64,000 nt of DNA, from the NCBI RefSeq assembly GCF_003315205.1, contig NZ_QNRR01000001.1, positions 496,001-560,000 on the forward strand. Reading direction: 5' to 3'. Position 1 is the stretch's first letter. Every line of letters starts with the position of its first letter. Below the pieces are notes generated by a model. That model was not told the origin of the DNA. It saw only the letters and a list, made by a program, of their open reading frames with translations, and searched no databases. The position numbers were made by a program, and so were the translations under genes. The stretch comes from Roseimicrobium gellanilyticum. Lineage in GTDB: Bacteria > Verrucomicrobiota > Verrucomicrobiia > Verrucomicrobiales > Verrucomicrobiaceae. Of this stretch, positions 1-64,000 are shown in pieces.

Positions 1-2
1 TG

Positions 3-2951
3 CATGAACCCATCCCCGACCGGGTGGAAGCCTTTGCGGCACGCGCGGCGAATCTGGTGGCCCTCCGCACGAAGAAGAACCCGGAGAAGAAGATTGCCAT
101 CATCTACTACAACAAGGGGCTCGGGCAGGATGACCTGATGCGAGGAAGTCCCACGGGGGCATTTCTAGATGGTCCGGAGAGTCTGGTGCGTTTCCTGCCG
201 CGCTTGCAGAAGGCGGGCTATGCGATGGAAAACCTTCCCGCCACAGCCGCGGAACTGATTGAGACTTTGAAGAAGAAGGGGCGGAACATCGGGCCGTGGG
301 CTCAGGGGGATTTGGAAAAGCTCGCGGATGAAGGGGAGCCTTCTTTGATTCCTCTCAGGGCGTATCAGAAATGGTTTGATGCCCGTCTCAGTGAGGAGGC
401 TCGTAAGGCAGTGGTCGACAAGTATGGTCCACCACCTGGACGACTGATGGTGGTAAAGCGCAACGGTGAACCGCATCTGGTGATTCCGCGCATCCAGATG
501 GGGAATGTCATCCTGACGCCGCAGCCCGAACGCGGACACAAGCAGGACGACAAGCTGCTGCACTCACGTGATGTGCCGCCACCACACAGCTATCTGGCCT
601 TCTACTGGTGGCTTGAGGAGGAATTCGGGGCGGATGCCATCCTGCACTGGGGCACGCATGGATCCCTGGAACTTCTGCCAGGAAAGGAGAATGGCCTCTC
701 CAAGGATTGCTGGAGTGATGTGTGCGTCAGCAGGATGCCGGTCGTCAATCTGTGGATCACGGACAACCTTGCTGAAGCTACCGTTTCGCGTCGCCGCTCC
801 TATGCCACGCTGGTGGATCACCGGGTGCCGCCAGCACTCACGGCAGGTCTCTCCGAGGAGTTCAAGACGCTGCATGATGACATCCACAAGTTCAACACGC
901 TTGAGCCGGGATTGCTGAGGGAGGAATTCCGCAAGGGCATCAGTGAGCAAATTGTGAAGGAAAGCCTGGAACTCGTGGCGCGGGCTCCAGAGGGTAAGAA
1001 GCCCTTCCCGGATGAGGTCATCGCACGTGTCGACGATCATCTGCATCATCTTTATGATTCACAGACGCCTACGCGTCTGCACATTCTAGGGCAGCCGCCG
1101 ACGGAGCAGGAGCGACTTCCGTATCTCACTTCGATTTTGGGATTACGGTATCTCAAGCACTTGAGTGAAGCTGCGCCCTTCATCAGGAACATGGAGCATG
1201 ACAAGCAGATGCAGCGGGATGCTGCCGCACGTCTGTTGGGAGATGCATTGGAGGGGAAAGTGGAGACCGCCATGCCGCGTACGCCGGAGATTGAGAAGGA
1301 TGTGACCTTTGCCCGTGACGTGCAGGAGCGGCTCATGAATGCCGATTCGGAGATCACCGGGCTCATTCATGCGCTGGACGGTGGCTACACGCTACCGGGA
1401 CCGGGGCCGGATCCGATTCGGAATTCAGGTTCATTGCCTACGGGCAGGAATCTGTATTCACTGAATCCCGAAGAGATCCCCAATCGGGCCGCGTGGGAAG
1501 TGGGATGCAGGTTGGTGAATGATCTGTTGCGCGATCGCAAGCCAAAGAAAATTGGCATGGACCTCACCGGCATGGAGACCATGTGCGACTACGGAGTCAT
1601 GGAGGCGCAGATTCTTTTTCTGCTTGGTGTTCGTCCCGTGTGGGACCACAACAATTTGGTGAATGACGTCGAACTCATTCCGATGGATGAGCTGAAGCGT
1701 CCGCGTGTGGATGTGTTTATTGCGGTGGGAGGCGACTACAAGGAGACCTTCGGTTCCAGGATGGTGCTGCTGGATAAAGCGGTGCGACTGGCCGCAGCGG
1801 CGAAGGAAGAGCACAATCCCGTGCGTGATGCGGTGGCAGAAATGGAGACCCGATTGCATCGTCGTGGGTTCTCCAGCGTCCGGGCATCGCAGTTCTCACT
1901 GGCGCGCATCTTCGGCACGAAGCCGGGGAACATGACCGGCACGCACATCCTCTACCTTGTGCCACGCTCTGGTGTCTGGGAAAATCAAGATGAGATCACC
2001 AGCGTGTACACGGATAACATGAGCTACGTGTACAGCGGTGAAGTGTGGGGGGAGAAGGTGGATGGCCTCTATGAAGAAGCCATCCAGGGTACTGATACCA
2101 TCTTGCGCGTGTGGGCTTCCAATATGACCAGCCAGCTCACCAACCATCACTCTTACGAATATTTCGGTGGACTCAGCATGGCCGTGAAGAAGCTCACGGG
2201 TTCCACACCGCAGGCGCTGATTGCCGACGTGCGCAATCCTGATGGCGCCAGCATTCGTGATCTGGAGGAAGTGCTGGCCACCAACCTGCGTTCAGAGCTG
2301 CTCGGCAAGAAATGGCTCCAAGGCATGAAGGACCATGACTATGCCGGAGCGGGACACATCGCGGAGATGGTGAAGAATACCTTTGGCTGGTCTGTCACGC
2401 GTCCGGAGAGCGTCTCCCAGCAAACCTGGACGGACATCTATGAAGTGGTGCTGAAAGACAGGCACAAGCTTGGTCTGGAGGAATGGTTCGAGAAGGTGTC
2501 GCCCCATGCCATGCAGGAGATTGCAGCCACGCTGCTGGAGGCGGCGAGGAAGGGCGTCTGGCAGGCATCCGAGGAGCAGATTGCCGACATCACCCGTATG
2601 TATGCGGATTCCGTCGCGAGGCATGGCGACTCAGGCGGCCTCGTGAGTGGCGGCAATGTGAAGCTCGCCACCTATGCGGCCAAGACCTTGATTTCAGGGG
2701 GCGAGGCCAAAGACCAGGAGCTTGCGAAGGCGATGCAGGAAGCGCTCGCCAAATCTTCAGCAGCCGGAGCAGAAGAGAAGGTCGTGGGCCAGAAGCTGGA
2801 AAACGTGACGGAACAGAAACAAGTGGAAGAAAAGCAAGCGCCGGCAGAGGCGCAGGCAGGGAGGCCAACTTTCAACTGGAGCTACCTCGCAGGGGCCTTT
2901 GTTCTTGCGCTGCTCATCGTGGGATTCTTCAGAAAGTCAGGCTCGGTATGA
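3..2951 (+). CDS. cobN: CobN/HmuS-like metal-tetrapyrrole chelatase, 5' truncated
   Basis: The reading frame is open to the left window edge (first codon at 3-5) and 982 residues are visible. CobN/BchH-family proteins are usually 1200-1400 residues, so the N-terminal part lies outside. Family hallmarks are the HWGTHGSLELLPGK block near base 645, NLWITDNLAEA near 750 and TGRNLYSLNPEEIPNR near 1440. Unlike cytosolic CobN, this protein ends in an acidic/Gln-rich linker and a hydrophobic helix (bases ~2875-2930, followed by FRKSGSV), so the C-terminus is probably membrane-anchored. The stop overlaps the next start as ATGA. The following ExbB-like and DUF2149 genes match the organisation of the Bacteroidetes haem-uptake operon hmuYRSTUV, whose HmuS is a CobN-like protein. 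The partner and metal are inferred: haem dechelation or metal insertion are both possible. Confidence 0.85.
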   Translation, partial: HEPIPDRVEAFAARAANLVALRTKKNPEKKIAIIYYNKGLGQDDLMRGSPTGAFLDGPESLVRFLPRLQKAGYAMENLPATAAELIETLKKKGRNIGPWAQGDLEKLADEGEPSLIPLRAYQKWFDARLSEEARKAVVDKYGPPPGRLMVVKRNGEPHLVIPRIQMGNVILTPQPERGHKQDDKLLHSRDVPPPHSYLAFYWWLEEEFGADAILHWGTHGSLELLPGKENGLSKDCWSDVCVSRMPVVNLWITDNLAEATVSRRRSYATLVDHRVPPALTAGLSEEFKTLHDDIHKFNTLEPGLLREEFRKGISEQIVKESLELVARAPEGKKPFPDEVIARVDDHLHHLYDSQTPTRLHILGQPPTEQERLPYLTSILGLRYLKHLSEAAPFIRNMEHDKQMQRDAAARLLGDALEGKVETAMPRTPEIEKDVTFARDVQERLMNADSEITGLIHALDGGYTLPGPGPDPIRNSGSLPTGRNLYSLNPEEIPNRAAWEVGCRLVNDLLRDRKPKKIGMDLTGMETMCDYGVMEAQILFLLGVRPVWDHNNLVNDVELIPMDELKRPRVDVFIAVGGDYKETFGSRMVLLDKAVRLAAAAKEEHNPVRDAVAEMETRLHRRGFSSVRASQFSLARIFGTKPGNMTGTHILYLVPRSGVWENQDEITSVYTDNMSYVYSGEVWGEKVDGLYEEAIQGTDTILRVWASNMTSQLTNHHSYEYFGGLSMAVKKLTGSTPQALIADVRNPDGASIRDLEEVLATNLRSELLGKKWLQGMKDHDYAGAGHIAEMVKNTFGWSVTRPESVSQQTWTDIYEVVLKDRHKLGLEEWFEKVSPHAMQEIAATLLEAARKGVWQASEEQIADITRMYADSVARHGDSGGLVSGGNVKLATYAAKTLISGGEAKDQELAKAMQEALAKSSAAGAEEKVVGQKLENVTEQKQVEEKQAPAEAQAGRPTFNWSYLAGAFVLALLIVGFFRKSGSV

Positions 2952-3604
2952 TGGATGCAATCCAACATGCACTCTATGTGCTCTCAAATGCGCTGTTGCT
3001 TCCTACGCTCCTGGCCATTCTGATCATGGCAGCGTGGAGCATGCTGCTGCTTGGAGGGCTGGTGCGGGAGTGGTTCACAAGGCCGAGGGTCCAGCGAGTG
3101 CTGCGAGAGGCCCGGCACCTCGCGAAGCAGCAGAAGTCAGTGAAGTCCCCGGGAAAAGCAGATGGTGGAGCTCTGGTCCGGTGCTTGAGTGAGTGCACCT
3201 TAGGACTTCCGGCGAGACTTGCTGTCCTGCTCGGGCGTGATGCTCCGGAATTGTCCGACTATGCGAAGAGTCTCGATGATTTGGAAGGAGAGGTGGCCGC
3301 TTCACTGGCGCAGCTTTCCTGGCTCACACGTGTCGCGCCCATGTTGGGACTCATGGGTACGCTCATACCGCTCGGGCCAGCGCTTACCGGTCTGGCATCC
3401 GGGGATGTCGCGGTGCTCTCCAGCCATCTCGTGGTGGCCTTCACTGCCACGGTCATCGGAGTGCTCATTGGCTGCTGTTCCTTTACCATGGGGCTGGTGC
3501 GGAAGCACTGGTATCAGCATGACATGGGGGAGCTGGAATACATTTTTGCCCAAGTCTCAACGGGTGTGGCTACCCGTGGCACGCACATCGGTAAGGAGCC
3601 ATGA
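2948..3604 (+). CDS. MotA/TolQ/ExbB-family proton channel protein (HmuU-like)
   Basis: This 218-residue protein has an N-terminal hydrophobic helix (about residues 13-33) and two further helices (about residues 120-145 and 155-180). The pair of late helices, with GLMGTLIPLGPAL and VAFTATVIGVLIG, is the signature of the MotA/TolQ/ExbB channel domain. The ATG overlaps the stop of the chelatase gene and its own stop overlaps the next start (ATGA both times), so the three products are translationally coupled and probably form one complex. By family knowledge these channels use the proton-motive force to move a partner protein. The inferred role is to energise the membrane-tethered chelatase, as proposed for hmuU-type genes. 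Confidence 0.85.
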   Translation: MMDAIQHALYVLSNALLLPTLLAILIMAAWSMLLLGGLVREWFTRPRVQRVLREARHLAKQQKSVKSPGKADGGALVRCLSECTLGLPARLAVLLGRDAPELSDYAKSLDDLEGEVAASLAQLSWLTRVAPMLGLMGTLIPLGPALTGLASGDVAVLSSHLVVAFTATVIGVLIGCCSFTMGLVRKHWYQHDMGELEYIFAQVSTGVATRGTHIGKEP

Positions 3605-3942
3605 GACGCAAACCGAGAAAGTGGGACGAAGGTTCCGAGGATGACCCGGCAGCGGGTCTGCTGAATCTCTTCGATGTCTGGATCGCTTTTGCTGTGGCGC
3701 TGCTGCTGGCCATCTTGAGCTATGAAGTGCTGGATCGGAGTTCCTCCGGCACCACGGCCACGATGATCAAGAATGAGGGCACTCCCGAGATGGAAATCAT
3801 CAAGAGAGACGGGATGAAAATTGAGCGGTTTCGCGCCAGCCCGGAATCGCTGGGTGGCGACGGTGAACGTCTCGGCACCGCCTACCGGCTGAAATCCGGC
3901 GAGGTGATCTATGTGCCCGAGAGGAAGGCCCCGGGGAAGTGA
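3601..3942 (+). CDS. DUF2149 family protein, ExbD-like single-span partner (HmuV-like)
   Basis: This 113-residue protein has a charged N-terminus, one transmembrane helix (about residues 20-41) and a small soluble tail. An aspartate (Asp25, in NLFDVWIAFAVALLLAI) sits at the entry of the helix, the same place as the proton-carrying Asp of ExbD and TolR. DUF2149 genes recur next to CobN-like and MotA/TolQ-like genes in Bacteroidetes and methanogens. It overlaps the channel gene by 4 bases. It is probably the ExbD-type subunit of the same complex; this is inference from topology and context. Confidence 0.8.
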   Translation: MRRKPRKWDEGSEDDPAAGLLNLFDVWIAFAVALLLAILSYEVLDRSSSGTTATMIKNEGTPEMEIIKRDGMKIERFRASPESLGGDGERLGTAYRLKSGEVIYVPERKAPGK

Positions 3943-3974
3943 GAGGCTTCTTCTAGGAGTACAACCATTGCTGG

Positions 3975-4023
3975 TCAGGCCGGAGGCCTAACATCCGCTG
4001 TCAGACGGGACGCCTAACCTCCG
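3975..4023. repeat. Two tandem copies of a 23-bp GC-rich unit
   Basis: Copies at 3975-3997 and 4001-4023 start TCAG and share the core CGCCTAAC/GGCCTAAC followed by TCCG; they match at 19 of 23 positions and are separated by 3 bases. They fill the gap between two convergent genes. No poly-T terminator is visible. The function is unknown. Confidence 0.5.
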
Positions 4024-4028
4024 GGCAC

Positions 4029-4907
4029 CTACTCCCGCATCGTGATCTTGTTCACGAAGATCATCATCTTCTGGAACTCGGGCACGGGATGTTTCTCCGC
4101 CTTCCAGCTGAAGACCTGGATGGTGGGGCGTTTCTGCTCACCGGTGAGGATGATGGCATTGATCTCCAGGCTGCGTTCCGCGCCCTCAGGGACCGGGAGC
4201 TGCTTGGCCTCGACGGTCGTGGGATTGTCTCCATTCTTCAGGCCTCCGATGACCAGATGCTCCTCGGCATTGTCCTGGACGGTGGCGACGTCGAATCCAT
4301 TCACAGACACGCGGGTGGCATAGCCGAAGGATGCAATCTGGAGCACGCCAATCCGGTCCGGCACCGGGCAGGCTTTGGGCACGGCCGGGACCTCGCCAGT
4401 CGGGGCGAACTCGGGATCATCGAGGAAATTAGCGCGACCACCATTCTTCAGGGCAGCCTGAATTTCCGGGGCCGAGCCGAGATTGATGAGCCGGGTGGTA
4501 TCGAACTTCCAACCGGTGCTTTCCCGGACGAACTTCAGGATGAGGAGGCTTTCAGGGATTTCGGACTGGTCGACGAGCCCGAGGTCCACCTTGCCAAAGT
4601 AGGCGAGATTGGCGGTGTTGCCCTTCACGGTGCTGCCCAGGAATCGTAGGGTGGCGATCTCCGGCGGCCTCATGGGAATGGCGAAAAGCGCGTGCGGGAA
4701 CGGCTGTTTCTGGCTCACGATGAGGTTTCTGGTGAGCATCTGCCGGTGGGCGGCGGTGCTCTGCTGCCAGCCGCTCAGGTCTGCGGCGATGAGGGATTGC
4801 TTCCACGCGCCGTACGACCGCTCCAGCTGCCGGCGAAGTTCCGGGTCCTCACCCCGCAGAATTCCGGCGGTCAAGAACAGGAAGGCGAGGAAGCGCACGA
4901 AAGTCAT
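4029..4907 (-). CDS. Secreted protein of unknown function
   Basis: This 292-residue protein begins with a clear signal peptide (MTFVRFLAFLFLTAGILRGE), which fixes the start at 4907 although the frame stays open upstream. The mature part has no membrane span. It contains a middle segment with LAYFGKVDLG and a C-terminal region with a conserved-looking block (CPVPDRIGVLQIASFGYATRV) that could be a beta-sandwich. I do not recognise a family. It stands alone on the minus strand, convergent with the chelatase operon. Confidence 0.75.
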   Translation of the reverse strand: MTFVRFLAFLFLTAGILRGEDPELRRQLERSYGAWKQSLIAADLSGWQQSTAAHRQMLTRNLIVSQKQPFPHALFAIPMRPPEIATLRFLGSTVKGNTANLAYFGKVDLGLVDQSEIPESLLILKFVRESTGWKFDTTRLINLGSAPEIQAALKNGGRANFLDDPEFAPTGEVPAVPKACPVPDRIGVLQIASFGYATRVSVNGFDVATVQDNAEEHLVIGGLKNGDNPTTVEAKQLPVPEGAERSLEINAIILTGEQKRPTIQVFSWKAEKHPVPEFQKMMIFVNKITMRE

Positions 4908-5108
4908 GGAAACTTCATCGTAGCAGCCCGACCGGCGGATGCAAAACGTTGCGGCAATTCTGCGCATTAAAATTGCCCACCACGACAAAAACTGGCAGGA
5001 TTGGTGCTTGTTTTTCGCGGGTTCCCTCCCTCTCAATCCCCAGAACCGTAAAAGTATTTGCCGACGTTGAGAATCTCTTGATTATCCGCGCCTGCTTTCC
5101 CCCAATAC

Positions 5109-5975
5109 ATGCTTTCCCAAGATGACAGCCTGTCCAAGCCAGCTCCGATTGATCGGAATCGTGAGCTGCTGAAGACCGCGCGCGAAGAGATTTACAAGAC
5201 CGTCGGTGGCGTGAACCTGCCGGTCTATATTTGGGAACCGGAATCTGGAAAGGCTCCGCCCTACCCGAAGAGCGTCATTGCCTTCTTCTACAGCAGCGGC
5301 TGGGATAATGGGCAGGTGAGCCAGTTTGCCCCTCACTGTGTGTACTTTGCGTCCCGTGGCATGCTGGCCATGGCCTTTGACTACCGGGTCAGCGCCCGGC
5401 ACGGCAGCACCCCGGTGGATGCCATGGCGGATGCCCGCTCGGCATTCCGCTGGCTGCGACTGAATGCAGTGGAGCTGGGCATCAGCCCTGGAAAGATTGT
5501 CGGTGCGGGTGGCAGTGGCGGTGCGCATATCGCCGCAGCGTCTGCCATGGTGAGCGGCTTTGATGAGGCCGGAGAAGACCTCTCCATCCCTTGCGCTCCG
5601 AATGCGCTGGTGATGTTCAACCCGGTGCTGGACACCTCCAAGAAGGGCTTCGGCTTTGATCGCTTCACTGAGCCGGATCAGGCCAAGCGCGCAAACCTCG
5701 CCGGGGCGATTGCTCCGGGACTGCCCCCGACACTCATCTTCCATGGCACCCAGGACCGCGTGGTGCCGTTCGACGCTTCCTTCGACTTTGCGAAGCGGAT
5801 GAAGAAGAAGAAGAACATCTGCGAACTCATCGTCTATGAGGGCCAGGGTCACGGGTTCTTCAATTTCAACGTGTCGTTCGATATCTACCAGGCGACCTTG
5901 AACGTCATGGATGACTTCCTTGTGGGTCAGGGCTTCATCGAGCCGGACCCAGACGCTCTATCAGACGTGCTCTAA
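5109..5975 (+). CDS. Alpha/beta hydrolase (BD-FAE/HSL-like esterase)
   Basis: This 288-residue cytosolic protein shows the alpha/beta-hydrolase order: strand FFYSSGW in the oxyanion-hole position (where HGGG is usual), nucleophile elbow GGSGG (Ser about residue 138), acid in HGTQDRVVP and histidine in GQGHGFFN. The region before the nucleophile (ARSAFRWLRLNAVELGI) is typical of the carboxylesterase/dienelactone-hydrolase-like branch. There is no signal peptide. It lies 15 bases upstream of the next gene on the same strand, so the two may be co-transcribed. The substrate is unknown. Confidence 0.85.
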   Translation: MLSQDDSLSKPAPIDRNRELLKTAREEIYKTVGGVNLPVYIWEPESGKAPPYPKSVIAFFYSSGWDNGQVSQFAPHCVYFASRGMLAMAFDYRVSARHGSTPVDAMADARSAFRWLRLNAVELGISPGKIVGAGGSGGAHIAAASAMVSGFDEAGEDLSIPCAPNALVMFNPVLDTSKKGFGFDRFTEPDQAKRANLAGAIAPGLPPTLIFHGTQDRVVPFDASFDFAKRMKKKKNICELIVYEGQGHGFFNFNVSFDIYQATLNVMDDFLVGQGFIEPDPDALSDVL

Positions 5976-5990
5976 GCGGAATGTCACGCA

Positions 5991-6656
5991 ATGCCGGGCC
6001 AGTCTTCCGGCATGGGGATTGGACAACGGTTGCTTGCACGGTTCGCGGAACCGTCCAACTTCCTCAGCCGTATGAACTACCCACTGCAGTTGCGTTTCAA
6101 AATCCTCGCTCTTGCTCCCCAGATCTACGTTCAGGACGCGGGCGGTCAGGAGGTCTGCTACGTGAAGCAGAAGCTCTTCAAGTTCCGGGAGAAGGTGGAG
6201 GTCTTCACCGATTCCTCCCGCAAGAGCCTGCTGGCCACCATCCAGGCGGACCGCATCATCGATTTCAATGCGAACTATGCCTTCCGCACGCCGGAGGGCG
6301 TGCAGATAGGCAGCGTACGCCGCCGGGGCTTGAGGTCCCTTTGGAAGGCGCATTATGAGATCCTCGATGGAAATGGGCAGGTAGCCTATGACATCCGGGA
6401 GGAGAATCCCTGGGCCAAGATTCTGGATTCGATGCTCGGGGACATTCCGATTGTGGGTCTTTTCACCGGATTCTTTTGCCACCCGAAGTATTCCATTTCC
6501 CGTCAGGGCAGCGCGGTGATGCGGTTCACCAAGAACCGCGCCTTCCTTGAAAGCAGCTTCAACATTGAGAAACTGGGCGACCTGCCCGCCCAAGATGAGC
6601 TGCCCATCATCTTGTCCCTGCTCATGTTCGGCCTCTTGGAAAGGTCGCGCGGCTAG
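5991..6656 (+). CDS. LURP-one-related (Tubby-like fold) protein
   Basis: This 221-residue protein contains the LURP-one/phospholipid-scramblase-like pattern: NYPLQLRFKILALAPQIYV, then VKQKLFKFREKVEVF, then RRGLRSLWKAHYEI. LURP-one-related proteins have a 12-stranded Tubby-type barrel around a hydrophobic helix; their bacterial role is not known. The chosen ATG is the first in frame. An internal ATG at 6072 (MNYPLQL) coincides with the start of the conserved domain and may be the true start. Neither has a clear ribosome-binding site. Confidence 0.75.
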   Translation: MPGQSSGMGIGQRLLARFAEPSNFLSRMNYPLQLRFKILALAPQIYVQDAGGQEVCYVKQKLFKFREKVEVFTDSSRKSLLATIQADRIIDFNANYAFRTPEGVQIGSVRRRGLRSLWKAHYEILDGNGQVAYDIREENPWAKILDSMLGDIPIVGLFTGFFCHPKYSISRQGSAVMRFTKNRAFLESSFNIEKLGDLPAQDELPIILSLLMFGLLERSRG

Positions 6657-6777
6657 CCCCGTTAGTGACTCGGCCCCCCAGTGGGGCCGGCGAAAGTTTT
6701 GAACAGGTGGCGGCTCTTTACCTCTACCTACTTCCCGGCTCACGCCGTACAGATTCTCATACCTGCTATCATCCATC

Positions 6778-9609
6778 ATGCGACTCTGCCTCCTCGCCGC
6801 GTTGTGTTTATCCCTGCTCCCTGCAACCTCACGGGCCGAAATCTGGCCGCAGGAGGTGAGCGATTTGAAACCTGATGAAAAGGCCGTCTTCGGACGGCTG
6901 GAGAACGGGCTCCGCTACATCATCTACCCGAACAAGTTCCCCGTGGCTGGGCGCGCCAGCGTGCGCCTGTACGTGGATGCCGGCTCACTGATGGAGGAGG
7001 ACGACCAGCAGGGGATGGCGCACTTCCTGGAGCACATGGCTTTCAACGGGTCCAAGCGTTTCGCGGCGGGCACCATGGTGGAGCGCTTCCAGCGTCTCGG
7101 CATGGGCTTCGGCGCCGATACGAATGCGCACACCTCCTTCAAGGAGACGGTGTACAAGCTCGAGTTGCCCCGCGTGGACGAGAAGATGTTCACCGAGGCG
7201 TTTGAGCTCTTCCGCGATGACCTCGACGGCATGCTGCTGGGTCAGGAGGAAATCAACAAGGAGCGCGGCGTCATCCTGAGTGAGAAGCTGGCACGCGACA
7301 GCGTGGATACCCGCACCATGGAGGCCGGGTACAAGTTCGCCCTGCCGGACTCACTCATTCCCGTTCGCATGCCCATTGGCATTGAGGAGACCTTGAACAA
7401 GATGGGCCGCCCGCGCTTTGTGGACTTCTACGAGAAGTGGTACACGCCGAAGCGTGCTGTGGTGGTTGTGGTGGGGGATGTGGATATCCCGCTGGTGGAG
7501 GGCCTTATCAAAAAGAACTTCAGCGACTCCAAGGCCCGCCGTGGTGACTCCGAAGATCCCAGCCTGGGCAAGCTGACCAAGGGACGTGGCCTCGTGGCCA
7601 TGCTGCACACGGAGATGGAAGCCGCAGCGACGGAAATCAGCATCGAAGCTCCCCGTGAGGCGAACAAGGCGCACGACAGCGCCGCACGCCGTCGTGAGAA
7701 GATGATCCGCACCCTGGCGGACAACATGCTCAACCAGCGTCTGAGCGAGCTGGCCAAGGCGGAGAACTCTCCCATCATGGAGGCGCAGGCCTACAACTTC
7801 GACATGTTCAAGTTCTTTGAGAACAACGGCATCTACGCGAAGAGCAAGCCGGAGCAGTGGAAGGAGGCGCTCTCCCTCGCGGAACAGGAACTGCGCCGCG
7901 CCGTGCAGCATGGCTTCACCGAGGCGGAATTCGCCGAGGCCACCAGTTCCTTCCTCAAGTCCGTGCGCCTGCGTGCGGAGCAGAAGGACACCCGCAAGAA
8001 CAGTGACCTCGCCGATGCCTTTGTACGTCAGTTGGGCAATGACCAGGTCATCACCGACCCGGATGCCGACTTCAAGCGCGTGACAGCGGACCTCGCGGGC
8101 ATCACCGCAGAAGACTGCCACAAGGCTCTGCAGGAAGTGTGGAAGAACCCAGACGTGCAGGTCTTCATCGGCGGCAATCTGAAGCTCGACAATGCTTCTG
8201 AAACCATCCTCACCGCCTACCGCGAAAGCCAGAAAAAGGAGGTGAAGGCGCCCGAGCAATCGAAGGCCCTCGAGTTCGCCTACACCAGCTTTGGTGAAGC
8301 AGGCAAGGTCGCCTCTACCAACGTGGTGAAGGATTTGGAAATCACGCAGGCCGTCTTTGCCAACCAGGTGCGCGCCAATGTGAAGAAGACCGAATTTGAA
8401 AAGAACGGCGTGAACATCATGGTGACCTTCGGAGGTGGCAAGCTGGAGGCTCCCAAGGACAAGCCGGGCATGATTCCCTTTGCCGAGAGCGTGTTCCCCC
8501 TCGCGGGCCTGGAGAAACACAGTGTGGATGATCTGCGCCGCATCTTCGCCAGCAAGACCGTGAGCACGAAGTTTGAGATCAAGGATGACTCCTTTGCGTT
8601 CACCGGGAAGACGACACCGCAGGACTTCGAGGCCCAGTGCCAGCGCCTCTGTGCGAATATCGCGGCCCCAGGCTGGCGTGAAGAAGCCGAGCGCCAGTTC
8701 AAGAAGAACCTCGACGCGCTGTACACTGCGATCGAGCACACGGATGAAGGGGTGATGCAGGACAAGGTGGAGGCCTTCACCCACGGTGGCGATTTCCGCT
8801 TCGGCTTCCCCGAGCGGAAGGTCATGGATGAGCGCAATCTCGCGGAGCTCAAGGCCTGGCTCACGCCCGCGCTCAAGGAGGGCTACATGGAAGTCTCTGT
8901 GGTGGGTGACATTGACCCGGAGAAGGCTCTTGAAGTGATTGGCAAGACCTTCGGCGCACTGGCGAAGCGCCAGGACAAGAGGCCTGAATTTGCAGACGCA
9001 CGGAAGATAACCTTCCCACGCGATGTGCATGACAAGGACTTCTCCTTCGTCTCGGAAATCACCCGCTCCTGGGCGCTGGCCTACTGGCCCACGGATGACA
9101 TGCTGGACATCCGCCGCACGCGCCGTCTCATCCTGCTTGGCCAGATTCTGGATGACCGTCTGCGTCTGAAGATTCGCGAAGAGCTCGGCGAGACCTACAG
9201 CCCCATGGCGCATCATCTGGCGAATGATACCTTCACCGGCTACGGCTACATGTTTGCCGCTGCTACGTTGAAGCCGGACCAGGTGGCGAAGGTGAAGCCG
9301 ATGTTCACCGAGATTGCAGAGAACATTGAGAAGGGCATCACGGCGGATGAATTCGAGCGCGCCCGCGAACCGATGTTGCAACAGCTCATCCAAACGCGTC
9401 GTGACAATCGCTACTGGCTCACGCGGACGCTGATGAACTGCCAGGCGCAGCCCTACCGTCTCGACTGGTCCCGCTCCCTGATGGATGACTTCTCCAGCAT
9501 CAAGAAGGAAGACCTCGAAGCGCTGGCGAAGCAATATCTCACCAACGGGCACGTGCTGACCATCGGTCTCGTGCCCACGGCCAAGCAAGGCGAGGCAAGG
9601 ACGGAGTAG
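6778..9609 (+). CDS. Secreted M16 family zinc metallopeptidase
   Basis: This 943-residue protein starts with a signal peptide (residues 1-20, ending TSRA). The inverted zinc motif HFLEH is at residues 82-86 in GMAHFLEHMAFNG; a third ligand Glu is expected in the helix that carries NKERGVILSE. The length covers two tandem M16 halves (catalytic N-terminal half and inactive C-terminal half with a second set of GDIDPEKALEVIGKTFG-type strands), as in the pitrilysin/PqqL-like group. It should act in the periplasm or at the cell surface on peptides. It is a single gene followed by a terminator. Confidence 0.92.
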   Translation: MRLCLLAALCLSLLPATSRAEIWPQEVSDLKPDEKAVFGRLENGLRYIIYPNKFPVAGRASVRLYVDAGSLMEEDDQQGMAHFLEHMAFNGSKRFAAGTMVERFQRLGMGFGADTNAHTSFKETVYKLELPRVDEKMFTEAFELFRDDLDGMLLGQEEINKERGVILSEKLARDSVDTRTMEAGYKFALPDSLIPVRMPIGIEETLNKMGRPRFVDFYEKWYTPKRAVVVVVGDVDIPLVEGLIKKNFSDSKARRGDSEDPSLGKLTKGRGLVAMLHTEMEAAATEISIEAPREANKAHDSAARRREKMIRTLADNMLNQRLSELAKAENSPIMEAQAYNFDMFKFFENNGIYAKSKPEQWKEALSLAEQELRRAVQHGFTEAEFAEATSSFLKSVRLRAEQKDTRKNSDLADAFVRQLGNDQVITDPDADFKRVTADLAGITAEDCHKALQEVWKNPDVQVFIGGNLKLDNASETILTAYRESQKKEVKAPEQSKALEFAYTSFGEAGKVASTNVVKDLEITQAVFANQVRANVKKTEFEKNGVNIMVTFGGGKLEAPKDKPGMIPFAESVFPLAGLEKHSVDDLRRIFASKTVSTKFEIKDDSFAFTGKTTPQDFEAQCQRLCANIAAPGWREEAERQFKKNLDALYTAIEHTDEGVMQDKVEAFTHGGDFRFGFPERKVMDERNLAELKAWLTPALKEGYMEVSVVGDIDPEKALEVIGKTFGALAKRQDKRPEFADARKITFPRDVHDKDFSFVSEITRSWALAYWPTDDMLDIRRTRRLILLGQILDDRLRLKIREELGETYSPMAHHLANDTFTGYGYMFAAATLKPDQVAKVKPMFTEIAENIEKGITADEFERAREPMLQQLIQTRRDNRYWLTRTLMNCQAQPYRLDWSRSLMDDFSSIKKEDLEALAKQYLTNGHVLTIGLVPTAKQGEARTE

Positions 9610-9643
9610 CAGACCGGCTGACGATCATTTGATTGAACTACAC

Positions 9644-9682
9644 AACACCCGGGTGGAGCGCGCTTCATCCGGGTGTTTTTGT
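9644..9682 (+). terminator. Rho-independent terminator of the M16 peptidase gene
   Basis: A perfect 9-bp stem AACACCCGG (9644-9652) / CCGGGTGTT (9669-9677) is followed at once by TTTTGTTTC. It lies 35 bases after the M16 stop codon. Confidence 0.85.
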
Positions 9683-9787
9683 TTCTCTGATTCTCATGCG
9701 GGACCTCCTTCGCCTGAGATTCAGAAAACTGTGTAGCGGAGGCGAGAGAAAGAACACGACAGATCCAGATGCTGTGATGCGAAGCGG

Positions 9788-9963
9788 CCTTGGACTGCGT
9801 GCAGCCTGCTGCCGCTTTCCAGAGTCCACAGCCTGCTGTGGCGATGGTGGCACTCGCTGGCGATCTCACGCTGCCAGAAAACAATTGGCGACTCCGTCGC
9901 GGTGAAGCGTGCAGCAGGCTGCACTTGAGGAAAGCGGCAGCAGGCTGCACGCAGTCCAAGGCC
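9788..9963. repeat. Palindromic intergenic element with perfect 35-bp terminal inverted repeats
   Basis: Arms at 9788-9822 and 9929-9963 are exact reverse complements over 35 bases (GGCCTTGGACTGCGTGCAGC at the outer end). The 106-base interior carries further copies of the GCAGCAGGCTGC core (9911-9922) and a small palindrome CACAGCCTGCTGTG. The element has no coding capacity. Size and symmetry suggest a MITE-like or REP-type repeat. It occupies most of the 400-base gap 9610-10009; the rest of the gap holds the M16 terminator and nothing else I can identify. Confidence 0.75.
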
Positions 9964-10009
9964 TTCGGCACTGCCTCCACATCTCTCCTCTGAAGTTCAT
10001 GCTTAAGGT

Positions 10010-11092
10010 GTGTCTTGTGTGAAACAAATCTGTATCATGGTATATCACACACCTTCCGTGACGGATGATTTCCACACTCCACTGAAACTTGGTCACGACG
10101 CGGCACATGATGTGCTTGGCACAGTCGAAAACAAACGCCGAACCCCCATTCGCGTGCCCCCCATCCTCTCTACTGGATTCGTTCCCTCCCTCGAAGCCAT
10201 GCCGCTGCTTGCTCACACGAAGGGCGCCGACGCCTGGCGCATGCTGCCATGTCCCAGCTATGGACGCATCATCCGGCAATTGCTCACCGGAGAACTGGCC
10301 GCAGGACTCCTGCCGTGGGAGCTGGGCATTACGGAGCTGGTGAACAAGCCTGCGCAGAAGGGCGTGTGGTGCGTGCCCATGGTGCTGCATGCCTGTCCCA
10401 CCGAACTCGTGCTGACCACCAAGGCCGCAAAACTGGCACAGCCTCCCAAGGCCAACAAGAAGACGGATGTCAGGCGCCTGGTGTTCGGCATTGAGGGGCG
10501 CTGCTCACTCACGCGCTACCAGATACTCACCTGGCAGCTTCAAGTGGCGAAGAAACATCTGGACCCTCCCGCTTTTAAAGTGCTGCCGATGGAACTCATG
10601 CGCAAAGGGCTCGAGGCCGGAACGCTGGACGGCATGGTGGCTCCTACGCCGTGGGGCATGCAGGCACAGGTGGAGGGGAATGGGAAACTGGATGCGAGAT
10701 TCGAACCGGGGAAATATGCGCAGCAGTTGGTCATCTTCTGCAGGAAGGAACTCGTCGCGGAACATGAGGAGGAGTTTGCGCTGTTGCCTCACGCACTCGC
10801 AGACATGCACAAGCGATTGGAAGAGGATAGCGAGTTCCTGAAGGTCGCGGATCAGATGGCACGATTGGGCACACCGCGCTGTGATTCTGCGATCTTGCTG
10901 GAGGCTGCGAAGCGTCATCTCACGGGCATCGTGCAGAAGGACTTTCAACCGGACAAGGAGTGGCTCGCCACGGAGCTGCAGCTCCTCGCCGAACGCGTAC
11001 CGTTGGGGGAAGGTGTATTCAACGCCGAGGAACTCGGCGCCGCCCTCGCGCCGCAGGGCATCCGCGCCTACGCCGCCACATCATCTCTCTAA
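10010..11092 (+). CDS. NrtA/NMT1-like substrate-binding protein without signal peptide
   Basis: This 360-residue protein has the periplasmic-binding-protein type II pattern of the NrtA/CmpA/NasS group: a first strand IRVPPILSTGFVPSLEAMPL, a segment LLTGELAAGLLPWELGI, and GTLDGMVAPTPWGMQAQ matching the DGYCVGEPWN region of NrtA. No export signal is visible, so it is probably cytosolic and may be a sensor rather than a transport protein. The start is uncertain: GTG 10010, ATG 10037 and GTG 10112 are all in frame, and the domain begins only around residue 46. A 9-bp inverted repeat (AAGGTGTGT 10005-10013 / ACACACCTT 10047-10055) frames the first two starts. It precedes the amide cluster, but a link is not proven. 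Confidence 0.7.
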   Translation: MSCVKQICIMVYHTPSVTDDFHTPLKLGHDAAHDVLGTVENKRRTPIRVPPILSTGFVPSLEAMPLLAHTKGADAWRMLPCPSYGRIIRQLLTGELAAGLLPWELGITELVNKPAQKGVWCVPMVLHACPTELVLTTKAAKLAQPPKANKKTDVRRLVFGIEGRCSLTRYQILTWQLQVAKKHLDPPAFKVLPMELMRKGLEAGTLDGMVAPTPWGMQAQVEGNGKLDARFEPGKYAQQLVIFCRKELVAEHEEEFALLPHALADMHKRLEEDSEFLKVADQMARLGTPRCDSAILLEAAKRHLTGIVQKDFQPDKEWLATELQLLAERVPLGEGVFNAEELGAALAPQGIRAYAATSSL

Positions 11093-11213
11093 GCAATCAA
11101 AATATCCACCGCGTCGCAACAGCCCCCAGGAGTGGGGGCATTCCTGCCCCACATTTTCACGTATGAAGATCTTCACTCCCGTCGCTCGTCCATAAGAGGA
11201 GGCTCGTTGGTTC

Positions 11214-11358
11214 GCAGGGAGCGGCGCTAGCCTAGTGCCGGCGGTGAGCCATTGGGGTGCGGAGCCTGCTATAAACACACACTGGCCCAGCTACAAACCA
11301 AACACCACGAGTCGAAACTCAACGTGCATGACGGCACTAGGCTAGTGCCGCTCCCTGC
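11214..11358. repeat. Palindromic intergenic element, 27-bp inverted repeats
   Basis: Arms 11214-11240 (GCAGGGAGCGGCGCTAGCCT and onward) and 11332-11358 are reverse complements with one mismatch in 27 bases. The 91-base interior contains no gene. The outer end (AGGGAGCGGC) resembles the outer end of the element at 27443-27583. The 418-base gap 11093-11510 between the NrtA-like gene and the LysR gene holds this element and nothing else I can support. Confidence 0.7.
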
Positions 11359-11510
11359 GAGACAGTCGCGTCGTTCATACGTCGTGTGTGTGTGTTCAAT
11401 GCCACGGGTGTAGCAGGCGTTCCATGGGCGGGGGAATGACCCCACTCCTTGTCCCCGCGACCAGGTCATGAGTGAGCTCGACCCGACTCGGTGTGATGGA
11501 AATGGACATT

Positions 11511-12467
11511 TTACGATGCCGCGCTTTCACCACCCTCCTGAGCCACCATCGCCACGAGACTCACGAACACTTCCGCTGCCCAGCTCAGTTCCACCCGGCC
11601 TGACCAATGGATGGCGCATGACCACTGCAAACTCGCGTTGGTCGTGCGCAGCGGTACGAGGTGGCCCTGGCTCACGGACTTCGCTGCCAGACGCTGCGGC
11701 AGCAGCGCCACGGCCTGACCCACGCGTGCCAGCTCACGTGCACTCTCCACGCTGGGCATCTGCCAGATACGCGCTTTTCCAAAATCGCCACTGAAGAGTC
11801 GCTCCTTCGCCAGCTTCATAAGTGAGCCATTGGCAAGCGCGAGTGGATATTGCTCAAACATGCTGAGCTCCAGCGGCGCCTTCCGCGCGAGAGAGTGAAA
11901 CGGCGCGACATAGAGAGCGAGCGCTTCGTGGAAGAGGTCACGCCGCACCACATCACGTCCCGGCTTCGCATTGTAGGAGATGAGCAGGTCCAGCTCGCCT
12001 GAGACTAGAGATGTTTCCACTGAGCTCTCCTCATCCGCGTCCCCCGGTGCGATTTCAAACAGTGCGAGCGGGAAGCATTCCATGAAATCCGGCAGCACCT
12101 TCGGCAGCATGGAGGAGGCGAAGCACTCCGGCATCATCACACGCAGCGAGCGCGGATTGCCCTGGATGGTGGCTACTTCATGACGCAGGCGTGCCATGCG
12201 CGTGAGCAGCTCCTCCGCGAGTGGCATGAGGCGGATGCCCGCGCGGGTAAGGGTGACGCGGGGGCCATGACGCTTGAAGAGATTGCAGTCAAACTCTTCT
12301 TCGAGCGCCTTGATGGCATGACTCACCGCGGAGGGTGTGAGGCTCAGCCGCTCTGCGGCGGCGGCGAAACTGGATGTCTGCGCAGCGGCGAGAAACATCT
12401 GGAGACGCCTTGAGTCGATGGCTCCGGGTTCGGTTTGAATGAAAGTCGTGTTCGCGGGGGTGATCAT
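11511..12467 (-). CDS. LysR family transcriptional regulator of the amide cluster
   Basis: This 318-residue protein has an N-terminal winged helix-turn-helix (about residues 18-77, SFAAAAERLSLTPSAVSHAI with ALEEEFDCNLFKR) and a C-terminal inducer-binding domain of two lobes. It is divergent from the transporter/formamidase operon starting at 12810, the usual arrangement for a LysR regulator and its target. A 7-bp inverted repeat between the two genes is a candidate operator. The inducer is presumably formamide or another short amide, by context only. Confidence 0.88.
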   Translation of the reverse strand: MITPANTTFIQTEPGAIDSRRLQMFLAAAQTSSFAAAAERLSLTPSAVSHAIKALEEEFDCNLFKRHGPRVTLTRAGIRLMPLAEELLTRMARLRHEVATIQGNPRSLRVMMPECFASSMLPKVLPDFMECFPLALFEIAPGDADEESSVETSLVSGELDLLISYNAKPGRDVVRRDLFHEALALYVAPFHSLARKAPLELSMFEQYPLALANGSLMKLAKERLFSGDFGKARIWQMPSVESARELARVGQAVALLPQRLAAKSVSQGHLVPLRTTNASLQWSCAIHWSGRVELSWAAEVFVSLVAMVAQEGGESAAS

Positions 12468-12554
12468 GAATCCGAAAATTCATCTTGCCATCTCACTCGC
12501 GTGTCTGGTCATGGGGCAACGCGAGTCATGGGCATCTTATCGCCAAGCATGATC

Positions 12555-12578
12555 CATTCCCGTGATGCACAGGGAATG
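12555..12578. promoter_or_regulatory. Candidate LysR operator (inverted repeat)
   Basis: CATTCCC (12555-12561) and GGGAATG (12572-12578) form a perfect 7-bp inverted repeat with a 10-base spacer, in the 342-base gap between the divergent LysR gene and the transporter operon. Besides this and the weak promoter-like element at 12660, I see no other feature in the gap. Confidence 0.4.
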
Positions 12579-12659
12579 ACGTTATTTTCAGGTCTCATGC
12601 GCCACGGCAAGCGTGAGCAAATCACAGGTTGAATTCTTTTCATCATCACCCGTCCCGGC

Positions 12660-12675
12660 TGGCATACCTGCGGCA
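12660..12675 (+). promoter_or_regulatory. Weak sigma-54-like -24/-12 element upstream of the urtA-like gene
   Basis: TGGCATACCTGCGGCA has GG and GC at the correct sigma-54 distance but a poor -12 box (CGGC instead of TTGC). It is 134 bases upstream of the start codon. It resembles the better elements in front of the nitrate operons in this window. Confidence 0.25.
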
Positions 12676-12809
12676 CGGGCGGTGCTTTAGCTCGCATCGC
12701 AAATCCAAACCATCGGATCAGCCACGCTGAAAAGAGAACGGAGATGCCGCAGCACACCGAACGAACGGCGCGCTGATGACCACCGCCAACCGTCATCACA
12801 GAACCACAC

Positions 12810-14039
12810 ATGAAAAAACGAGCTCCAATATTCAAAAGCAAGCTGCGCACCATGGCCGCGCTGCTTGCCATCACAGGGCTTACAGCCCAGGCCAAGCCAC
12901 CGACCTCTGAAGTGAATACCACCGGTCTCGCGGTGACCGATGATACGGTGACGGTGGGCCAGCTGCACTCTGCCACGGGAACGATGGCCATCTCCGAGAC
13001 GGGTTCCATCCAGGCGGAGCAGCTCGCGATTGACCAGATCAACGCCGCTGGTGGTGTGCTCGGTCGACAGATCAAGGTCATCAAGGAAGACGGCGCCAGT
13101 GACTGGCCCACCTTCGCGGAGAAGGCCAAGAAGCTCCTCGTGAGTGACAAGGTCGGCACCGTGTTCGGCTGCTGGACCTCCGCCTCACGCAAGGCGGTGC
13201 TTCCGGTCTTCGAGAAGGAGAATGGCATGCTCTACTACCCCACCTTCTATGAAGGCCTGGAGCAGTCCAAGAACGTGATCTACACCGGCCAGGAGGCCAC
13301 GCAGCAGATCATTGCCGGTCTCGACTGGATCGTGAAGGAGAAGAAGGCCAAGACCTTCTACCTCATCGGCTCCGACTACATATGGCCCCGTACTTCCGCC
13401 AAGATTGCCCGCAAGCACATTGAGAATGTGATCAAGGGCACCGTCGTGGGTGAGGAGTACTACGCCCTCGGTCACACGCAGTTCGGTTCCTTGATCAACA
13501 AGATCAAGCTGAAGAAGCCGGACGTCATCTACGCAATCGTCGTGGGTGGCTCGAACGTGTCCTTCTACAAGCAGCTCAAGGCCGCGGGCATCACCAGCGC
13601 CAAGCAGACGCTCCTTACCATCTCGGTGACTGAGGACGAAGTGCTCGGCATCGGTGGTGAAAACCTCGTGGGCTTCTATTCTGCCATGAAGTACTTCCAG
13701 AGCCTCGACAACGAGAACAACAAGGCCTTCGTGAAGGCCTTCAAGGACAAGTACGGCGCAAACAGCGTGATCGGTGACGTGACGCAGGCGGGCTACCTTG
13801 GTCCCTGGTTGTGGAAGGCTGCGGTGGAAAAGGCGAACAGCTTCGACATCGACAAGATTGCCGCGGCATCCCCCGGACTTGAGCTCACCACGGCACCGGA
13901 AGGTTACGTGAAGGTCCACCCGAACCACCACCTGTGGAGCAAGCTCCGCATCGGCCAGTGGCAGGACGATGGCCAAGCCAAAGTTCTCTACGAATCCGAG
14001 CTCATCGAGCCCGATCCGTTCCCCAAGGGTTATCAATAA
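12810..14039 (+). CDS. urtA: Urea/short-chain-amide ABC transporter substrate-binding protein
   Basis: This 409-residue protein has a basic N-terminus and signal peptide (cleavage about residue 28, TAQA) followed by a type I periplasmic-binding-protein fold of the UrtA/AmiC/FmdD family: TVTVGQLHSATGTMAISE, VFGCWTSASRKAVLPVFE and LLYYPTFYEG-like MLYYPTFYEGLEQS. The family binds urea, formamide or other small amides. Because formamidase genes close this operon and no urease gene is present, a formamide/short-amide ligand is more likely than urea. A strong stem-loop follows the gene. Confidence 0.88.
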   Translation: MKKRAPIFKSKLRTMAALLAITGLTAQAKPPTSEVNTTGLAVTDDTVTVGQLHSATGTMAISETGSIQAEQLAIDQINAAGGVLGRQIKVIKEDGASDWPTFAEKAKKLLVSDKVGTVFGCWTSASRKAVLPVFEKENGMLYYPTFYEGLEQSKNVIYTGQEATQQIIAGLDWIVKEKKAKTFYLIGSDYIWPRTSAKIARKHIENVIKGTVVGEEYYALGHTQFGSLINKIKLKKPDVIYAIVVGGSNVSFYKQLKAAGITSAKQTLLTISVTEDEVLGIGGENLVGFYSAMKYFQSLDNENNKAFVKAFKDKYGANSVIGDVTQAGYLGPWLWKAAVEKANSFDIDKIAAASPGLELTTAPEGYVKVHPNHHLWSKLRIGQWQDDGQAKVLYESELIEPDPFPKGYQ

Positions 14040-14114
14040 ACCCATCTGAAAATTCCCCCTACCACTCCCGCGACGTGGCACAACCGGCGAAGTGCCGTGC
14101 TCGCGGGAGGGGCG

Positions 14115-14145
14115 GGAGGACCCAGACACCAGCGCTGGGTCCTCC
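14115..14145 (+). terminator. Stem-loop after urtA (attenuator or RNA-stabilising hairpin)
   Basis: GGAGGACCCAG (14115-14125) and CTGGGTCCTCC (14135-14145) form a perfect 11-bp stem with a 9-base loop in the 203-base gap between urtA and urtB. There is no strong T run, so partial termination or 3'-end protection of the binding-protein mRNA is more likely than full termination. Confidence 0.6.
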
Positions 14146-14242
14146 ATTCTCCAGATAAGTAGAAAGATAGCTCTGCAGCTTCAGCGCCGCGCACATCACA
14201 CACCCTTCGACCGCTTCGGTCCCACTCACACCCCCACCAGAC

Positions 14243-15166
14243 ATGGAATACAGTTGGGAAGACCTACAAAACATTTTCCTCATGCAGGGCTTCGCAGGCA
14301 TCAGCCTGTTCAGCGTGCTGCTTCTCATGGGCCTCGGCCTGGCTGTGATCTTCGGCCAGATGGGCGTCATCAATATGGCTCACGGCGAGTTCATGGCGCT
14401 CGGCGCCTACACCGTGTACCTCTGCTCCACACTCACGCACGAGTACGCTCCGTCTTTTGGTCCCTACTATTTCGTTGTCGCCATCTTCATTGCCTTCTTC
14501 ATCTGCGCCGTGGTCGGTGCACTGGTCGAGTGGGGATTGATACGACATCTCTATCATCGACCGTTGGATACCTTGCTGGCCACCTGGGGCCTGAGTTTGA
14601 TCATGCAGCAAGGTTTCCGCTCCATCTTTGGAGCACGTGAAGTGACTCCCACGCTGCCTGAGTGGCTCATGGGTTCTTACTCACCCAAGGAAGGTCTCGA
14701 TATTCCAATCAACGGCATGTTCGTGCTCGGTCTCGCCATTGCCGTCTCCATGGGGCTGCTGCTCTTCATGTTCAAGTCCTCCTTCGGTCTTCGCCTTCGC
14801 GCCACGGTGCAGAATCGCAAGATGAGCGCCGCCGTCGGCATCAATACCGAGCGCGTGGACCGGCTGGCCTTTGCACTCGGGTGCGGCATTGCCGGCATCG
14901 CCGGTGCGGCCTTCACTACCATCGGCTCCACCGGTCCGGACAGTGGCAGCCGCTACATCGTGGATGCCTTCCTCGTGGTGGTCTTCGGTGGTGCCGCCAG
15001 CCTCATGGGTTCGCTCGCCTCTGCTTTCGGCATCGCCCAGGCGCAGTCGATTCTCGAGTTCTTCCTCGAGGGTACAAAAGGCAAGGTCGCCACGCTGCTC
15101 GTGATTGTGGTCGCGCTCATGTTCCGCCCGCAGGGTCTCTTCCCCAGCAAGGTGCGCGCACACTGA
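14243..15166 (+). CDS. urtB: Urea/amide ABC transporter permease UrtB
   Basis: This 307-residue inner-membrane protein has about eight hydrophobic segments and the LivH/UrtB signature: GLGLAVIFGQMGVINMAHGE near residue 45, and FGLRLRATVQNRKMSAAVGI as the cytoplasmic EAA-like loop. GRNxxxD-type spacing is typical of the branched-chain-amino-acid/urea permease family. It is the first of two permeases; UrtC follows after 56 bases. Confidence 0.9.
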   Translation: MEYSWEDLQNIFLMQGFAGISLFSVLLLMGLGLAVIFGQMGVINMAHGEFMALGAYTVYLCSTLTHEYAPSFGPYYFVVAIFIAFFICAVVGALVEWGLIRHLYHRPLDTLLATWGLSLIMQQGFRSIFGAREVTPTLPEWLMGSYSPKEGLDIPINGMFVLGLAIAVSMGLLLFMFKSSFGLRLRATVQNRKMSAAVGINTERVDRLAFALGCGIAGIAGAAFTTIGSTGPDSGSRYIVDAFLVVVFGGAASLMGSLASAFGIAQAQSILEFFLEGTKGKVATLLVIVVALMFRPQGLFPSKVRAH

Positions 15167-15222
15167 TGCCGGGTCATTCCACCATCCACTTCTGATATAC
15201 CTCACACCACCTTGATGTTGTC

Positions 15223-16419
15223 ATGACTACTGCATTCCGAACGTTGTTCAAAAACCGGGGGGAGGCCATCGCCTTCGCGCTCTTTGCGGCCCTCATCCTC
15301 GTGGTCCTTCCTCTGGTGCTGCCCATCTTCCGCCTGAACCTGGTGGGCAAGTACCTGACCTTTGGCTTCGTCGCCATCGGTCTGGTACTGCTCTGGGGAC
15401 GCTGCGGCATTCTGAGTTTGGGACAGGGCGTATTCTTCGGCCTCGGCGGCTATGCCATGGCGATGTTCCTGAAGCTGGAGGCCTCTGACCCACAGAGCAC
15501 CGCCATTCAGAGCACGCCGGGCATTCCGGACTTCATGGACTGGAACCAGCTCACGGCGCTGCCGTGGTTCTGGGAGCCGTTCAAGAGCTTTACCTTCACC
15601 ACCTTCGCTGTGTTCCTGCTGCCGGGCATCATCGCCTTCATCATCGGCTGGGCCATGTTCCGCAGAAGGGTGGGGGGCGTGTACTTCGCCATCATCACGC
15701 AGGCCATGGCGCTCATCATGTCCCTCGGCATTGATGGCAACCAGGGTTACACCGGTGGCAGAAACGGCATCACCGACCTGAGGACGCTGATGGGCTGGGA
15801 CATCCGGACCACGGGCGCGCAGTACACGCTCTACTTCGTGTGTGTGGCTCTGCTCATCCTCGCCGCGCTCTTTGCGAAGTATGTAATCAACACCCGCACC
15901 GGTCGCGTACTCATGGCCATTCGTGACCGTGAGGAGCGTGTGCGCTTCTCCGGGTACAATGTGGCCATCTTCCGCACGTTTGTGTTCACCATCGCTGCGA
16001 TGCTCTCCGGTCTGGGTGGCGCGCTCTTCGTGCTCCAGGTGGGCTTCATGTCCCCTTCCATCATCGGCATTGTGCCTTCGATTGAGATGGTCATCTTCAC
16101 CGCGGTGGGAGGCAGGCTCTCGGTGATTGGCGCCGTGCTCGGCTGTCTCATCGTGAACTTCGGCAAGACGGCCTTCTCTGAAGCCTATCCCGATGCCTGG
16201 CTCTACCTCATGGGAGGCACCTTCATAGCCGTGGTGATGTTCTTTCCGGATGGTCTCGCCGGCATCCTCGACAAATCCAAGGGGTTCAAGGAAAAGCTCG
16301 CCATTCTCGGGGGCAAGACCGCGGGACTCATTCGCGGCATGAAGAAAGCCGCGGCCACCCCAGCCACTGCCGCCGCCACGCCTGCTGGCTCCACTGAAAT
16401 CCACAACCGCGCAGACTGA
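15223..16419 (+). CDS. urtC: Urea/amide ABC transporter permease UrtC
   Basis: This 398-residue LivM-type permease has many membrane segments. Characteristic stretches are LLWGRCGILSLGQGVFFGLG (about residue 60), the loop RTGRVLMAIRDREERVRFSG and FTAVGGRLSVIGAVLGCLIV. The C-terminus is a short Ala/Thr-rich tail. It pairs with UrtB and is 9 bases upstream of the ATPase gene urtD, so the genes form one operon. Confidence 0.9.
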   Translation: MTTAFRTLFKNRGEAIAFALFAALILVVLPLVLPIFRLNLVGKYLTFGFVAIGLVLLWGRCGILSLGQGVFFGLGGYAMAMFLKLEASDPQSTAIQSTPGIPDFMDWNQLTALPWFWEPFKSFTFTTFAVFLLPGIIAFIIGWAMFRRRVGGVYFAIITQAMALIMSLGIDGNQGYTGGRNGITDLRTLMGWDIRTTGAQYTLYFVCVALLILAALFAKYVINTRTGRVLMAIRDREERVRFSGYNVAIFRTFVFTIAAMLSGLGGALFVLQVGFMSPSIIGIVPSIEMVIFTAVGGRLSVIGAVLGCLIVNFGKTAFSEAYPDAWLYLMGGTFIAVVMFFPDGLAGILDKSKGFKEKLAILGGKTAGLIRGMKKAAATPATAAATPAGSTEIHNRAD

Positions 16420-16428
16420 TTTACCTCT

Positions 16429-17175
16429 ATGATGCCGAACGAAAACTTTGTGCTGGAGGTGGAAGACCTCGGCGTGTCCTTCGATGGATTCAAGGCGGTG
16501 GATGGATTCAACTTCTACCTGACCCGAAACTCCGTCCACGTCATCATCGGCCCCAATGGAGCTGGTAAGACCACGGTCTTGGACCTCATCTGCGGAAAGA
16601 CACGAGCCACCACCGGCAGTGTGAAGTTCAAGGACAAGAACATCCGCGGCAATCGTGAGTACCGCATCGTGCGCCAGGGAATCGGAAGGAAATTCCAGAC
16701 GCCCTCTATCTACGAGAACCTCACGGTGCTGGAGAATCTGGAGCTCTCGCATCCCAAGGGTCGCGGCGTTTTCAGCTGCTTCTTCTACCGGCGCAAACCG
16801 GATATCATGCAGATGTGCCTGGATGTCGCGAAGGAGATTGGCCTGGAGGACAAGCTGGAGACCGAGGGCGGCATCCTCAGCCACGGACAGAAGCAGTGGC
16901 TGGAGATTGGCATGCTGCTCATGCAGAATCCGGAGATCATCATGCTGGATGAACCCGTGGCCGGCATGAGCGTGAAGGAGCGCGAAGCCACCTCCAAACT
17001 CATCCGCAAAATCTGCCAGAACCGCTCGGTCATCGTCATCGAGCACGACATGGAGTTCGTGAAGGAAATCGCCGATCGCGTCACGGTCATGCACATGGGC
17101 AAGGTCCTCTCCGAGGGCTCCATGGAGACCGTGCAGAGCGACCCCAAGGTCATCGAGGTCTACATCGGCCACTGA
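16429..17175 (+). CDS. urtD: Urea/amide ABC transporter ATPase UrtD
   Basis: This 248-residue LivG-type ATPase has a Walker A motif GPNGAGKTT, the signature LSHGQKQWLEIG, Walker B IIMLDEPVAGMS and switch His in VIVIEHDMEFV. LSHGQKQWLEIG is the UrtD-type variant of the usual LSGGQ. It lies in the operon 9 bases after urtC and 31 bases before urtE. Confidence 0.92.
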   Translation: MMPNENFVLEVEDLGVSFDGFKAVDGFNFYLTRNSVHVIIGPNGAGKTTVLDLICGKTRATTGSVKFKDKNIRGNREYRIVRQGIGRKFQTPSIYENLTVLENLELSHPKGRGVFSCFFYRRKPDIMQMCLDVAKEIGLEDKLETEGGILSHGQKQWLEIGMLLMQNPEIIMLDEPVAGMSVKEREATSKLIRKICQNRSVIVIEHDMEFVKEIADRVTVMHMGKVLSEGSMETVQSDPKVIEVYIGH

Positions 17176-17206
17176 TACATCATCTTATCCTAGAAACCAT
17201 CCCATC

Positions 17207-17896
17207 ATGTTTGATGTCAAAAATCTCAAGGTTGCCTACGGGCAGAGTGTGGTCATCCCGGACCTGAGCTTCAGCGCCGCTGAGAGCGAGATTCTGGGAA
17301 TCGTGGGCCGCAACGGCATGGGGAAGACGACCCTCTTCCGCAGCCTCATTGGCATGATTCCCACGGTGGATGGCACCGTCACCATCAAGGGCAAGGAAAT
17401 CACGCACAAGCCCTCCTACAAGCGCGTGTCCGAGGGGGTGGCCTTCGTGCCGCAGGGGCGCATGATCTTCCCGTATCTCTCGGTGTATGAGAACCTCATC
17501 TCCGGGGTGAAAGGCGGCGTGAGCGAGGAGGCGGTGAATGAAATCTATGCTCTCTTCCCCGTGCTGCGGGACATGAAGAACCGCAAGGGTGGCAACCTCT
17601 CCGGTGGCCAGCAGCAGCAGCTGGCCATCGGTCGCGCGCTGATGACGAACCCCAGCGTGCTCCTTCTCGATGAACCGACCGAAGGCATCCAGCCCTCCAT
17701 CATTAAGGACATCTCCAAGAGCCTCCGCGAGATTCGTGACATGAAGAAGCTCACCATTATCGTGAGTGAGCAGGTCCTCTCCTTCGTGCTCGACACCTGC
17801 GACCGCATCGCGGTGATCGACAAGGGCAAGCTCATTCGCGAGGACAAACGCGACGCGGTCGATGCCGCCAAGATCAAGGCCATGCTCGCGGTGTGA
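17207..17896 (+). CDS. urtE: Urea/amide ABC transporter ATPase UrtE
   Basis: This 229-residue LivF-type ATPase has a Walker A motif GRNGMGKTT, signature LSGGQQQQLAIGRAL and Walker B VLLLDEPTEGIQPS. The stretch DEPTEGIQPSII is typical of UrtE. It completes a five-component transporter with the four upstream genes. Formamidase begins 88 bases downstream on the same strand. Confidence 0.92.
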   Translation: MFDVKNLKVAYGQSVVIPDLSFSAAESEILGIVGRNGMGKTTLFRSLIGMIPTVDGTVTIKGKEITHKPSYKRVSEGVAFVPQGRMIFPYLSVYENLISGVKGGVSEEAVNEIYALFPVLRDMKNRKGGNLSGGQQQQLAIGRALMTNPSVLLLDEPTEGIQPSIIKDISKSLREIRDMKKLTIIVSEQVLSFVLDTCDRIAVIDKGKLIREDKRDAVDAAKIKAMLAV

Positions 17897-17984
17897 TGAG
17901 GTGCAGTGATGCCTCATCCCAGGTCCCGTCTGGGCGCCGCCATCCCAATTTGCCAAGCCAAAAACCACAACATCAGCACACGCT

Positions 17985-19205
17985 ATGAAAACACTGATCA
18001 AAGTAGACCTCAACGCTTCGCCTGAATCCCAAGAATATCTCCACAACCGCTGGCACCCGGACATCCCCATGGTGGCCATGGTCAAACCTGGCGACGAGTT
18101 CCGTGTCGAGTGCATCGACTGGACGGGCAGCCAGATTTTGAACGATGATAACGCGAAGGACGTGGAGGTCGTAGACCTTTCCAAGGTGCACTATCTCAGC
18201 GGCCCCATCGGTGTGGAAGGCGCGGAGCCGGGGGACCTTCTCGTGGTGGACATTCTTGATGTGGGTGTGCTCGAGGAATCCGCCTGGGGTTTCACCGGCA
18301 TCTTTGCCAAGACGAACGGCGGCGGCTTCCTCACGGAACATTATCCGGATGCGCGCAAGGCTTGCTGGGACTTCCACGGCATCTACACCTCCTCCCGCCA
18401 CATTCCGAAGGTGGAGTTCGCCGGCGTGATGCACCCCGGCCTCATCGGCTGCCTTCCTTCCAAGGAGATGCTTGAGACGTGGAACACGCGCGAAAAGGAA
18501 CTCTACGATACCAACCCGGATCGCGTGCCCGCTCTCGCGGCTCTGCCCTACGCCCCCACGGCGCACATGGGCAAGATGACCGGCGATGCCAAGGACAAGG
18601 CGGCCGCGGAAGGTGCGCGTACGGTGCCGCCCCGTGAGCATGGTGGGAATTGCGACATCAAGAACCTGACCAAGGGTTCCAAGGTGTACTTCCCGGTGTA
18701 CGTGAAGGACGGCGGCCTCTCGATGGGGGACATCCACTTCAGCCAGGGCGATGGCGAAATCACCTTCTGCGGTGCCATCGAAATGGCCGGCTACCTTGAC
18801 CTGCGCGTCAGCCTTATCAAGGGCGGCGTGGCGAAGTACGGCGTGGTGAATCCCATCTTCGAACCGAGCCCCCTGTCTCCCGAGTACAAGCGTCATCTCA
18901 TCTTCGAAGGCATCTCCGTGGATGAGTCTGGCAAGCAGCACTACCTGGATCCGCACGTCTCGTACCGCATGGCCTGTCTCAATGCCATCGAGTACATGAA
19001 GAAGTTTGGCTACACGGGTGAGCAGGCGTATGCCATCCTCGGCACCGCTCCGGTGGAAGGTCGCATCAGCGGCATCGTGGATATCCCGAATGCCTGCGCC
19101 ACACTGTGGCTGCCCACGGAAATCTTCGACTTCGACATCCGGCCCAATGCTGATGGACCCACCATCAAGGTGGAGCCCGGAACGGACCTCGCAGTCGTCT
19201 CATAG
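17985..19205 (+). CDS. fmdA: Formamidase (acetamidase/formamidase family)
   Basis: This 406-residue cytosolic protein matches the Methylophilus-type FmdA family throughout, e.g. VHNRWHPDIP-like LHNRWHPDIPMVAMVKPGDE at the N-terminus, then LSGPIGVEGAEPGDLLVVDI, PPREHGGNCDIKNL and MGDIHFSQGDGEI. It hydrolyses formamide to formate and ammonia. The length equals the family norm (~405-410). With the upstream transporter and FmdB downstream it forms an amide-nitrogen scavenging operon, consistent with the nitrate-assimilation island elsewhere in the window. Confidence 0.93.
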   Translation: MKTLIKVDLNASPESQEYLHNRWHPDIPMVAMVKPGDEFRVECIDWTGSQILNDDNAKDVEVVDLSKVHYLSGPIGVEGAEPGDLLVVDILDVGVLEESAWGFTGIFAKTNGGGFLTEHYPDARKACWDFHGIYTSSRHIPKVEFAGVMHPGLIGCLPSKEMLETWNTREKELYDTNPDRVPALAALPYAPTAHMGKMTGDAKDKAAAEGARTVPPREHGGNCDIKNLTKGSKVYFPVYVKDGGLSMGDIHFSQGDGEITFCGAIEMAGYLDLRVSLIKGGVAKYGVVNPIFEPSPLSPEYKRHLIFEGISVDESGKQHYLDPHVSYRMACLNAIEYMKKFGYTGEQAYAILGTAPVEGRISGIVDIPNACATLWLPTEIFDFDIRPNADGPTIKVEPGTDLAVVS

Positions 19206-19310
19206 AACACCCCCCCACTCCCATACTCCCGGGAGCTCCAGAGTCCCATCCTCGGAGCTCCCTCAACGAGCGAGAGATTTTCTTCATCTCACACTCAATC
19301 CATCTTCCTC

Positions 19311-19706
19311 ATGCCCGTTTACAACTACACCTGTCAGGATTGCGGTGGCTTTGAACTTTTCCGCAGCATCGAAGAACGCAATCACGCTGCCACGTGTCCG
19401 GCATGCCAAGGTATCGCCGAGCGCTTCATTGTCGCCCCGAACCTGGCTTTGATGAATCGCAACGTCCGATTCGCGCATGCCACCAATGAGCGCAGCCGTC
19501 ACGAGCCTCGTCTCAGCACCGGTGGTCCTGCCGCGATGGAAGCGGAAGTGTCCCCGAAGCGCAGACGCGGACACACCTGCAGCAGTGGGTGCAATCACGG
19601 CCCTGCCGGATCCAAAGGCGTGCGGCAAAAGCGGTTCGTCGAAACCAAGCTCGGCAAACTCCAGGCGCAGAAGCAGAGCGCGCGGCCGTGGATGCTGGGG
19701 CATTGA
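19311..19706 (+). CDS. fmdB: FmdB family zinc-ribbon protein
   Basis: This 131-residue protein starts MPVYNYTCQDCGGFELFRSI, the FmdB/CxxC regulatory zinc-ribbon signature, with the second Cys pair in CPACQ. The remaining ~80 residues are basic and probably disordered, ending in a Lys/Arg-rich tail. FmdB was named as a putative regulator of the formamidase operon; its mechanism is not established. It lies 105 bases after fmdA. Confidence 0.88.
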   Translation: MPVYNYTCQDCGGFELFRSIEERNHAATCPACQGIAERFIVAPNLALMNRNVRFAHATNERSRHEPRLSTGGPAAMEAEVSPKRRRGHTCSSGCNHGPAGSKGVRQKRFVETKLGKLQAQKQSARPWMLGH

Positions 19707-19731
19707 GGAAGACGCCTCCTATCGGTGCGAG

Positions 19732-20253
19732 CTAGACGCCTGCTTGCGTGCGAGCAGGCAGCACTTCGTTGCTGTAGAATGCCTCTGTCTTGGTGCCAAA
19801 CCAATTCCAGAAGACGAGGGCACAGGTATTCTCAACGCCCCAGGTGCCTTCCTCGAAATTCTCAAGAGTCCACTTGTAGGGCGTTCCATTGGAGCGCCTC
19901 TCCCGGATGCGCATGGAGGGACTGAGCATGTCCCGGATCAGACCCAGCATGCCCGCCACAAAGTCCTTCTTTGGCTCGGTAACGGAGTAGTGTTCATGCC
20001 ATCCTTCGCCCCATAGGATGATCGCGTCCGAGTCGATGTGGACGGTGATATCAAAGCCGGCGTCACCCTTCCCTTGGATTTCGAGGATGGCGTGATCCTC
20101 GTCGTCATCCACGGACCACGAATGCTGAATCTCGGGTTGCTTGGCCAGGAACCTCCTGGCCTCGGATACAAAGAGGCGGCACAACTCGGGGTCGCGATTG
20201 AGTTTGTTCACCGGGATACCTTGGAAATGGAGGGGTTCCGAGGCAATGGTCAC
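19732..20253 (-). CDS. Conserved hypothetical protein
   Basis: This 173-residue, acidic, soluble protein has no signal peptide or membrane segment. Alternating polar and hydrophobic residues (HAILEIQGKGDAGFDITVHI) suggest a beta-rich N-terminal half, and there is a Trp-rich C-terminal half (KWTLENFEEGTWGVENTC). I do not recognise a family. It is convergent with fmdB (25-base gap) and divergent from gpsA. Confidence 0.65.
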   Translation of the reverse strand: MTIASEPLHFQGIPVNKLNRDPELCRLFVSEARRFLAKQPEIQHSWSVDDDEDHAILEIQGKGDAGFDITVHIDSDAIILWGEGWHEHYSVTEPKKDFVAGMLGLIRDMLSPSMRIRERRSNGTPYKWTLENFEEGTWGVENTCALVFWNWFGTKTEAFYSNEVLPARTQAGV

Positions 20254-20344
20254 TTTCTTTACAAGGCGGGATCCAATTCACCGGTTGCCCGTGGTGGCGT
20301 TTTTGGAATGGCTTTGCTAGACTTGCCCTCCGAAGCACCGCCTC

Positions 20345-21397
20345 ATGCCCACCAGCACCCCACCGTCGAGCCTTTCCGAAAACGCACCTCCGCTGAAATC
20401 CGCCCTCGTCCTTGGAGCGGGGAGCTGGGGCACGGCGCTTGCCGACATGCTGGCGCGTCGCGGACTCGAGGTCGTCTTCTGGGGCCGCGATGAAGCGCTG
20501 ATGAGTGCCATGGCCAGCACGCGCCGGAATGAGCGCTACTTGTCCGAGATGGAAATCCACGAAGGTGTGCGACCCACACACGATTTCGCCGTATTGAAAG
20601 AAGCCAAGGCAGATCTCGTGGTCTTCGTAATGCCCTCCAAGGGGCTGCGCTCCGTGTCCGCCCAGCTTCACGATGCGGGCGTGTTTCACGGGAGGGAGCT
20701 TCTTCTCTCCTGCACGAAGGGCATTGAAATGACCACCGGCAAGACCATGTCCGGCGTGTTGGGAGACGTCTTCCCCCAGCACCGGCATGCCGCGCTCTCC
20801 GGGCCGAACCACGCCGAGGAAATCTCGCGCCAGATGCCCAGCGCCGGCGTGGTGGCGTGTGATGATGCGGAGTCCGCGCTCGCCCTGCAGTCCTGCTTCA
20901 CGCTCCCGTGGTTCCGCTGTTACACCAGCGAAGACGTCCTGGGGGTCGAGTGGGCCGGTGCCATGAAGAATGTCTACGCCATTGCCGCAGGCATCGCCCG
21001 CGGATTGAACTTGGGGGACAACGCCATCGCGGCCCTCGTGACGCGGGGCCTTGCAGAGATGGTGCGTCTCGGTGTGTCTCGCGGCGGGCAGGTGGAGACC
21101 TTCTATGGCCTGAGTGGGGTGGGGGACCTGGTGGCCACGTGCTACTCCGAGCACAGCCGGAATAACCGCGTGGGCAAGCTCCTCGGCCAGGGCATGCCTC
21201 TTGCGGAAATCATCGCCAGCACTCGCATGGTAGCCGAGGGGGTGCCGAATACTGAAAGCCTGTGGCACTCGGCCCGCGCTGCCGGGGTGCGCACCCCGCT
21301 CATGGATGCGGTCTATGGCGTGCTCTATGAAAACAAGCCACCGAAGCGAGCGCTTCAGGAGTTGCTGGGCCGTGACCCTAGACCCGAGAATGACTAG
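20345..21397 (+). CDS. gpsA: NAD(P)-dependent glycerol-3-phosphate dehydrogenase
   Basis: This 350-residue protein has the Rossmann start ALVLGAGSWGTALADMLARR (after about 20 extra N-terminal residues), FVMPSKGLRSV, the catalytic-lysine block EWAGAMKNVYAIAAGIARGL and the C-terminal GLSGVGDLVATC segment. It makes sn-glycerol-3-phosphate from dihydroxyacetone phosphate for phospholipid synthesis. It is monocistronic in this window. Confidence 0.95.
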   Translation: MPTSTPPSSLSENAPPLKSALVLGAGSWGTALADMLARRGLEVVFWGRDEALMSAMASTRRNERYLSEMEIHEGVRPTHDFAVLKEAKADLVVFVMPSKGLRSVSAQLHDAGVFHGRELLLSCTKGIEMTTGKTMSGVLGDVFPQHRHAALSGPNHAEEISRQMPSAGVVACDDAESALALQSCFTLPWFRCYTSEDVLGVEWAGAMKNVYAIAAGIARGLNLGDNAIAALVTRGLAEMVRLGVSRGGQVETFYGLSGVGDLVATCYSEHSRNNRVGKLLGQGMPLAEIIASTRMVAEGVPNTESLWHSARAAGVRTPLMDAVYGVLYENKPPKRALQELLGRDPRPEND

Positions 21398-21676
21398 GCG
21401 CGGATTGTGGACAAAACGATCCCCCATTGCGGGCTGGAGGGCACTCTGCGATTCCACCTCCCCTTTCAGGGGCTCAATTTGCGCTCTTGGCATTGCTGAA
21501 ACGCGCTCAAAAAATGACCGGGTATCCCAGAAAGATGACCCGAATGAATGTTTTTCTTAAAAAATCAAAGAAATCCGGTTGAGTGGCGTGAAGCGGGGGT
21601 GCTACCCTAACCGCCCTCCACGCTCGGAGAGTACCCCCACCCACCTAGTGATAATCTTAAACCAAGGAGAACGCCT

Positions 21677-23095
21677 GTGAAGTTCAAGTGCCCCTCGTGC
21701 GGAATGAGTCTGAAAGCTGAGCCAGAAATGGCGGGCAAGGTTGTCCGCTGTCCCGGCTGCAATACGAAACTCCAGATCCCCGAGACTGCTGCGCCGAGCT
21801 CAGCCACCGGCACGATAGGTGCGCCTCCCAGCGGCGGCGGCCTTCCTCTTCCTGATGCGGCGGGTGGTCTCCCTCCCAGCGGTGCCTCCGAGCCAATGAA
21901 CTTCCAACAGGAGAAGCCGCAACGTACTGGCTGGAAGGAAGCGGACCCCACGAACCCCAATGGCTTTGTCACCTTCGGCATCGGCTTGGTGCTTACGCTG
22001 ACATGGTTCGGCATCGTGTTCCCCTTCCAGGCTCCCGATGGCAAGGACATGTCCCAGTTCACCACCATGGAGTTCGTGGCGAACGTGTTCTACAAGCACC
22101 TTGAGGTCAGCTTCATCAATACGCTCTTCTTCTTCTGGGCGATGGCCATCTTGTACCTCAAGTTCCAGAAGTTGCGTCACCAGCGCGAGGCGCTCCTCCT
22201 CGACGTGCTGCCCCAGGAGCTGGGCCAGCAGATCAATTCGCAGAACGTGGGCACCTTCATCGACCACGTGTACAACCTCCCCCACCGCCTGCGGGACAGC
22301 CTCATGGTGAATCGTATTCGCAAGGCGCTGGAACTCTTCGAAATCAAGACATCCACCTCTGAGGTGAGCAACATGATGTCCAGCCAGTCGAACATCGACG
22401 CGGCTCGTATCGGAGGCAGTTACATCATGACCCGCGCATTCCTTTGGGCGATTCCGCTCATGGGCTTCATTGGAACGGTTATCGGTCTTTCTCACGCCAT
22501 CTCGGGCATGAGCTTCCGGGACATGGGGAACGTGGATGCGATCATCTCCTCCCTCGGTGCGGTGACGAGCGGTCTGGGTACCGCGTTCGACGCTACGCTG
22601 CTGGGTCTTATCTTCGCGGTGACGCTGAATTTCCCGATGAACTCGCTCGCGAAGTCGGAAGACGAGACGCTTAACGAAATCGATGCCTTCTGCAACGAAG
22701 TGCTGCTGCCACGCCTCCACGACGGTGCTGGCGCAGGCGGAGGCGACATCGGCGCCATCGCGGATTCCGTCATCAAGGGCTTGTCCTCGACCCAGCGAGA
22801 GTTCCTTACCGACCTCAATGAACTCTCCAAGCGTATGAACGAATACGCGACCAATCTGGACCGCCGCTCGGACGCCTTCCAGGCCACGGTGCAGAAAGAA
22901 TTCATCCACAATATGACCACCATGCGTGGTGAAGTGGAGGGTGCCCTGCGCGACTCCATGAAGATGACCTCCCAGTACATCGCCGCACTCGAGACCGGCA
23001 TCCGTGGGCTCAACACCGTGCTCAAGGAGCTCGGCGAGAAGCAGATCATCATTCAGCAGACCAAGAAAAAGGGGTGGTTCAGCCGCGGCGAATAA
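21677..23095 (+). CDS. MotA/TolQ/ExbB channel protein with N-terminal zinc ribbon
   Basis: This 472-residue protein starts at GTG 21677, 8 bases after a good AAGGAG site. Residues 1-37 form an MJ0042-type zinc ribbon (CPSCGMSL and CPGCNTKL), followed by a Gly/Pro/Ala linker of about 50 residues. Four membrane segments follow: residues ~95-117, ~140-160, ~253-278 and ~296-318. The last two carry WAIPLMGFIGTVIGLSHAI and GLGTAFDATLLGLIFAV, the ExbB/TolQ channel signature. About 150 residues of cytoplasmic coiled coil follow. The two genes behind it encode ExbD-like proteins, so the operon probably makes a proton-driven inner-membrane motor. Its task is unknown. Confidence 0.85.
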   Translation: MKFKCPSCGMSLKAEPEMAGKVVRCPGCNTKLQIPETAAPSSATGTIGAPPSGGGLPLPDAAGGLPPSGASEPMNFQQEKPQRTGWKEADPTNPNGFVTFGIGLVLTLTWFGIVFPFQAPDGKDMSQFTTMEFVANVFYKHLEVSFINTLFFFWAMAILYLKFQKLRHQREALLLDVLPQELGQQINSQNVGTFIDHVYNLPHRLRDSLMVNRIRKALELFEIKTSTSEVSNMMSSQSNIDAARIGGSYIMTRAFLWAIPLMGFIGTVIGLSHAISGMSFRDMGNVDAIISSLGAVTSGLGTAFDATLLGLIFAVTLNFPMNSLAKSEDETLNEIDAFCNEVLLPRLHDGAGAGGGDIGAIADSVIKGLSSTQREFLTDLNELSKRMNEYATNLDRRSDAFQATVQKEFIHNMTTMRGEVEGALRDSMKMTSQYIAALETGIRGLNTVLKELGEKQIIIQQTKKKGWFSRGE

Positions 23096-23119
23096 CCCCC
23101 CGGACCGACGCGCCGGGGG
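23096..23119 (+). other. Short GC-rich hairpin between motor genes
   Basis: CCCCCGG (23097-23103) and CCGGGGG (23113-23119) form a 7-bp stem directly after the ExbB-like gene. There is no T run. It may tune read-through to the two ExbD-like genes, which would be needed in lower amount than the channel subunit. Confidence 0.3.
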
Positions 23120-23172
23120 AGGCTTGCCATTCCCCCCGGCTTTGAAGTACACTTGCCCCGTCTCCTTGCCCC

Positions 23173-24168
23173 ATGTCTCGCTCCCGCCACAAGAGAACCG
23201 ACGAGCTTCTCCTGATCCCGTTCCTGGACATCCTGTGTTCTTTGATCGGGATTCTGGTGCTGATCATCGTCGTGCTTTGCGTGGCCCAGTCCCAGCAGAC
23301 CAACGGCCGTACTCCGGAGGAGATCGAGCGCTCCAAGCAGTATGTGGAGGCGTTGAAGAAGGAGAAGGAAGTCTCGAAGGATGACGTGAAGCAGAAGGAG
23401 CAGCTCGCCAAGCTGGAGGAGAAGCGCAAGGAAGCTGAGGATAAACAGCAGCGCCTGGCAAAGCTCCGCAAGCTGCTCTCCACCTCTGCGGACATCCAGA
23501 AGATGAACCAGGAGCTCAGCCAGAACCTCATCAAGGAACTGGACAACCTGCTCCTGGAGATCGAGGGCCTCAGCAAGCAGGATGGCGAGCTGAAGAAAGA
23601 GATCGAGACGCTCATGGCCGAGCTCAAGGCACGCCAGGCTCCTCTGGAGAAGAAACTACCACCGGTGATGGTGCAGCCCAGCGGCTCTGGTCTTGCCCAA
23701 GGTACCAAGCTCTACTTTGTGGAAGTCACCGCGGGGAAACTCACCATCTTCTGGGACCAGCAAAAGAAGACAGTCGTAAGTGCCACGGATGAGGTCATCG
23801 CTGCAGATGTGGCCTACAACCATTTGCTGAAGGAAGTCCTCAAGATCCCGCAGTCGAAAATCATCTTCCTCATGCGTGACGACGGCATGGGCGCTTACAA
23901 CAAGGCTGCCGGCTGGGCGCAGGCCACCTACAATTACCGCGTGGACCAGATCGGCAAGCTGCTCCTCCCTGGCCGTGGCGAGGTGGACCTCAAAATGTTC
24001 CGTGACTACCTCGGCACCATGCAGCCGCCTCCAGAGGCGAAGCTGGTTCCCGCGGCAGGTGCTGCACCAGCTCCTGCGGCGGCTCCGCCTCCTGCTCCCG
24101 GAGCTCCTGCACCGGCTGCCACCCCTCCTCCTTCAGCGCCAGCGGCTGCTGCTACCAACAAAGCCTAG
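23173..24168 (+). CDS. ExbD-like membrane protein with coiled coil (first partner)
   Basis: This 331-residue protein has one N-terminal membrane helix (about residues 15-38) that carries an aspartate at its entry (Asp19 in LLIPFLDILCSLIGILVLII), as in ExbD and TolR. A long charged coiled coil (about residues 45-160), a compact domain (about 165-275) and a Pro/Ala-rich tail follow, presumably in the periplasm. It stands between the zinc-ribbon ExbB gene and a paralogue of itself. The gene-level context and Asp19 argue for a motor subunit; a general hypothetical protein is the fallback. Confidence 0.75.
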   Translation: MSRSRHKRTDELLLIPFLDILCSLIGILVLIIVVLCVAQSQQTNGRTPEEIERSKQYVEALKKEKEVSKDDVKQKEQLAKLEEKRKEAEDKQQRLAKLRKLLSTSADIQKMNQELSQNLIKELDNLLLEIEGLSKQDGELKKEIETLMAELKARQAPLEKKLPPVMVQPSGSGLAQGTKLYFVEVTAGKLTIFWDQQKKTVVSATDEVIAADVAYNHLLKEVLKIPQSKIIFLMRDDGMGAYNKAAGWAQATYNYRVDQIGKLLLPGRGEVDLKMFRDYLGTMQPPPEAKLVPAAGAAPAPAAAPPPAPGAPAPAATPPPSAPAAAATNKA

Positions 24169-24180
24169 CCCCAGTTACCC

Positions 24181-25326
24181 ATGGCAAAACGCAAAGAGCA
24201 ACACGACGAGGAGCTTCCGTTTGTGGCCCTCATGGATACCATGACGAACGTCGTGGGCGTGCTCATCATCGTGCTCGTCATGATCGGGGTCAGCCTCGCG
24301 AACTCGGTGAAGAAGGTGTTTTCCGAGCTGCCCGATGTCACGGTGACCCAGCTTGAACAGCTCCTGAAAAAGATCGCCGACAATACGCCCAAGGAGGATC
24401 CCAAGAAGATCGACGAGGAACTCAAGAAGCTGGAGCAGCAGATCAAGAAGGACGCTGAGGACCTCAAGACCATGGACCTCAGTGCAGAAAAGCAGAATGT
24501 GAAGCTCATGGACCTCGATGATTTGCAGAAGCAGCTCGAGGAACGCAAGAGGGCGCGCAATGGCAAAAAGGAACAGGTCGACAAGCTGTTGGCTGAAGTG
24601 GACAAGCTGAAGGCCCTGCTGGACACCACCCCTGTCTATCAGCCGCCACCCGCCACCATCGTGCGCCTGCCGAATCCCAAGGAGATTCCCAAGGAGGCTG
24701 TGATGCATCGCTTCCTGGCAACCGGAGGTCGCATCTACTACCTCAATGATGAGGCGTTCATGAAGTCCGTAACGGACGAAATCGACAAGAACTACAAGCA
24801 GCTCATCCACTCTGAGGTCGAGGTGAAGGACGCGAACGGTTTCGTGGTCATGGTGAAGGAGCGTGGCAAGGATGTGCCGAAGAAGAAGACGATCCTCGAT
24901 CAGCAGAAGCTCTCTGATCTCTTCGCCCGGAGGAAGATTGAGAATCGCGACCTGAAGGTGGAACTGGTGGTCACACCCACTTCGGCCCGCATTCCGATGC
25001 GCCTCGTTCCCAATCCTACAGGGGGAGAATCCACGGTGGACGTCAAGAATCCGGCCTCCGTCTTCCAGCGTCTCATGCGCAAGCTCAAGTCTGAGCCCGG
25101 CTCGGTGGTGTGGTTCTATGTCTACAAGGACTCCGTCGAGACCTACCTCGCAGCGCGTGATGTGGCAGATGCCGTGGGTGTCCCTGTCGGCTGGGAAGTG
25201 TACACGAATCCGTACTTCCAGCGGAATGTGCAGGCGTATGAGGTGAACTTCACGCCGCCGAAGCCGCAGCCTCCGCCGCCTCCTGGCGCGGTGCGCATCG
25301 CTCCGCCCAAGGCCACGGTGGACTAG
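24181..25326 (+). CDS. ExbD-like membrane protein with coiled coil (second partner)
   Basis: This 381-residue protein has the same architecture as its upstream neighbour: acidic/basic start, one helix with Asp19 (LPFVALMDTMTNVVGVLIIV), a charged coiled coil (about residues 55-145) and a C-terminal domain ending in a Pro-rich tail. The two C-terminal domains are different in sequence. It begins 12 bases after the previous stop, so they are co-translated. Together they suggest a heterodimeric ExbD-type unit. Confidence 0.75.
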   Translation: MAKRKEQHDEELPFVALMDTMTNVVGVLIIVLVMIGVSLANSVKKVFSELPDVTVTQLEQLLKKIADNTPKEDPKKIDEELKKLEQQIKKDAEDLKTMDLSAEKQNVKLMDLDDLQKQLEERKRARNGKKEQVDKLLAEVDKLKALLDTTPVYQPPPATIVRLPNPKEIPKEAVMHRFLATGGRIYYLNDEAFMKSVTDEIDKNYKQLIHSEVEVKDANGFVVMVKERGKDVPKKKTILDQQKLSDLFARRKIENRDLKVELVVTPTSARIPMRLVPNPTGGESTVDVKNPASVFQRLMRKLKSEPGSVVWFYVYKDSVETYLAARDVADAVGVPVGWEVYTNPYFQRNVQAYEVNFTPPKPQPPPPPGAVRIAPPKATVD

Positions 25327-25476
25327 GAGCGCCCTGTCAATGGGTTGTTGAGCGTAGAGTTTGGTTGTCCGAACTCCCCCACTCACACGGTGTGGATGCC
25401 GCTAGGTGTCCGCCCCTATCGCTGCATCGCGGGCTGTCACTTTACGCTCAAATTCAGCCTGCGGCGCGATCCGTGC

Positions 25477-26937
25477 ATGAAGCCACCCAAAAAGTGGCAA
25501 CCACGAATGCACGCGCAGATCCTCGCTCCGCCCCTTGAAGCTTCACCGCCTGACGCCCCGGCCACGGAGCCATTGCATGCGCGAGGCTGGTTGAAACTGT
25601 TTCGCGATACCTTTCGCGGCTGGTCAGAAGACAAGGCGCTGAGGCTCGCCGCGGCGCTCGCCTACTACTCGGTCTTTTCCATCGCCCCGCTTCTGGTCAT
25701 CACCATTGCCATCGCGGGGCTCGTACTTGGCGATGATGCGGCCTCGGGCAAGCTCTATGATGCGATGAAAGGCTACATCGGCGGCCAGGCTGCTACCGGC
25801 GTTCAAGCAATGGTGGAAAGTGCCTCAAGGCCGAAGAGTGGCATCATCGCCACGGTGGTCGGTGGGGCCACGCTGCTCCTCGGGGCGTCTGGTGTACTCG
25901 GTCAGCTCAAGGATGCGCTCAATACCATCTGGGAGGTGGAGGTGAAGAAGGGCGTTGGATTGGCTTTCATGATTCGCTCGAAGTTTCTGAATTTCGGCAT
26001 GGTGCTGGTCATCGGTCTTCTACTTCTGGTGTCGTTGCTTCTCAGTTCCTTCCTCACCAGCTTGAACCAGAGCTTCGAGCAGATCCTCGCACTGCCAGCG
26101 TGGGTGTGGACCATCGTGGCATCCCTTGTCTCGCTCGGAGTCATCTCCACACTATTTGCCATGCTCTTCAAGATTCTCCCGGATGCGTGCATTCGCTGGC
26201 GGGATGTGTGGATCGGTGCGCTCATCACCGCCGTGCTCTTTGAGTTGGGCAAGTTCGCGCTGGGATGGTACCTGGGCCGTGAAAGCACCGCGAATGCCTA
26301 CGGCTCTGCAGGCTCGGTGGTCTTGCTGATTCTCTGGGTCTACTACGCCTCCTGCATTCTGCTCTTCGGTGCTGAGTTTACCCAGGTGTATGCCGCAGCT
26401 ACGGGACACGTGATCAAGCCCAGTGCGTATGCCCAGACAGCTCCGGAGGCAGCGCTGAAAGCGGAGAAGAACATGGCCGTGTCTCCGCAGCACGGTGCGA
26501 CGAGCGTGGATGAGGAAGGGGAAACATGGACTCCGGAAGCGCGCGCGCATCGTCAGCGAGAGAAGGTGAATCCCGTTTTCTCGCATCGCTTGTTCGATCC
26601 CGTGCTGAAGTATTTGGAAGGGCGTGGCATGCTCTTGAGCATTGAGGCGAAGGAGGCTTTGGGGCAATCGGTGGCGATTCTCATCCTGGCCGCCGTCGCC
26701 TGCGTGACTTTGTTTGTGGCGTGGTCTCTGCTGGCCATCGCGTTGGTGGGTCTGCTTGCGAATCATTTTGATTGGCCGTGGGTGAATGCCGTTGCCTTGA
26801 CCGGAGGCGCCCATCTGCTTGCCGTCATCGTGGTGGCACTACTCATCTGGCGTCGCGTGGTGAAAGGCGCATGGTTTGCAGAGACTTTCAAGGAACTCAA
26901 AAAGGACCGCATATGGCTTCGGGGAACGCCGCACTAA
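25477..26937 (+). CDS. YihY/UPF0761 family membrane protein with C-terminal holin-like domain
   Basis: About 486 residues from ATG 25477; ATG 25507 is also possible and the frame is open to TTG 25345. The YihY/virulence-factor-BrkB domain spans about residues 30-310 with six membrane helices; typical stretches are RLAAALAYYSVFSIAPLLVI and YGSAGSVVLLILWVYYASCI with LLFGAEFTQVYA. A second region (about residues 385-486) has two helices and the ending KELKKDRIWLR, like the Phage_holin_3_6 family that often accompanies YihY. The function of YihY is not established; the holin-like part does not imply a phage. It overlaps the next gene by 25 bases. Confidence 0.85.
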   Translation: MKPPKKWQPRMHAQILAPPLEASPPDAPATEPLHARGWLKLFRDTFRGWSEDKALRLAAALAYYSVFSIAPLLVITIAIAGLVLGDDAASGKLYDAMKGYIGGQAATGVQAMVESASRPKSGIIATVVGGATLLLGASGVLGQLKDALNTIWEVEVKKGVGLAFMIRSKFLNFGMVLVIGLLLLVSLLLSSFLTSLNQSFEQILALPAWVWTIVASLVSLGVISTLFAMLFKILPDACIRWRDVWIGALITAVLFELGKFALGWYLGRESTANAYGSAGSVVLLILWVYYASCILLFGAEFTQVYAAATGHVIKPSAYAQTAPEAALKAEKNMAVSPQHGATSVDEEGETWTPEARAHRQREKVNPVFSHRLFDPVLKYLEGRGMLLSIEAKEALGQSVAILILAAVACVTLFVAWSLLAIALVGLLANHFDWPWVNAVALTGGAHLLAVIVVALLIWRRVVKGAWFAETFKELKKDRIWLRGTPH

Positions 26938-27338
26938 AGGAACAAGCACTGGCCATTCTTCAGGCCGGCCGCAGGGAAATCAGCGCCGAGGCGAAATGGT
27001 TGCGCCATGAGCTGAACCCCAAGCATGCCGCTGAACGGATCACGCGCGACCACACCGGCATGGTATTGCTCGCCGCCTTTGGCGTGGGGCTGCTGGTGCC
27101 ACTCCTGCTCATTCCCAAGAAGAAGTCCCACTATGAAGAGCTGGTACATGAGCTCACTGCGGCGCAAAAGAAACAGCTGAAGAAGGCCGAGAAACCCAAG
27201 GTGGGTGCGGGAGCCTATCTTGCGGGACTGGTCATGAAAGCTGCCTCGCCGATTCTTATGAAACAGGGAATGCGCCTGTGGGATCAATTCCAGAAGTCAA
27301 AGCTGTCTCCCGATGCGCGCCCGGCACGGTATGCGTGA
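26913..27338 (+). CDS. Small membrane-associated hypothetical protein
   Basis: This 141-residue protein starts at ATG 26913, preceded by AAAGGA. It has an amphipathic helical N-terminus, one membrane helix (about residues 50-68, MVLLAAFGVGLLVPLLLIP) and a basic helical C-terminus. The layout resembles DUF3618/YqjD-type ribosome- or membrane-associated proteins that sit next to holin-like and YihY genes. It overlaps the end of the YihY gene by 25 bases, so the two are coupled. Confidence 0.7.
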   Translation: MASGNAALKEQALAILQAGRREISAEAKWLRHELNPKHAAERITRDHTGMVLLAAFGVGLLVPLLLIPKKKSHYEELVHELTAAQKKQLKKAEKPKVGAGAYLAGLVMKAASPILMKQGMRLWDQFQKSKLSPDARPARYA

Positions 27339-27442
27339 GGTGGCGAAGTTGGGGGGGGGCGATTGAAATCACAGGATCACCGGGTGAGGCCTTGTGCCTC
27401 GTGATATACCTCTGGTCTATTGTTTCGCCTGCCAAATGAACT

Positions 27443-27583
27443 GGTAGGGAGCTGCTGCGTCGGCTTCCCAACTAGAGCGGGCGGAGGCGGGGCGGAGCAT
27501 CCGTGTGATAACACCTTGCCACACGCTAGTTACACACCGCCTCCGCCCACCTGATTAGGAAGCCGACGCAGCGGCTCCCTACC
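27443..27583. repeat. Palindromic intergenic element, 26-bp inverted repeats
   Basis: Arms 27443-27468 (GGTAGGGAGCTGCTGCGTCG and onward) and 27558-27583 are reverse complements with one mismatch. A second, inner pair (GCGGGCGGAGGCGG near 27477 and CCGCCTCCGCCCAC near 27538) prolongs the symmetry, so almost the whole 141 bases can fold as one hairpin. The 330-base gap 27339-27668 between two convergent genes holds this element and no gene. Confidence 0.75.
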
Positions 27584-27668
27584 GGTGGATAGGCCGCGCA
27601 ACGCGATAGATCAGAGGACGGCCGCAAGGCGCGTCTGGATTAGACTTCCACGGGGCTTTCAAACCACG

Positions 27669-29939
27669 CTAATGCCCAGTTCTGCGTCTCGGTCGTTTTT
27701 CCGAGGCCGCCAGTGCCCCCACCTGCACCGCACAGTGCTTGTACGAAGGCTGTCTGCTCTGCGGATCGACAGAGGTCAACGTAAGCTGATTCACCTCGGC
27801 ATAATGCATCGGCATGAAGACCTGGCCACGTTGTACGGTGGAAGTCACACGCACCTGAGCTTTGATTTCGGAACGTCTGGATTTCACCCGCACCAGATCA
27901 CCATCTTTGACGGCGCGGTTTCTCGCATCCAGCGGATGCATCTCCACATAGACCTCCGCTGGATAAAGCTTCCGCAGAATCGCGGACTTGCCTGTGCGCG
28001 TCTGCGTGTGCCACTGCGCGGAGGTCCCGCGTCCCGTGAGCAGCACGAGGGGATAGTCAGAATCGGTGGGCTCAAGAACCGGACGCGGCTCTGCGAATAC
28101 GAACTTCGCGCGTCCGTCCGCAGTGAAGAACTTCCCATCCTCGAACAACCGCCTTTGCTGCATCGGCTTCACCGCTCCCTCCTTGACCTCTTGACCGTTG
28201 TCCTTGGGCTGTGACTGATCGCTCTGCTTCCACGGCCATTGCACGCCGCCACACGCCTCCAGCATGTCGTATCCCTCGATGCCAGTGATCTCACAGGGCT
28301 GACCTCTGGAGATCTCCTGGAGAATCTCAAATACGGACTCGGGCGAAGTCCAGAGGCTGAACATATGCGAGCATCCCCAGTAGTGCGCGATAAGGCGGAA
28401 GATGTGGAAGTCCGCGAGTGCCTGTCCCGGTGCGCGGGAGACCTTGCGCGAGACACCGATGCGGCGTTCCGAGTTGATGAAGGTTCCCTCCTTCTCCCCC
28501 CAGCCTGCGGCGGGCAGCACCAGGTCCGCGAGTTCTGCGCTCTCCGTGGTGGCGTACATGTCCTGTACCACGAAGAAGTCGAGCTTGTGCAGCAGATCGC
28601 GGACACGCTTCTGCTGGATCCAGGAGTGTGCTGCGTTGGTGGCGATCATCCATAGGCCCTTGATGGTTCCGTCTTCAATGCCCTGTATGATTTGATCGTA
28701 TGCGAGGCTTGGCCGGTCAGGGATACGTTCCACGGGGATGTCCAGCACGTCCGCGACTTTCTCGCGATGCTTCGCATTGGTGAAGTCATGCCCGCCCATC
28801 AGGTTCGTGGTGTTGGAGAACAACCGCGATCCCATGGCATTGCACTGTCCTGTGATGGAATTCGCTCCCGTACCTGGACGGCCGATGTTTCCCGTCATCA
28901 GCGCGAGATTGATGATGGCCTGCGCCGTGCGCGTAGCTTCGTGGCCCTGATTCACGCCCATGGTCCACCAGAAGGAAACTCGCTCACCCCAGGCGATGGT
29001 GCGCGCCATCTTCTCGAACTCTGCAGCGGTGATGCCGATGGCAGAGAGGTGATGCTCGGGCGCATAGTCCTTGAGGAACTCGCGGAACTCTTCGAAACCA
29101 CACGTGTGTTCTTTGATGAATTTTTCCGCGATGACGCCATGGTCTACGAACCAGCGTGCCAGGCAGTAGAGTAGCAGGAGGTCCGCCTTGGGCTGGATGG
29201 CCACATGCTGGGTGGCCGCCATGGCGGTTTCCGTCTTGCGCGGATCGACGACGATGATGTGCGGGTTGTTCTGATTGCGCAGCACCCGCTGCCACATGAT
29301 GGGATGGGCGATGCACGGATTCGCTCCCACAAACACCAGCACATCGCTCTCCTCGAAATCCGCGTAGGTGAAGGGGGGCGCATCGAAGCCGAAGCTCTCC
29401 TTGTACGCCGCCACGGAGGTGGCCATGCACTGGCGGGTGTTGCCATCGCCATGCACCATGCCCATGCCAAACTTCGCCAGTGCGCCAAGGAAGGCCATCT
29501 CCTCGCACATGATCTGGCCGGTGCTGAGGAAGGCCACGGAGTCGCGTCCGTGCTGGTCCATGATGGCTTGGAACTTCCGGCAGAAAGTCTGCAGCGCCGT
29601 ATCCCAATCAACCGGCTTGCCATGAAGCAGCGGTGTTGTGGCACGATCTTGAGCGGCCAGTGGAGTGAGCGCCTCCCAGCCCTTGGGGCAGGCCATGCCC
29701 ATGTTCACGGGATAATCCGTGTCCGCTGTGAGGCCGATGGCTTGCTTTGACTCATTGAGATGCACCTTCAGCCCGCAACCGGTCGAGCAGAAGCCGCAAA
29801 TGGCGCGTGCGATGGAACGCGGCTGAGACTGCGTGGGCAGACTGCCAAGACCGAAGTTGGCAGGCTCAAGGACAAGCTGGGAAGTGAGCGGTCCATCCCA
29901 CTCACGCAAGGTCATGGCTGGCAGAAGAGGTGTGTTCAT
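27669..29939 (-). CDS. nasA: Molybdopterin nitrate reductase catalytic subunit (NarB/NasA type)
   Basis: This 756-residue protein starts at ATG 29939, which overlaps the previous stop (ATGA). The [4Fe-4S] motif Cys48, Cys51, Cys55, Cys84 ([15 protein letters not shown]) precedes the molybdopterin oxidoreductase domain ([38 protein letters not shown]) and a C-terminal Mo-bis-MGD binding domain ([20 protein letters not shown]). There is no Tat signal, so it is cytosolic, and no C-terminal [2Fe-2S] domain, so it is closer to cyanobacterial NarB in length than to NasA of enterobacteria. It reduces nitrate to nitrite. It is the last gene of nitrate unit A. Confidence 0.9.
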
Positions 29940-31444
29940 GCGTGCCCGGGCATTCTCCATGCGGCCCCGCCGCGGAAAAAGATGACGCGCTCCAGGATTT
30001 CTCCCGCGAGCAGTACTAACAAACCTGCGACCGGTGCGTGCAGCATCAGCGCGGCGCCCGTCATGCCGAGGGCGAAGCGGCTGAAGTGCCACACCTTGAG
30101 AGGTCCCAGAAGCAGGCGTTTCGTGCGTGTGTGCTGCTCTTCATCTCGGGAGAGATAGAGCAGTTCGAGGACCAGCTTCACCACGGTGAAGGCCAGCACC
30201 AATCCCGGTGCCACGAGTCCAAAGCAGGCCCCCAGCGCGCCACCCAGCACCAGGCCGGTGCCGAAGAACTTGGGCAGTGTCTGGCTCATCTGCCAGAAGG
30301 GCCGGCGCGTGTCCACGTACACCATCACGGAGCAGAAGACGCACACATAGCCAATCACCGCGACCCACCACGAAGGGATGAATCCCAGTGCTGCGGCAGC
30401 GCCTGCGGGAGGGAATCCGCCAAAGGCCACAATCTCACGACTCAACCACGAGCGGCGCAGGCCCAGGAAACACCGCCACGCTTTCAGCGGTTGTCCCAGG
30501 TGAGCGATGCTCGCTCCAATCCCGAGGGACGCGATCGCGGTGCCTATCCATGTCACGAGCGCATTCGACTGCGCAAAGAGGAAGGTGCCAGCAGCAAATT
30601 GAGTGAGCACCAGCATGATGACCAGCGGCCCATGCGTGTGCTCCACCGGAGGCGTGGCCGCATTCACCGCCATCGCGGTGTCCGGCACCGGCTTGCTGGA
30701 GATGTAGCGCGTGGAGGGGCGCGTGTAGCCGGAGGAAACGGTATCCGGCAGCAGATGCCCGCCAGAGGAGTAGGTGGAAGTCGGTGTGGTACTCGCGTCG
30801 CTTGTCGCCGCTGCGACTGTCTCGGAGACATTCACGATGCGAATCGCAATCGCGCCGTTGGGGCAGGACTGCACACAAGCCGGCGCTTCACCCACGGCGA
30901 GGCGCTGGTGGCACATGTCGCACTTGCGCACGATTCCCCGCTTCTTGTTGAACTTGGGCACATCGTAGGGGCACTTCAGGATGCAGTAGGAGCAGCCAAT
31001 GCACTGGTCATCGAGATGGCGCACGATGCCGGTCTCTTCGTCCTTGGCATAGGCGAGCACGGGGCAGCCGTTGGAGCAAGCTGGCTCCACGCAATGATGG
31101 CAGGCCGTGGTGACGGTCTGCTGGTAGGGGATGTACACATCACCCACCAGCAGGCCGACATCGCGCCAGCTTTCATCATCATCGAGTCCATTGAGCGAGT
31201 GGCACGCGGCCACACAGGCTTTGCAGCCCGTGCACTGGTCCAGATTCACCTCAAAGGCGTACTGCTCTCCCGCCTTGGGGCGCACCATTGGAATGAGGCT
31301 GCGGTAGTGACGCGCCTGGAGCGGCTCGTCATGAGATCCGCGGTCATGCCAGTCCGAAAACTGCTCCACCGCCGTGCCAAGCTGCGCCTGTTCGGCCAGC
31401 AGCTTGTCCACGAGCGAGGTGCGATGTTCCAACTCCGCCACCAT
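29936..31444 (-). CDS. Fused DmsB-like ferredoxin and DmsC-like membrane anchor
   Basis: This 502-residue protein starts at ATG 31444. The N-terminal ~210 residues hold four Cys clusters of a DmsB/NrfC-type protein ([57 protein letters not shown]) and thus up to four [4Fe-4S] clusters. After a low-complexity linker, the part from about residue 265 has eight hydrophobic segments and the DmsC pattern ([20 protein letters not shown]). DmsC-type subunits take electrons from quinol. Located between NirA and NasA, it probably passes electrons to the nitrate reductase. A fused B-C subunit on a cytosolic NasA-type enzyme is unusual. Confidence 0.85.
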
Positions 31445-31464
31445 GAGATGCGACCTCGTGTGAA

Positions 31465-33228
31465 TTATGAATTGGAGAACAACTCCTGAAGCTGACCCAC
31501 CGTGTGGCGATTGCAGAAGGTGTGGAAGGTTTCCCCTTCCTCCCGCTTCGCGAGGTAGCACTTCAGCATCCCCTCGAGCGTCGTGCCGAGCGATTCGAAC
31601 GGCACTGCGCTGAAGATCTGCCGGCCAACCTTGCGATTCTCGCCAAAGCCGCCGCCCACCGTGATGTGATATCCCTCACCAGACTCACCCTTTGCCTTGG
31701 TGCCGAGCAATCCCACATCCCCCATGAAGTGCTGGGCGCAGGAGTGGGCGCATCCCGTGAAGTGGATGTTCACCGGCTTGTCGAGTTTCACCCGCTTGTC
31801 GAGGTAGTCCATCATGGCGATGGCATGCCCCTTGGTATCACTCGCGGCAAACTTGCAGTAGCGATTGCCGGTGCAGGCCACAAAGCCATTGCGCAGCGGG
31901 CTCTGCTCCGTGGGGAAGCCGAGCTTGGAGAGCGCCTTGCTCGCGGTCTTCACATACGCAGCAGGGATGTTCGGGATGATGAAGTTCTGCCAGACGGTGA
32001 GACGCACCTCACCGGTGCCATAGTTGTCTGCGATGTCCGCGATGCGCTCCATCTGCTTCGCGGTCATCTGGCCCACCGGCACACTCGCGCCAATGTAGTG
32101 CAGGCCATCCTGCTTCTGCGGATAGGCCCCCACATGGGTGTGGCCTTGCTGTGAGAACTTGCGCGCAAGCTGTACGGGCGAATCTGCCGGGAGGCGCAGC
32201 AGCTTGAACTTTCCAAGCTCTTCCACATCGGAGAGGAACTTTTCAAAGCCGCGCTCCTCAAGAAGGTACTTGAGGCGTGCCTTCTTGCGATTGGTGCGGT
32301 CGCCGTCGCGGATGAACACGCGGACGATGGCGAGGGTGACCTTGATGAGTTCATCCTGCTTCACCAGGACGCCCCAGTCGCTTGCAAAGGTCTGGTGACC
32401 CGTCACACCACCAAGGGCGATGCGGAACCACACGCCGGGCTCGATGCCCTGGTCGTTCTCTCCGATTTCCACCGCGCTCGCGCCGATGTCATTCGTGTCT
32501 TCCACGCTGCTGACCAGGCCACCACCGTCGAAGGCGATGTTGAACTTGCGCGGCAGGTCGTAGAACTCCTTGCTGGAGATGATGTGCGTCGCGAGTTCAT
32601 TCACGAACGGGCGCACATCAATCAACTCCATCGGGTCATAGCCCGCGCAGGGGTTCATCGTGATGTTGCGAATGTTGTCCGCGCCAGCCCCCTTGGAGTG
32701 CAGACCCACCGACTGGATGCGGCGCAGCACTTCCGGGCAGTTCTTCGGCTCGATGAGGCGAATCTGGAAGTTGTTCCGCGTGGTGATCTGGATGTAGCCC
32801 GAGGTGAGCTCGCGAGAGATGGCAGCCAGCTCACGAAGTTGGAAGGACTTCACCACGCCACCGGGGATGCGCAGGCGGCACATGTAGCCGTCCTTCACCG
32901 GGGACAACCAGAAGAGGCCGTTCCACTTGAAGCGGAAGATGCTCTCCGGGTCCGGCTTCGCATTCCAGCGTGCATCGAGCATGAGCTGCTCAATGGCATC
33001 GAACGGATGCAGATCGTGCTTGATGCGCTCCTCCTTGGTGAGGTCGTCGAGGTTCGGTCCTGCGGGAACGGCCGGTCCCGCGGGTGCAGGAGCGAGGTCG
33101 CCGAAGGAGATGCCCTTCGCATTGAGCGCAGCGAAGAAGCCTTCGAGATAGCGTTTTTGCTCGCCGGAGAATCCGTCATCCGGAGTAGCGGCAGCGCGGG
33201 TGGGTGGGGTGAGGAGATTAGTAGACAT
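31465..33228 (-). CDS. nirA: Assimilatory nitrite reductase, ferredoxin-type sirohaem protein
   Basis: This 587-residue protein has two nitrite/sulfite-reductase half-domains with an N-terminal extension of about 70 residues. The sirohaem/[4Fe-4S] ligands are CTGNRYC (CX5C, about residues 450-456) and CAHSC (CX3C, about residues 492-496). The substrate-side stretch SGYIQITTRNNFQIR matches NirA/Sir. It reduces nitrite to ammonia with six electrons. The start ATG 33228 lies 11 bases inside the upstream flavoprotein gene, so it may draw electrons from that neighbour instead of ferredoxin. A sulfite reductase role is possible, but the nitrate-locus context favours nitrite. Confidence 0.88.
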   Translation of the reverse strand: MSTNLLTPPTRAAATPDDGFSGEQKRYLEGFFAALNAKGISFGDLAPAPAGPAVPAGPNLDDLTKEERIKHDLHPFDAIEQLMLDARWNAKPDPESIFRFKWNGLFWLSPVKDGYMCRLRIPGGVVKSFQLRELAAISRELTSGYIQITTRNNFQIRLIEPKNCPEVLRRIQSVGLHSKGAGADNIRNITMNPCAGYDPMELIDVRPFVNELATHIISSKEFYDLPRKFNIAFDGGGLVSSVEDTNDIGASAVEIGENDQGIEPGVWFRIALGGVTGHQTFASDWGVLVKQDELIKVTLAIVRVFIRDGDRTNRKKARLKYLLEERGFEKFLSDVEELGKFKLLRLPADSPVQLARKFSQQGHTHVGAYPQKQDGLHYIGASVPVGQMTAKQMERIADIADNYGTGEVRLTVWQNFIIPNIPAAYVKTASKALSKLGFPTEQSPLRNGFVACTGNRYCKFAASDTKGHAIAMMDYLDKRVKLDKPVNIHFTGCAHSCAQHFMGDVGLLGTKAKGESGEGYHITVGGGFGENRKVGRQIFSAVPFESLGTTLEGMLKCYLAKREEGETFHTFCNRHTVGQLQELFSNS

Positions 33229-34891
33229 CGCGAGCGTACCGTTTGGTTTTCTTGAGGTCTGCCACGTATGCGGTGGCTTCATCGGCGGACTTGTGGCCCT
33301 GCTGCTGGATGAGCATGTGCAGCGCGGCATCCACGTCTTTCGCCATGCGGGAGGCGTCACCGCAGACGTAGAAGTGCGCACCTTCCTCCAGCCACTGCCA
33401 GAGTTCCGAGGCGGCCTGCATCATGCGGTCCTGCACATAGACTTTCTCCGCCTGGTCGCGTGAGAAGGCCGTGTCGAGGCGGGTGAGGTGCCCGTCCTTC
33501 AGCCACTGGTGTATCTGTTCATCGTACAGGAAATCATGCTTCCGCTTCTGGTCACCGAAGAAGAGCCAGTTCTTGCCCTTAGCTCCGGTGGCCTCACGCT
33601 CTTCCAGGAAGGCGCGGAAGGGGGCGATGCCCGTTCCCGGGCCCACCATGATCATAGGCATGTCAGGATTGGCAGGCACGCGGAAGTGCTTGGCCGTATG
33701 AACGAACACGCCCGTCGGTTCCCCGAGAGGAAGGCGGTCCGCGAGGAAGGTGGAGCACACACCGCCGTGGGCGATGCCGTCCTGCTCATAGCGCACGGAG
33801 CCCACGCAGAGGTGCACTTCATTCGGGTGAGCCTTCTGGCTGGAGGCGATGGAATACAACCGGGGCTGCAACTTGCGCAGCGATCCGACGAACTCCGCTG
33901 CGCTCACAGCCTGGGGCGGCTTGCGACCCAGAAAGTTGCGCACTTCGTAGTACTTCTGCAGCGCTTCCTGCAGCGGGGCTTCACCTCCGTCAGGTAGCGG
34001 CACGAGGGCGGCAGGGTCGAGCTCATAGGTAGCAATGATGCCGGCAACGACCTCGGGGCAGTTCTGGGGAATCACACCCAGCGCATCACCCGTTTCATAC
34101 ACGAGTCCGCTTCCTTCGAGCGAGAAGGCGATGTGGCGGGTGTCCTTCGCGGAGTTGGCGCCATTCAGCTTGAGATTGGTGACGAGTGGAGCGGGGAAGG
34201 GATTCTTCTTCGAGTAGGCGGCGACACCCGTCGCTTCTGCGGCTGGCGCAGCAATGCTGACCTCGGCAATCGCGGGAGCAGGTGCTGTCGTGGTGGTCGC
34301 AGGGGATTCGTTCAGCACTTTCCACACGCCTTCACTCCACAGCTTTGCTGGCTCATCAAAGTCGACATCGCAATCGACGCGCGGATGAATGCGTGTGGCA
34401 CCGAGTTCCGCGAAACGCTCATCGAGCTTCCGTCCCGCGAGGCAGAAGGTATCGCCGTAGTTCTTGTCGCCGAGGGCGAGCACGGAGTACTTCAGGCCGC
34501 CAAGGGTCGGCGACGAACCGTTTTGATTGATGCCGCTCCAGAAGGACTCGGCATTGTCCGGCATGTCTCCCTCACCCCAGGTGCTGGTGATGACGAGGAC
34601 ATTCTGTTCCGCAGTGAGTGTGGAAGGTTGCACCGAGTCGAGGCCCGCAACTCGCGCTGCAAAGCCCCGGCTCGATGCTTCCTTGCCCAGCCGTTTGGCC
34701 AAGGATTCTGCATTGCCACTCTGGCTGCCGAAGGCGATCAGCAGGCGTGGCTTTTCCTGAAGGGCTGGCACAGGCGCTCCAGGCGTCATGGATTCTCCCC
34801 GGCTCAGAAGTCCGGCCAGGAATCCGTTCAACCAGGCACGTTGTTCCGTGTTGAAGGGGGCGGATTCGGGAATGAGCGGTACTGAGGACAT
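33218..34891 (-). CDS. CysJ-like NADPH flavoprotein (FMN/FAD diflavin reductase)
   Basis: This 557-residue protein has a flavodoxin domain (FGSQSGNAESLAKRLG, about residues 58-200), a FAD domain with RLYSIASS and GGVCSTFLADRL, and a NADPH domain with GPGTGIAPFRAFLEER, VYVQDRM and FYVCGDASRMAKDVD. It ends RYARDVY, the CysJ-type C-terminus. CysJ normally feeds CysI sulfite reductase; here it is the first gene of the nitrate/nitrite reductase operon and overlaps nirA by 11 bases. The likely role is NADPH-dependent electron supply to NirA or NasA. Confidence 0.85.
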   Translation of the reverse strand: MSSVPLIPESAPFNTEQRAWLNGFLAGLLSRGESMTPGAPVPALQEKPRLLIAFGSQSGNAESLAKRLGKEASSRGFAARVAGLDSVQPSTLTAEQNVLVITSTWGEGDMPDNAESFWSGINQNGSSPTLGGLKYSVLALGDKNYGDTFCLAGRKLDERFAELGATRIHPRVDCDVDFDEPAKLWSEGVWKVLNESPATTTTAPAPAIAEVSIAAPAAEATGVAAYSKKNPFPAPLVTNLKLNGANSAKDTRHIAFSLEGSGLVYETGDALGVIPQNCPEVVAGIIATYELDPAALVPLPDGGEAPLQEALQKYYEVRNFLGRKPPQAVSAAEFVGSLRKLQPRLYSIASSQKAHPNEVHLCVGSVRYEQDGIAHGGVCSTFLADRLPLGEPTGVFVHTAKHFRVPANPDMPMIMVGPGTGIAPFRAFLEEREATGAKGKNWLFFGDQKRKHDFLYDEQIHQWLKDGHLTRLDTAFSRDQAEKVYVQDRMMQAASELWQWLEEGAHFYVCGDASRMAKDVDAALHMLIQQQGHKSADEATAYVADLKKTKRYARDVY

Positions 34892-34924
34892 GATGAAAAA
34901 GGTGGTTACTGGGTGCGAAAAGCA

Positions 34925-35006
34925 CGCATCGGGCGTGCCAGTTGGCATGAATGATTGAAAAACGTTGTGAGAAGTTTTTTGAGAAACCCATGAATTTCGT
35001 TCATGG
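34925..35006 (-). promoter_or_regulatory. Nitrate promoter A: T-N11-A palindrome plus sigma-54-like element
   Basis: On the minus strand the palindrome CCATGAA-N5-TTCATGG (34988-35006, core 34990-35004) is followed after 49 bases by TGGCACGCCCGATGCG (34940 down to 34925), which has GG and GC at the sigma-54 -24/-12 distance. Transcription would start near 34914, 23 bases before the CysJ-like gene. The same arrangement with the same spacing is found at promoters B and C. Confidence 0.65.
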
Positions 35007-35071
35007 ATGGATTGCCAGCATTCCCGAAGGAAATCATGGAGACCAGAGGCATGTCTCGCGTGAGATTTGAT

Positions 35072-36703
35072 TCAGGGCCGCGTTAGCAATTGCATCAGCA
35101 GCCAGAGCGTGAGCAGAAGTAGTATGTAGAAGCCAGCTTTGTAGAAGCCGAGGGGATTGCGTTCCAGAAGCGGAGCATCGTCTTCGAAGAAGGGCTCCAC
35201 CTTTTCCGGGTGGGCCAAGTCGTAGATGAATTCCGAGTAGTGCTGATAGCGGCGCTGGGGATTGCGGGCGACGGCCCGAAGGATGACGGCTTCAAGCCAT
35301 GGTGGAATGTTGGGATTGAGCTTGGTGGGGCGCTTTGCCGCGTGAAACGCAGGTGTCTGGAACCGTTCGATGCGTCCGAATGGAAACGCCTGGGTGAGCG
35401 ACTGGTAGAGCGTGACACCCATGGCGAAGATCTCCGTGCGCTCGCTGATGGGGGCACCGTGAAAGCGCTCAGGGGCGAGGTAGCTCGCTGTGCCAGCCCG
35501 CGACGTTACTGAGAAGACTTCTGCGGCACTGCCGAGGTCCAGAAGCTTGAAGCTGAGCTTCGCGTAGTCACCCACACAGAGGATGTTCTCGGGCTTGATG
35601 TCGCCATGCACGAGATCACGGCGCAGAAGCGTGCTTCCGGCTTCGCCAAGGAAACGTCCCAAACCGATGGCGGAGTCCACGGAGAGCCGGCGATCCTGCA
35701 ACACTTTGGAAAGGCTCGGCGCATCCACAAACTCCATGACGTAGTACCGTGCCGTCTGTCCGGCGGGCTCGTGAGCGGAGATGATGTTCTCTGAGTCCAG
35801 TCGTGTGGCATTCCACGTTTCGCGGACGAAGGCGTTGAGGTGCGCTTCACTGTCGGCTGCTTCGAGTGGTGCGAACTTGAGTACCACTCGCTGGCCATTC
35901 TTTTCGGCGAGCCAGACACGATCACTGTCCTGGAAGGAGCGGACGAGTTCGTAGCCATCAATGACCTCGCCCTTGCGCAAGGAGGCGGGAATGGAGAGGT
36001 CACGCTCGCTCATGGCACGAAGTCGTCCGGTCTGGGCAACATCGAGGACAATGGCGCTCATGTCATCCATGGTCTCTTCGGAGGCACACTTGTGGGCTGC
36101 CTTCACGATGCCTCGCGCCGTGCCGCTTGCTGCGAGTTCTCCGGCCAGCTCATCGGTGGAGAGGTGGTTTGAGACCCCATCGGAGCAGAGCAGCGTGATG
36201 TCACCATTCTGCAGGGTGCGCTCGAAGACATGTGGCTCCACGTCTGGCGCCATCCCAAGTGCTCGTGTGAGAACATGGGTACGATCGGCCTCCACATGAT
36301 CCTCAGAGAGGACTTCGAGCGTGCCATTCCGCGCAAGGCACACCCGCGAATCACCGATGTTCACGCCGTAGAGGCGGTCTCCTTCGATGACTGTGGCCGC
36401 GAGCGTGGAGACCATCTCTGGCCTGTCAAAGCGAGCGAGCGACTCTTGGTAGAGGGTGCGATTCAGCAGTTGGGTGAATTCCGTCAGCGCTCGCTGGGGG
36501 GACCAGGTGCGCGGGCGTGCCTCATAGTTTTCCAGCAGGGAGCGCACCGCGCGCTGCGCTGCCTCACGCGCGGGCTCGCCCATGCCGGCGCCATCGGCCA
36601 GCACTGCCATCACGGTCTCTCCCCAGGTACGCACTCCAAAGGCATCGGAGGAAGGGGTGCCTTCCTCGCGGGCGATGCCATGGGTGGTGGAGCGAAGCTT
36701 CAC
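35072..36703 (-). CDS. PP2C phosphatase-Ser/Thr kinase fusion with C-terminal membrane helix
   Basis: This 543-residue protein starts with a PP2C phosphatase domain (about residues 5-235: VLADGAGMGEPA, GVNIGDSRVCLA, LLCSDGVSNHL, MDDMSAIVL). A protein-kinase domain (about 250-515) follows with catalytic loop VHGDIKPENIL, DLG instead of DFG (LLDLGSA) and APE in YLAPERFHG. The last ~20 residues form a membrane helix (FYILLLLTLWLLMQLL), so the enzyme faces the cytosol from the inner membrane. Similar fusions recur beside NarK-type and nitrite-reductase genes in proteobacteria; targets are unknown. It is 40 bases downstream of the NarK-like gene in the same unit. Confidence 0.88.
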   Translation of the reverse strand: MKLRSTTHGIAREEGTPSSDAFGVRTWGETVMAVLADGAGMGEPAREAAQRAVRSLLENYEARPRTWSPQRALTEFTQLLNRTLYQESLARFDRPEMVSTLAATVIEGDRLYGVNIGDSRVCLARNGTLEVLSEDHVEADRTHVLTRALGMAPDVEPHVFERTLQNGDITLLCSDGVSNHLSTDELAGELAASGTARGIVKAAHKCASEETMDDMSAIVLDVAQTGRLRAMSERDLSIPASLRKGEVIDGYELVRSFQDSDRVWLAEKNGQRVVLKFAPLEAADSEAHLNAFVRETWNATRLDSENIISAHEPAGQTARYYVMEFVDAPSLSKVLQDRRLSVDSAIGLGRFLGEAGSTLLRRDLVHGDIKPENILCVGDYAKLSFKLLDLGSAAEVFSVTSRAGTASYLAPERFHGAPISERTEIFAMGVTLYQSLTQAFPFGRIERFQTPAFHAAKRPTKLNPNIPPWLEAVILRAVARNPQRRYQHYSEFIYDLAHPEKVEPFFEDDAPLLERNPLGFYKAGFYILLLLTLWLLMQLLTRP

Positions 36704-36743
36704 GGGATGAGTGAAGTGATCAGGTGGGTGAAAAAGCCTGAGG

Positions 36744-37955
36744 TTAGATCCTGGCTTCGGTGAGCGCGCCCCAGGTGGTGCGCCAGCGGGTCTTTACAAG
36801 GCTCAGACCGATGAGGGCGAAGACGCAGAGGCCTGCGAAGATGAGCAGGCCGGTAAGGTAGGAGCCGGTGTGTTCACGGCTTTGGCCCATCATGTTCGCA
36901 AGGAGGAAGCCCCCCAGACCGCCACCGCAGCCGACCAGGCCAGTCATCAGGCCCAGGTCTTTGCCGAAGCGCTGCGGGAGCAACTGGAAGACGGAACCAT
37001 TCGCCATGCCAAATGCACCGCAGGCGATGAAGAACACCACCACATTGAAAGTGAGACTGTTCATAAAGCCGCCCAGTACCAGGGCAATGCAGGCTACCGT
37101 GTAGTAGATGAACAACGAGCGGATGCCACCAATGCGGTCGGAGATGCCGCCTCCAATGGGACGCCCAAGAGCGCCAATGGCCGTGCAGAGTGCTACAAGG
37201 TCGCCGGCATGTGCAGGAGTCAGTCCGAAGCGATCCTTGAAATACATGCCCAGCGAGTAGGCCAGGCCCACGAACCCACCGAAGCTTACGGTGTAGAAGA
37301 AGCAGAACCAGTGCACATCCTTGTCCCGGAACATGCGGAAGTAATCCACGACCTTCTTGGGCTTCACCTGCACAGGGGCCTCTTTGGAAACGAAGATGTA
37401 AATTGCGAGCACCACCACCGCAGGGAAGAGTGCAAAGCCGAATACGGCCTGCCAGCCATAGGCCGCCGCCAGGCGTGGGGCGAGCAGGGAGTCAATCACC
37501 ACACCGATATTCCCTGCAGCTGCAAGTCCCATCACGAGTCCCTGCATGCGCGGGGGATACCAGCGGCCCGCCTGAGGGATGGCCACTGCGAAACTGGCGC
37601 CGGCGACGCCGAGCACCACGCCCATGGCGAGGGTGGCCTCATAGTTCTTCAGGCCAAACCACCACGCTGCACCCAGTCCCGTCATCACTACGAGTTGGGC
37701 GATGATGCCCGTGGTCTTGGCGCCAATGCGATCCACCAGCAGACCCAGCACCAGGCGGAAGAGGCCGCCAAAAAGAATCGGCACTGAGACCATGAAGAAC
37801 CGCTGCTGGGCAGTGAGGTTCAGGGATTCCGGTGCCGCAATCTGGTTGGCAAGGACGCCGAGGAGCGTCCACACCATGAAGCTGTAGTCAAAGTAGAGGA
37901 AGGAAGTGACGAGCGTGGGCCAGTGGCCGGAGTGCTTGAGGTCGGAAATTTTCAT
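36744..37955 (-). CDS. narK: NarK/NasA-type nitrate/nitrite transporter (MFS)
   Basis: This 403-residue protein begins at ATG 37955 with HWPTLVTSFLYFDYSFMVW, the NarK-family opening. It shows 12 hydrophobic segments, PILFGGLFRLVLGLLVDRIG in the first MFS loop, and the Gly-rich nitrate-signature regions GLAAAGNIGVVIDSL and GLVGCGGGLGGFLLANMM. It imports nitrate or exports nitrite across the inner membrane. It is the first gene of unit B, behind promoter B, and complements the ABC-type nitrate transporter of unit C. Confidence 0.9.
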   Translation of the reverse strand: MKISDLKHSGHWPTLVTSFLYFDYSFMVWTLLGVLANQIAAPESLNLTAQQRFFMVSVPILFGGLFRLVLGLLVDRIGAKTTGIIAQLVVMTGLGAAWWFGLKNYEATLAMGVVLGVAGASFAVAIPQAGRWYPPRMQGLVMGLAAAGNIGVVIDSLLAPRLAAAYGWQAVFGFALFPAVVVLAIYIFVSKEAPVQVKPKKVVDYFRMFRDKDVHWFCFFYTVSFGGFVGLAYSLGMYFKDRFGLTPAHAGDLVALCTAIGALGRPIGGGISDRIGGIRSLFIYYTVACIALVLGGFMNSLTFNVVVFFIACGAFGMANGSVFQLLPQRFGKDLGLMTGLVGCGGGLGGFLLANMMGQSREHTGSYLTGLLIFAGLCVFALIGLSLVKTRWRTTWGALTEARI

Positions 37956-37995
37956 TGGGCGGTACGAAAGAGGTCGGATTGACGTTCGCCTCAAT

Positions 37996-38075
37996 CGCAC
38001 CCGCCATGCCAACCAGCAGGGCGAGATCTATAAACAGACTGTAAACTTTTCCTAGAATCGATGAATTCTGCTCAT
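37996..38075 (-). promoter_or_regulatory. Nitrate promoter B: T-N11-A palindrome plus sigma-54-like element
   Basis: On the minus strand the box ATGAGCAGAATTCAT (38075 down to 38061) is followed after 49 bases by TGGCATGGCGGGTGCG (38011 down to 37996). GG and GC are spaced as in a -24/-12 promoter. The predicted start of transcription near 37985 gives narK a leader of about 30 bases. Confidence 0.6.
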
Positions 38076-38078
38076 GCA

Positions 38079-38118
38079 TGCGGCGCAGGATAAACCGAGA
38101 GGAATGTCCTGCGCCGCA
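38079..38118 (-). terminator. Stem-loop terminator of the porin gene / nrt operon
   Basis: TGCGGCGCAGGA (38079-38090) and TCCTGCGCCGCA (38107-38118) form a perfect 12-bp stem 22 bases after the porin stop codon on the minus strand. It has no T run, but it separates unit C from promoter B and is well placed to end the long nrt transcript. Confidence 0.65.
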
Positions 38119-38139
38119 GTGGCAGCGGCTGATTTCGAC

Positions 38140-39495
38140 TTAGAAGTCGAAGGTCGCCTGTACGTAGGCGAAGTCGGCGTCGTCGCTGGCTTTGCTGCCA
38201 GTCTGCTTCAGATAGTCGCCTGCGAAGAAGTGGCTGTAGCCCACCAGGAAGCTGAGCTGCTTCGTGGCCTTCCAGGTCGCGGTGAAGTCGAGTTCGGTTC
38301 CGACGAAGTTGTCGGCGGCCTTGTTGATGGGGCGCACGGCGGTCACGCCGTTGGCGCGGTACCAGGCATCCGCCGTGTCTGCCAGCCAGAAGGCATGGTA
38401 GTCGAGCTGCAGTTTCACCGTTTTGATGGGATTCACGCTGAAGCTGATGGCCGGGTTGTGGATGTTCTGCCAGGAGAAGGCGTCCATGTAACCGTAGAAC
38501 TTGTGGTTCGTGGGGAACAGGTTCTGGAAGGTCTCCACATCGCCGTCCGCGGCATTGCTGTCGCCGGTGGCGAAGTTGTACTCCACAAAGAGACGCGGCT
38601 TCCAGGCAGCCTTGGTCCACACATAGCCAGCACCCCAGTGACCCGCGAAGGCGGTGAGATCCTTGCTCTTCACATCACCGAACTGCACGGCCATTTCCGT
38701 TTCGTAATCCCAACCGCCCGTCTTGGTGATGTCCGCTTTTACGCGGGTGCCAAGGGTGGCGAAATCGGTATCACCCACGGTGTACTCTTCATGCAGTCCA
38801 AGTGCGTAGAAGTCCGTGGTGGACCCCAGCGGGCACAGGGCCGCGGTGCTGAAGTAGGCGCCGTAGAAGACCTGGTTGCGTCCGGTATCATTGCCATCGA
38901 ACAGGTCGCTCTGGTTGAATTCGTCCTTGTCCACCACGACCACGCTGGAGGCAAAGACATCGAGGAACCAGTCCTTGGTAGGGGCATAGTGCACCTTCAC
39001 CGCATCGAACGTGCGTCCGAAGTTGTTCCAGTCGAAGCCACCGATGAGGCGTTCATCTCCGTAGCTGAGAATCTGGCGACCGATGGTGACATTGAACTCC
39101 TTCGGGCCGATGGCGATGTAAGCCTGACGAAGGTCGATGGCGTCATCACCTTCCGCGCCCAGAGCGCCGGGGACATTCGGACGATCAGAGTCAAGCTCCA
39201 GGGAGCTCTGGCCTTGCACGTAGAAGGTCAGGAAGTCCGTGGGTTGCACCTTGACGCCCACGCGGGCACGCTGGAGCAGCCACGAATCGTCTGTGACGGA
39301 GTCGATTCCGTCATTGAAGTCGAAGTTGTTCTCGCGAAACTCGAAACGCAGACGCTCCTGGAAATCGAAGGTGACAACCTTCTTCTCAGGTTGGGGAGGG
39401 ATCACCGCCTTGGCGTTCTTGTCCGGAACGGGAGTCCCGGCAAGAGCCGCCGAAGCAGCAAGGGTGAGTACTGGCAGGATGAGCGATTGCTTCAT
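38140..39495 (-). CDS. Outer-membrane beta-barrel porin (alginate-export-like family)
   Basis: This 451-residue protein has a signal peptide (cleavage about residue 19, ASAALA) and then alternating aromatic/polar strands typical of a porin, such as DFQERLRFEFRENNFDFN, FNVTIGRQILSYGDERLIGG and the terminal strand FAYVQATFDF ending in Phe. The pattern fits the alginate-export/OprD-like barrel family. It lies 46 bases after the nrtD-like gene on the same strand, so it is probably the last gene of the nitrate-uptake operon and lets nitrate or another small anion cross the outer membrane. Its specificity is inferred from context. Confidence 0.8.
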   Translation of the reverse strand: MKQSLILPVLTLAASAALAGTPVPDKNAKAVIPPQPEKKVVTFDFQERLRFEFRENNFDFNDGIDSVTDDSWLLQRARVGVKVQPTDFLTFYVQGQSSLELDSDRPNVPGALGAEGDDAIDLRQAYIAIGPKEFNVTIGRQILSYGDERLIGGFDWNNFGRTFDAVKVHYAPTKDWFLDVFASSVVVVDKDEFNQSDLFDGNDTGRNQVFYGAYFSTAALCPLGSTTDFYALGLHEEYTVGDTDFATLGTRVKADITKTGGWDYETEMAVQFGDVKSKDLTAFAGHWGAGYVWTKAAWKPRLFVEYNFATGDSNAADGDVETFQNLFPTNHKFYGYMDAFSWQNIHNPAISFSVNPIKTVKLQLDYHAFWLADTADAWYRANGVTAVRPINKAADNFVGTELDFTATWKATKQLSFLVGYSHFFAGDYLKQTGSKASDDADFAYVQATFDF

Positions 39496-39541
39496 GTAGG
39501 TGAGCAGAGGGTGGACGGTTGATGGTATGGGTTATCCTTGT

Positions 39542-40438
39542 TTATGCGGCTGGGAGAGGGGTGGGCACGGGAAGGCGGTGAGCGCGAAGCTCTTCAGCCA
39601 TGTCCGGTGAGGGTTTGAATTCGGGATCCTTGCTCGGGCGAAGATGCGAGCGATCGTTCAAGAATGTGATGAGGTGCTCGCGCAGGTCGTAGTAACGTGG
39701 GTCTTCCATGATGACCTTGCGATCACGCGGGCGCTCGAAGGGGATGCGCAAGATGTCTCCCACTTCGGCCTCTGGACCGTCGCTCATCATCACCACGCGG
39801 TCACTCAGGAAGATGGCTTCATCCACATCATGAGTCACCATGAGGGTGGTGATGCGGAACTTGCGCCACAGTTCAAGCAGTACCTGCTGAAGTTCGAAAC
39901 GCGTGAGGGCATCCAGCATGCCGAAAGGTTCATCAAGCAGGAGCATCTTGGGCTGGAGTGCGAAGGCACGCGCAATGCCCACGCGTTGGCGCATGCCCTG
40001 GGAGAGTTCGGCGGGATACTTGTGCATGGCTTCACCCAGGCCCACCACGCTCAGGTAGTACTCGGCCACCTGTTTGCGCTCGTGTTTGCTGGCGGTGAAG
40101 TACACTTGATTCACTCCGATCATCACGTTTTCGAATGCGGTGAGCCAGGGCAGCAGGCAGGGCGCCTGGAAGACGACGCCGCGGTCCGGTCCTGGCTCGT
40201 CTGTTTCACGTCCGGCGAGGATGATGCCGCCTTTGGTGGAATTGGCCAGACCTGCTACGATGGAGAGCACGGTGCTCTTGCCACAACCGGAGTGACCGAT
40301 GAGCGTGGCAAACTCGCCTTCCGCAAGCTTGAGGGAGAAGTCTTTCACAATCGTAATCTCACCACCTTTTGGCGTGGGAAACGCCTTCCACAGGTGGCTG
40401 ATTTCGAGCATCGTTTTCGGCTGGGCACTGGCAATCAT
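39542..40438 (-). CDS. nrtD: Nitrate ABC transporter ATPase (NrtD type)
   Basis: This 298-residue ATPase has a Walker A motif GHSGCGKST, signature [15 protein letters not shown] and Walker [14 protein letters not shown]. The D-loop region and the tail ([20 protein letters not shown]) are typical of NrtC/NrtD/SsuB-like nitrate ATPases. It starts inside the stop of the preceding ATPase gene (ATGA). It forms a heterodimeric ATPase with that neighbour and energises NrtB. Confidence 0.88.
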
Positions 40439-41355
40439 GGCAGGACTTCGATGGTTTCGCGCTTTTCTTCGTTGCGGCGGCGAGGCCCGCGGCGATTGAT
40501 GAACTGGAGGCTGTTTACCGTGTTCAGGTCTTCCGGAAGGATGTCCGGAAGCACGAGCTTCTTGCTCACGGTGGCGCGCTGCTTGCCCTTTGCTTCGAGC
40601 AGAAGGTTGATCAGCTCATTGCGCAAGGCCTTGAACTTGGGGTCATGGTTGACCGCCTTGCGATCGCGGGGACGCTCCAGATCCACCTTGAGACTCTGGC
40701 CCAGCGTCGCAGGCGCAGTGGGCAGAAGGGGAATGACACGGTCCGCGAGCAGGATGGCTTCGTCCGGATCATTCGTGATCCAGATCACCGTCTTGCGCTG
40801 GCGCTGCCAGATGTCGCTGATGTCATCCTGTAGCGTGGCGCGCGTGAGCGCATCCAATGCGCTGAGAGGTTCATCGAGCAGGAGCACTCGCGAATCCATT
40901 GCAAGCGCACGTGCCACAGAGACGCGCTGGCGCATGCCCCCGGAGAGTTCCTTCGGGAAGCGACCTTTGGCGTGGGACAGCTTCACCATGGCGATGTGCT
41001 TTTCCACGTGCTCGCGCTTCTTTTCCTTGGACCAATCTGGAAACACCGCGTCCACAGCAAGCTCGATGTTTTCCGTCACATTCAGCCAGGGCAGCAGTGA
41101 ATAGTTCTGGAACACCAGGCTGCGGTCTGGACCTGGACCTGTGATGGGTTTTCCTTCGATAAGGGCTTCTCCCTTGTCTGGCTTGGCCAGACCCGAGATC
41201 ATGTTCATCAGCGTCGTCTTTCCGCTTCCGGAGTAGCCTACGATGACCACGAACTCACCCTCCTCGACGGATAGGTCGATTCCCTTGAGCACTTCGTTGC
41301 GGGAGCCATTGCTTCCGTAACCCTTGTTGACGCCTTTTAGCTCAATCAGAGGCAT
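40435..41355 (-). CDS. nrtC: Nitrate ABC transporter ATPase (NrtC type, no sensor domain)
   Basis: This 306-residue protein starts at ATG 41355, just beside the left repeat of the inserted four-helix-bundle element. It has a Walker A motif GYSGSGKTT, signature [15 protein letters not shown] and Walker [14 protein letters not shown]. Cyanobacterial NrtC carries an additional C-terminal NrtA-like regulatory domain; it is absent here, and a separate NrtA-like cytosolic protein is encoded at 43977-45089. The conserved ELERPRDRK-type tail ([16 protein letters not shown]) is shared with the second ATPase. Confidence 0.88.
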
Positions 41356-41356
41356 G

Positions 41357-41792
41357 GGATTTATGATTTGCGATTTATGATTTTTGATTTGGAATGTCGA
41401 ACATGACACCCGTTGAGCTCAAAATCCGGACGATGGAATTTGCTGTGAGAATTCTCAAGATGGTGGACTCCCTGCCGAAGAGTGTGGCTGGTGGGACTGT
41501 GGCCAATCAGATTGCCAGAAGCGCTACTTCGGTCGCCGCGAACTACCGCGCAGCTCTTCGAGGCCGTTCCAGAGCAGAGTTTTTGAGCAAGATTGGTGTA
41601 ACGCTGGAAGAGGCGGATGAGACGACTTTCTGGCTGGAGTTGACCATGAGAGCTGGCCTGTTGTCTCCAACGCGTCTTCAACCGCTTCACACGGAAGCGG
41701 AAGAGCTCACGAAGATCTTCAATGCCACCCGTTCTACAACCAAGCGTCGTCCGGGGGAAAATCAAAAATCGTAAATCAAAAATCATAAATCC
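41357..41792 (+). mobile_element. Four-helix-bundle gene cassette framed by 34-bp inverted repeats
   Basis: Left repeat 41357-41390 (GGATTTATGATTTGCGATTT and onward) and right repeat 41759-41792 are reverse complements with 3 mismatches in 34 bases. Both are built from an AT-rich ATTTNTGATTT-like unit that stands out from the GC-rich surroundings. The cassette lies on the opposite strand between nrtB and the ATPase genes, which are otherwise tightly spaced. No transposase is encoded. Confidence 0.65.
41394..41774 (+). CDS. Four helix bundle protein (23S rRNA intervening-sequence protein family)
   Basis: This 126-residue all-helical protein has the family pattern RILKMVDSLPKSV, VANQIARSATSVAANYRAAL and FLSKIGVTLEEADETTFWLE. 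Members were first seen in intervening sequences of 23S rRNA genes in Leptospira and Coxiella and are common single genes in many genomes; their function is unknown. The gene starts 3 bases after the left inverted repeat and its stop lies inside the right one, so repeat and gene travel together. It opposes the direction of the nrt operon. Confidence 0.88.
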   Translation: MSNMTPVELKIRTMEFAVRILKMVDSLPKSVAGGTVANQIARSATSVAANYRAALRGRSRAEFLSKIGVTLEEADETTFWLELTMRAGLLSPTRLQPLHTEAEELTKIFNATRSTTKRRPGENQKS

Positions 41793-41802
41793 TCCTGTTT
41801 GC

Positions 41803-42687
41803 CTATGCCGTCTTAAACCTCCGCTCCACCACGCTCATCAAGCGGTCGAGCACGAGGCCCACGACGCCGATGGTGAGAATGCAGAGCACGATGCGTGAGT
41901 AGCTGCCGGCGTTGTATTCCTGCCAAAGGAAGCCGCCCACACCGGGACGACCGGTGAGCATTTCCACCGCCACGATGACGAGCCATGCGAGGCCGAGCGA
42001 GAGGCGGAAGCCGGTGAACATGTAGGGCAGCGTGGCGGGCACGAGCACCTTCCAGAGCGTCTTCATCTTGGAGAGCTTCAGCACCTTCGCCACATTGAGG
42101 TAATCCTGTGGCACCGCGCGCACGCCAACGGCGGTGTTCATCACCGTGGGCCACATGGAGCAGACCGCGATGGTGAACAGAGCCGCTGCGTCAGAGGCGC
42201 CGAAGTAGGTCTTCCCCGATCCATCCATCAGCTTCACGGAACTGAAGAGCACCAAGCCCAGCGGGAACCACGCGAGTGGCGATACTGGTCTCAGCACCTG
42301 GATGATCGGGTCGACCGCTTTGGTGAATGTCTTCGAAAGACCCAGGCAGAAACCAAGCGGTGTGCCCAACACCAGTGCGATCAGGTACCCCTGCATCACC
42401 AGGCCCAGGGAGAGCTTGGTGAAGGAAAGGATGCCCTGGTCCAGCTCTCCGCGCTTCGCGAAGGGCTGCATGATGTAGGGCTTGCTGGACGTCCAGGTTT
42501 CCCCCGGAGCCGGCAGGTCGGCGCTGATGCCGACCCGCTTGGTCTTGGTGATGGTGTCGCCGAAGTCATCGACTTCCTTGGTCACCAGCATCTTTCCCGC
42601 GATCACCTGCCAGAAGATGAGGAAGGCGGCGAAGCCCACCAGTGGCAGGATGAAGTCATCGAGTCTGAGTCTTTTGATTACGTGCAT
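41803..42687 (-). CDS. nrtB: Nitrate ABC transporter permease NrtB
   Basis: This 294-residue protein has an N-terminal membrane helix, a periplasmic insert (about residues 32-85) and five to six further helices. The BPD-transport loop is AVPQDYLNVAKVLKLSKMKT followed by LWKVLVPATLPYMFTGFRLS, the EAA motif of NrtB/SsuC permeases. RPVSPLAWFPLGLVLF is typical of the nitrate/taurine group. It begins 6 bases after nrtA. Confidence 0.9.
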   Translation of the reverse strand: MHVIKRLRLDDFILPLVGFAAFLIFWQVIAGKMLVTKEVDDFGDTITKTKRVGISADLPAPGETWTSSKPYIMQPFAKRGELDQGILSFTKLSLGLVMQGYLIALVLGTPLGFCLGLSKTFTKAVDPIIQVLRPVSPLAWFPLGLVLFSSVKLMDGSGKTYFGASDAAALFTIAVCSMWPTVMNTAVGVRAVPQDYLNVAKVLKLSKMKTLWKVLVPATLPYMFTGFRLSLGLAWLVIVAVEMLTGRPGVGGFLWQEYNAGSYSRIVLCILTIGVVGLVLDRLMSVVERRFKTA

Positions 42688-42693
42688 GGCTCG

Positions 42694-43980
42694 TTATGCT
42701 TTGAGTGATTTCACGTCGAAGCTGGCCGCGTAGGCTTCGAGATCGCCCTTCGGATCGAAGGTCTTGCCGTCGAAGAGCGTTTCTGGAGCATCGCTCATGC
42801 CACCATGGGCATATCCGATTTCCTTCATGGCCTCTTCGTAGATGTCCGTGCGCATCACCTGCTTCGCCACGCCTTCGTAGTCGGGAGCGCCTTCGGTGAA
42901 ACCCCAGCGGCGCAGCTGCGTGAGCCACCACTTGGCGTACTTGGGCTGCGGGTAGTTGCAGTTGCGATCGTTGAAGATCATGTAGTTCGGGTCGCGGAAC
43001 TTGCGTCCATCACCCATGAGGTACTTGCCTTGCAGACGGCCGAGGATGGTTTCCGGCGGGCAGTTGATGTAGGTGGCTGCGCTGACGATGTTGGCCTGCT
43101 CTTCGCGGTTCTCCATCTTGTCGAGCCACGCACTGGATTCCTGCAGCGCCTTGAGTACCGCCTTCACGGTCTTGGGATTTTTGTCGGCGAACTCTTCGGT
43201 GAAGGCACACACCTTCTCGGGGTGATCCTTCCAGATGCCCTGGGTGTTGATGGCGGAGAAGCCAATCTCTTCCGCAATGGCGCGCGCATTCCACGGCTCG
43301 CCCACGCAGAAGCCATCCATCTTGCCCACCTTCATGTTGGCCACCATCTGGGGTGGGGGAATGGTGATGAGCGAGATGTCGGCATTGCCACCGGAAGCAT
43401 CACCCGGATGTACGCCACCTGCGGCAAGCCAGTAGCGAATCCACATGGCGTGCGTGCCAGGTGGGAAAGTCATGGCGAAGGTCATTGGCGAGCCAGAAGC
43501 CTTGGCGGCGTCCACCAGCGGTTTCAATGCCTTGGGATCATCGGCCACCTTGCCGGCGAGTTCCTTCTTCAGCGTGATGGACTGGCCATTCCGATTGATC
43601 AGCCAGGGGATGATCATCGGCTTCTTCGGGGCGCCTCCGAGGCCCATCGTACTGGCGATAGGCATGCCCAGGAGCATATGCGTCGCCTGGATGTCATCGT
43701 TGGAGAGAGAGTCACGGATGGCCGCCCAGCTTGCGCCCTTGGCTACGGTGGAATTGATACCGTATTTTTTGAAAAGGCCTTTCTCATGGGCAACCACGAT
43801 GCTGGAGCAGTCCGTGAGTGCGATCATGCCAAACTTCATATCGGCGCGCTCCGGAGAGTCATCGGCATAAGCGGATCCGACCCAGCCCTTGGGAAGGCCA
43901 GCGAGCAGCGCTCCGGCGCTCAGGGCCTTGGCGGACTGACGGATCAGTTGGCGGCGTGTGATGTTGTTCGTCTTGTTCAT
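42694..43980 (-). CDS. nrtA: Nitrate-binding protein NrtA with Tat signal
   Basis: This 428-residue protein starts at ATG 43980, which overlaps the preceding stop (ATGA). The N-terminus has a twin-arginine pattern ITRRQLIRQSAKALSAGALL. The type II binding-protein domain shows KFGMIALTDCSSIVVAHEKG, GASWAAIRDSLSNDDIQATH and the nitrate signature DGFCVGEPWNARAI. It captures nitrate in the periplasm for the NrtB-NrtC-NrtD transporter. The Tat signal implies export after folding. Confidence 0.9.
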   Translation of the reverse strand: MNKTNNITRRQLIRQSAKALSAGALLAGLPKGWVGSAYADDSPERADMKFGMIALTDCSSIVVAHEKGLFKKYGINSTVAKGASWAAIRDSLSNDDIQATHMLLGMPIASTMGLGGAPKKPMIIPWLINRNGQSITLKKELAGKVADDPKALKPLVDAAKASGSPMTFAMTFPPGTHAMWIRYWLAAGGVHPGDASGGNADISLITIPPPQMVANMKVGKMDGFCVGEPWNARAIAEEIGFSAINTQGIWKDHPEKVCAFTEEFADKNPKTVKAVLKALQESSAWLDKMENREEQANIVSAATYINCPPETILGRLQGKYLMGDGRKFRDPNYMIFNDRNCNYPQPKYAKWWLTQLRRWGFTEGAPDYEGVAKQVMRTDIYEEAMKEIGYAHGGMSDAPETLFDGKTFDPKGDLEAYAASFDVKSLKA

Positions 43981-45089
43981 GCGAGGGCAGGTTGGAGGGC
44001 AGCTTTCGATTTGCTTCTGGTGGTGGATGCGGGTGAGGTGAGGGCGTCGTGGAAAAGTTCCGGTGAGCAGCAGCGCAGCACTTCTTCGCGGGCATGCTCG
44101 CGTGCTTCGGGGGCGATGAGACCGTGAGTGATGAATTCTCCAAGGAGCCACTCTGCTTTTGCGCGTGAGGGCGCATTGGCATCACCGCGGTGGAAGATGT
44201 GGAAGTTCTCTGCAGCACGCCGGCGGGAGGTGCCGTCATCAAAGGGGCCGATGAGCGAGAGCTTCAGAACATCGCGATCCGCTCGCACGTGACCGCTCCC
44301 GATCAGGATCTCCACCACACGGGCCCTGTTATCCATGCGGTCGCAGAACTGGCAGGCTTCATACAGCGCGCGAATCACCGAGCGTATTTCGGCAGGATGA
44401 TCATGCGCATAGTCCTCCGTGGTGAGCAGCACCTTCTCCGGATGACCCGGCATGAGGTCTTCACTGGTCGCTGGGCACCATCCGATGCCGCGAGCGACCG
44501 CAGCAGAGTTCCAGGGTTCGCCAACACAGTACCCATCGATCAATCCGGCAGCGAGCGAGCCTGCCATCTGCGTGGGAGGCAGCACCACAAGGCGCACATC
44601 GCGATCAGGATTGATGCCGCCACTCTGCAGCCAGCGGCGCAGCATGAAATTGTGCGTGGAAGTGCGCGCCACAATGCCCAGCGTGATGAGTCGTTGGGGC
44701 GTGCTGCGGATGAGCTTGCCGAGTGAGGCGGCATCACGCACGCCACGCCGCCAGAGATCCATGCTCAGCGTGATGGCGTTTCCATGGAGATTGAAGATGA
44801 AGGGAGCGATGGTGCGGCACGTCGCACCGCCCAGACCGAGACGAAGGGAAAGGCCAAGACCAGTGACTGCATGTGCGGCATCGATTTGCCGGTAGAGGAT
44901 CTTTTCGCGGATGGTGGCCCAGCCCACTTCGCGGTGCAGTTCCACTTCCACATCATGCTTGGCGAAGAAACCAAGGGCGTCGGCAACCAGCAGCGGCGCA
45001 CAGTCGGCAAGGGCAATGAAGCCAATGCGGACGGGGCCGCGACGGCCTCGAATGCTGCTCGGAGAATGGTGTTTTGAGTGCTTCGTCAC
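43977..45089 (-). CDS. nasS: Cytosolic NrtA-like protein (NasS-type nitrate sensor candidate)
   Basis: This 370-residue protein belongs to the NrtA/NasS group (VRIGFIALADCAPLLVADAL, GWATIREKILYRQIDAAHAV, DGYCVGEPWNSAAV) but has no signal peptide. NasS is a cytosolic nitrate/nitrite sensor that normally works with the ANTAR protein NasT; NasT is not in this window. It may also replace the missing C-terminal regulatory domain of NrtC. The only plausible start is GTG 45089, about 3 bases after the predicted transcription start of promoter C, so translation may be leaderless. It is the first gene of unit C and overlaps nrtA by 4 bases. Confidence 0.8.
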   Translation of the reverse strand: MTKHSKHHSPSSIRGRRGPVRIGFIALADCAPLLVADALGFFAKHDVEVELHREVGWATIREKILYRQIDAAHAVTGLGLSLRLGLGGATCRTIAPFIFNLHGNAITLSMDLWRRGVRDAASLGKLIRSTPQRLITLGIVARTSTHNFMLRRWLQSGGINPDRDVRLVVLPPTQMAGSLAAGLIDGYCVGEPWNSAAVARGIGWCPATSEDLMPGHPEKVLLTTEDYAHDHPAEIRSVIRALYEACQFCDRMDNRARVVEILIGSGHVRADRDVLKLSLIGPFDDGTSRRRAAENFHIFHRGDANAPSRAKAEWLLGEFITHGLIAPEAREHAREEVLRCCSPELFHDALTSPASTTRSKSKAALQPALA

Positions 45090-45102
45090 GAGGTTGGCAC
45101 AC

Positions 45103-45182
45103 CGCAGCGGACGTGCCAGAGGCCAAGGTCATCCCAAAAACCGCTCGACATCTTATTCCCGCTATGCATGAATTTCATTCAT
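45103..45182 (-). promoter_or_regulatory. Nitrate promoter C: T-N11-A palindrome plus sigma-54-like element
   Basis: The palindrome ATGAAT-TTC-ATTCAT (45168-45182) is followed on the minus strand, after 49 bases, by TGGCACGTCCGCTGCG (45118 down to 45103). The element drives the nrt operon. The palindrome is only 2 bases upstream of the divergent LysR start codon, where occupancy would block LysR translation-start or promoter access, suggesting autoregulation. Confidence 0.65.
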
Positions 45183-45184
45183 AG

Positions 45185-46147
45185 ATGGACCAGCCACTCC
45201 TCGATTCGCGACAACTTCGTGCCTTCACCGTCCTGGCACGGGAGGGTAGTTTTACGCAGGCAGGCAGGTCGTTGCATCTCACCCAAAGCGCCATCAGCCA
45301 TGCCATTCGCGCCTTGGAGCAAGACCTTGGCTGCCAGCTCTTTCACCGCCAGGGGAAGCGGGTTCTCCTGACCCATCATGGCCGTGAACTCCTGCGCCAT
45401 GCAGACGCCATCCAGAACCAGATGGCGCAGGCGCGCTCCAACCTTGGTGCTCTGGATCAGAACCCGCGCGGGCATCTGCGCATCGGCTGCACGCCTGCGG
45501 CCTCCCAATTCATCCTGCCCACCGTTCTTCGCGAGTTCAAGGACTCCTTCCCCCTCTTCAGCATCTCGGTGTCTCCGGGCGAAACGCCCGAAACCCTCGA
45601 GCGACTGGAGAATGGCGCACTGGACATCGCCATCTGTCTGCGCCCGCGTGATACGTCGCGATTGACGTGCCATGCGCTGTTTGAGGATGAGTTGGTCTTC
45701 CTCACCTCACCTTTGCATGCGTGGCATCAGCAGCCTCCGAAACCGAAGGATCTGGCGAATGAGACCTACATCATCTCCAGCCGGAATAGTTCCACCTTCC
45801 AGCTCATCAATGAGTACTTCTTGAAGCTGGGAGCACGGCCAAGGTCCTTCATCGAGCTGGGTAGTACCGAGGCGATCAAGGAGCTTGTGAAGCTGGGCCT
45901 TGGCGTGGCCATGGTCGCACCGTGGGTGACACGGCAGGAGATCCGCTCAGGGGAACTCCTCGCGCTTCCGCTGCTGCGTGGAAAAATCAAACGCCAGTGG
46001 GTCGTGGCCCATTTGAAGAACAAGGCTGTCACGCTCGCTGAGCAGACCTTCCTGGCACTGTGCGAGGCCGTGGGCAATGATCTCGAGCTCAAGCCCGCAG
46101 CACCCACTGCCGCTCAGACAAAGCGCAACGGGCGTGCTTCACGCTGA
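45185..46147 (+). CDS. LysR family regulator of nitrate assimilation (candidate)
   Basis: This 320-residue protein has the LysR helix-turn-helix at residues ~5-64 (GSFTQAGRSLHLTQSAISHA, ALEQDLGCQLFHR) and a two-lobed effector domain from about residue 90. It is divergent from the nrt operon and starts 3 bases after the palindrome of promoter C. Its role as nitrate regulator, comparable with NtcB or Nac, is inferred from position and from the recurrence of the same T-N11-A box at the other two nitrate units. No Shine-Dalgarno is visible. Confidence 0.88.
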   Translation: MDQPLLDSRQLRAFTVLAREGSFTQAGRSLHLTQSAISHAIRALEQDLGCQLFHRQGKRVLLTHHGRELLRHADAIQNQMAQARSNLGALDQNPRGHLRIGCTPAASQFILPTVLREFKDSFPLFSISVSPGETPETLERLENGALDIAICLRPRDTSRLTCHALFEDELVFLTSPLHAWHQQPPKPKDLANETYIISSRNSSTFQLINEYFLKLGARPRSFIELGSTEAIKELVKLGLGVAMVAPWVTRQEIRSGELLALPLLRGKIKRQWVVAHLKNKAVTLAEQTFLALCEAVGNDLELKPAAPTAAQTKRNGRASR

Positions 46148-46188
46148 CATCCTAGCCGCAGGAGGAGCATCTCTGGGAGCAGCACCTG

Positions 46189-47982
46189 CTACTCGGACTT
46201 CTTCTTTTTCTCCGGAGCCTTTTCTTCGCCAGCAGCCTTGGCGGCCGCCTGTTTTTGTTTTTCCGCATCCTTCTTGTCGCGGGCCTTCTGCTGATCGGAC
46301 ACAGCCTTATCGGCACGCTCGCGGGCTTCCTGCTCTTCGTCCCACTCCGGCAGGCGCAGTTCCGGCTGCATCTCCTTCATGGGAGCAGGAGAGGGGACTG
46401 GGATGGCTTGCGGAGGTGGCGAGCTCTTCTTGGTGGATTTGGTGTTGGTATCCACTGCCGCTGTGGTGTTTTTCTCGGTTGCAGCAGCAGACCCGGGACC
46501 TGCGTTGTACTGCGTCCACCAGGCATCCATGGACGCCGGTTCAAAAATGCGTGCGCGGTAGCCGGACATCTGCTCAAAGCTGAAGGTGGCTTCCTTCACC
46601 ACATCGAGATTCGGGTCATACTTCACCGCGCGCACCAGAGCATCGCCCACAGCACGGGAGCGGCGCAGGCCGAGAAGATTGGCGGCCTTCATGCGCACCT
46701 GCCAGGGGTTTTCTTTTTTCTCCAGCAGTTCGATGAGCTGTTCATCCCTGAGCTGGCTGTCCTTCAGGGCGGCGTTGTCCGGGAAGTAGTCGCCCACCTG
46801 GATGGTATAGCTCTCGATGCGTGAGCCGGAGAGGTAAAAATTCTGCACACGTAGGATTTCCGCACGCGCTGCGTGGATGAGCTTGATTAGGCGCGGATCC
46901 TCCAGCGCCTCCCAAAGGCGATCATAGGGCTCACGTGCGCCTGTGGCGATGGCTTCGTCCGCATAATTGGTGAGTCGATTGCGTTCCTTCAGCAGGATGA
47001 GCTCATTCGCAGATGGCGCAATCTCCGCCTCCACACCGGGCACCACGGCGGACGCCACAGCTTCTCCAGCAGCACCATTGGTCGCCGCGTCGCCAGCCGC
47101 TGTGGCCATTTGGGTGGCCAGGGCACTCACACGAGTCTGCTGCTGCTGCTGCGAACTCTCGAACTCCGTGATGCGGGACTGTGCCGCCTGGAGCTGGGAC
47201 TTCATATCGGAGAAGCGCTTGTCGAAGTCATCCTGTAGTTGCTTGATCTCCACGGCGGTGGCTCCGCCAGTACCGGCTGCCAGGGGCACGCGTGCTGTCG
47301 CGGGGGCGCTGTTCGACGGTGGCCTGCTGGCGAAGTCTGCGATGCGGGCCTCCACCTGGGTGACGAAGTGGTTGTACAGCCATGCGGCGCCAGCCCCCAT
47401 GATCAGCAGATTCACCACGAAGAGCAGACCCAGAAGCTTGAAGAGGCTGTTGCTGCGGCGCTTGTTTGCATGCCGCACGCCGGAGACCATGTAGGAGGTG
47501 GTGGAGCGGCCGCTCAGGCCCAGTTCTTCTGCCTTCTCACTTTCCTCACTCAGGATCGCCTTCCGGCGGGGAGACACAACAGCGGCAGCAGTGGAAGGAA
47601 CCGGCTGCGGCACCCGTTGGGTGGGTGTGGGAGGAGCGGCAACGGGTTGAGGCGCAGGTGCTTGCTCGAGAGGTTGGGTCGCCTGCGGCCGGTGCAGTGG
47701 TGCCTGTACCTTGGGGGAATAGAAATGCTGCGGTGCGGGCGGCTCTGGCAGGGGCAACGACAGGGGCTGGGGCGCTTCGAAGTATGCGGGCTCCGCAGCT
47801 TGCTGTGGTTCCGGAGGCTCAAAGGCGGCCGTGGCACGGGTCACCGGAGGCGTGGGTTGCCATCCCCATGACGCGTCGGCGGTCTCCTGGGGTGATTCCT
47901 GGCCCTGCTCCTGCCCTTGCGGCACGGGCTCATCGTAACCGTAGGGTGTCGACGAGTCCTCTGTCTGATTGCTTGTCTCCAT
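46189..47982 (-). CDS. Proline/glutamine-rich membrane protein with coiled coil, unknown function
   Basis: This 597-residue protein starts at ATG 47982. Residues ~1-165 are Pro/Gln/Ala-rich and probably disordered. One membrane helix follows at about residues 190-212 (LLGLLFVVNLLIMGAGAAWL), then a coiled coil (~245-290) and a helical region with RVKAANLLGLRRSRAVGDAL-like helical repeats (actual stretch MKAANLLGLRRSRAVGDALV), suggestive of HEAT-type repeats. The C-terminal ~70 residues are highly charged (Lys/Glu). I do not recognise a family. It is divergent from the exosortase gene. Confidence 0.7.
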   Translation of the reverse strand: METSNQTEDSSTPYGYDEPVPQGQEQGQESPQETADASWGWQPTPPVTRATAAFEPPEPQQAAEPAYFEAPQPLSLPLPEPPAPQHFYSPKVQAPLHRPQATQPLEQAPAPQPVAAPPTPTQRVPQPVPSTAAAVVSPRRKAILSEESEKAEELGLSGRSTTSYMVSGVRHANKRRSNSLFKLLGLLFVVNLLIMGAGAAWLYNHFVTQVEARIADFASRPPSNSAPATARVPLAAGTGGATAVEIKQLQDDFDKRFSDMKSQLQAAQSRITEFESSQQQQQTRVSALATQMATAAGDAATNGAAGEAVASAVVPGVEAEIAPSANELILLKERNRLTNYADEAIATGAREPYDRLWEALEDPRLIKLIHAARAEILRVQNFYLSGSRIESYTIQVGDYFPDNAALKDSQLRDEQLIELLEKKENPWQVRMKAANLLGLRRSRAVGDALVRAVKYDPNLDVVKEATFSFEQMSGYRARIFEPASMDAWWTQYNAGPGSAAATEKNTTAAVDTNTKSTKKSSPPPQAIPVPSPAPMKEMQPELRLPEWDEEQEARERADKAVSDQQKARDKKDAEKQKQAAAKAAGEEKAPEKKKKSE

Positions 47983-48050
47983 GGACGGAATGTTTGAAAC
48001 TGACGAAGGTGCCAGAATCGTATCCGGTCGCCTGCTTGCATCTAGCATAA

Positions 48051-50180
<2,130 letters not shown>

Positions 50181-50270
50181 CGCATTGTCCCATGGGGGGA
50201 TTCATTTCGCGTGGCTCGGGACGGTGGCGCTTGCCCTCGCCGCTGGTTTTCACCTATTCTTTCCCAAGCC

Positions 50271-51341
50271 ATGCGCTTCACTTCGCTTTTCTCCCTTCTG
50301 GTCGGAGCCACCGCCTCGTGCCTGCTGCACGCACAGACTCCTGTCGCCGAGATCACGACCACCGGCCCTGTAAAGGTGCAGCCGGATGCCGTTGCACCTG
50401 TGCCAAACCCGACGGCACCTCCCAAGCCCAAGGCATATGTCGATCCGGGTGAAACGGATGACGACTTCATCATCCAGGGGGAATACGTGGGCAAGGACAA
50501 GGAAGGCAACCGATTTGGCACCCAGGTCATCGCGATGGGAGAGGGCAAGTTTGAAGCGGTACGCTATCAGGGCGGCTTGCCCGGCGACGGCTGGGATGGC
50601 GATCGCAAGGAGATCACACGGGTCTCCGGCAGCCGCGAGCAGGGGGAGATGACCGTGGTCTTCAATGGACCCAAATCTCGCAGCGAGGCGGATGGTGCGA
50701 AGATCTTCGTCACGCAGATGCACAAGGAGCCTGTCATGGATCTCAAGCGGGCGTATCGCGAATCGTCCACGCTGAACGCCTCGCCGCCGGACGGGGCGGT
50801 GGTGCTCTTCGATGGCAAGGGCGTGAATGGCTTCCCCAAGGCCCGTGTGACGCCAGGAGGACTCCTCATTGAAGGCTGCACCAGCGAGGAAAAGTTCGCC
50901 GACTGCACCATCCACCTCGAGTTCCGCCTGCCTTACATGCCCACTGCGCGCGGTCAGGGCCGTGGGAACAGCGGCATCTACCTCCAGGGCCGGTATGAAG
51001 TGCAGATGCTCGACAGCTTCGGCCTCGAAGGGAAGGACAACGAGTGTGGCGGCATCTACAAGGTAGCCCAGCCCAAGGTGAACATGTGTTTCCCGCCACT
51101 CTCCTGGCAAACCTATGACATCGATTTCACCGCCGCGAAGTTCGATGCCTCAGGCAAGAAGATCGCGAATGCGAAAGTCTCCGTGAAACACAATGGTGTG
51201 ATCATCCACGAGAACGTGGAAATTCCCAACACCACCGGCTCAGCTCCCATCAAAGACGAATCCGCTGCTCCCGGCCCCATCTTCCTACAGAACCATGGCA
51301 ACCCCGTGCGGTACCGGAATATCTGGGTGGTGAGGAAATAA
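50271..51341 (+). CDS. Secreted DUF1080 (3-keto-disaccharide hydrolase-like) protein
   Basis: This 356-residue protein starts at ATG 50271 with a signal peptide (about residues 1-21, ending LLHAQ). Residues ~60-150 are a separate region (QGEYVGKDKEGNRFGTQVIA) and residues ~195-356 the DUF1080 concanavalin-like domain with GNSGIYLQGRYEVQMLDSF, CGGIYKVAQP and IFLQNHGNPVRYRNIWV. DUF1080 proteins of Planctomycetes and Verrucomicrobia act on or bind glycans. It follows the exosortase gene by 90 bases, but it has no PEP-CTERM signal. Confidence 0.85.
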   Translation: MRFTSLFSLLVGATASCLLHAQTPVAEITTTGPVKVQPDAVAPVPNPTAPPKPKAYVDPGETDDDFIIQGEYVGKDKEGNRFGTQVIAMGEGKFEAVRYQGGLPGDGWDGDRKEITRVSGSREQGEMTVVFNGPKSRSEADGAKIFVTQMHKEPVMDLKRAYRESSTLNASPPDGAVVLFDGKGVNGFPKARVTPGGLLIEGCTSEEKFADCTIHLEFRLPYMPTARGQGRGNSGIYLQGRYEVQMLDSFGLEGKDNECGGIYKVAQPKVNMCFPPLSWQTYDIDFTAAKFDASGKKIANAKVSVKHNGVIIHENVEIPNTTGSAPIKDESAAPGPIFLQNHGNPVRYRNIWVVRK

Positions 51342-51512
51342 GAGCGAGAGTCGAATTCGGAGTTCGAAGTGCGCCTCCCTCCAAGGATCGGGGCACCCCT
51401 GCCCCCATTTGGCGGCTCGCCGCCGAAGGCCTCTCGGAATCAAGACTCAGGCCCGCCCCCCGGAACCCACTACCAACCTCCGCATTCCGCCCTCCAAAAC
51501 TCCGAACTTTTC

Positions 51513-51540
51513 TTGACTCTCCCTCCCCCCTGCGTAACAC
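51513..51540 (+). promoter_or_regulatory. Candidate sigma-70 promoter of tRNA-Ser
   Basis: TTGACT (51513-51518) and TAACAC (51535-51540) are separated by 16 bases and lie 25 bases upstream of the tRNA. The -10 match is weak. Confidence 0.35.
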
Positions 51541-51565
51541 TCCGCCTCCCGCACTCAAAACTTCT

Positions 51566-51658
51566 GGAGAGATGGCTGAGTGGTCGAAAGCGACGGTTTG
51601 CTAAATCGTTGTAGCGCGTAAAGCGTTACCGAGGGTTCGAATCCCTCTCTCTCCGCCA
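51566..51658 (+). tRNA. tRNA-Ser (anticodon GCT), CCA encoded
   Basis: Acceptor arms GGAGAGA (51566-51572) and TCTCTCC (51648-51654) pair fully. The anticodon stem ACGGT/ATCGT (one G-T pair) encloses the loop TTGCTAA with GCT at 51600-51602. A long variable arm and the T-loop GGGTTCGAATCCC are present, as expected for class II tRNA-Ser. The discriminator is G and the CCA end is encoded. It reads AGC/AGU codons. Confidence 0.97.
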
Positions 51659-51766
51659 CTTCTTCCGTTTGGAAGACAGAATAGTTCCGTGGCCATTTTC
51701 GCTATTCGGAGGCTGGAACGCACGAGTGCCCAGAATCCTTCTCCGTTCCCCCGTCATCGAAATTAG

Positions 51767-51786
51767 TTGACTGACCAGTCACTCAT
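51767..51786. promoter_or_regulatory. TetR-type operator upstream of tetR
   Basis: TTGACTGACCAGTCACTCAT contains the palindromic core GACTG-N-CCAGTC-like half sites. Its reverse complement agrees with the site at 52384-52403 at 16 of 20 positions (ATGAGTG and TCAGTCAA are identical). It is 15 bases upstream of the tetR start. Confidence 0.6.
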
Positions 51787-51801
51787 ATTTATGGATAGGT
51801 C

Positions 51802-52368
51802 ATGGCCCGCCCGAAAAGCGACGAAAAGCGCAACGCGATCATGGACGCGGCCACACGCGTGATTGTGTCCCAGGGATTGAGCGCACCCACTGCGACCATC
51901 GCCAAGGAGGCGGGCATTTCCAACGGCTCGCTGTTTACCTATTTCGAGACCAAGACGGACTTGTTTAATCAACTCTACCTGGAGCTGAAAACCGGCATGG
52001 CGACTTCCATCCTTGAGGGATTTCCGGCAAAGGCTGAGCTTCGCAAGCAAGCGTTTCACACCTGGTTGAATTGGACCCAATGGGCGACCGCCAACCCGGA
52101 AAAGCGCCGCGCGTTGACGCAGTTGAATGTTTCGGACCTGATCACAGCGGAGACCCGCGCTGCCGCACAGAGGATGATGGGGGGGCTCGGTGAGATGGTG
52201 GAACAGATGCGGGCAGGCGGGGCGATGCGAAATGCTCCCATGAGTTTTGTCGGTGCCCTCATGAGCTCGCTCGCCGAGACGACGATGGACTTCATGGTCA
52301 GTGACCCCGCCCATGCCAAGCAACACTGCAAGACGGGCTTCGAAGCCTTTTGGAGAGTGATGAGCTAA
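51802..52368 (+). CDS. TetR family transcriptional repressor
   Basis: This 188-residue protein has an N-terminal TetR helix-turn-helix (about residues 10-55, TATIAKEAGISNGSLFTYF) and a helical ligand-binding domain. Matching 20-bp sites in front of its own gene and of the following SDR gene suggest that it represses itself and the dehydrogenase. The ligand is unknown. The SDR gene starts 49 bases downstream. Confidence 0.9.
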   Translation: MARPKSDEKRNAIMDAATRVIVSQGLSAPTATIAKEAGISNGSLFTYFETKTDLFNQLYLELKTGMATSILEGFPAKAELRKQAFHTWLNWTQWATANPEKRRALTQLNVSDLITAETRAAAQRMMGGLGEMVEQMRAGGAMRNAPMSFVGALMSSLAETTMDFMVSDPAHAKQHCKTGFEAFWRVMS

Positions 52369-52383
52369 TTTTTTGCTCCTTAA

Positions 52384-52403
52384 ATGAGTGTCCAGTCAGT
52401 CAA
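52384..52403. promoter_or_regulatory. TetR-type operator upstream of the SDR gene
   Basis: ATGAGTGTCCAGTCAGTCAA is the inverted counterpart of the site at 51767-51786. It lies 14 bases before the SDR start codon, with the AAAGGA ribosome-binding site between, so bound repressor would block the promoter. Confidence 0.6.
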
Positions 52404-52417
52404 TAAATGAAAGGACG

Positions 52418-53410
52418 ATGAATATGACAAACCTTGATGCCATTACCTCGACAGACCAGCTGCCCGTTCAGGCACGCACCCACTGGTCGGCCTCTGATAT
52501 CCCGTCTCAGCACGGCCGGCTGGCGGTCATTACGGGAACCGGGGGTATCGGCTTCGAGACTGCCCTGGCCCTCGCCCGTGCTGGTGGTGAAGTCATCATC
52601 GCAGGGCGCAACGCCAAGAAGGGAGCAGACGCCGTGGCGCGGATTTGCGCCGACGTGCGATCCGCAAAAGCCCGCTTCGAGCAGGTTGACCTTGCCAGCC
52701 TGGAGTCCATCACAGACTTTGGGACACGGCTGCGGAGCCAGCACAAGAGCCTCAATCTGCTGGTCAACAACGCCGCGGTGATGAATCCGCCGGACAGGCA
52801 GGAAACTGCGGATGGTTTTGAACTGCAGTTCGGCACCAACTATCTCGGTCACTTCGCACTCACACTGCAACTCCTGCCCCTGTTGTGCCTTGGCAGAGAT
52901 GCCCGCATCATCACGCTGTCGAGCATTGCGGCACGAAATGGCGCGATCAATTTTGAGGACCTGCAAGCGGAGCGGAGCTACAAGCCCATGCGTGTCTACA
53001 GCCAGTCCAAGCTTGCCTGTCTCATGTTTGCCTTGGAGTTCCAGAGGCGAAGCAAGGCTGGCAGGTTGGGTATCGCCAGCATCGCCGCGCACCCAGGCAT
53101 TTCACGCACGGATCTTCTGCACAATGCTCCCGGTCGCTGGAGTGGCACGGGCATGATGCGAACGTTTCTGTGGTTCTTGTTTCAGCCCGCATCGCAAGGG
53201 GCGCTATCCTCGCTCTTTGCCGCAACATCGCCGCTGGCAAGGGGAGGCGGCTATTACGGACCTGCAAGACTCGGCGGAATGCGTGGTGCGCCTGCTGAGG
53301 CTGCCATCCCCAAGCGGGCCCTCAGCTTGGGGAATGCCTCCCGCCTGTGGGAAATATCCGAACGTCTCACAGGGATGAAAATGCTGGTGCCCGGTCCCAC
53401 CGAAATGTGA
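52418..53410 (+). CDS. Short-chain dehydrogenase/reductase
   Basis: This 330-residue protein starts at ATG 52418, chosen because AAAGGA precedes it and the earlier GTG 52388 lies inside the operator. The Rossmann motif is AVITGTGGIGFETALALARA (TGxxxGIG), followed by LLVNNAAVM, the catalytic Ser in TLSSIAARNG and YSQSK (YxxxK). It resembles the retinol-dehydrogenase/WW-oxidoreductase-like SDR group. It is probably controlled by the adjacent TetR repressor. The substrate is unknown. Confidence 0.9.
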   Translation: MNMTNLDAITSTDQLPVQARTHWSASDIPSQHGRLAVITGTGGIGFETALALARAGGEVIIAGRNAKKGADAVARICADVRSAKARFEQVDLASLESITDFGTRLRSQHKSLNLLVNNAAVMNPPDRQETADGFELQFGTNYLGHFALTLQLLPLLCLGRDARIITLSSIAARNGAINFEDLQAERSYKPMRVYSQSKLACLMFALEFQRRSKAGRLGIASIAAHPGISRTDLLHNAPGRWSGTGMMRTFLWFLFQPASQGALSSLFAATSPLARGGGYYGPARLGGMRGAPAEAAIPKRALSLGNASRLWEISERLTGMKMLVPGPTEM

Positions 53411-53504
53411 ACCGCAGATGATGTGCTGATGCGCTGTTGGTAAAGGGGCGGCCATGCAACCTTTGTGTCTTGATTTTCCTGGCTTCAGAAAGAGTATCCG
53501 GCAT

Positions 53505-53927
53505 ATGAAGGGCTTCCGTCTGTCATTCTTGGGATTCCTTGTGCTGGTCGCGAACTTCGTGACTGCAAAAGCCGAACTCCCTCCCTCCGCCTACGAGCAG
53601 TTCCAAGCGGACGCGCCAGAGGTCTTCCAGATCAAGGTCGATGAGGTTTCCTCGAAGTTCCCCGGTGTTTTTGACCGCTCGAAGCGGATCGAAACTGTGC
53701 AGGCGACCGTGGTGAAGGTTGTGCGCAGCAAGAGTGGCGCGAAGCAGGGGGAGAAAATTACTCTCCGCTACGAGCGGCTCCTTCCCAAAGCTGGTTGGGC
53801 AGGGCCGTCTCCGGCTCCTGCTTTGGAAAAGGGCAAAGAATATCCCGCTTATCTCTCGAAAGCGACCGATGGCACCTTCGAACTTGGTGCGAAGGGGAAG
53901 AGTTTCGAGACGGTGAAGCCGAGGTAA
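53505..53927 (+). CDS. Small secreted protein of unknown function
   Basis: This 140-residue protein starts at ATG 53505 with a signal peptide (MKGFRLSFLGFLVLVANFVT, cleavage after AKA). The mature part is beta-rich (IETVQATVVKVVRSKSGAKQ followed by ITLRYERLLP) and looks like a small OB/TIMP-like domain. No family is recognised with confidence. The frame extends to 53454, but only the ATG at 53505 gives a signal peptide at the N-terminus. Confidence 0.7.
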   Translation: MKGFRLSFLGFLVLVANFVTAKAELPPSAYEQFQADAPEVFQIKVDEVSSKFPGVFDRSKRIETVQATVVKVVRSKSGAKQGEKITLRYERLLPKAGWAGPSPAPALEKGKEYPAYLSKATDGTFELGAKGKSFETVKPR

Positions 53928-53984
53928 GCGGGGGTGAGCCAGCCCCATGAAGTCGTGATCACCTGATGCGCGCCATCGAGCCAC

Positions 53985-54902
53985 TCACACGTTTTCGGGT
54001 GAAGGCGAACCTTGGAAAGGCAGGCGATGAAGGAAATCTCGCATTACTTTCACGACTGGGTGAAGATGCGTCTCCAGTAGCCAGTGCCCACCGTCTTCAA
54101 AGAGGTGCAGTTCCGCATTCGGAAGATCACGCAAGTAAGCACGCGCAGCACCCTCAGGCATGTAACCATCCTTCGGCCCCCAGACAATGAGTGTGGGTGG
54201 CTGGTGTTTGCGAAGGTACGCTTGGTAGCGCGGGAACCATGCGAGGTTTTCCTTGAGACCTGCAATCACATCGAGGGCGATTTCACAACGCCTCGGTGTC
54301 ATGAGCGACCAGTGAAGCGTCCAGAGATCGGGTGGAATGCGCTCGGCGACATCGATGTCAACGTCATTCAGAAACTCGTGTTTGAAACCGTCCTCGCTAA
54401 TCGCTTCTCCCAGCTTCGCTTTGGCTTCGGGAGTTGGATTGCGGAAGTACTCCCGTAGCCCTGCGTACATCGGCCCGAGTTCGTCTTCGTAGATGTCACC
54501 ATTCTGGATGATCAGAGCGGTAACACGCTCAGGGTGTGTGATGGCGAGGCGAAGTCCAATCTGTGAACCGAAGTCGTGGAGATAGATGGCGAAGCGTTTG
54601 ATGCAGAGATGCTCAGTGAATTTGATCAGGAATGCGGCATAACCATCGAAGTCGTAGTCGAAGGCATCCGGCGTGCCGCTGTAGCCACAACCCGGAAAGT
54701 CCGGTGCGATGAGATGCCAGCAGTCTGCCAGCTGCGGCATCAGATTCCGGAATTCGTAGGAGGAACAGGGGTAACCGTGGAGAAGAAGTATTGCAGGAGC
54801 GTTTCTGTCGCCTGCTTCACGATAGAAGACTTCGTCTCCATCCAGCTTCAGAAAGCGATGCTGGACATGACCCGCACTCGTGGATTTTGAAGACGCATGC
54901 AT
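53985..54902 (-). CDS. Alpha/beta hydrolase (epoxide hydrolase/haloalkane dehalogenase-like)
   Basis: This 305-residue protein has the core HGYPCSSYEFRNLMPQLAD oxyanion region, PDFPGCGYSGTP, and an aspartate nucleophile in YLHDFGSQIGLRLA, so it belongs to the Asp-nucleophile branch rather than the Ser-esterases. The acid is expected in WGPKDGYMP and the base in EDGGHWLLE. The start is ATG 54902; ATG 54956 is an alternative. It is divergent from the ThuA gene. Confidence 0.87.
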   Translation of the reverse strand: MHASSKSTSAGHVQHRFLKLDGDEVFYREAGDRNAPAILLLHGYPCSSYEFRNLMPQLADCWHLIAPDFPGCGYSGTPDAFDYDFDGYAAFLIKFTEHLCIKRFAIYLHDFGSQIGLRLAITHPERVTALIIQNGDIYEDELGPMYAGLREYFRNPTPEAKAKLGEAISEDGFKHEFLNDVDIDVAERIPPDLWTLHWSLMTPRRCEIALDVIAGLKENLAWFPRYQAYLRKHQPPTLIVWGPKDGYMPEGAARAYLRDLPNAELHLFEDGGHWLLETHLHPVVKVMRDFLHRLPFQGSPSPENV

Positions 54903-55022
54903 CACCCATTGAAATCGCCCCCTGTCATGCCAACGGACCCGCTGTAGGTGATTCATTTCCTTGTGGTGTAGCGATGAAGAAATTCCTTGAACCCATGGAG
55001 GTGAGGCGGTGAAATTTGCCAG

Positions 55023-55853
55023 ATGAAAAATTTCCAACTCGTCTTTGCCGCATTCATGTTCCTTTGCGGCTTCACGTTCGCTCATGAGCCGGGCACCCTG
55101 ACCTCCTCTCCCGGCAAAGGACTCAAGGTGTTGGTGTACTCGAACACCGCCTTCTACCGCCACCCGGACATTCCCGCCATCAATCGCTGGCTCGTGCTGC
55201 TGGGTCACGAGAACGGGTTCGAGGTGGACGTGACGGAGCACGCCAAGGACATGCTGCCTGCGGTGCTGGCGAAGTATGATGTGCTCCTGCTCAACAACGC
55301 CAACCAACTCGACCAGGTGCTGCCCGAAGAACAGCGCAAGGCTGTGGAGGAATGGTTCACCAAAGGCAGGAAGGGCATCGTGGGCTTGCACGCCGCGCTG
55401 GTGCGCCAGACGAACTGGCCCTGGCTGAACAAACTCGGCGGCTGCGACTTCAACAGCGACTCGGACTTCCTGAAGGCCAAGGTCACCATCGATCCTGCCG
55501 CGAAGGATTTCCCGGGCCTCAAAGGTGAGCCTTCAGAGTTTTGGATCGAGGCCGACTGGACCAATCATGATCGCAGCGTCACAGGTCTGCCTGGTTTCAA
55601 GGTCCTGCTGCGTGTGGACGAATCCACCTACACGCCCGTGCGCCCGTATTTTCAGACCCGAGGTGGCAAGCCCATGGGCGCGGACCATCCCATTGCCTGG
55701 ACGAATGAACCTGCCAGCGGCGGACGCTTCTTCTATGCCGAGTTTGGCCACGATGTGCGTTCGCTGAGCACACCCTTTGTGAGGAAGTTCATCCTCGAAG
55801 GCATCAAGTGGTCCGCCGAGCATGCGATGGCGGAGAAGGCGAAGAAGCCGTAG
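55023..55853 (+). CDS. Secreted ThuA-like domain protein
   Basis: This 276-residue protein has a signal peptide (about residues 1-20, CGFTFA) and the ThuA glutamine-amidotransferase-like fold: KVLVYSNTAFYRHPDIPAIN, YDVLLLNNANQLDQVL, GIVGLHAALVRQ and GRFFYAEFGHD. ThuA-type proteins are linked to carbohydrate use, and secreted versions are numerous in Planctomycetes and Verrucomicrobia. It is convergent with the DUF1080-esterase gene. Confidence 0.85.
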   Translation: MKNFQLVFAAFMFLCGFTFAHEPGTLTSSPGKGLKVLVYSNTAFYRHPDIPAINRWLVLLGHENGFEVDVTEHAKDMLPAVLAKYDVLLLNNANQLDQVLPEEQRKAVEEWFTKGRKGIVGLHAALVRQTNWPWLNKLGGCDFNSDSDFLKAKVTIDPAAKDFPGLKGEPSEFWIEADWTNHDRSVTGLPGFKVLLRVDESTYTPVRPYFQTRGGKPMGADHPIAWTNEPASGGRFFYAEFGHDVRSLSTPFVRKFILEGIKWSAEHAMAEKAKKP

Positions 55854-55903
55854 TGAGCCTCCGGACATCGGTGCTGCTCACCACGGATGAATGAGGCGTG
55901 ATG

Positions 55904-57499
55904 CTACTTCGCTGCCTTCAGCTTCTCCAGCAGATACGCCTGCGTCGAGTCATGCTTCGCATCCGTCGCTCCGGGATAGAAAAGCTCACACGCCACACCG
56001 TTGGTCTTGCAGTGCTCTTGCAATTTCACGCCGAAGTTCGCGCTGTGGGTGGGGTCCTTCGTTTCCTGGCCCATGGCCGGCGGGGCGGAGTAGGACATGT
56101 AGATGGGAGGATCGTCGGAAGTGACGAGGGCGTACGGCGAGTACTCGGCAATCCAGTCCTTGACGCTCTCCCGCTTGGCGTGGAACTCGGCGAAGGATGA
56201 GGTCTTCTTCACCGGGTCACCGGTGATGCCGAAGGCATGGGCCCCATAGCTGCTGTTCGGCATCCACTCCTTCATCTGGTGCGGATCCAGAGAGGTCTGC
56301 GCGCCAGTGACGGCGGCGCACCAGAGGCGGGTGGATTCACGGGCAATCGGGTCGCTACTCTTCGGGTCCGCCTTGTCCGGATGGAATGCCAGCCAGAGTG
56401 AGGTACATGCACCGGCAGAGCCACCGCTCGCGCCGATGCGTTCCTTGTCGATGTTCCACTCCTTGGCCTTGCTGCGCACTGTCTGCAATGCGCGCGCGGC
56501 ATCGTGCAGAGGCCCTTTTACTGGAGGCACTACACCGTCCTTGGTGGCTTCATTCACGAAGCGGTATTCCACGGACACCACGGAGATACCGGCTTTCAGC
56601 ATTTCAGGCAGCATCTTCGTCACGCCGCTCAGGCGTCCACCGCCACCCCAACCGCCACCGTGCACGAAGAAAAGCAGCGGGGTGGGCTTGTCCGATTCCG
56701 CCTTCCAGAAGTGCATCACCTGTTTTGGGTGCGGACCGTAGGCCACGTCGTATTCCGTGGGAGTGGGCAGGATCGGATTCTCAGATGTGAACTTCTTGGC
56801 TTCAGCTTCCTTGATGTCGCGGATGTAGATGTTCCTCCAGCGGATTTCGCCGCCGTGGGTCTGCAGCATGATAGGCCCCTTGGCCGGGAAGGGTTGTGTC
56901 TTGTCCCAGTAGTTCTCCATCACCGCGCCATCGACTACCAGGCGGGTATTGAATGTCACCCAAGTGCGCGCGCCGATTTGTTTGATGACAAAGGTGTTCC
57001 ACTGGCCAAGGGGCTTGTCTTTCAGCTCAATCGGATCGCGGCCGAGCGTCTTCGGAGTGTTGTTGAAAAGACCTCCCGAGCCCAGGTGGGGCCGACGGTC
57101 CGGCTTCTTGGGATCGAACACCTGATTCCAGTCCCAGATCTGCACCTGCGGCACACCACGCAGGTAGATGCCGCTGTCTGCGCCAGCCACCGTCTTGTAT
57201 TCGAGCATGAGTTCGAAGTCGCCGAACTCCTCATCTGTCGTGGCGTAGGGACCGGTGCCGCTGTTCACCAGTTCGCCGTTCTCCACTTTCCAATGCTGCG
57301 GGAATTCCTCGCGCATCTTCTTCAGCATCGCGTCCTTCTTCTCGCCCGTGAGCTTGGCCACGGAGTGCGGATTCAATCCGTGCCAGCCAGCGAGGTCCTG
57401 GCTGTTGAAGATGGCACGGAATCCCTTCGGAGGTTCCGGTGGTGCGGCGTGGAGGGCCGTGGCGAGAAATGCAAGGACAAGGGCAGTTCTGATGATCAT
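55904..57499 (-). CDS. Secreted fusion of DUF1080 and alpha/beta-hydrolase esterase
   Basis: This 531-residue protein starts at ATG 57499 with a signal peptide (about residues 1-18, LHAA). Residues ~25-225 are a DUF1080 domain (GWHGLNPHSVAK, DSGIYLRGVPQVQIWDWNQV, GGLFNNTPKTLGRDPIELKD). Residues ~250-531 are an esterase of the BD-FAE type with oxyanion motif HGGGWGGGG, nucleophile GASGGSAGA, and a late His in DAKHDSTQAYL. The two-domain layout suggests an enzyme that removes esters from a bound glycan. It is the last gene of the sigma-factor operon. Confidence 0.87.
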   Translation of the reverse strand: MIIRTALVLAFLATALHAAPPEPPKGFRAIFNSQDLAGWHGLNPHSVAKLTGEKKDAMLKKMREEFPQHWKVENGELVNSGTGPYATTDEEFGDFELMLEYKTVAGADSGIYLRGVPQVQIWDWNQVFDPKKPDRRPHLGSGGLFNNTPKTLGRDPIELKDKPLGQWNTFVIKQIGARTWVTFNTRLVVDGAVMENYWDKTQPFPAKGPIMLQTHGGEIRWRNIYIRDIKEAEAKKFTSENPILPTPTEYDVAYGPHPKQVMHFWKAESDKPTPLLFFVHGGGWGGGGRLSGVTKMLPEMLKAGISVVSVEYRFVNEATKDGVVPPVKGPLHDAARALQTVRSKAKEWNIDKERIGASGGSAGACTSLWLAFHPDKADPKSSDPIARESTRLWCAAVTGAQTSLDPHQMKEWMPNSSYGAHAFGITGDPVKKTSSFAEFHAKRESVKDWIAEYSPYALVTSDDPPIYMSYSAPPAMGQETKDPTHSANFGVKLQEHCKTNGVACELFYPGATDAKHDSTQAYLLEKLKAAK

Positions 57500-57593
57500 G
57501 GGATGCGGGCAGGGGAAAGAGGAAGACGGCGTGCGCCTCACTCCATACGTCACCGGCTGAGGGGACTTAGCGGCTTTTGCGCGAGGATCTGCC

Positions 57594-59054
57594 TCAGGCC
57601 AAAATCTCCGTCACCACACGCGCCTTCTTCACGCCTGTCAGCTTCTGGTCAAGTCCCTGGAAGGGGAAGACGAGCTTCTCATGGTGATAGCCAAAGAGAT
57701 GCAGCAGCGTGGCGTGGAAGTCCCGTAGGTGCACAGGATTCACTGCGGAGTGGTAGCCCATGTCATCGGTTTCGCCATGGGTGAAGCCCGGTTTGATGCC
57801 GGCACCGGCCATCCAGTAGGTGAAGGCATTGGGGTTGTGGTCGCGGCCTACGAAGCGGTTCTCGCTGCCACCTCGATTCTCCTGCATGGGCGTGCGCCCG
57901 AATTCTCCACCCCAGACCACGAGCGTGTCTTCCAGCATGCCGCGTTGTTGCAGGTCCGTGAGCAGTGCGGCGATGGGCTGATCGATGTCCCGGCATTTGC
58001 GCACGAAGCCATCGTTCAGCGACTCGGAAGCGCTGGAGCCGTGGGAATCCCAGCCCCAGTCGAAGAGTTGGATGTAGCGAACACCTGCCTCCGCGAGACG
58101 TCGAGCCAGCAGGCAATTGTTGGCAAAGGAGTCGCGTCCCGGACTCGTGCCATACATCGCATGGACAGAGGCAGGCTCGTCCTTGATGCTGAGTGTCTCC
58201 GGCACGGATACCTGCATGCGGTACGCCATCTCATACTGCGCGATGCGTGTGATTGTTTCCGGATCGCCAAAGTCGGCGTGCGTTTGCTGGTTTAGCCGGT
58301 TCAGGCTGTCGAGCGCCGTGCGACGGATGTCCCGCGTGATGCCGGGAGGATTGGCCGTGTTGAGAATCGGGTCGCCGGAGGAGCGGCACTGCACACCCTG
58401 ATACACCGACGGCAGGTACCCACTACCCCACAGCGAGGCTCCTACACGTGGCAATCGTCCACCGGAGACCAGCACCATGAATCCAGGCAGATCCTGATTC
58501 TCCGTGCCGAGTCCCCAACTGATCCACGAGCCCATGGAAGGATGACCGAGATTCTGGTTTCCCGTGTGCATGAGAAGCTCCGCAGGACCGTGGTTGAACT
58601 GGTCCGTCTGCATCGTCTTGAGAAAGCAGAGCTTGTCCGCGTGACGGGTGAGGTGAGGAAGCCGATCTGAAATCCACGCGCCCGACTGGCCATGCTGCTG
58701 GAAGGGGAAACGTGGCCCCAGCATTTTGGGCACACCCTGAATGAAGGCGAAGCGCTGTCCCTTGAGATAGGAATCAGGGCAGGTCTTGCCATCATAGCGG
58801 GCCAGCATGGGCTTGTAATCAAACAGCTCCAACTGGCTCGGTGCGCCCACCATGTGCAGGTGGATCACGCGCTTGGCCTTCGCGGGAAATGTGGGCGTGA
58901 TGGGTGCGAGCGGCGCGCTGGGATCATGCGTAATCTTCACCTTCGATGCGGCCGAGGCAAAACCCTGTGTGGCCAGCCAGAGCGCACCAAGACCCGTGGG
59001 GCATTGCCTCAGGAAGTGCCGCCGGGTGAGGTGCTGGAGTGCTTCGAGATTCAT
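57594..59054 (-). CDS. DUF1501 family protein with Tat signal
   Basis: This 486-residue protein starts HLTRRHFLRQCPTGLGALWL, a twin-arginine export signal. The DUF1501 (sulfatase-like fold) domain shows HMVGAPSQLELFDYKP, NHGPAELLMHTGNQNLGHPS, DWGWDSHG and VVWGGEFGRTPM. In Planctomycetes and Verrucomicrobia these genes always accompany DUF1549/DUF1553 cytochrome genes, as here (29-base gap). The biochemical role is unknown. Confidence 0.9.
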   Translation of the reverse strand: MNLEALQHLTRRHFLRQCPTGLGALWLATQGFASAASKVKITHDPSAPLAPITPTFPAKAKRVIHLHMVGAPSQLELFDYKPMLARYDGKTCPDSYLKGQRFAFIQGVPKMLGPRFPFQQHGQSGAWISDRLPHLTRHADKLCFLKTMQTDQFNHGPAELLMHTGNQNLGHPSMGSWISWGLGTENQDLPGFMVLVSGGRLPRVGASLWGSGYLPSVYQGVQCRSSGDPILNTANPPGITRDIRRTALDSLNRLNQQTHADFGDPETITRIAQYEMAYRMQVSVPETLSIKDEPASVHAMYGTSPGRDSFANNCLLARRLAEAGVRYIQLFDWGWDSHGSSASESLNDGFVRKCRDIDQPIAALLTDLQQRGMLEDTLVVWGGEFGRTPMQENRGGSENRFVGRDHNPNAFTYWMAGAGIKPGFTHGETDDMGYHSAVNPVHLRDFHATLLHLFGYHHEKLVFPFQGLDQKLTGVKKARVVTEILA

Positions 59055-59083
59055 GAATTGCAGGTGCGAAACGAAAGTGAAAG

Positions 59084-61975
59084 TCAGCGGATGAGCGCTT
59101 CGTCGAGATTCAGCAGCACGGAGGCAAGCACCGTGTATGCCGCGCCCTCCGGCGTGGTGGAGACCTTCTGCATCTCTGCAGGCTGGTCTGCGTACTGCTG
59201 TCGGACGGCGGTGAAGAGTGCCTTCAATTCCACGAGTTGCGCCGCCGTGATGTTCCGCGTGGTCACCTCGCGATACGCATGAGCCAGGCGCTCATCGATG
59301 CTTCCGGTGAACTCAATCTGCATGCGGCGGCCGAGAGCCTTGGCGCATTCATGGAAGGCGGGGTCATTCAGCACCGAGAGGGCCTGCAGAGGAGTGTTCG
59401 ATACGACACGGCGCTTGCTGCACAGCTCGCGCGTGGGTGCATCGAACGTGGCAAACATGGGGAAGGGGATGCTGCGCTTCCAGTAGGTGTACACGGCGCG
59501 GCGGTAGCGCTCGGCATCGCCCTCCTTCGGGGTGGTCCATTTGTCTCCATCGAAGGGTTTCCATACGCCTTCTGGCAGTGGGGGGTGCACGGGCTTCCCA
59601 CCTGTTTTGTTCACCAACAATCCAGCCACCATCAGTGCGTGGTCGCGCACCATTTCCCCTGTGAGGCGCTGACGTGGCCCGCGCGCCAACAGGCGGTTGT
59701 CCGGGTCGCGCTCTGCAAGGGCGGGAGATACGCGGGCATCCTGTCGGTAGGTGGCGCTGGTCACGAGTTCGCGCAGCAGGGATTTCACGCTCCATCGCAT
59801 GCTCGTCTGGAAACGCACCGCCAGTGTGTCCAGCAGTTCGGGATGCGTGGGTTTCTCTCCTGCGGATCCGAAGTCTTCCGGAGTAGGGACGATGCCAGTG
59901 CCAAAGAGCTCCAACCAGAACCGGTTCACCGCTACGCGTGCGGTCAGTGGATTCGCCGGCGAGACAATCCATCGTGCCATCGAGAGCCGATCCGGATTGC
60001 CTTTCATGGCAGGGAAGACTTGTGGTGTGCCGGGATGCTCGATGCGCTCACCCTTGTCCAACCAGTTCCCCCGGATGAAGAGATGAGTGGCCCGCCCTTG
60101 AGCGGATGGAAGCTCCCGCATGTCAGGCGTGGTGGTGGATGGAATCGCTCGCAGTTTCTTTTGCGTGGCAGCGAGCTCCGATTTCCACTGCATCAGTGAG
60201 ATGTTCTTGCCGAGTTGCTCCCAGCGCTCGTCATCCGTGAAGGAGATGCGACCACGCTTCGTAATGAGCGGAAAGCTGCCTCCGGCAGAAAAATCGGTGT
60301 GCGCCAGAGTGACGCGAAGCTGGCTGCTCTCGCTGACTTCGATGGGCTCACGCAGTACGACAATCGCATGCCGTGGACGATTCATCTTCGTGTACGGACC
60401 CCAGCCACGCCGTGCCCCCTTGGATGAGATCGAGTCATTGGGATTGAAGAGTGGATGTGGTTCGTCCGTGATGACCTCTGCAAGGGGCACATCCGCATAG
60501 TGGTCATCATGGGTGTGCCGTTCCAGCCGGATGCGCTTCAGCAGCGTGCCCCACTCGGGTGTGTGCAGAGCCTTCGCTTCATCCACCGGAAGCACTTCCA
60601 CTCGCATGGCTGTGATTCTCTTCTGCTTCGGATCCACGCCGGTATCGAGTGTGAAGACTGCTCCAGCAGCGACATTCCCTGCAGTGCGAAATTCTTCACT
60701 CTGCTCCTGCTTCACCACTTCCAGCACGGCCTTCGTAGCAGTGGCCTTCATGCCGATGGTGGGATACCACTCGGTGCTGGTGGCGAGATTCAGCTGCTTC
60801 TCAAAGATGGCTGTCTCAAGCTGTGCTATGCGCGCCTGTAGGTGCCCTGCTTCAGCATGCCGCTTGGTGTCCAAGGGCACGGTCAACACGGGAAGGCCTT
60901 CCGGAGTGTCTGCATCCTCCGTATTGTTGAAGAAAGCCATGAAGTCGTAGTACTCCTTGTGCTGGATCGGATCATAGGGATGCGCGTGGCACTGCACGCA
61001 GCCCATGGTCACGCCCTGCCAGACCTCCCAGGTGGTGGCCACCCTATCCATCACTGCGGTGACGCGGAACTCTTCATCATCGGTGCCGCCTTCATTGTTC
61101 GCCTGCGTGAGGCGGTGGAAGGTGGTGGCAATGCGATCATCCAGCGTCGCCTGTGGCAGTAGGTCGCCTGCGAGTTGGGCGATGGTGAATTGATCGTACG
61201 GCATGTCGTTGTTGAAGGCCGCGATCAACCAGTCACGGTACTTCCACACATCACGCCGATGATCCTGCCCCAACCCCTCGGAGTCCGCATAGCGCGCGAG
61301 GTCCATCCATACAGATGCCCAGCGCTCGCCAAAGCGCGGTGAGTTCAGCAGGCGCTGTACCTGCTTTTCATAGCTCCTCGTGGAGTCATCTGCGAGAAAC
61401 GCATCAAGCTCCGGTTCTGTAGGAGGCAGCCCGGTAAGGTCGAGTGAGACGCGGCGCAGCAGAGCGGCCTTGTCCGCTTCCTTGCTGGGTTGCAGACCTT
61501 CCTTCTCCAGCCGCGCCAGAATGAAGCGATCCATCTCCCGTCGTGGCCACGACGTTTGTTTCAATTCGGGAGCCGCATGAGCGATGGGTGGCACGAAGGC
61601 CCAGTGCTCTCTCCACTTCGCGCCTTCAGCAATCCATTGCTTCAGAAGCGCGACTTCATGCTTGGGCAGTGGGGGACCGTGCGCAGGCTTGGGCATCACC
61701 TCGGAAGGATCTGTGGAGAGAATGCGCACCATCATCTCTGAGTCATCCGGTTTCCTGGGTACGATGACTGTCTTGCCGGATTCTCCATTGCCCAGCGCCT
61801 TCTCACGATAGATGAAGGACACATCACCCGCTTCCTTCACGCCGCCATGGCAGGCAACACAATGAGCGTTGAGGATGGGCCGGATGTCGCGTGCAAAGTC
61901 CACCTCCGCATGCAGTGGCGTGAGGGACAATGACAGGAGAGCAATGATAAGCGTGGCGCGAGCAGTCACGATCAC
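59084..61975 (-). CDS. PSD1-type cytochrome c protein (DUF1549/DUF1553)
   Basis: This 963-residue secreted protein has a signal peptide (about residues 1-23) and a cytochrome-type haem motif CVACH at residues 39-43, with a second CxxCH motif (CVQCH) near residue 330. DUF1549 spans about residues 145-350 (LLRRVSLDLTGLPPTEPELD) and DUF1553 the C-terminal third (NPLTARVAVNRFWLELFGTG, RRVVSNTPLQALSVLNDPAF). The start overlaps the stop of the FecR gene (ATGA). A role in extracellular redox or glycan breakdown is suspected in these phyla. Confidence 0.92.
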   Translation of the reverse strand: MIVTARATLIIALLSLSLTPLHAEVDFARDIRPILNAHCVACHGGVKEAGDVSFIYREKALGNGESGKTVIVPRKPDDSEMMVRILSTDPSEVMPKPAHGPPLPKHEVALLKQWIAEGAKWREHWAFVPPIAHAAPELKQTSWPRREMDRFILARLEKEGLQPSKEADKAALLRRVSLDLTGLPPTEPELDAFLADDSTRSYEKQVQRLLNSPRFGERWASVWMDLARYADSEGLGQDHRRDVWKYRDWLIAAFNNDMPYDQFTIAQLAGDLLPQATLDDRIATTFHRLTQANNEGGTDDEEFRVTAVMDRVATTWEVWQGVTMGCVQCHAHPYDPIQHKEYYDFMAFFNNTEDADTPEGLPVLTVPLDTKRHAEAGHLQARIAQLETAIFEKQLNLATSTEWYPTIGMKATATKAVLEVVKQEQSEEFRTAGNVAAGAVFTLDTGVDPKQKRITAMRVEVLPVDEAKALHTPEWGTLLKRIRLERHTHDDHYADVPLAEVITDEPHPLFNPNDSISSKGARRGWGPYTKMNRPRHAIVVLREPIEVSESSQLRVTLAHTDFSAGGSFPLITKRGRISFTDDERWEQLGKNISLMQWKSELAATQKKLRAIPSTTTPDMRELPSAQGRATHLFIRGNWLDKGERIEHPGTPQVFPAMKGNPDRLSMARWIVSPANPLTARVAVNRFWLELFGTGIVPTPEDFGSAGEKPTHPELLDTLAVRFQTSMRWSVKSLLRELVTSATYRQDARVSPALAERDPDNRLLARGPRQRLTGEMVRDHALMVAGLLVNKTGGKPVHPPLPEGVWKPFDGDKWTTPKEGDAERYRRAVYTYWKRSIPFPMFATFDAPTRELCSKRRVVSNTPLQALSVLNDPAFHECAKALGRRMQIEFTGSIDERLAHAYREVTTRNITAAQLVELKALFTAVRQQYADQPAEMQKVSTTPEGAAYTVLASVLLNLDEALIR

Positions 61976-63318
61976 TTCGGGAAGATGCGAATTTCATTGA
62001 GCCCGCCGCCATGATCGGTGCGGGTGGGTGGACGATCCGGATGCCGGTAGTGCGAAGTGATGACCACCTTCACATAACGGGCATGCACCGGCGGGAAGCT
62101 GAAGTCGTGGAAGGGGAATTCCCGCTCCGACTTCCTGATGCGGGGAAGCTGCCCCTGCACCAGCGGGAAGAAGCTCAGGTTATCCAGTGACCCATACGCG
62201 GTGAAGGTGTCCGTGCCGCGGTCGCCGATGCCACGATTGTTGGTGTTCTGCATCGCGAGACGCGCGATGGTCTCCGGCTGTAGGAGGTCCACAGTGAATT
62301 CACCATCCTGTTCATTCGGCGCGAGCCAGAAGGCCCAGTCACCCGGCACACCCGAGTCATTGAGCCTGCCGTCCGTCAGGCGGTCAGGCGGGAAAATGGA
62401 ACCATGCTTCCGCGCGTAGAATCCAGGACTGAAGACAGGCTTTCCCAGCGCGAGATTGTCAGTGTCCGTGCGAGGTGTGACCGTGGGGAGTTGCTTCGCG
62501 TGATTCACCAGGAGGATGGGGGACTCATCCAGCGTGGTCAGCAGCGTGGGGTTGCCCTCATCTTGCACGAGCGCGCGGCTCTCGCCCTTCATCAGGCGTG
62601 TGGGCGTGGGAGTGGCCAGCACCTCCACTTCACCCGTGAAGACCTCGGTGAGCACCACCGGCTTGTTGCCATCGGAACCCACTGCGAGACCGAATTCCGT
62701 GCCCAAATCCACAAAGCGTCCTCCCGGTGTATCCACACGGAACCCCTGCGCCCCCTCGGGTGCGTGCACGGAGACGCGGCCATGCATCATCGTGAGCGTC
62801 TCAGCTTCCTTCACGAGAAAGCGACAGGGAGCTTCCAAGGTGGCCGTCGCTCCGGAGGGGAATCGCAGCTTGAGGAAGCCCTGCGCCAGTTCCATCGCCT
62901 GGTTCGCTGGCAGCGCTCCCGTTTCAGGAGCGGGTGAGCCTTCCTTCCACTGCACACCACCTGCTTCCACCACGGTCGCGAGGGCCTTCTCGCGCGGTGC
63001 TTGCAGCAGAATCAGGGACACACCTGCAATGAGTGCCACGCCCAGCAGTGCCAGCGAAGCGAGAGAAATGTGAAAGCGCGACGCAGGCTGCGATGTCGTG
63101 TTCCCTGTGACCTCATGCGATGGCTTCACAAAGTCGGGCAGCATCTGCTCCGCAAGCGCATGTCGCGACAGCGCTGCATGAATCGCTGAGACGCTCAAGT
63201 AGCGCGCACGCCGTTCCGCTGATTCCAGCAGGGCTGCATTCAGCTCGGCACGCCCCGCTTCATCCAGCTCGCCTTCGAGCAGACGGTGCAGCAATTTCTC
63301 AAGAGTTTCCTCCGTCAT
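61972..63318 (-). CDS. FecR-like transmembrane protein with C-terminal discoidin-like domain
   Basis: This 448-residue protein starts at ATG 63318, inside the sigma-factor stop (ATGA). Residues ~1-75 form a helical cytoplasmic anti-sigma-like region (LLHRLLEGELDEAGRAELNA). One membrane helix lies at about 83-107. A FecR domain follows (about 115-240, FRVDTPGGRFVDLGTEFGLA). The C-terminal third (about 300-448) resembles a discoidin/F5-8C sugar-binding domain (HARYVKVVITSHYRHPDRPP). It probably senses a periplasmic signal and controls the ECF sigma factor. Confidence 0.88.
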   Translation of the reverse strand: MTEETLEKLLHRLLEGELDEAGRAELNAALLESAERRARYLSVSAIHAALSRHALAEQMLPDFVKPSHEVTGNTTSQPASRFHISLASLALLGVALIAGVSLILLQAPREKALATVVEAGGVQWKEGSPAPETGALPANQAMELAQGFLKLRFPSGATATLEAPCRFLVKEAETLTMMHGRVSVHAPEGAQGFRVDTPGGRFVDLGTEFGLAVGSDGNKPVVLTEVFTGEVEVLATPTPTRLMKGESRALVQDEGNPTLLTTLDESPILLVNHAKQLPTVTPRTDTDNLALGKPVFSPGFYARKHGSIFPPDRLTDGRLNDSGVPGDWAFWLAPNEQDGEFTVDLLQPETIARLAMQNTNNRGIGDRGTDTFTAYGSLDNLSFFPLVQGQLPRIRKSEREFPFHDFSFPPVHARYVKVVITSHYRHPDRPPTRTDHGGGLNEIRIFPK

Positions 63319-63848
63319 ATCATCGCCAGCTTTTGTTGGATGCACTTCTCCAGCAGCTTCCGGATGCGCATGAGGGTGAGCGAAATTGCCGTGGGACTTT
63401 TCCCATGTTGGTCAGCCAGCGCCTGCACCGAGCCACCGCGTTCATAACGTGCGAGGATGAGCTTGTGCTGGTCGGCGGGCAGGGCACTGAGACACTCCAT
63501 GAGCGCTGGCTCCAGTGGAGGTTGGGCCGTCAACATCGCAGCTTGTTCCTGGGCGAGAAGGTCGACCAGCGAATCGTCAAACACATGCCGATCCCGTCCG
63601 TGATCCCGCCGCGCAGCCTGCACCTGGTGCCAGGCAACCGTCATGGCCCACGGCAGGAAGGGGCGTGCGTGGTCATACTCATCCGCCTTCCGCCACAGCA
63701 CAAGATTGGTCTCCTGCAGCACGTCGTCCGCGAGGGAGATGTTCGGGATGAGGGAGACGATGTAGCGATGCAGCACGGCCTGATGACCGGTGATCAGGCT
63801 GATCATCCGGTCTTCTTCGGGGCTGCGGCTGTCCATTCGGTGCGCCAT
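63315..63848 (-). CDS. ECF RNA polymerase sigma factor (Rhodopirellula/Verrucomicrobium type)
   Basis: This 177-residue protein has sigma region 2 (ISLADDVLQETNLVLWRKAD, FLPWAMTVAWHQVQAARRDH) and region 4 (CLSALPADQHKLILARYERG and LADQHGKSPTAISLTLMRIR). The pattern fits the Planctomycetes/Verrucomicrobia-specific ECF family that is paired with FecR-type partners. It is the first gene of a five-gene minus-strand operon (sigma, FecR, PSD1-type, DUF1501, DUF1080-esterase). Confidence 0.93.
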   Translation of the reverse strand: MAHRMDSRSPEEDRMISLITGHQAVLHRYIVSLIPNISLADDVLQETNLVLWRKADEYDHARPFLPWAMTVAWHQVQAARRDHGRDRHVFDDSLVDLLAQEQAAMLTAQPPLEPALMECLSALPADQHKLILARYERGGSVQALADQHGKSPTAISLTLMRIRKLLEKCIQQKLAMI

Positions 63849-63910
63849 GGTTGTTAGGTGTTACCAGAAGGCGCCCGAATCTTTCTGACAAAAGTCTGGA
63901 GGCAGCAGAA

Positions 63911-64000
63911 TTATTCTGCCGGCTTTGGTTTTGGAGGCGGATTCCTCCACACGTGCATGACAGCATAGCTGCGCCACGGGCGCCACGCCTGGGAGAGATC
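63911..64000 (-). CDS. C-terminal end of an AlkA-like DNA-3-methyladenine glycosylase (partial)
   Basis: The minus strand is open from the right edge to a TAA at 63911-63913 and encodes 29 residues including LSQAWRPWRSYAVMHVWR and the end PPPKPKPAE. The W-RPWRSYA-x-xH-x-W pattern is the C-terminal hallmark of AlkA-type (helix-hairpin-helix) 3-methyladenine glycosylases. The catalytic part is outside the window. The gap to the sigma-factor gene is 62 bases. Confidence 0.7.
   Translation of the reverse strand, partial: DLSQAWRPWRSYAVMHVWRNPPPKPKPAE

Follow-up and report, generated by a model that had tools for sequence, protein, structure and literature searches.

The window, a stretch of 64,000 nucleotides of the Roseimicrobium gellanilyticum genome, contains three genes on the + strand, A, B1 and B2, which we confirmed at the positions given in the first-pass annotation. 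Their features are listed below in window coordinates.

21677..23095, + strand: gene A, channel subunit of the MotA/TolQ/ExbB family, 472 aa, GTG start, four hydrophobic segments
21689..21760, + strand: zinc ribbon of A, residues 5-28, CPSC-x16-CPGC
21965..22651, + strand: membrane core of A, residues 97-325
Residues 100-171, 254, 273-280 and 306 of A: type-diagnostic positions in the core
22592-22594, + strand: codon of Ala306 of A, in FDATL
22652..23092, + strand: C-terminal tail of A, predicted cytoplasmic, residues 326-472, ending in a conserved KKKGWF
23173..24168, + strand: gene B1, first partner, 331 aa
23215..23304, + strand: predicted helix of B1, residues 15-44
23227-23229, + strand: codon of B1 Asp19, Ser in most relatives
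23674..24018, + strand: periplasmic domain of B1, residues 168-282, predicted fold TolR/ExbD-like
24181..25326, + strand: gene B2, second partner, 381 aa
24220..24300, + strand: transmembrane helix of B2, residues 14-40
24223-24225, + strand: codon of B2 Val15, Asp in S-type sets
24235-24237, + strand: codon of B2 Asp19, invariant (142/142)
24661..25230, + strand: periplasmic domain of B2, residues 161-350, predicted fold TolR/ExbD-like

B2 starts 12 bases past the end of B1, and each of these genes encodes a protein with a single hydrophobic helix (residues 20-39). A profile search matched A to PF01618 (MotA_ExbB) over residues 214-334, with 41.4 bits against a cut-off of 22.9. A stayed below the NCBIfam equivalog cut-offs for tolQ (21.1 versus 221), MotA (16 versus 340) and exbB2 (16.2 versus 135). 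Assignment to Zorya was rejected; the best PADLOC scores were 28.4 bits for ZorA and 18-19 bits for ZorB, partly coiled coil, and the NCBIfam ZorA score was 19.5 versus 100. The zinc ribbon noticed earlier on the channel is present in the N-terminus of A, and its four-Cys pattern was found in all relatives of the window's own family that have a complete N-terminus, save one (L100). This ribbon is predicted to be cytoplasmic if A is oriented N-in with four TM helices.

Neither B1 nor B2 matched PF02472, and their locus was absent among the PF02472 matches of the genome. Searching solved structures with the two sequences gave coiled-coil matches only. Both window proteins do possess an N-terminal helix with a carrier Asp, Asp19, which is an ExbD/TolR trait. 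Comparison of single-chain models (pLDDT about 81) gave modest Z scores: the periplasmic models of B1 and B2 matched TolR 5by4 with Z 7.4 (89 of 105 residues, Foldseek probability 0.99) and Z 7.9 (87 residues), respectively, and ExbD 8pek with Z 6.0 and 6.9. The two partners had been described as differing in their C-terminal domains; this holds for their sequences but not for their fold, since both periplasmic domains are predicted to share a TolR/ExbD-like fold.

The presence of Asp19 in both partners, observed at first in the window, does not extend to the wider family. Whereas Asp19 of B2 is invariant in 142 of 142 sets, position 19 of B1 is Ser in 89 sets, about two thirds, and Asp in 49-50, so that two Asps are a minority state. 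In this comparison, only particular lineages have Asp in both helices, and the window is atypical of the wider family. An asymmetry between B1 and B2 was also seen in a sister triad. Within the window's own family the residues concerned define two types. D-type sets, to which the window belongs, combine Asp19 in B1 with Val15 and Asp19 in B2 and FDATL in the channel, and S-type sets combine Ser19 in B1 with Asp15 and Asp19 in B2 and FDTTL in the channel. The 59 complete sets of this family comprise 38 of the first combination (D/V/A), 21 of the second (S/D/T) and none that is mixed. Coupling of B1, B2 and A is not absolute over the whole family, however, since 12-13 planctomycete sets have Asp in B1 without the changes in B2 and A. 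B2 has both Asp15 and Asp19 in these sets, which led us to reject the notion that each axle carries two acids.

The type-diagnostic, near-fixed differences all fall within the membrane cores (35 of 35). Core type requires one change on the tree of the channel core, where it forms a single split (SH-aLRT 98), but 7-14 changes on the trees of the tail and the periplasmic domains. A single clade was rejected for the periplasmic domains of B2 (p-AU 1e-50) and B1 (p-AU 2.6e-5). On a tree built from the tails and periplasmic domains, excluding the membrane parts, type changed 12 times, and B1/B2 and B1/A changed together in 11 of 11 independent pairs (sign test p = 0.00098). The DNA identity between operons is a mosaic along their length. 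Whole-operon transfer was rejected as the source of all co-variation, because neither the A tail nor either periplasmic domain follows core type. As judged from these sequences, the A core, the B1 helix and the B2 helix are inherited together, including in genomes with B2 on a separate contig, and this block inheritance shows that the membrane parts of A, B1 and B2 must fit each other. If a single channel held a mixed axle, just such a joint change of type in B1, B2 and the channel would be expected. The heterodimeric stator proposed in the first-pass annotation gains support to the extent that the three genes form one functional unit, in which the membrane parts of channel and partners switch type jointly.

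The A-B1-B2 cassette occurs as a stand-alone unit in hundreds of genomes of Verrucomicrobiota and Planctomycetota, where tblastn confirmed at least 551 relatives of A. Within the family 64 of 68 genomes contain B2, and within the order 109 of 192 contain B1, which exceeds chance. The same three-gene order, which the first-pass annotation proposed to search for along with its constant neighbours, is retained in the window's own family and across Planctomycetota. By clustering, no constant neighbour was found, the largest shared neighbour family reaching at most 7 of 70 wider loci. In the window the cassette is flanked by glycerol-3-phosphate dehydrogenase and BrkB genes, and the former, located upstream, is the sole shared neighbour, in the nearest genera only. 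In agreement with the earlier remark that no TonB gene is nearby, TonB_C had no match anywhere on the contig. No inverted repeats were found close to A, B1 or B2, and our literature search for an essentiality screen in Planctopirus returned nothing useful. The gap between B1 and B2 is short (median 13.5 bases, with 4-base overlaps in some sets), consistent with equal output of both partners. Regular separation of the genes had been named as evidence against a single unit. In Gimesia-like genomes B2 is indeed apart from the other two genes, with neighbours that give no functional clue, but all three genes are present and of matching type, so this separation does not refute the idea. Similarly, one genome (G329) has B2 on one contig and A and B1 together on another, and the type of B2 still matches. 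B1 and B2 were co-retained in every genome checked, those with unlinked B2 included.

Taken together, these comparisons argue strongly that A, B1 and B2 make up a single membrane unit (A:B1:B2), whose simplest form would be a motor of 5:1:1 stoichiometry with a heterodimeric axle. We assign a probability of about 0.6 to the reading that the three proteins assemble into a single ion-driven motor in the envelope, a member of the MotAB/ExbBD/TolQR class with such an axle. Five A subunits would form the channel ring in the inner membrane, and its pore would be filled by one B1 and one B2 helix. The invariant Asp19 of B2 would be the main ion carrier, and B1 would complete the axle, in most cases with Ser in place of a second Asp; in the lineage of the window B1 has an Asp and B2 would have lost the neighbouring Asp15. 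Ion flow would drive relative motion of ring and axle, probably rotation, which the coiled coils would transmit to the TolR/ExbD-like domains paired in the periplasm. As for the zinc ribbon and the C-terminal tail of A, they probably either clamp the ring or serve as a docking site for a cytoplasmic partner.

The two core types may also differ in coupling ion, the D type being proton-driven and the S type sodium-driven. This is a possible, if tentative, supplement to the heterodimeric axle rather than a replacement for it. Sodium stators conserve the PomA residues T158, T185 and T186, and proton stators have Ala in place of T158 and T185 (PMC10374538). The variable residue of FDxTL aligned with the residue preceding the conserved TM4 Thr of proton-driven TolQ, and would be equivalent to PomA T185. 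It is Ala in the D type, as in proton-driven TolQ, and Thr in the S type, in line with the PomA pattern. On the other hand, the equivalent of T158 is Thr (GTV) in both types, and S-type sets come from lake and pond as well as marine records, according to their titles. The sodium pump gene nqrB was found in 0 of 67 family genomes; thus neither type is associated with a sodium economy of that kind, and this absence is uninformative on coupling.

Alternatively, A might contact B1 in one complex, or at one site, and B2 in another. TM1-TM2 are outer helices in MotA-like channels, and many type-diagnostic positions of A are located there (100-171), which makes a peripheral site for one partner conceivable. 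TonB and TolA dock at the outside of the ring. An axle formed by a B2 homodimer (A5:B2 2), with B1 as an accessory docked outside the ring in the manner of these proteins, would fit those positions and the invariant Asp of B2; the usual Ser of B1 would then need no explanation, and linkage of A to B1 where B2 is unlinked would be expected if A-B1 were a separate contact. We consider it unlikely, because the B1 helix contains an ExbD-like PF-L-x-I motif, because more than one lineage has Asp at the exact pore position of B1 (4 changes when placed on the A-core tree), because the B1 periplasmic domain is predicted to be TolR/ExbD-like and not TonB/TolA-like, and because no SHLS-type His was seen in the B1 helix. 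That one channel serves two homodimeric motors (A5:B1 2 and A5:B2 2), co-varying since A fits both, is very improbable: Asp19 on both window partners would suit it, and Xanthomonas and other bacteria have two ExbDs per ExbB (PMC3551730), which may be used separately, but Ser19 in about two thirds of sets would leave most B1 homodimers without a carrier acid, and B1 and B2 are retained together even when unlinked.

Returning to the heterodimeric axle, related arrangements are already published. The AglRQS gliding motor of Myxococcus xanthus likewise has one MotA/TolQ-like channel and two different MotB/TolR-like partners, and PMC9389320 states that it is not known which of the two, heterodimers or homodimers, AglQ and AglS form. 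AglQ and AglS are both described with Asp; in the window both partners have it, but in most relatives B1 lacks it. Descriptions of AglRQS include no zinc ribbon, unlike A. Inspection of neighbours, rather than profiles, recognised no Glt gliding genes near the cassette. In 2025, PVC bacteria were noted to have heterologous tolR pairs, with a TPR-tolQ-tolR-tolR-vWA system (PMC12204202) that comes from the same phyla and likewise combines a single channel with two dissimilar TolR-like genes. The cassette differs in that clustering, as opposed to TPR or vWA profiles, revealed no constant TPR or vWA neighbour; the section of that text compared speaks of neither a zinc ribbon nor Ser for Asp nor core switching. 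In Xanthomonas and others, two ExbD-like genes follow ExbB in tandem (PMC3551730), a similar order, but those ExbDs match PF02472, B1 and B2 do not, and TonB is absent here. The genome of the window also has an ExbB-ExbD1-ExbD2-like set, at C1:482687-484147. The partners are homodimeric in the known structures of ZorAB and MotAB/TolQR. With these 5:2 motors the cassette shares a MotA_ExbB core and a single-helix partner with Asp, and ZorA (8vvn) was the nearest solved motor protein for the channel alignment; unlike ZorAB, the cassette has no Zorya effector genes.

Whether motors of the MotAB/ExbBD class run on a heterodimeric axle has been stated to be unknown for AglRQS (PMC9389320). The cassette comes in two matched core types, one of its partners usually lacks a carrier acid, and there are many independent switches, so the roles of the two axle helices would be testable by swaps of residues or cores. 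Speculatively, and with rather low probability, the common S-type axle may be obligately asymmetric, carrying its Asp on one pore helix only, at a cost per turn of 5 ions instead of 10, and repeated exchange of the matched core, each recipient keeping its own periplasmic domains, may alter gear ratio or coupling ion. The cassette may provide a handle on the ion-to-turn ratio of MotAB/ExbBD-class motors.

The first-pass annotation had described three genes, a zinc-ribbon MotA/ExbB-type channel (A) and two single-helix ExbD/TolR-like partners (B1 and B2), and its account of their positions, the zinc ribbon on A, the single helices and Asp19 proved correct, except for the C-terminal folds. The genes in the window are:

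21677-23095, + strand: A, channel gene, GTG start
23173-24168, + strand: B1, first partner gene
24181-25326, + strand: B2, second partner gene

An AAGGAG-like sequence precedes the GTG start of A. The A protein carries the four cysteines of the zinc ribbon at residues 5-28, has four hydrophobic segments and a tail ending in KKKGWF, and scored 41.4 bits against the MotA_ExbB profile, above the cut-off of 22.9. The ribbon, which would be cytoplasmic if A is N-in, is nearly universal among the family's channels; the one true exception, L100 (10156-11301), is the sole complete channel of the family found without it. B1 and B2 each contain one hydrophobic helix with Asp at residue 19, and neither matched the ExbD profile PF02472. 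Their AlphaFold models (pLDDT 81.0 and 80.7) both consist of a helix, a coiled coil and a C-terminal domain. These domains had been claimed to differ, but they are not different folds: both align with TolR 5by4 (Z 7.4 for B1, across 89 residues, and 7.9 for B2, across 87) as well as ExbD 8pek (Z 6.0 and 6.9, respectively), the Z values being modest, with TolR or ExbD entries at the expected domain in both lists. In several other genera (L050-L060) the periplasmic domain of B2 has an insertion of ~140 aa, absent from the window's B2 (equivalent residues 215-230).

Within the window's family 64 of 68 genomes have a match to B2, and within the taxonomic order 109 of 192 have one to B1; the gene order A-B1-B2 was constant in the loci inspected. 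Scanning GTDB genomes with a channel alignment confirmed at least 551 relatives of A. The best 80 of these, judged by their record titles, are nearly all from Planctomycetota, Verrucomicrobia, Lentisphaerae and Kiritimatiellae, and in most of the 80 a zinc-ribbon A is followed by B1 and then B2. In a Gimesia-like group A adjoins B1 and B2 lies elsewhere, being present in all genomes searched. The system is absent from every listed genome of one well-sampled genus of the same order (g12, family f2; G072-G148), and is thus dispensable in some lineages. At most 7 of 70 wider loci share any one neighbour family, and the upstream gene, glycerol-3-phosphate dehydrogenase in the window, is common only to the nearest genera within the family; A-B1-B2 is therefore a stand-alone cassette.

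Two unlike partners are not new in kind, since AglRQS, heterologous tolR pairs of PVC bacteria and tandem ExbDs are known. AglRQS likewise combines one channel with two MotB-like partners, for which PMC9389320 leaves hetero- or homodimeric pairing open. The PVC TPR-tolQ-tolR-tolR-vWA system has TPR and vWA neighbours that the A-B1-B2 cassette lacks. Tandem ExbDs also occur 13 kb left of the window (C1:482687-484147), behind a classical ExbB-type gene; unlike B1 and B2, those ExbDs match PF02472, so that two-partner motors of both kinds are encoded in the same genome. At 24-3604, where the left end is cut by the window, a CobN/Mg-chelatase gene (PF02514, E 2e-244) continues into another MotA/ExbB gene, at 2483-3604, an arrangement that resembles a haem-uptake (Hmu-type) operon. 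A limited literature search gave no account of an Asp missing in one partner, matched core types, block switching or the zinc ribbon.

Asp19 of B2 is invariant (142/142); the motif search pattern required Asp, and no B2 sequence failed it. Residue 19 of B1 is Ser in 89 sets and Asp in 49, with four changes on the A-core tree. Three combinations cover nearly all sets: B1 Ser19/B2 Asp15/A FDTTL (82 sets; S-type), B1 Asp19/B2 Val15/A FDATL (38 sets, all in the window's family; D-type) and B1 Asp19/B2 Asp15/A FDTTL (12 sets, planctomycetes). None of the 59 complete sets of the window's family (38 D, 21 S) was mixed. In G329 (loci L236 and L237), a genome of another family, a D-type A-B1 pair and a lone D-type B2 lie on different contigs, unlinked but matched in type. 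A planctomycete sister triad (L194:7241-12143, L195:2659-8070), whose channel has no zinc ribbon, shows the same partner asymmetry in another family: the Asp is present in a 'DSFLDIVANIVGIL' protein but missing from the large 'FPFLAVL' protein, which is 731 or 940 aa long.

On a marker tree built from the periplasmic domains and A tail only, leaving out all membrane parts, each of the three type markers changed 12 times. In all 11 independent pairs differing in B1 (starred branches), B2 and A changed the same way (p = 0.00098). Regional trees required one type change for the A core (D/S split, SH-aLRT 98), against 11 for the A tail, 7 for the B1 periplasmic domain and 14 for that of B2; a single D clade was rejected for the latter two (p-AU 2.6e-5 and 1e-50, respectively). 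All 35 near-fixed D/S differences fall in membrane parts (A 100-171, 254, 273-280 and 306; B1 15-36; B2 15-38). Operon DNA identity is a mosaic: L210 (D) and L222 (S), for example, are 76-91% identical over the A tail and 72-89% over most of both periplasmic domains, but the A core falls for the most part to 47-80%, and the B1 and B2 starts to 50-70%. About a dozen times the membrane parts of A, B1 and B2 have moved, or changed, together as a single block that the intervening stretches do not follow, which we regard as strong evidence that these parts touch. Recombination with selection, or gene conversion between co-resident copies, may account for this; repeated convergence is argued against by the single split of type on the core tree.

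In sodium-driven PomA, T158, T185 and T186 bind the ion, and the T158 and T185 positions are Ala in proton-driven stators (PMC10374538). Both D-type A and proton-driven TolQ have Ala just before the conserved TM4 Thr, and S-type A has Thr there, which suggests, from sequence, that S-type cores may favour sodium. nqrB was found in none of 67 genomes of the window's family, which is uninformative on the coupling ion.

The simplest and most likely model is a ring of five A subunits whose pore would be filled by one B1 and one B2 helix. Since B1 lacks the carrier acid in most of the family, a motor of five A and two B1 would be dead, and the reappearance of Asp at exactly position 19 argues that the B1 helix sits in the pore. 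Many type-diagnostic positions of A lie in TM1-TM2, the outer helices in MotA-like channels, and B1 as a TonB/TolA-like partner outside the ring therefore stays the main rival. The putative rotary mechanism and 5:2 count are adopted from known relatives (PMC9389320, PMC12215075).
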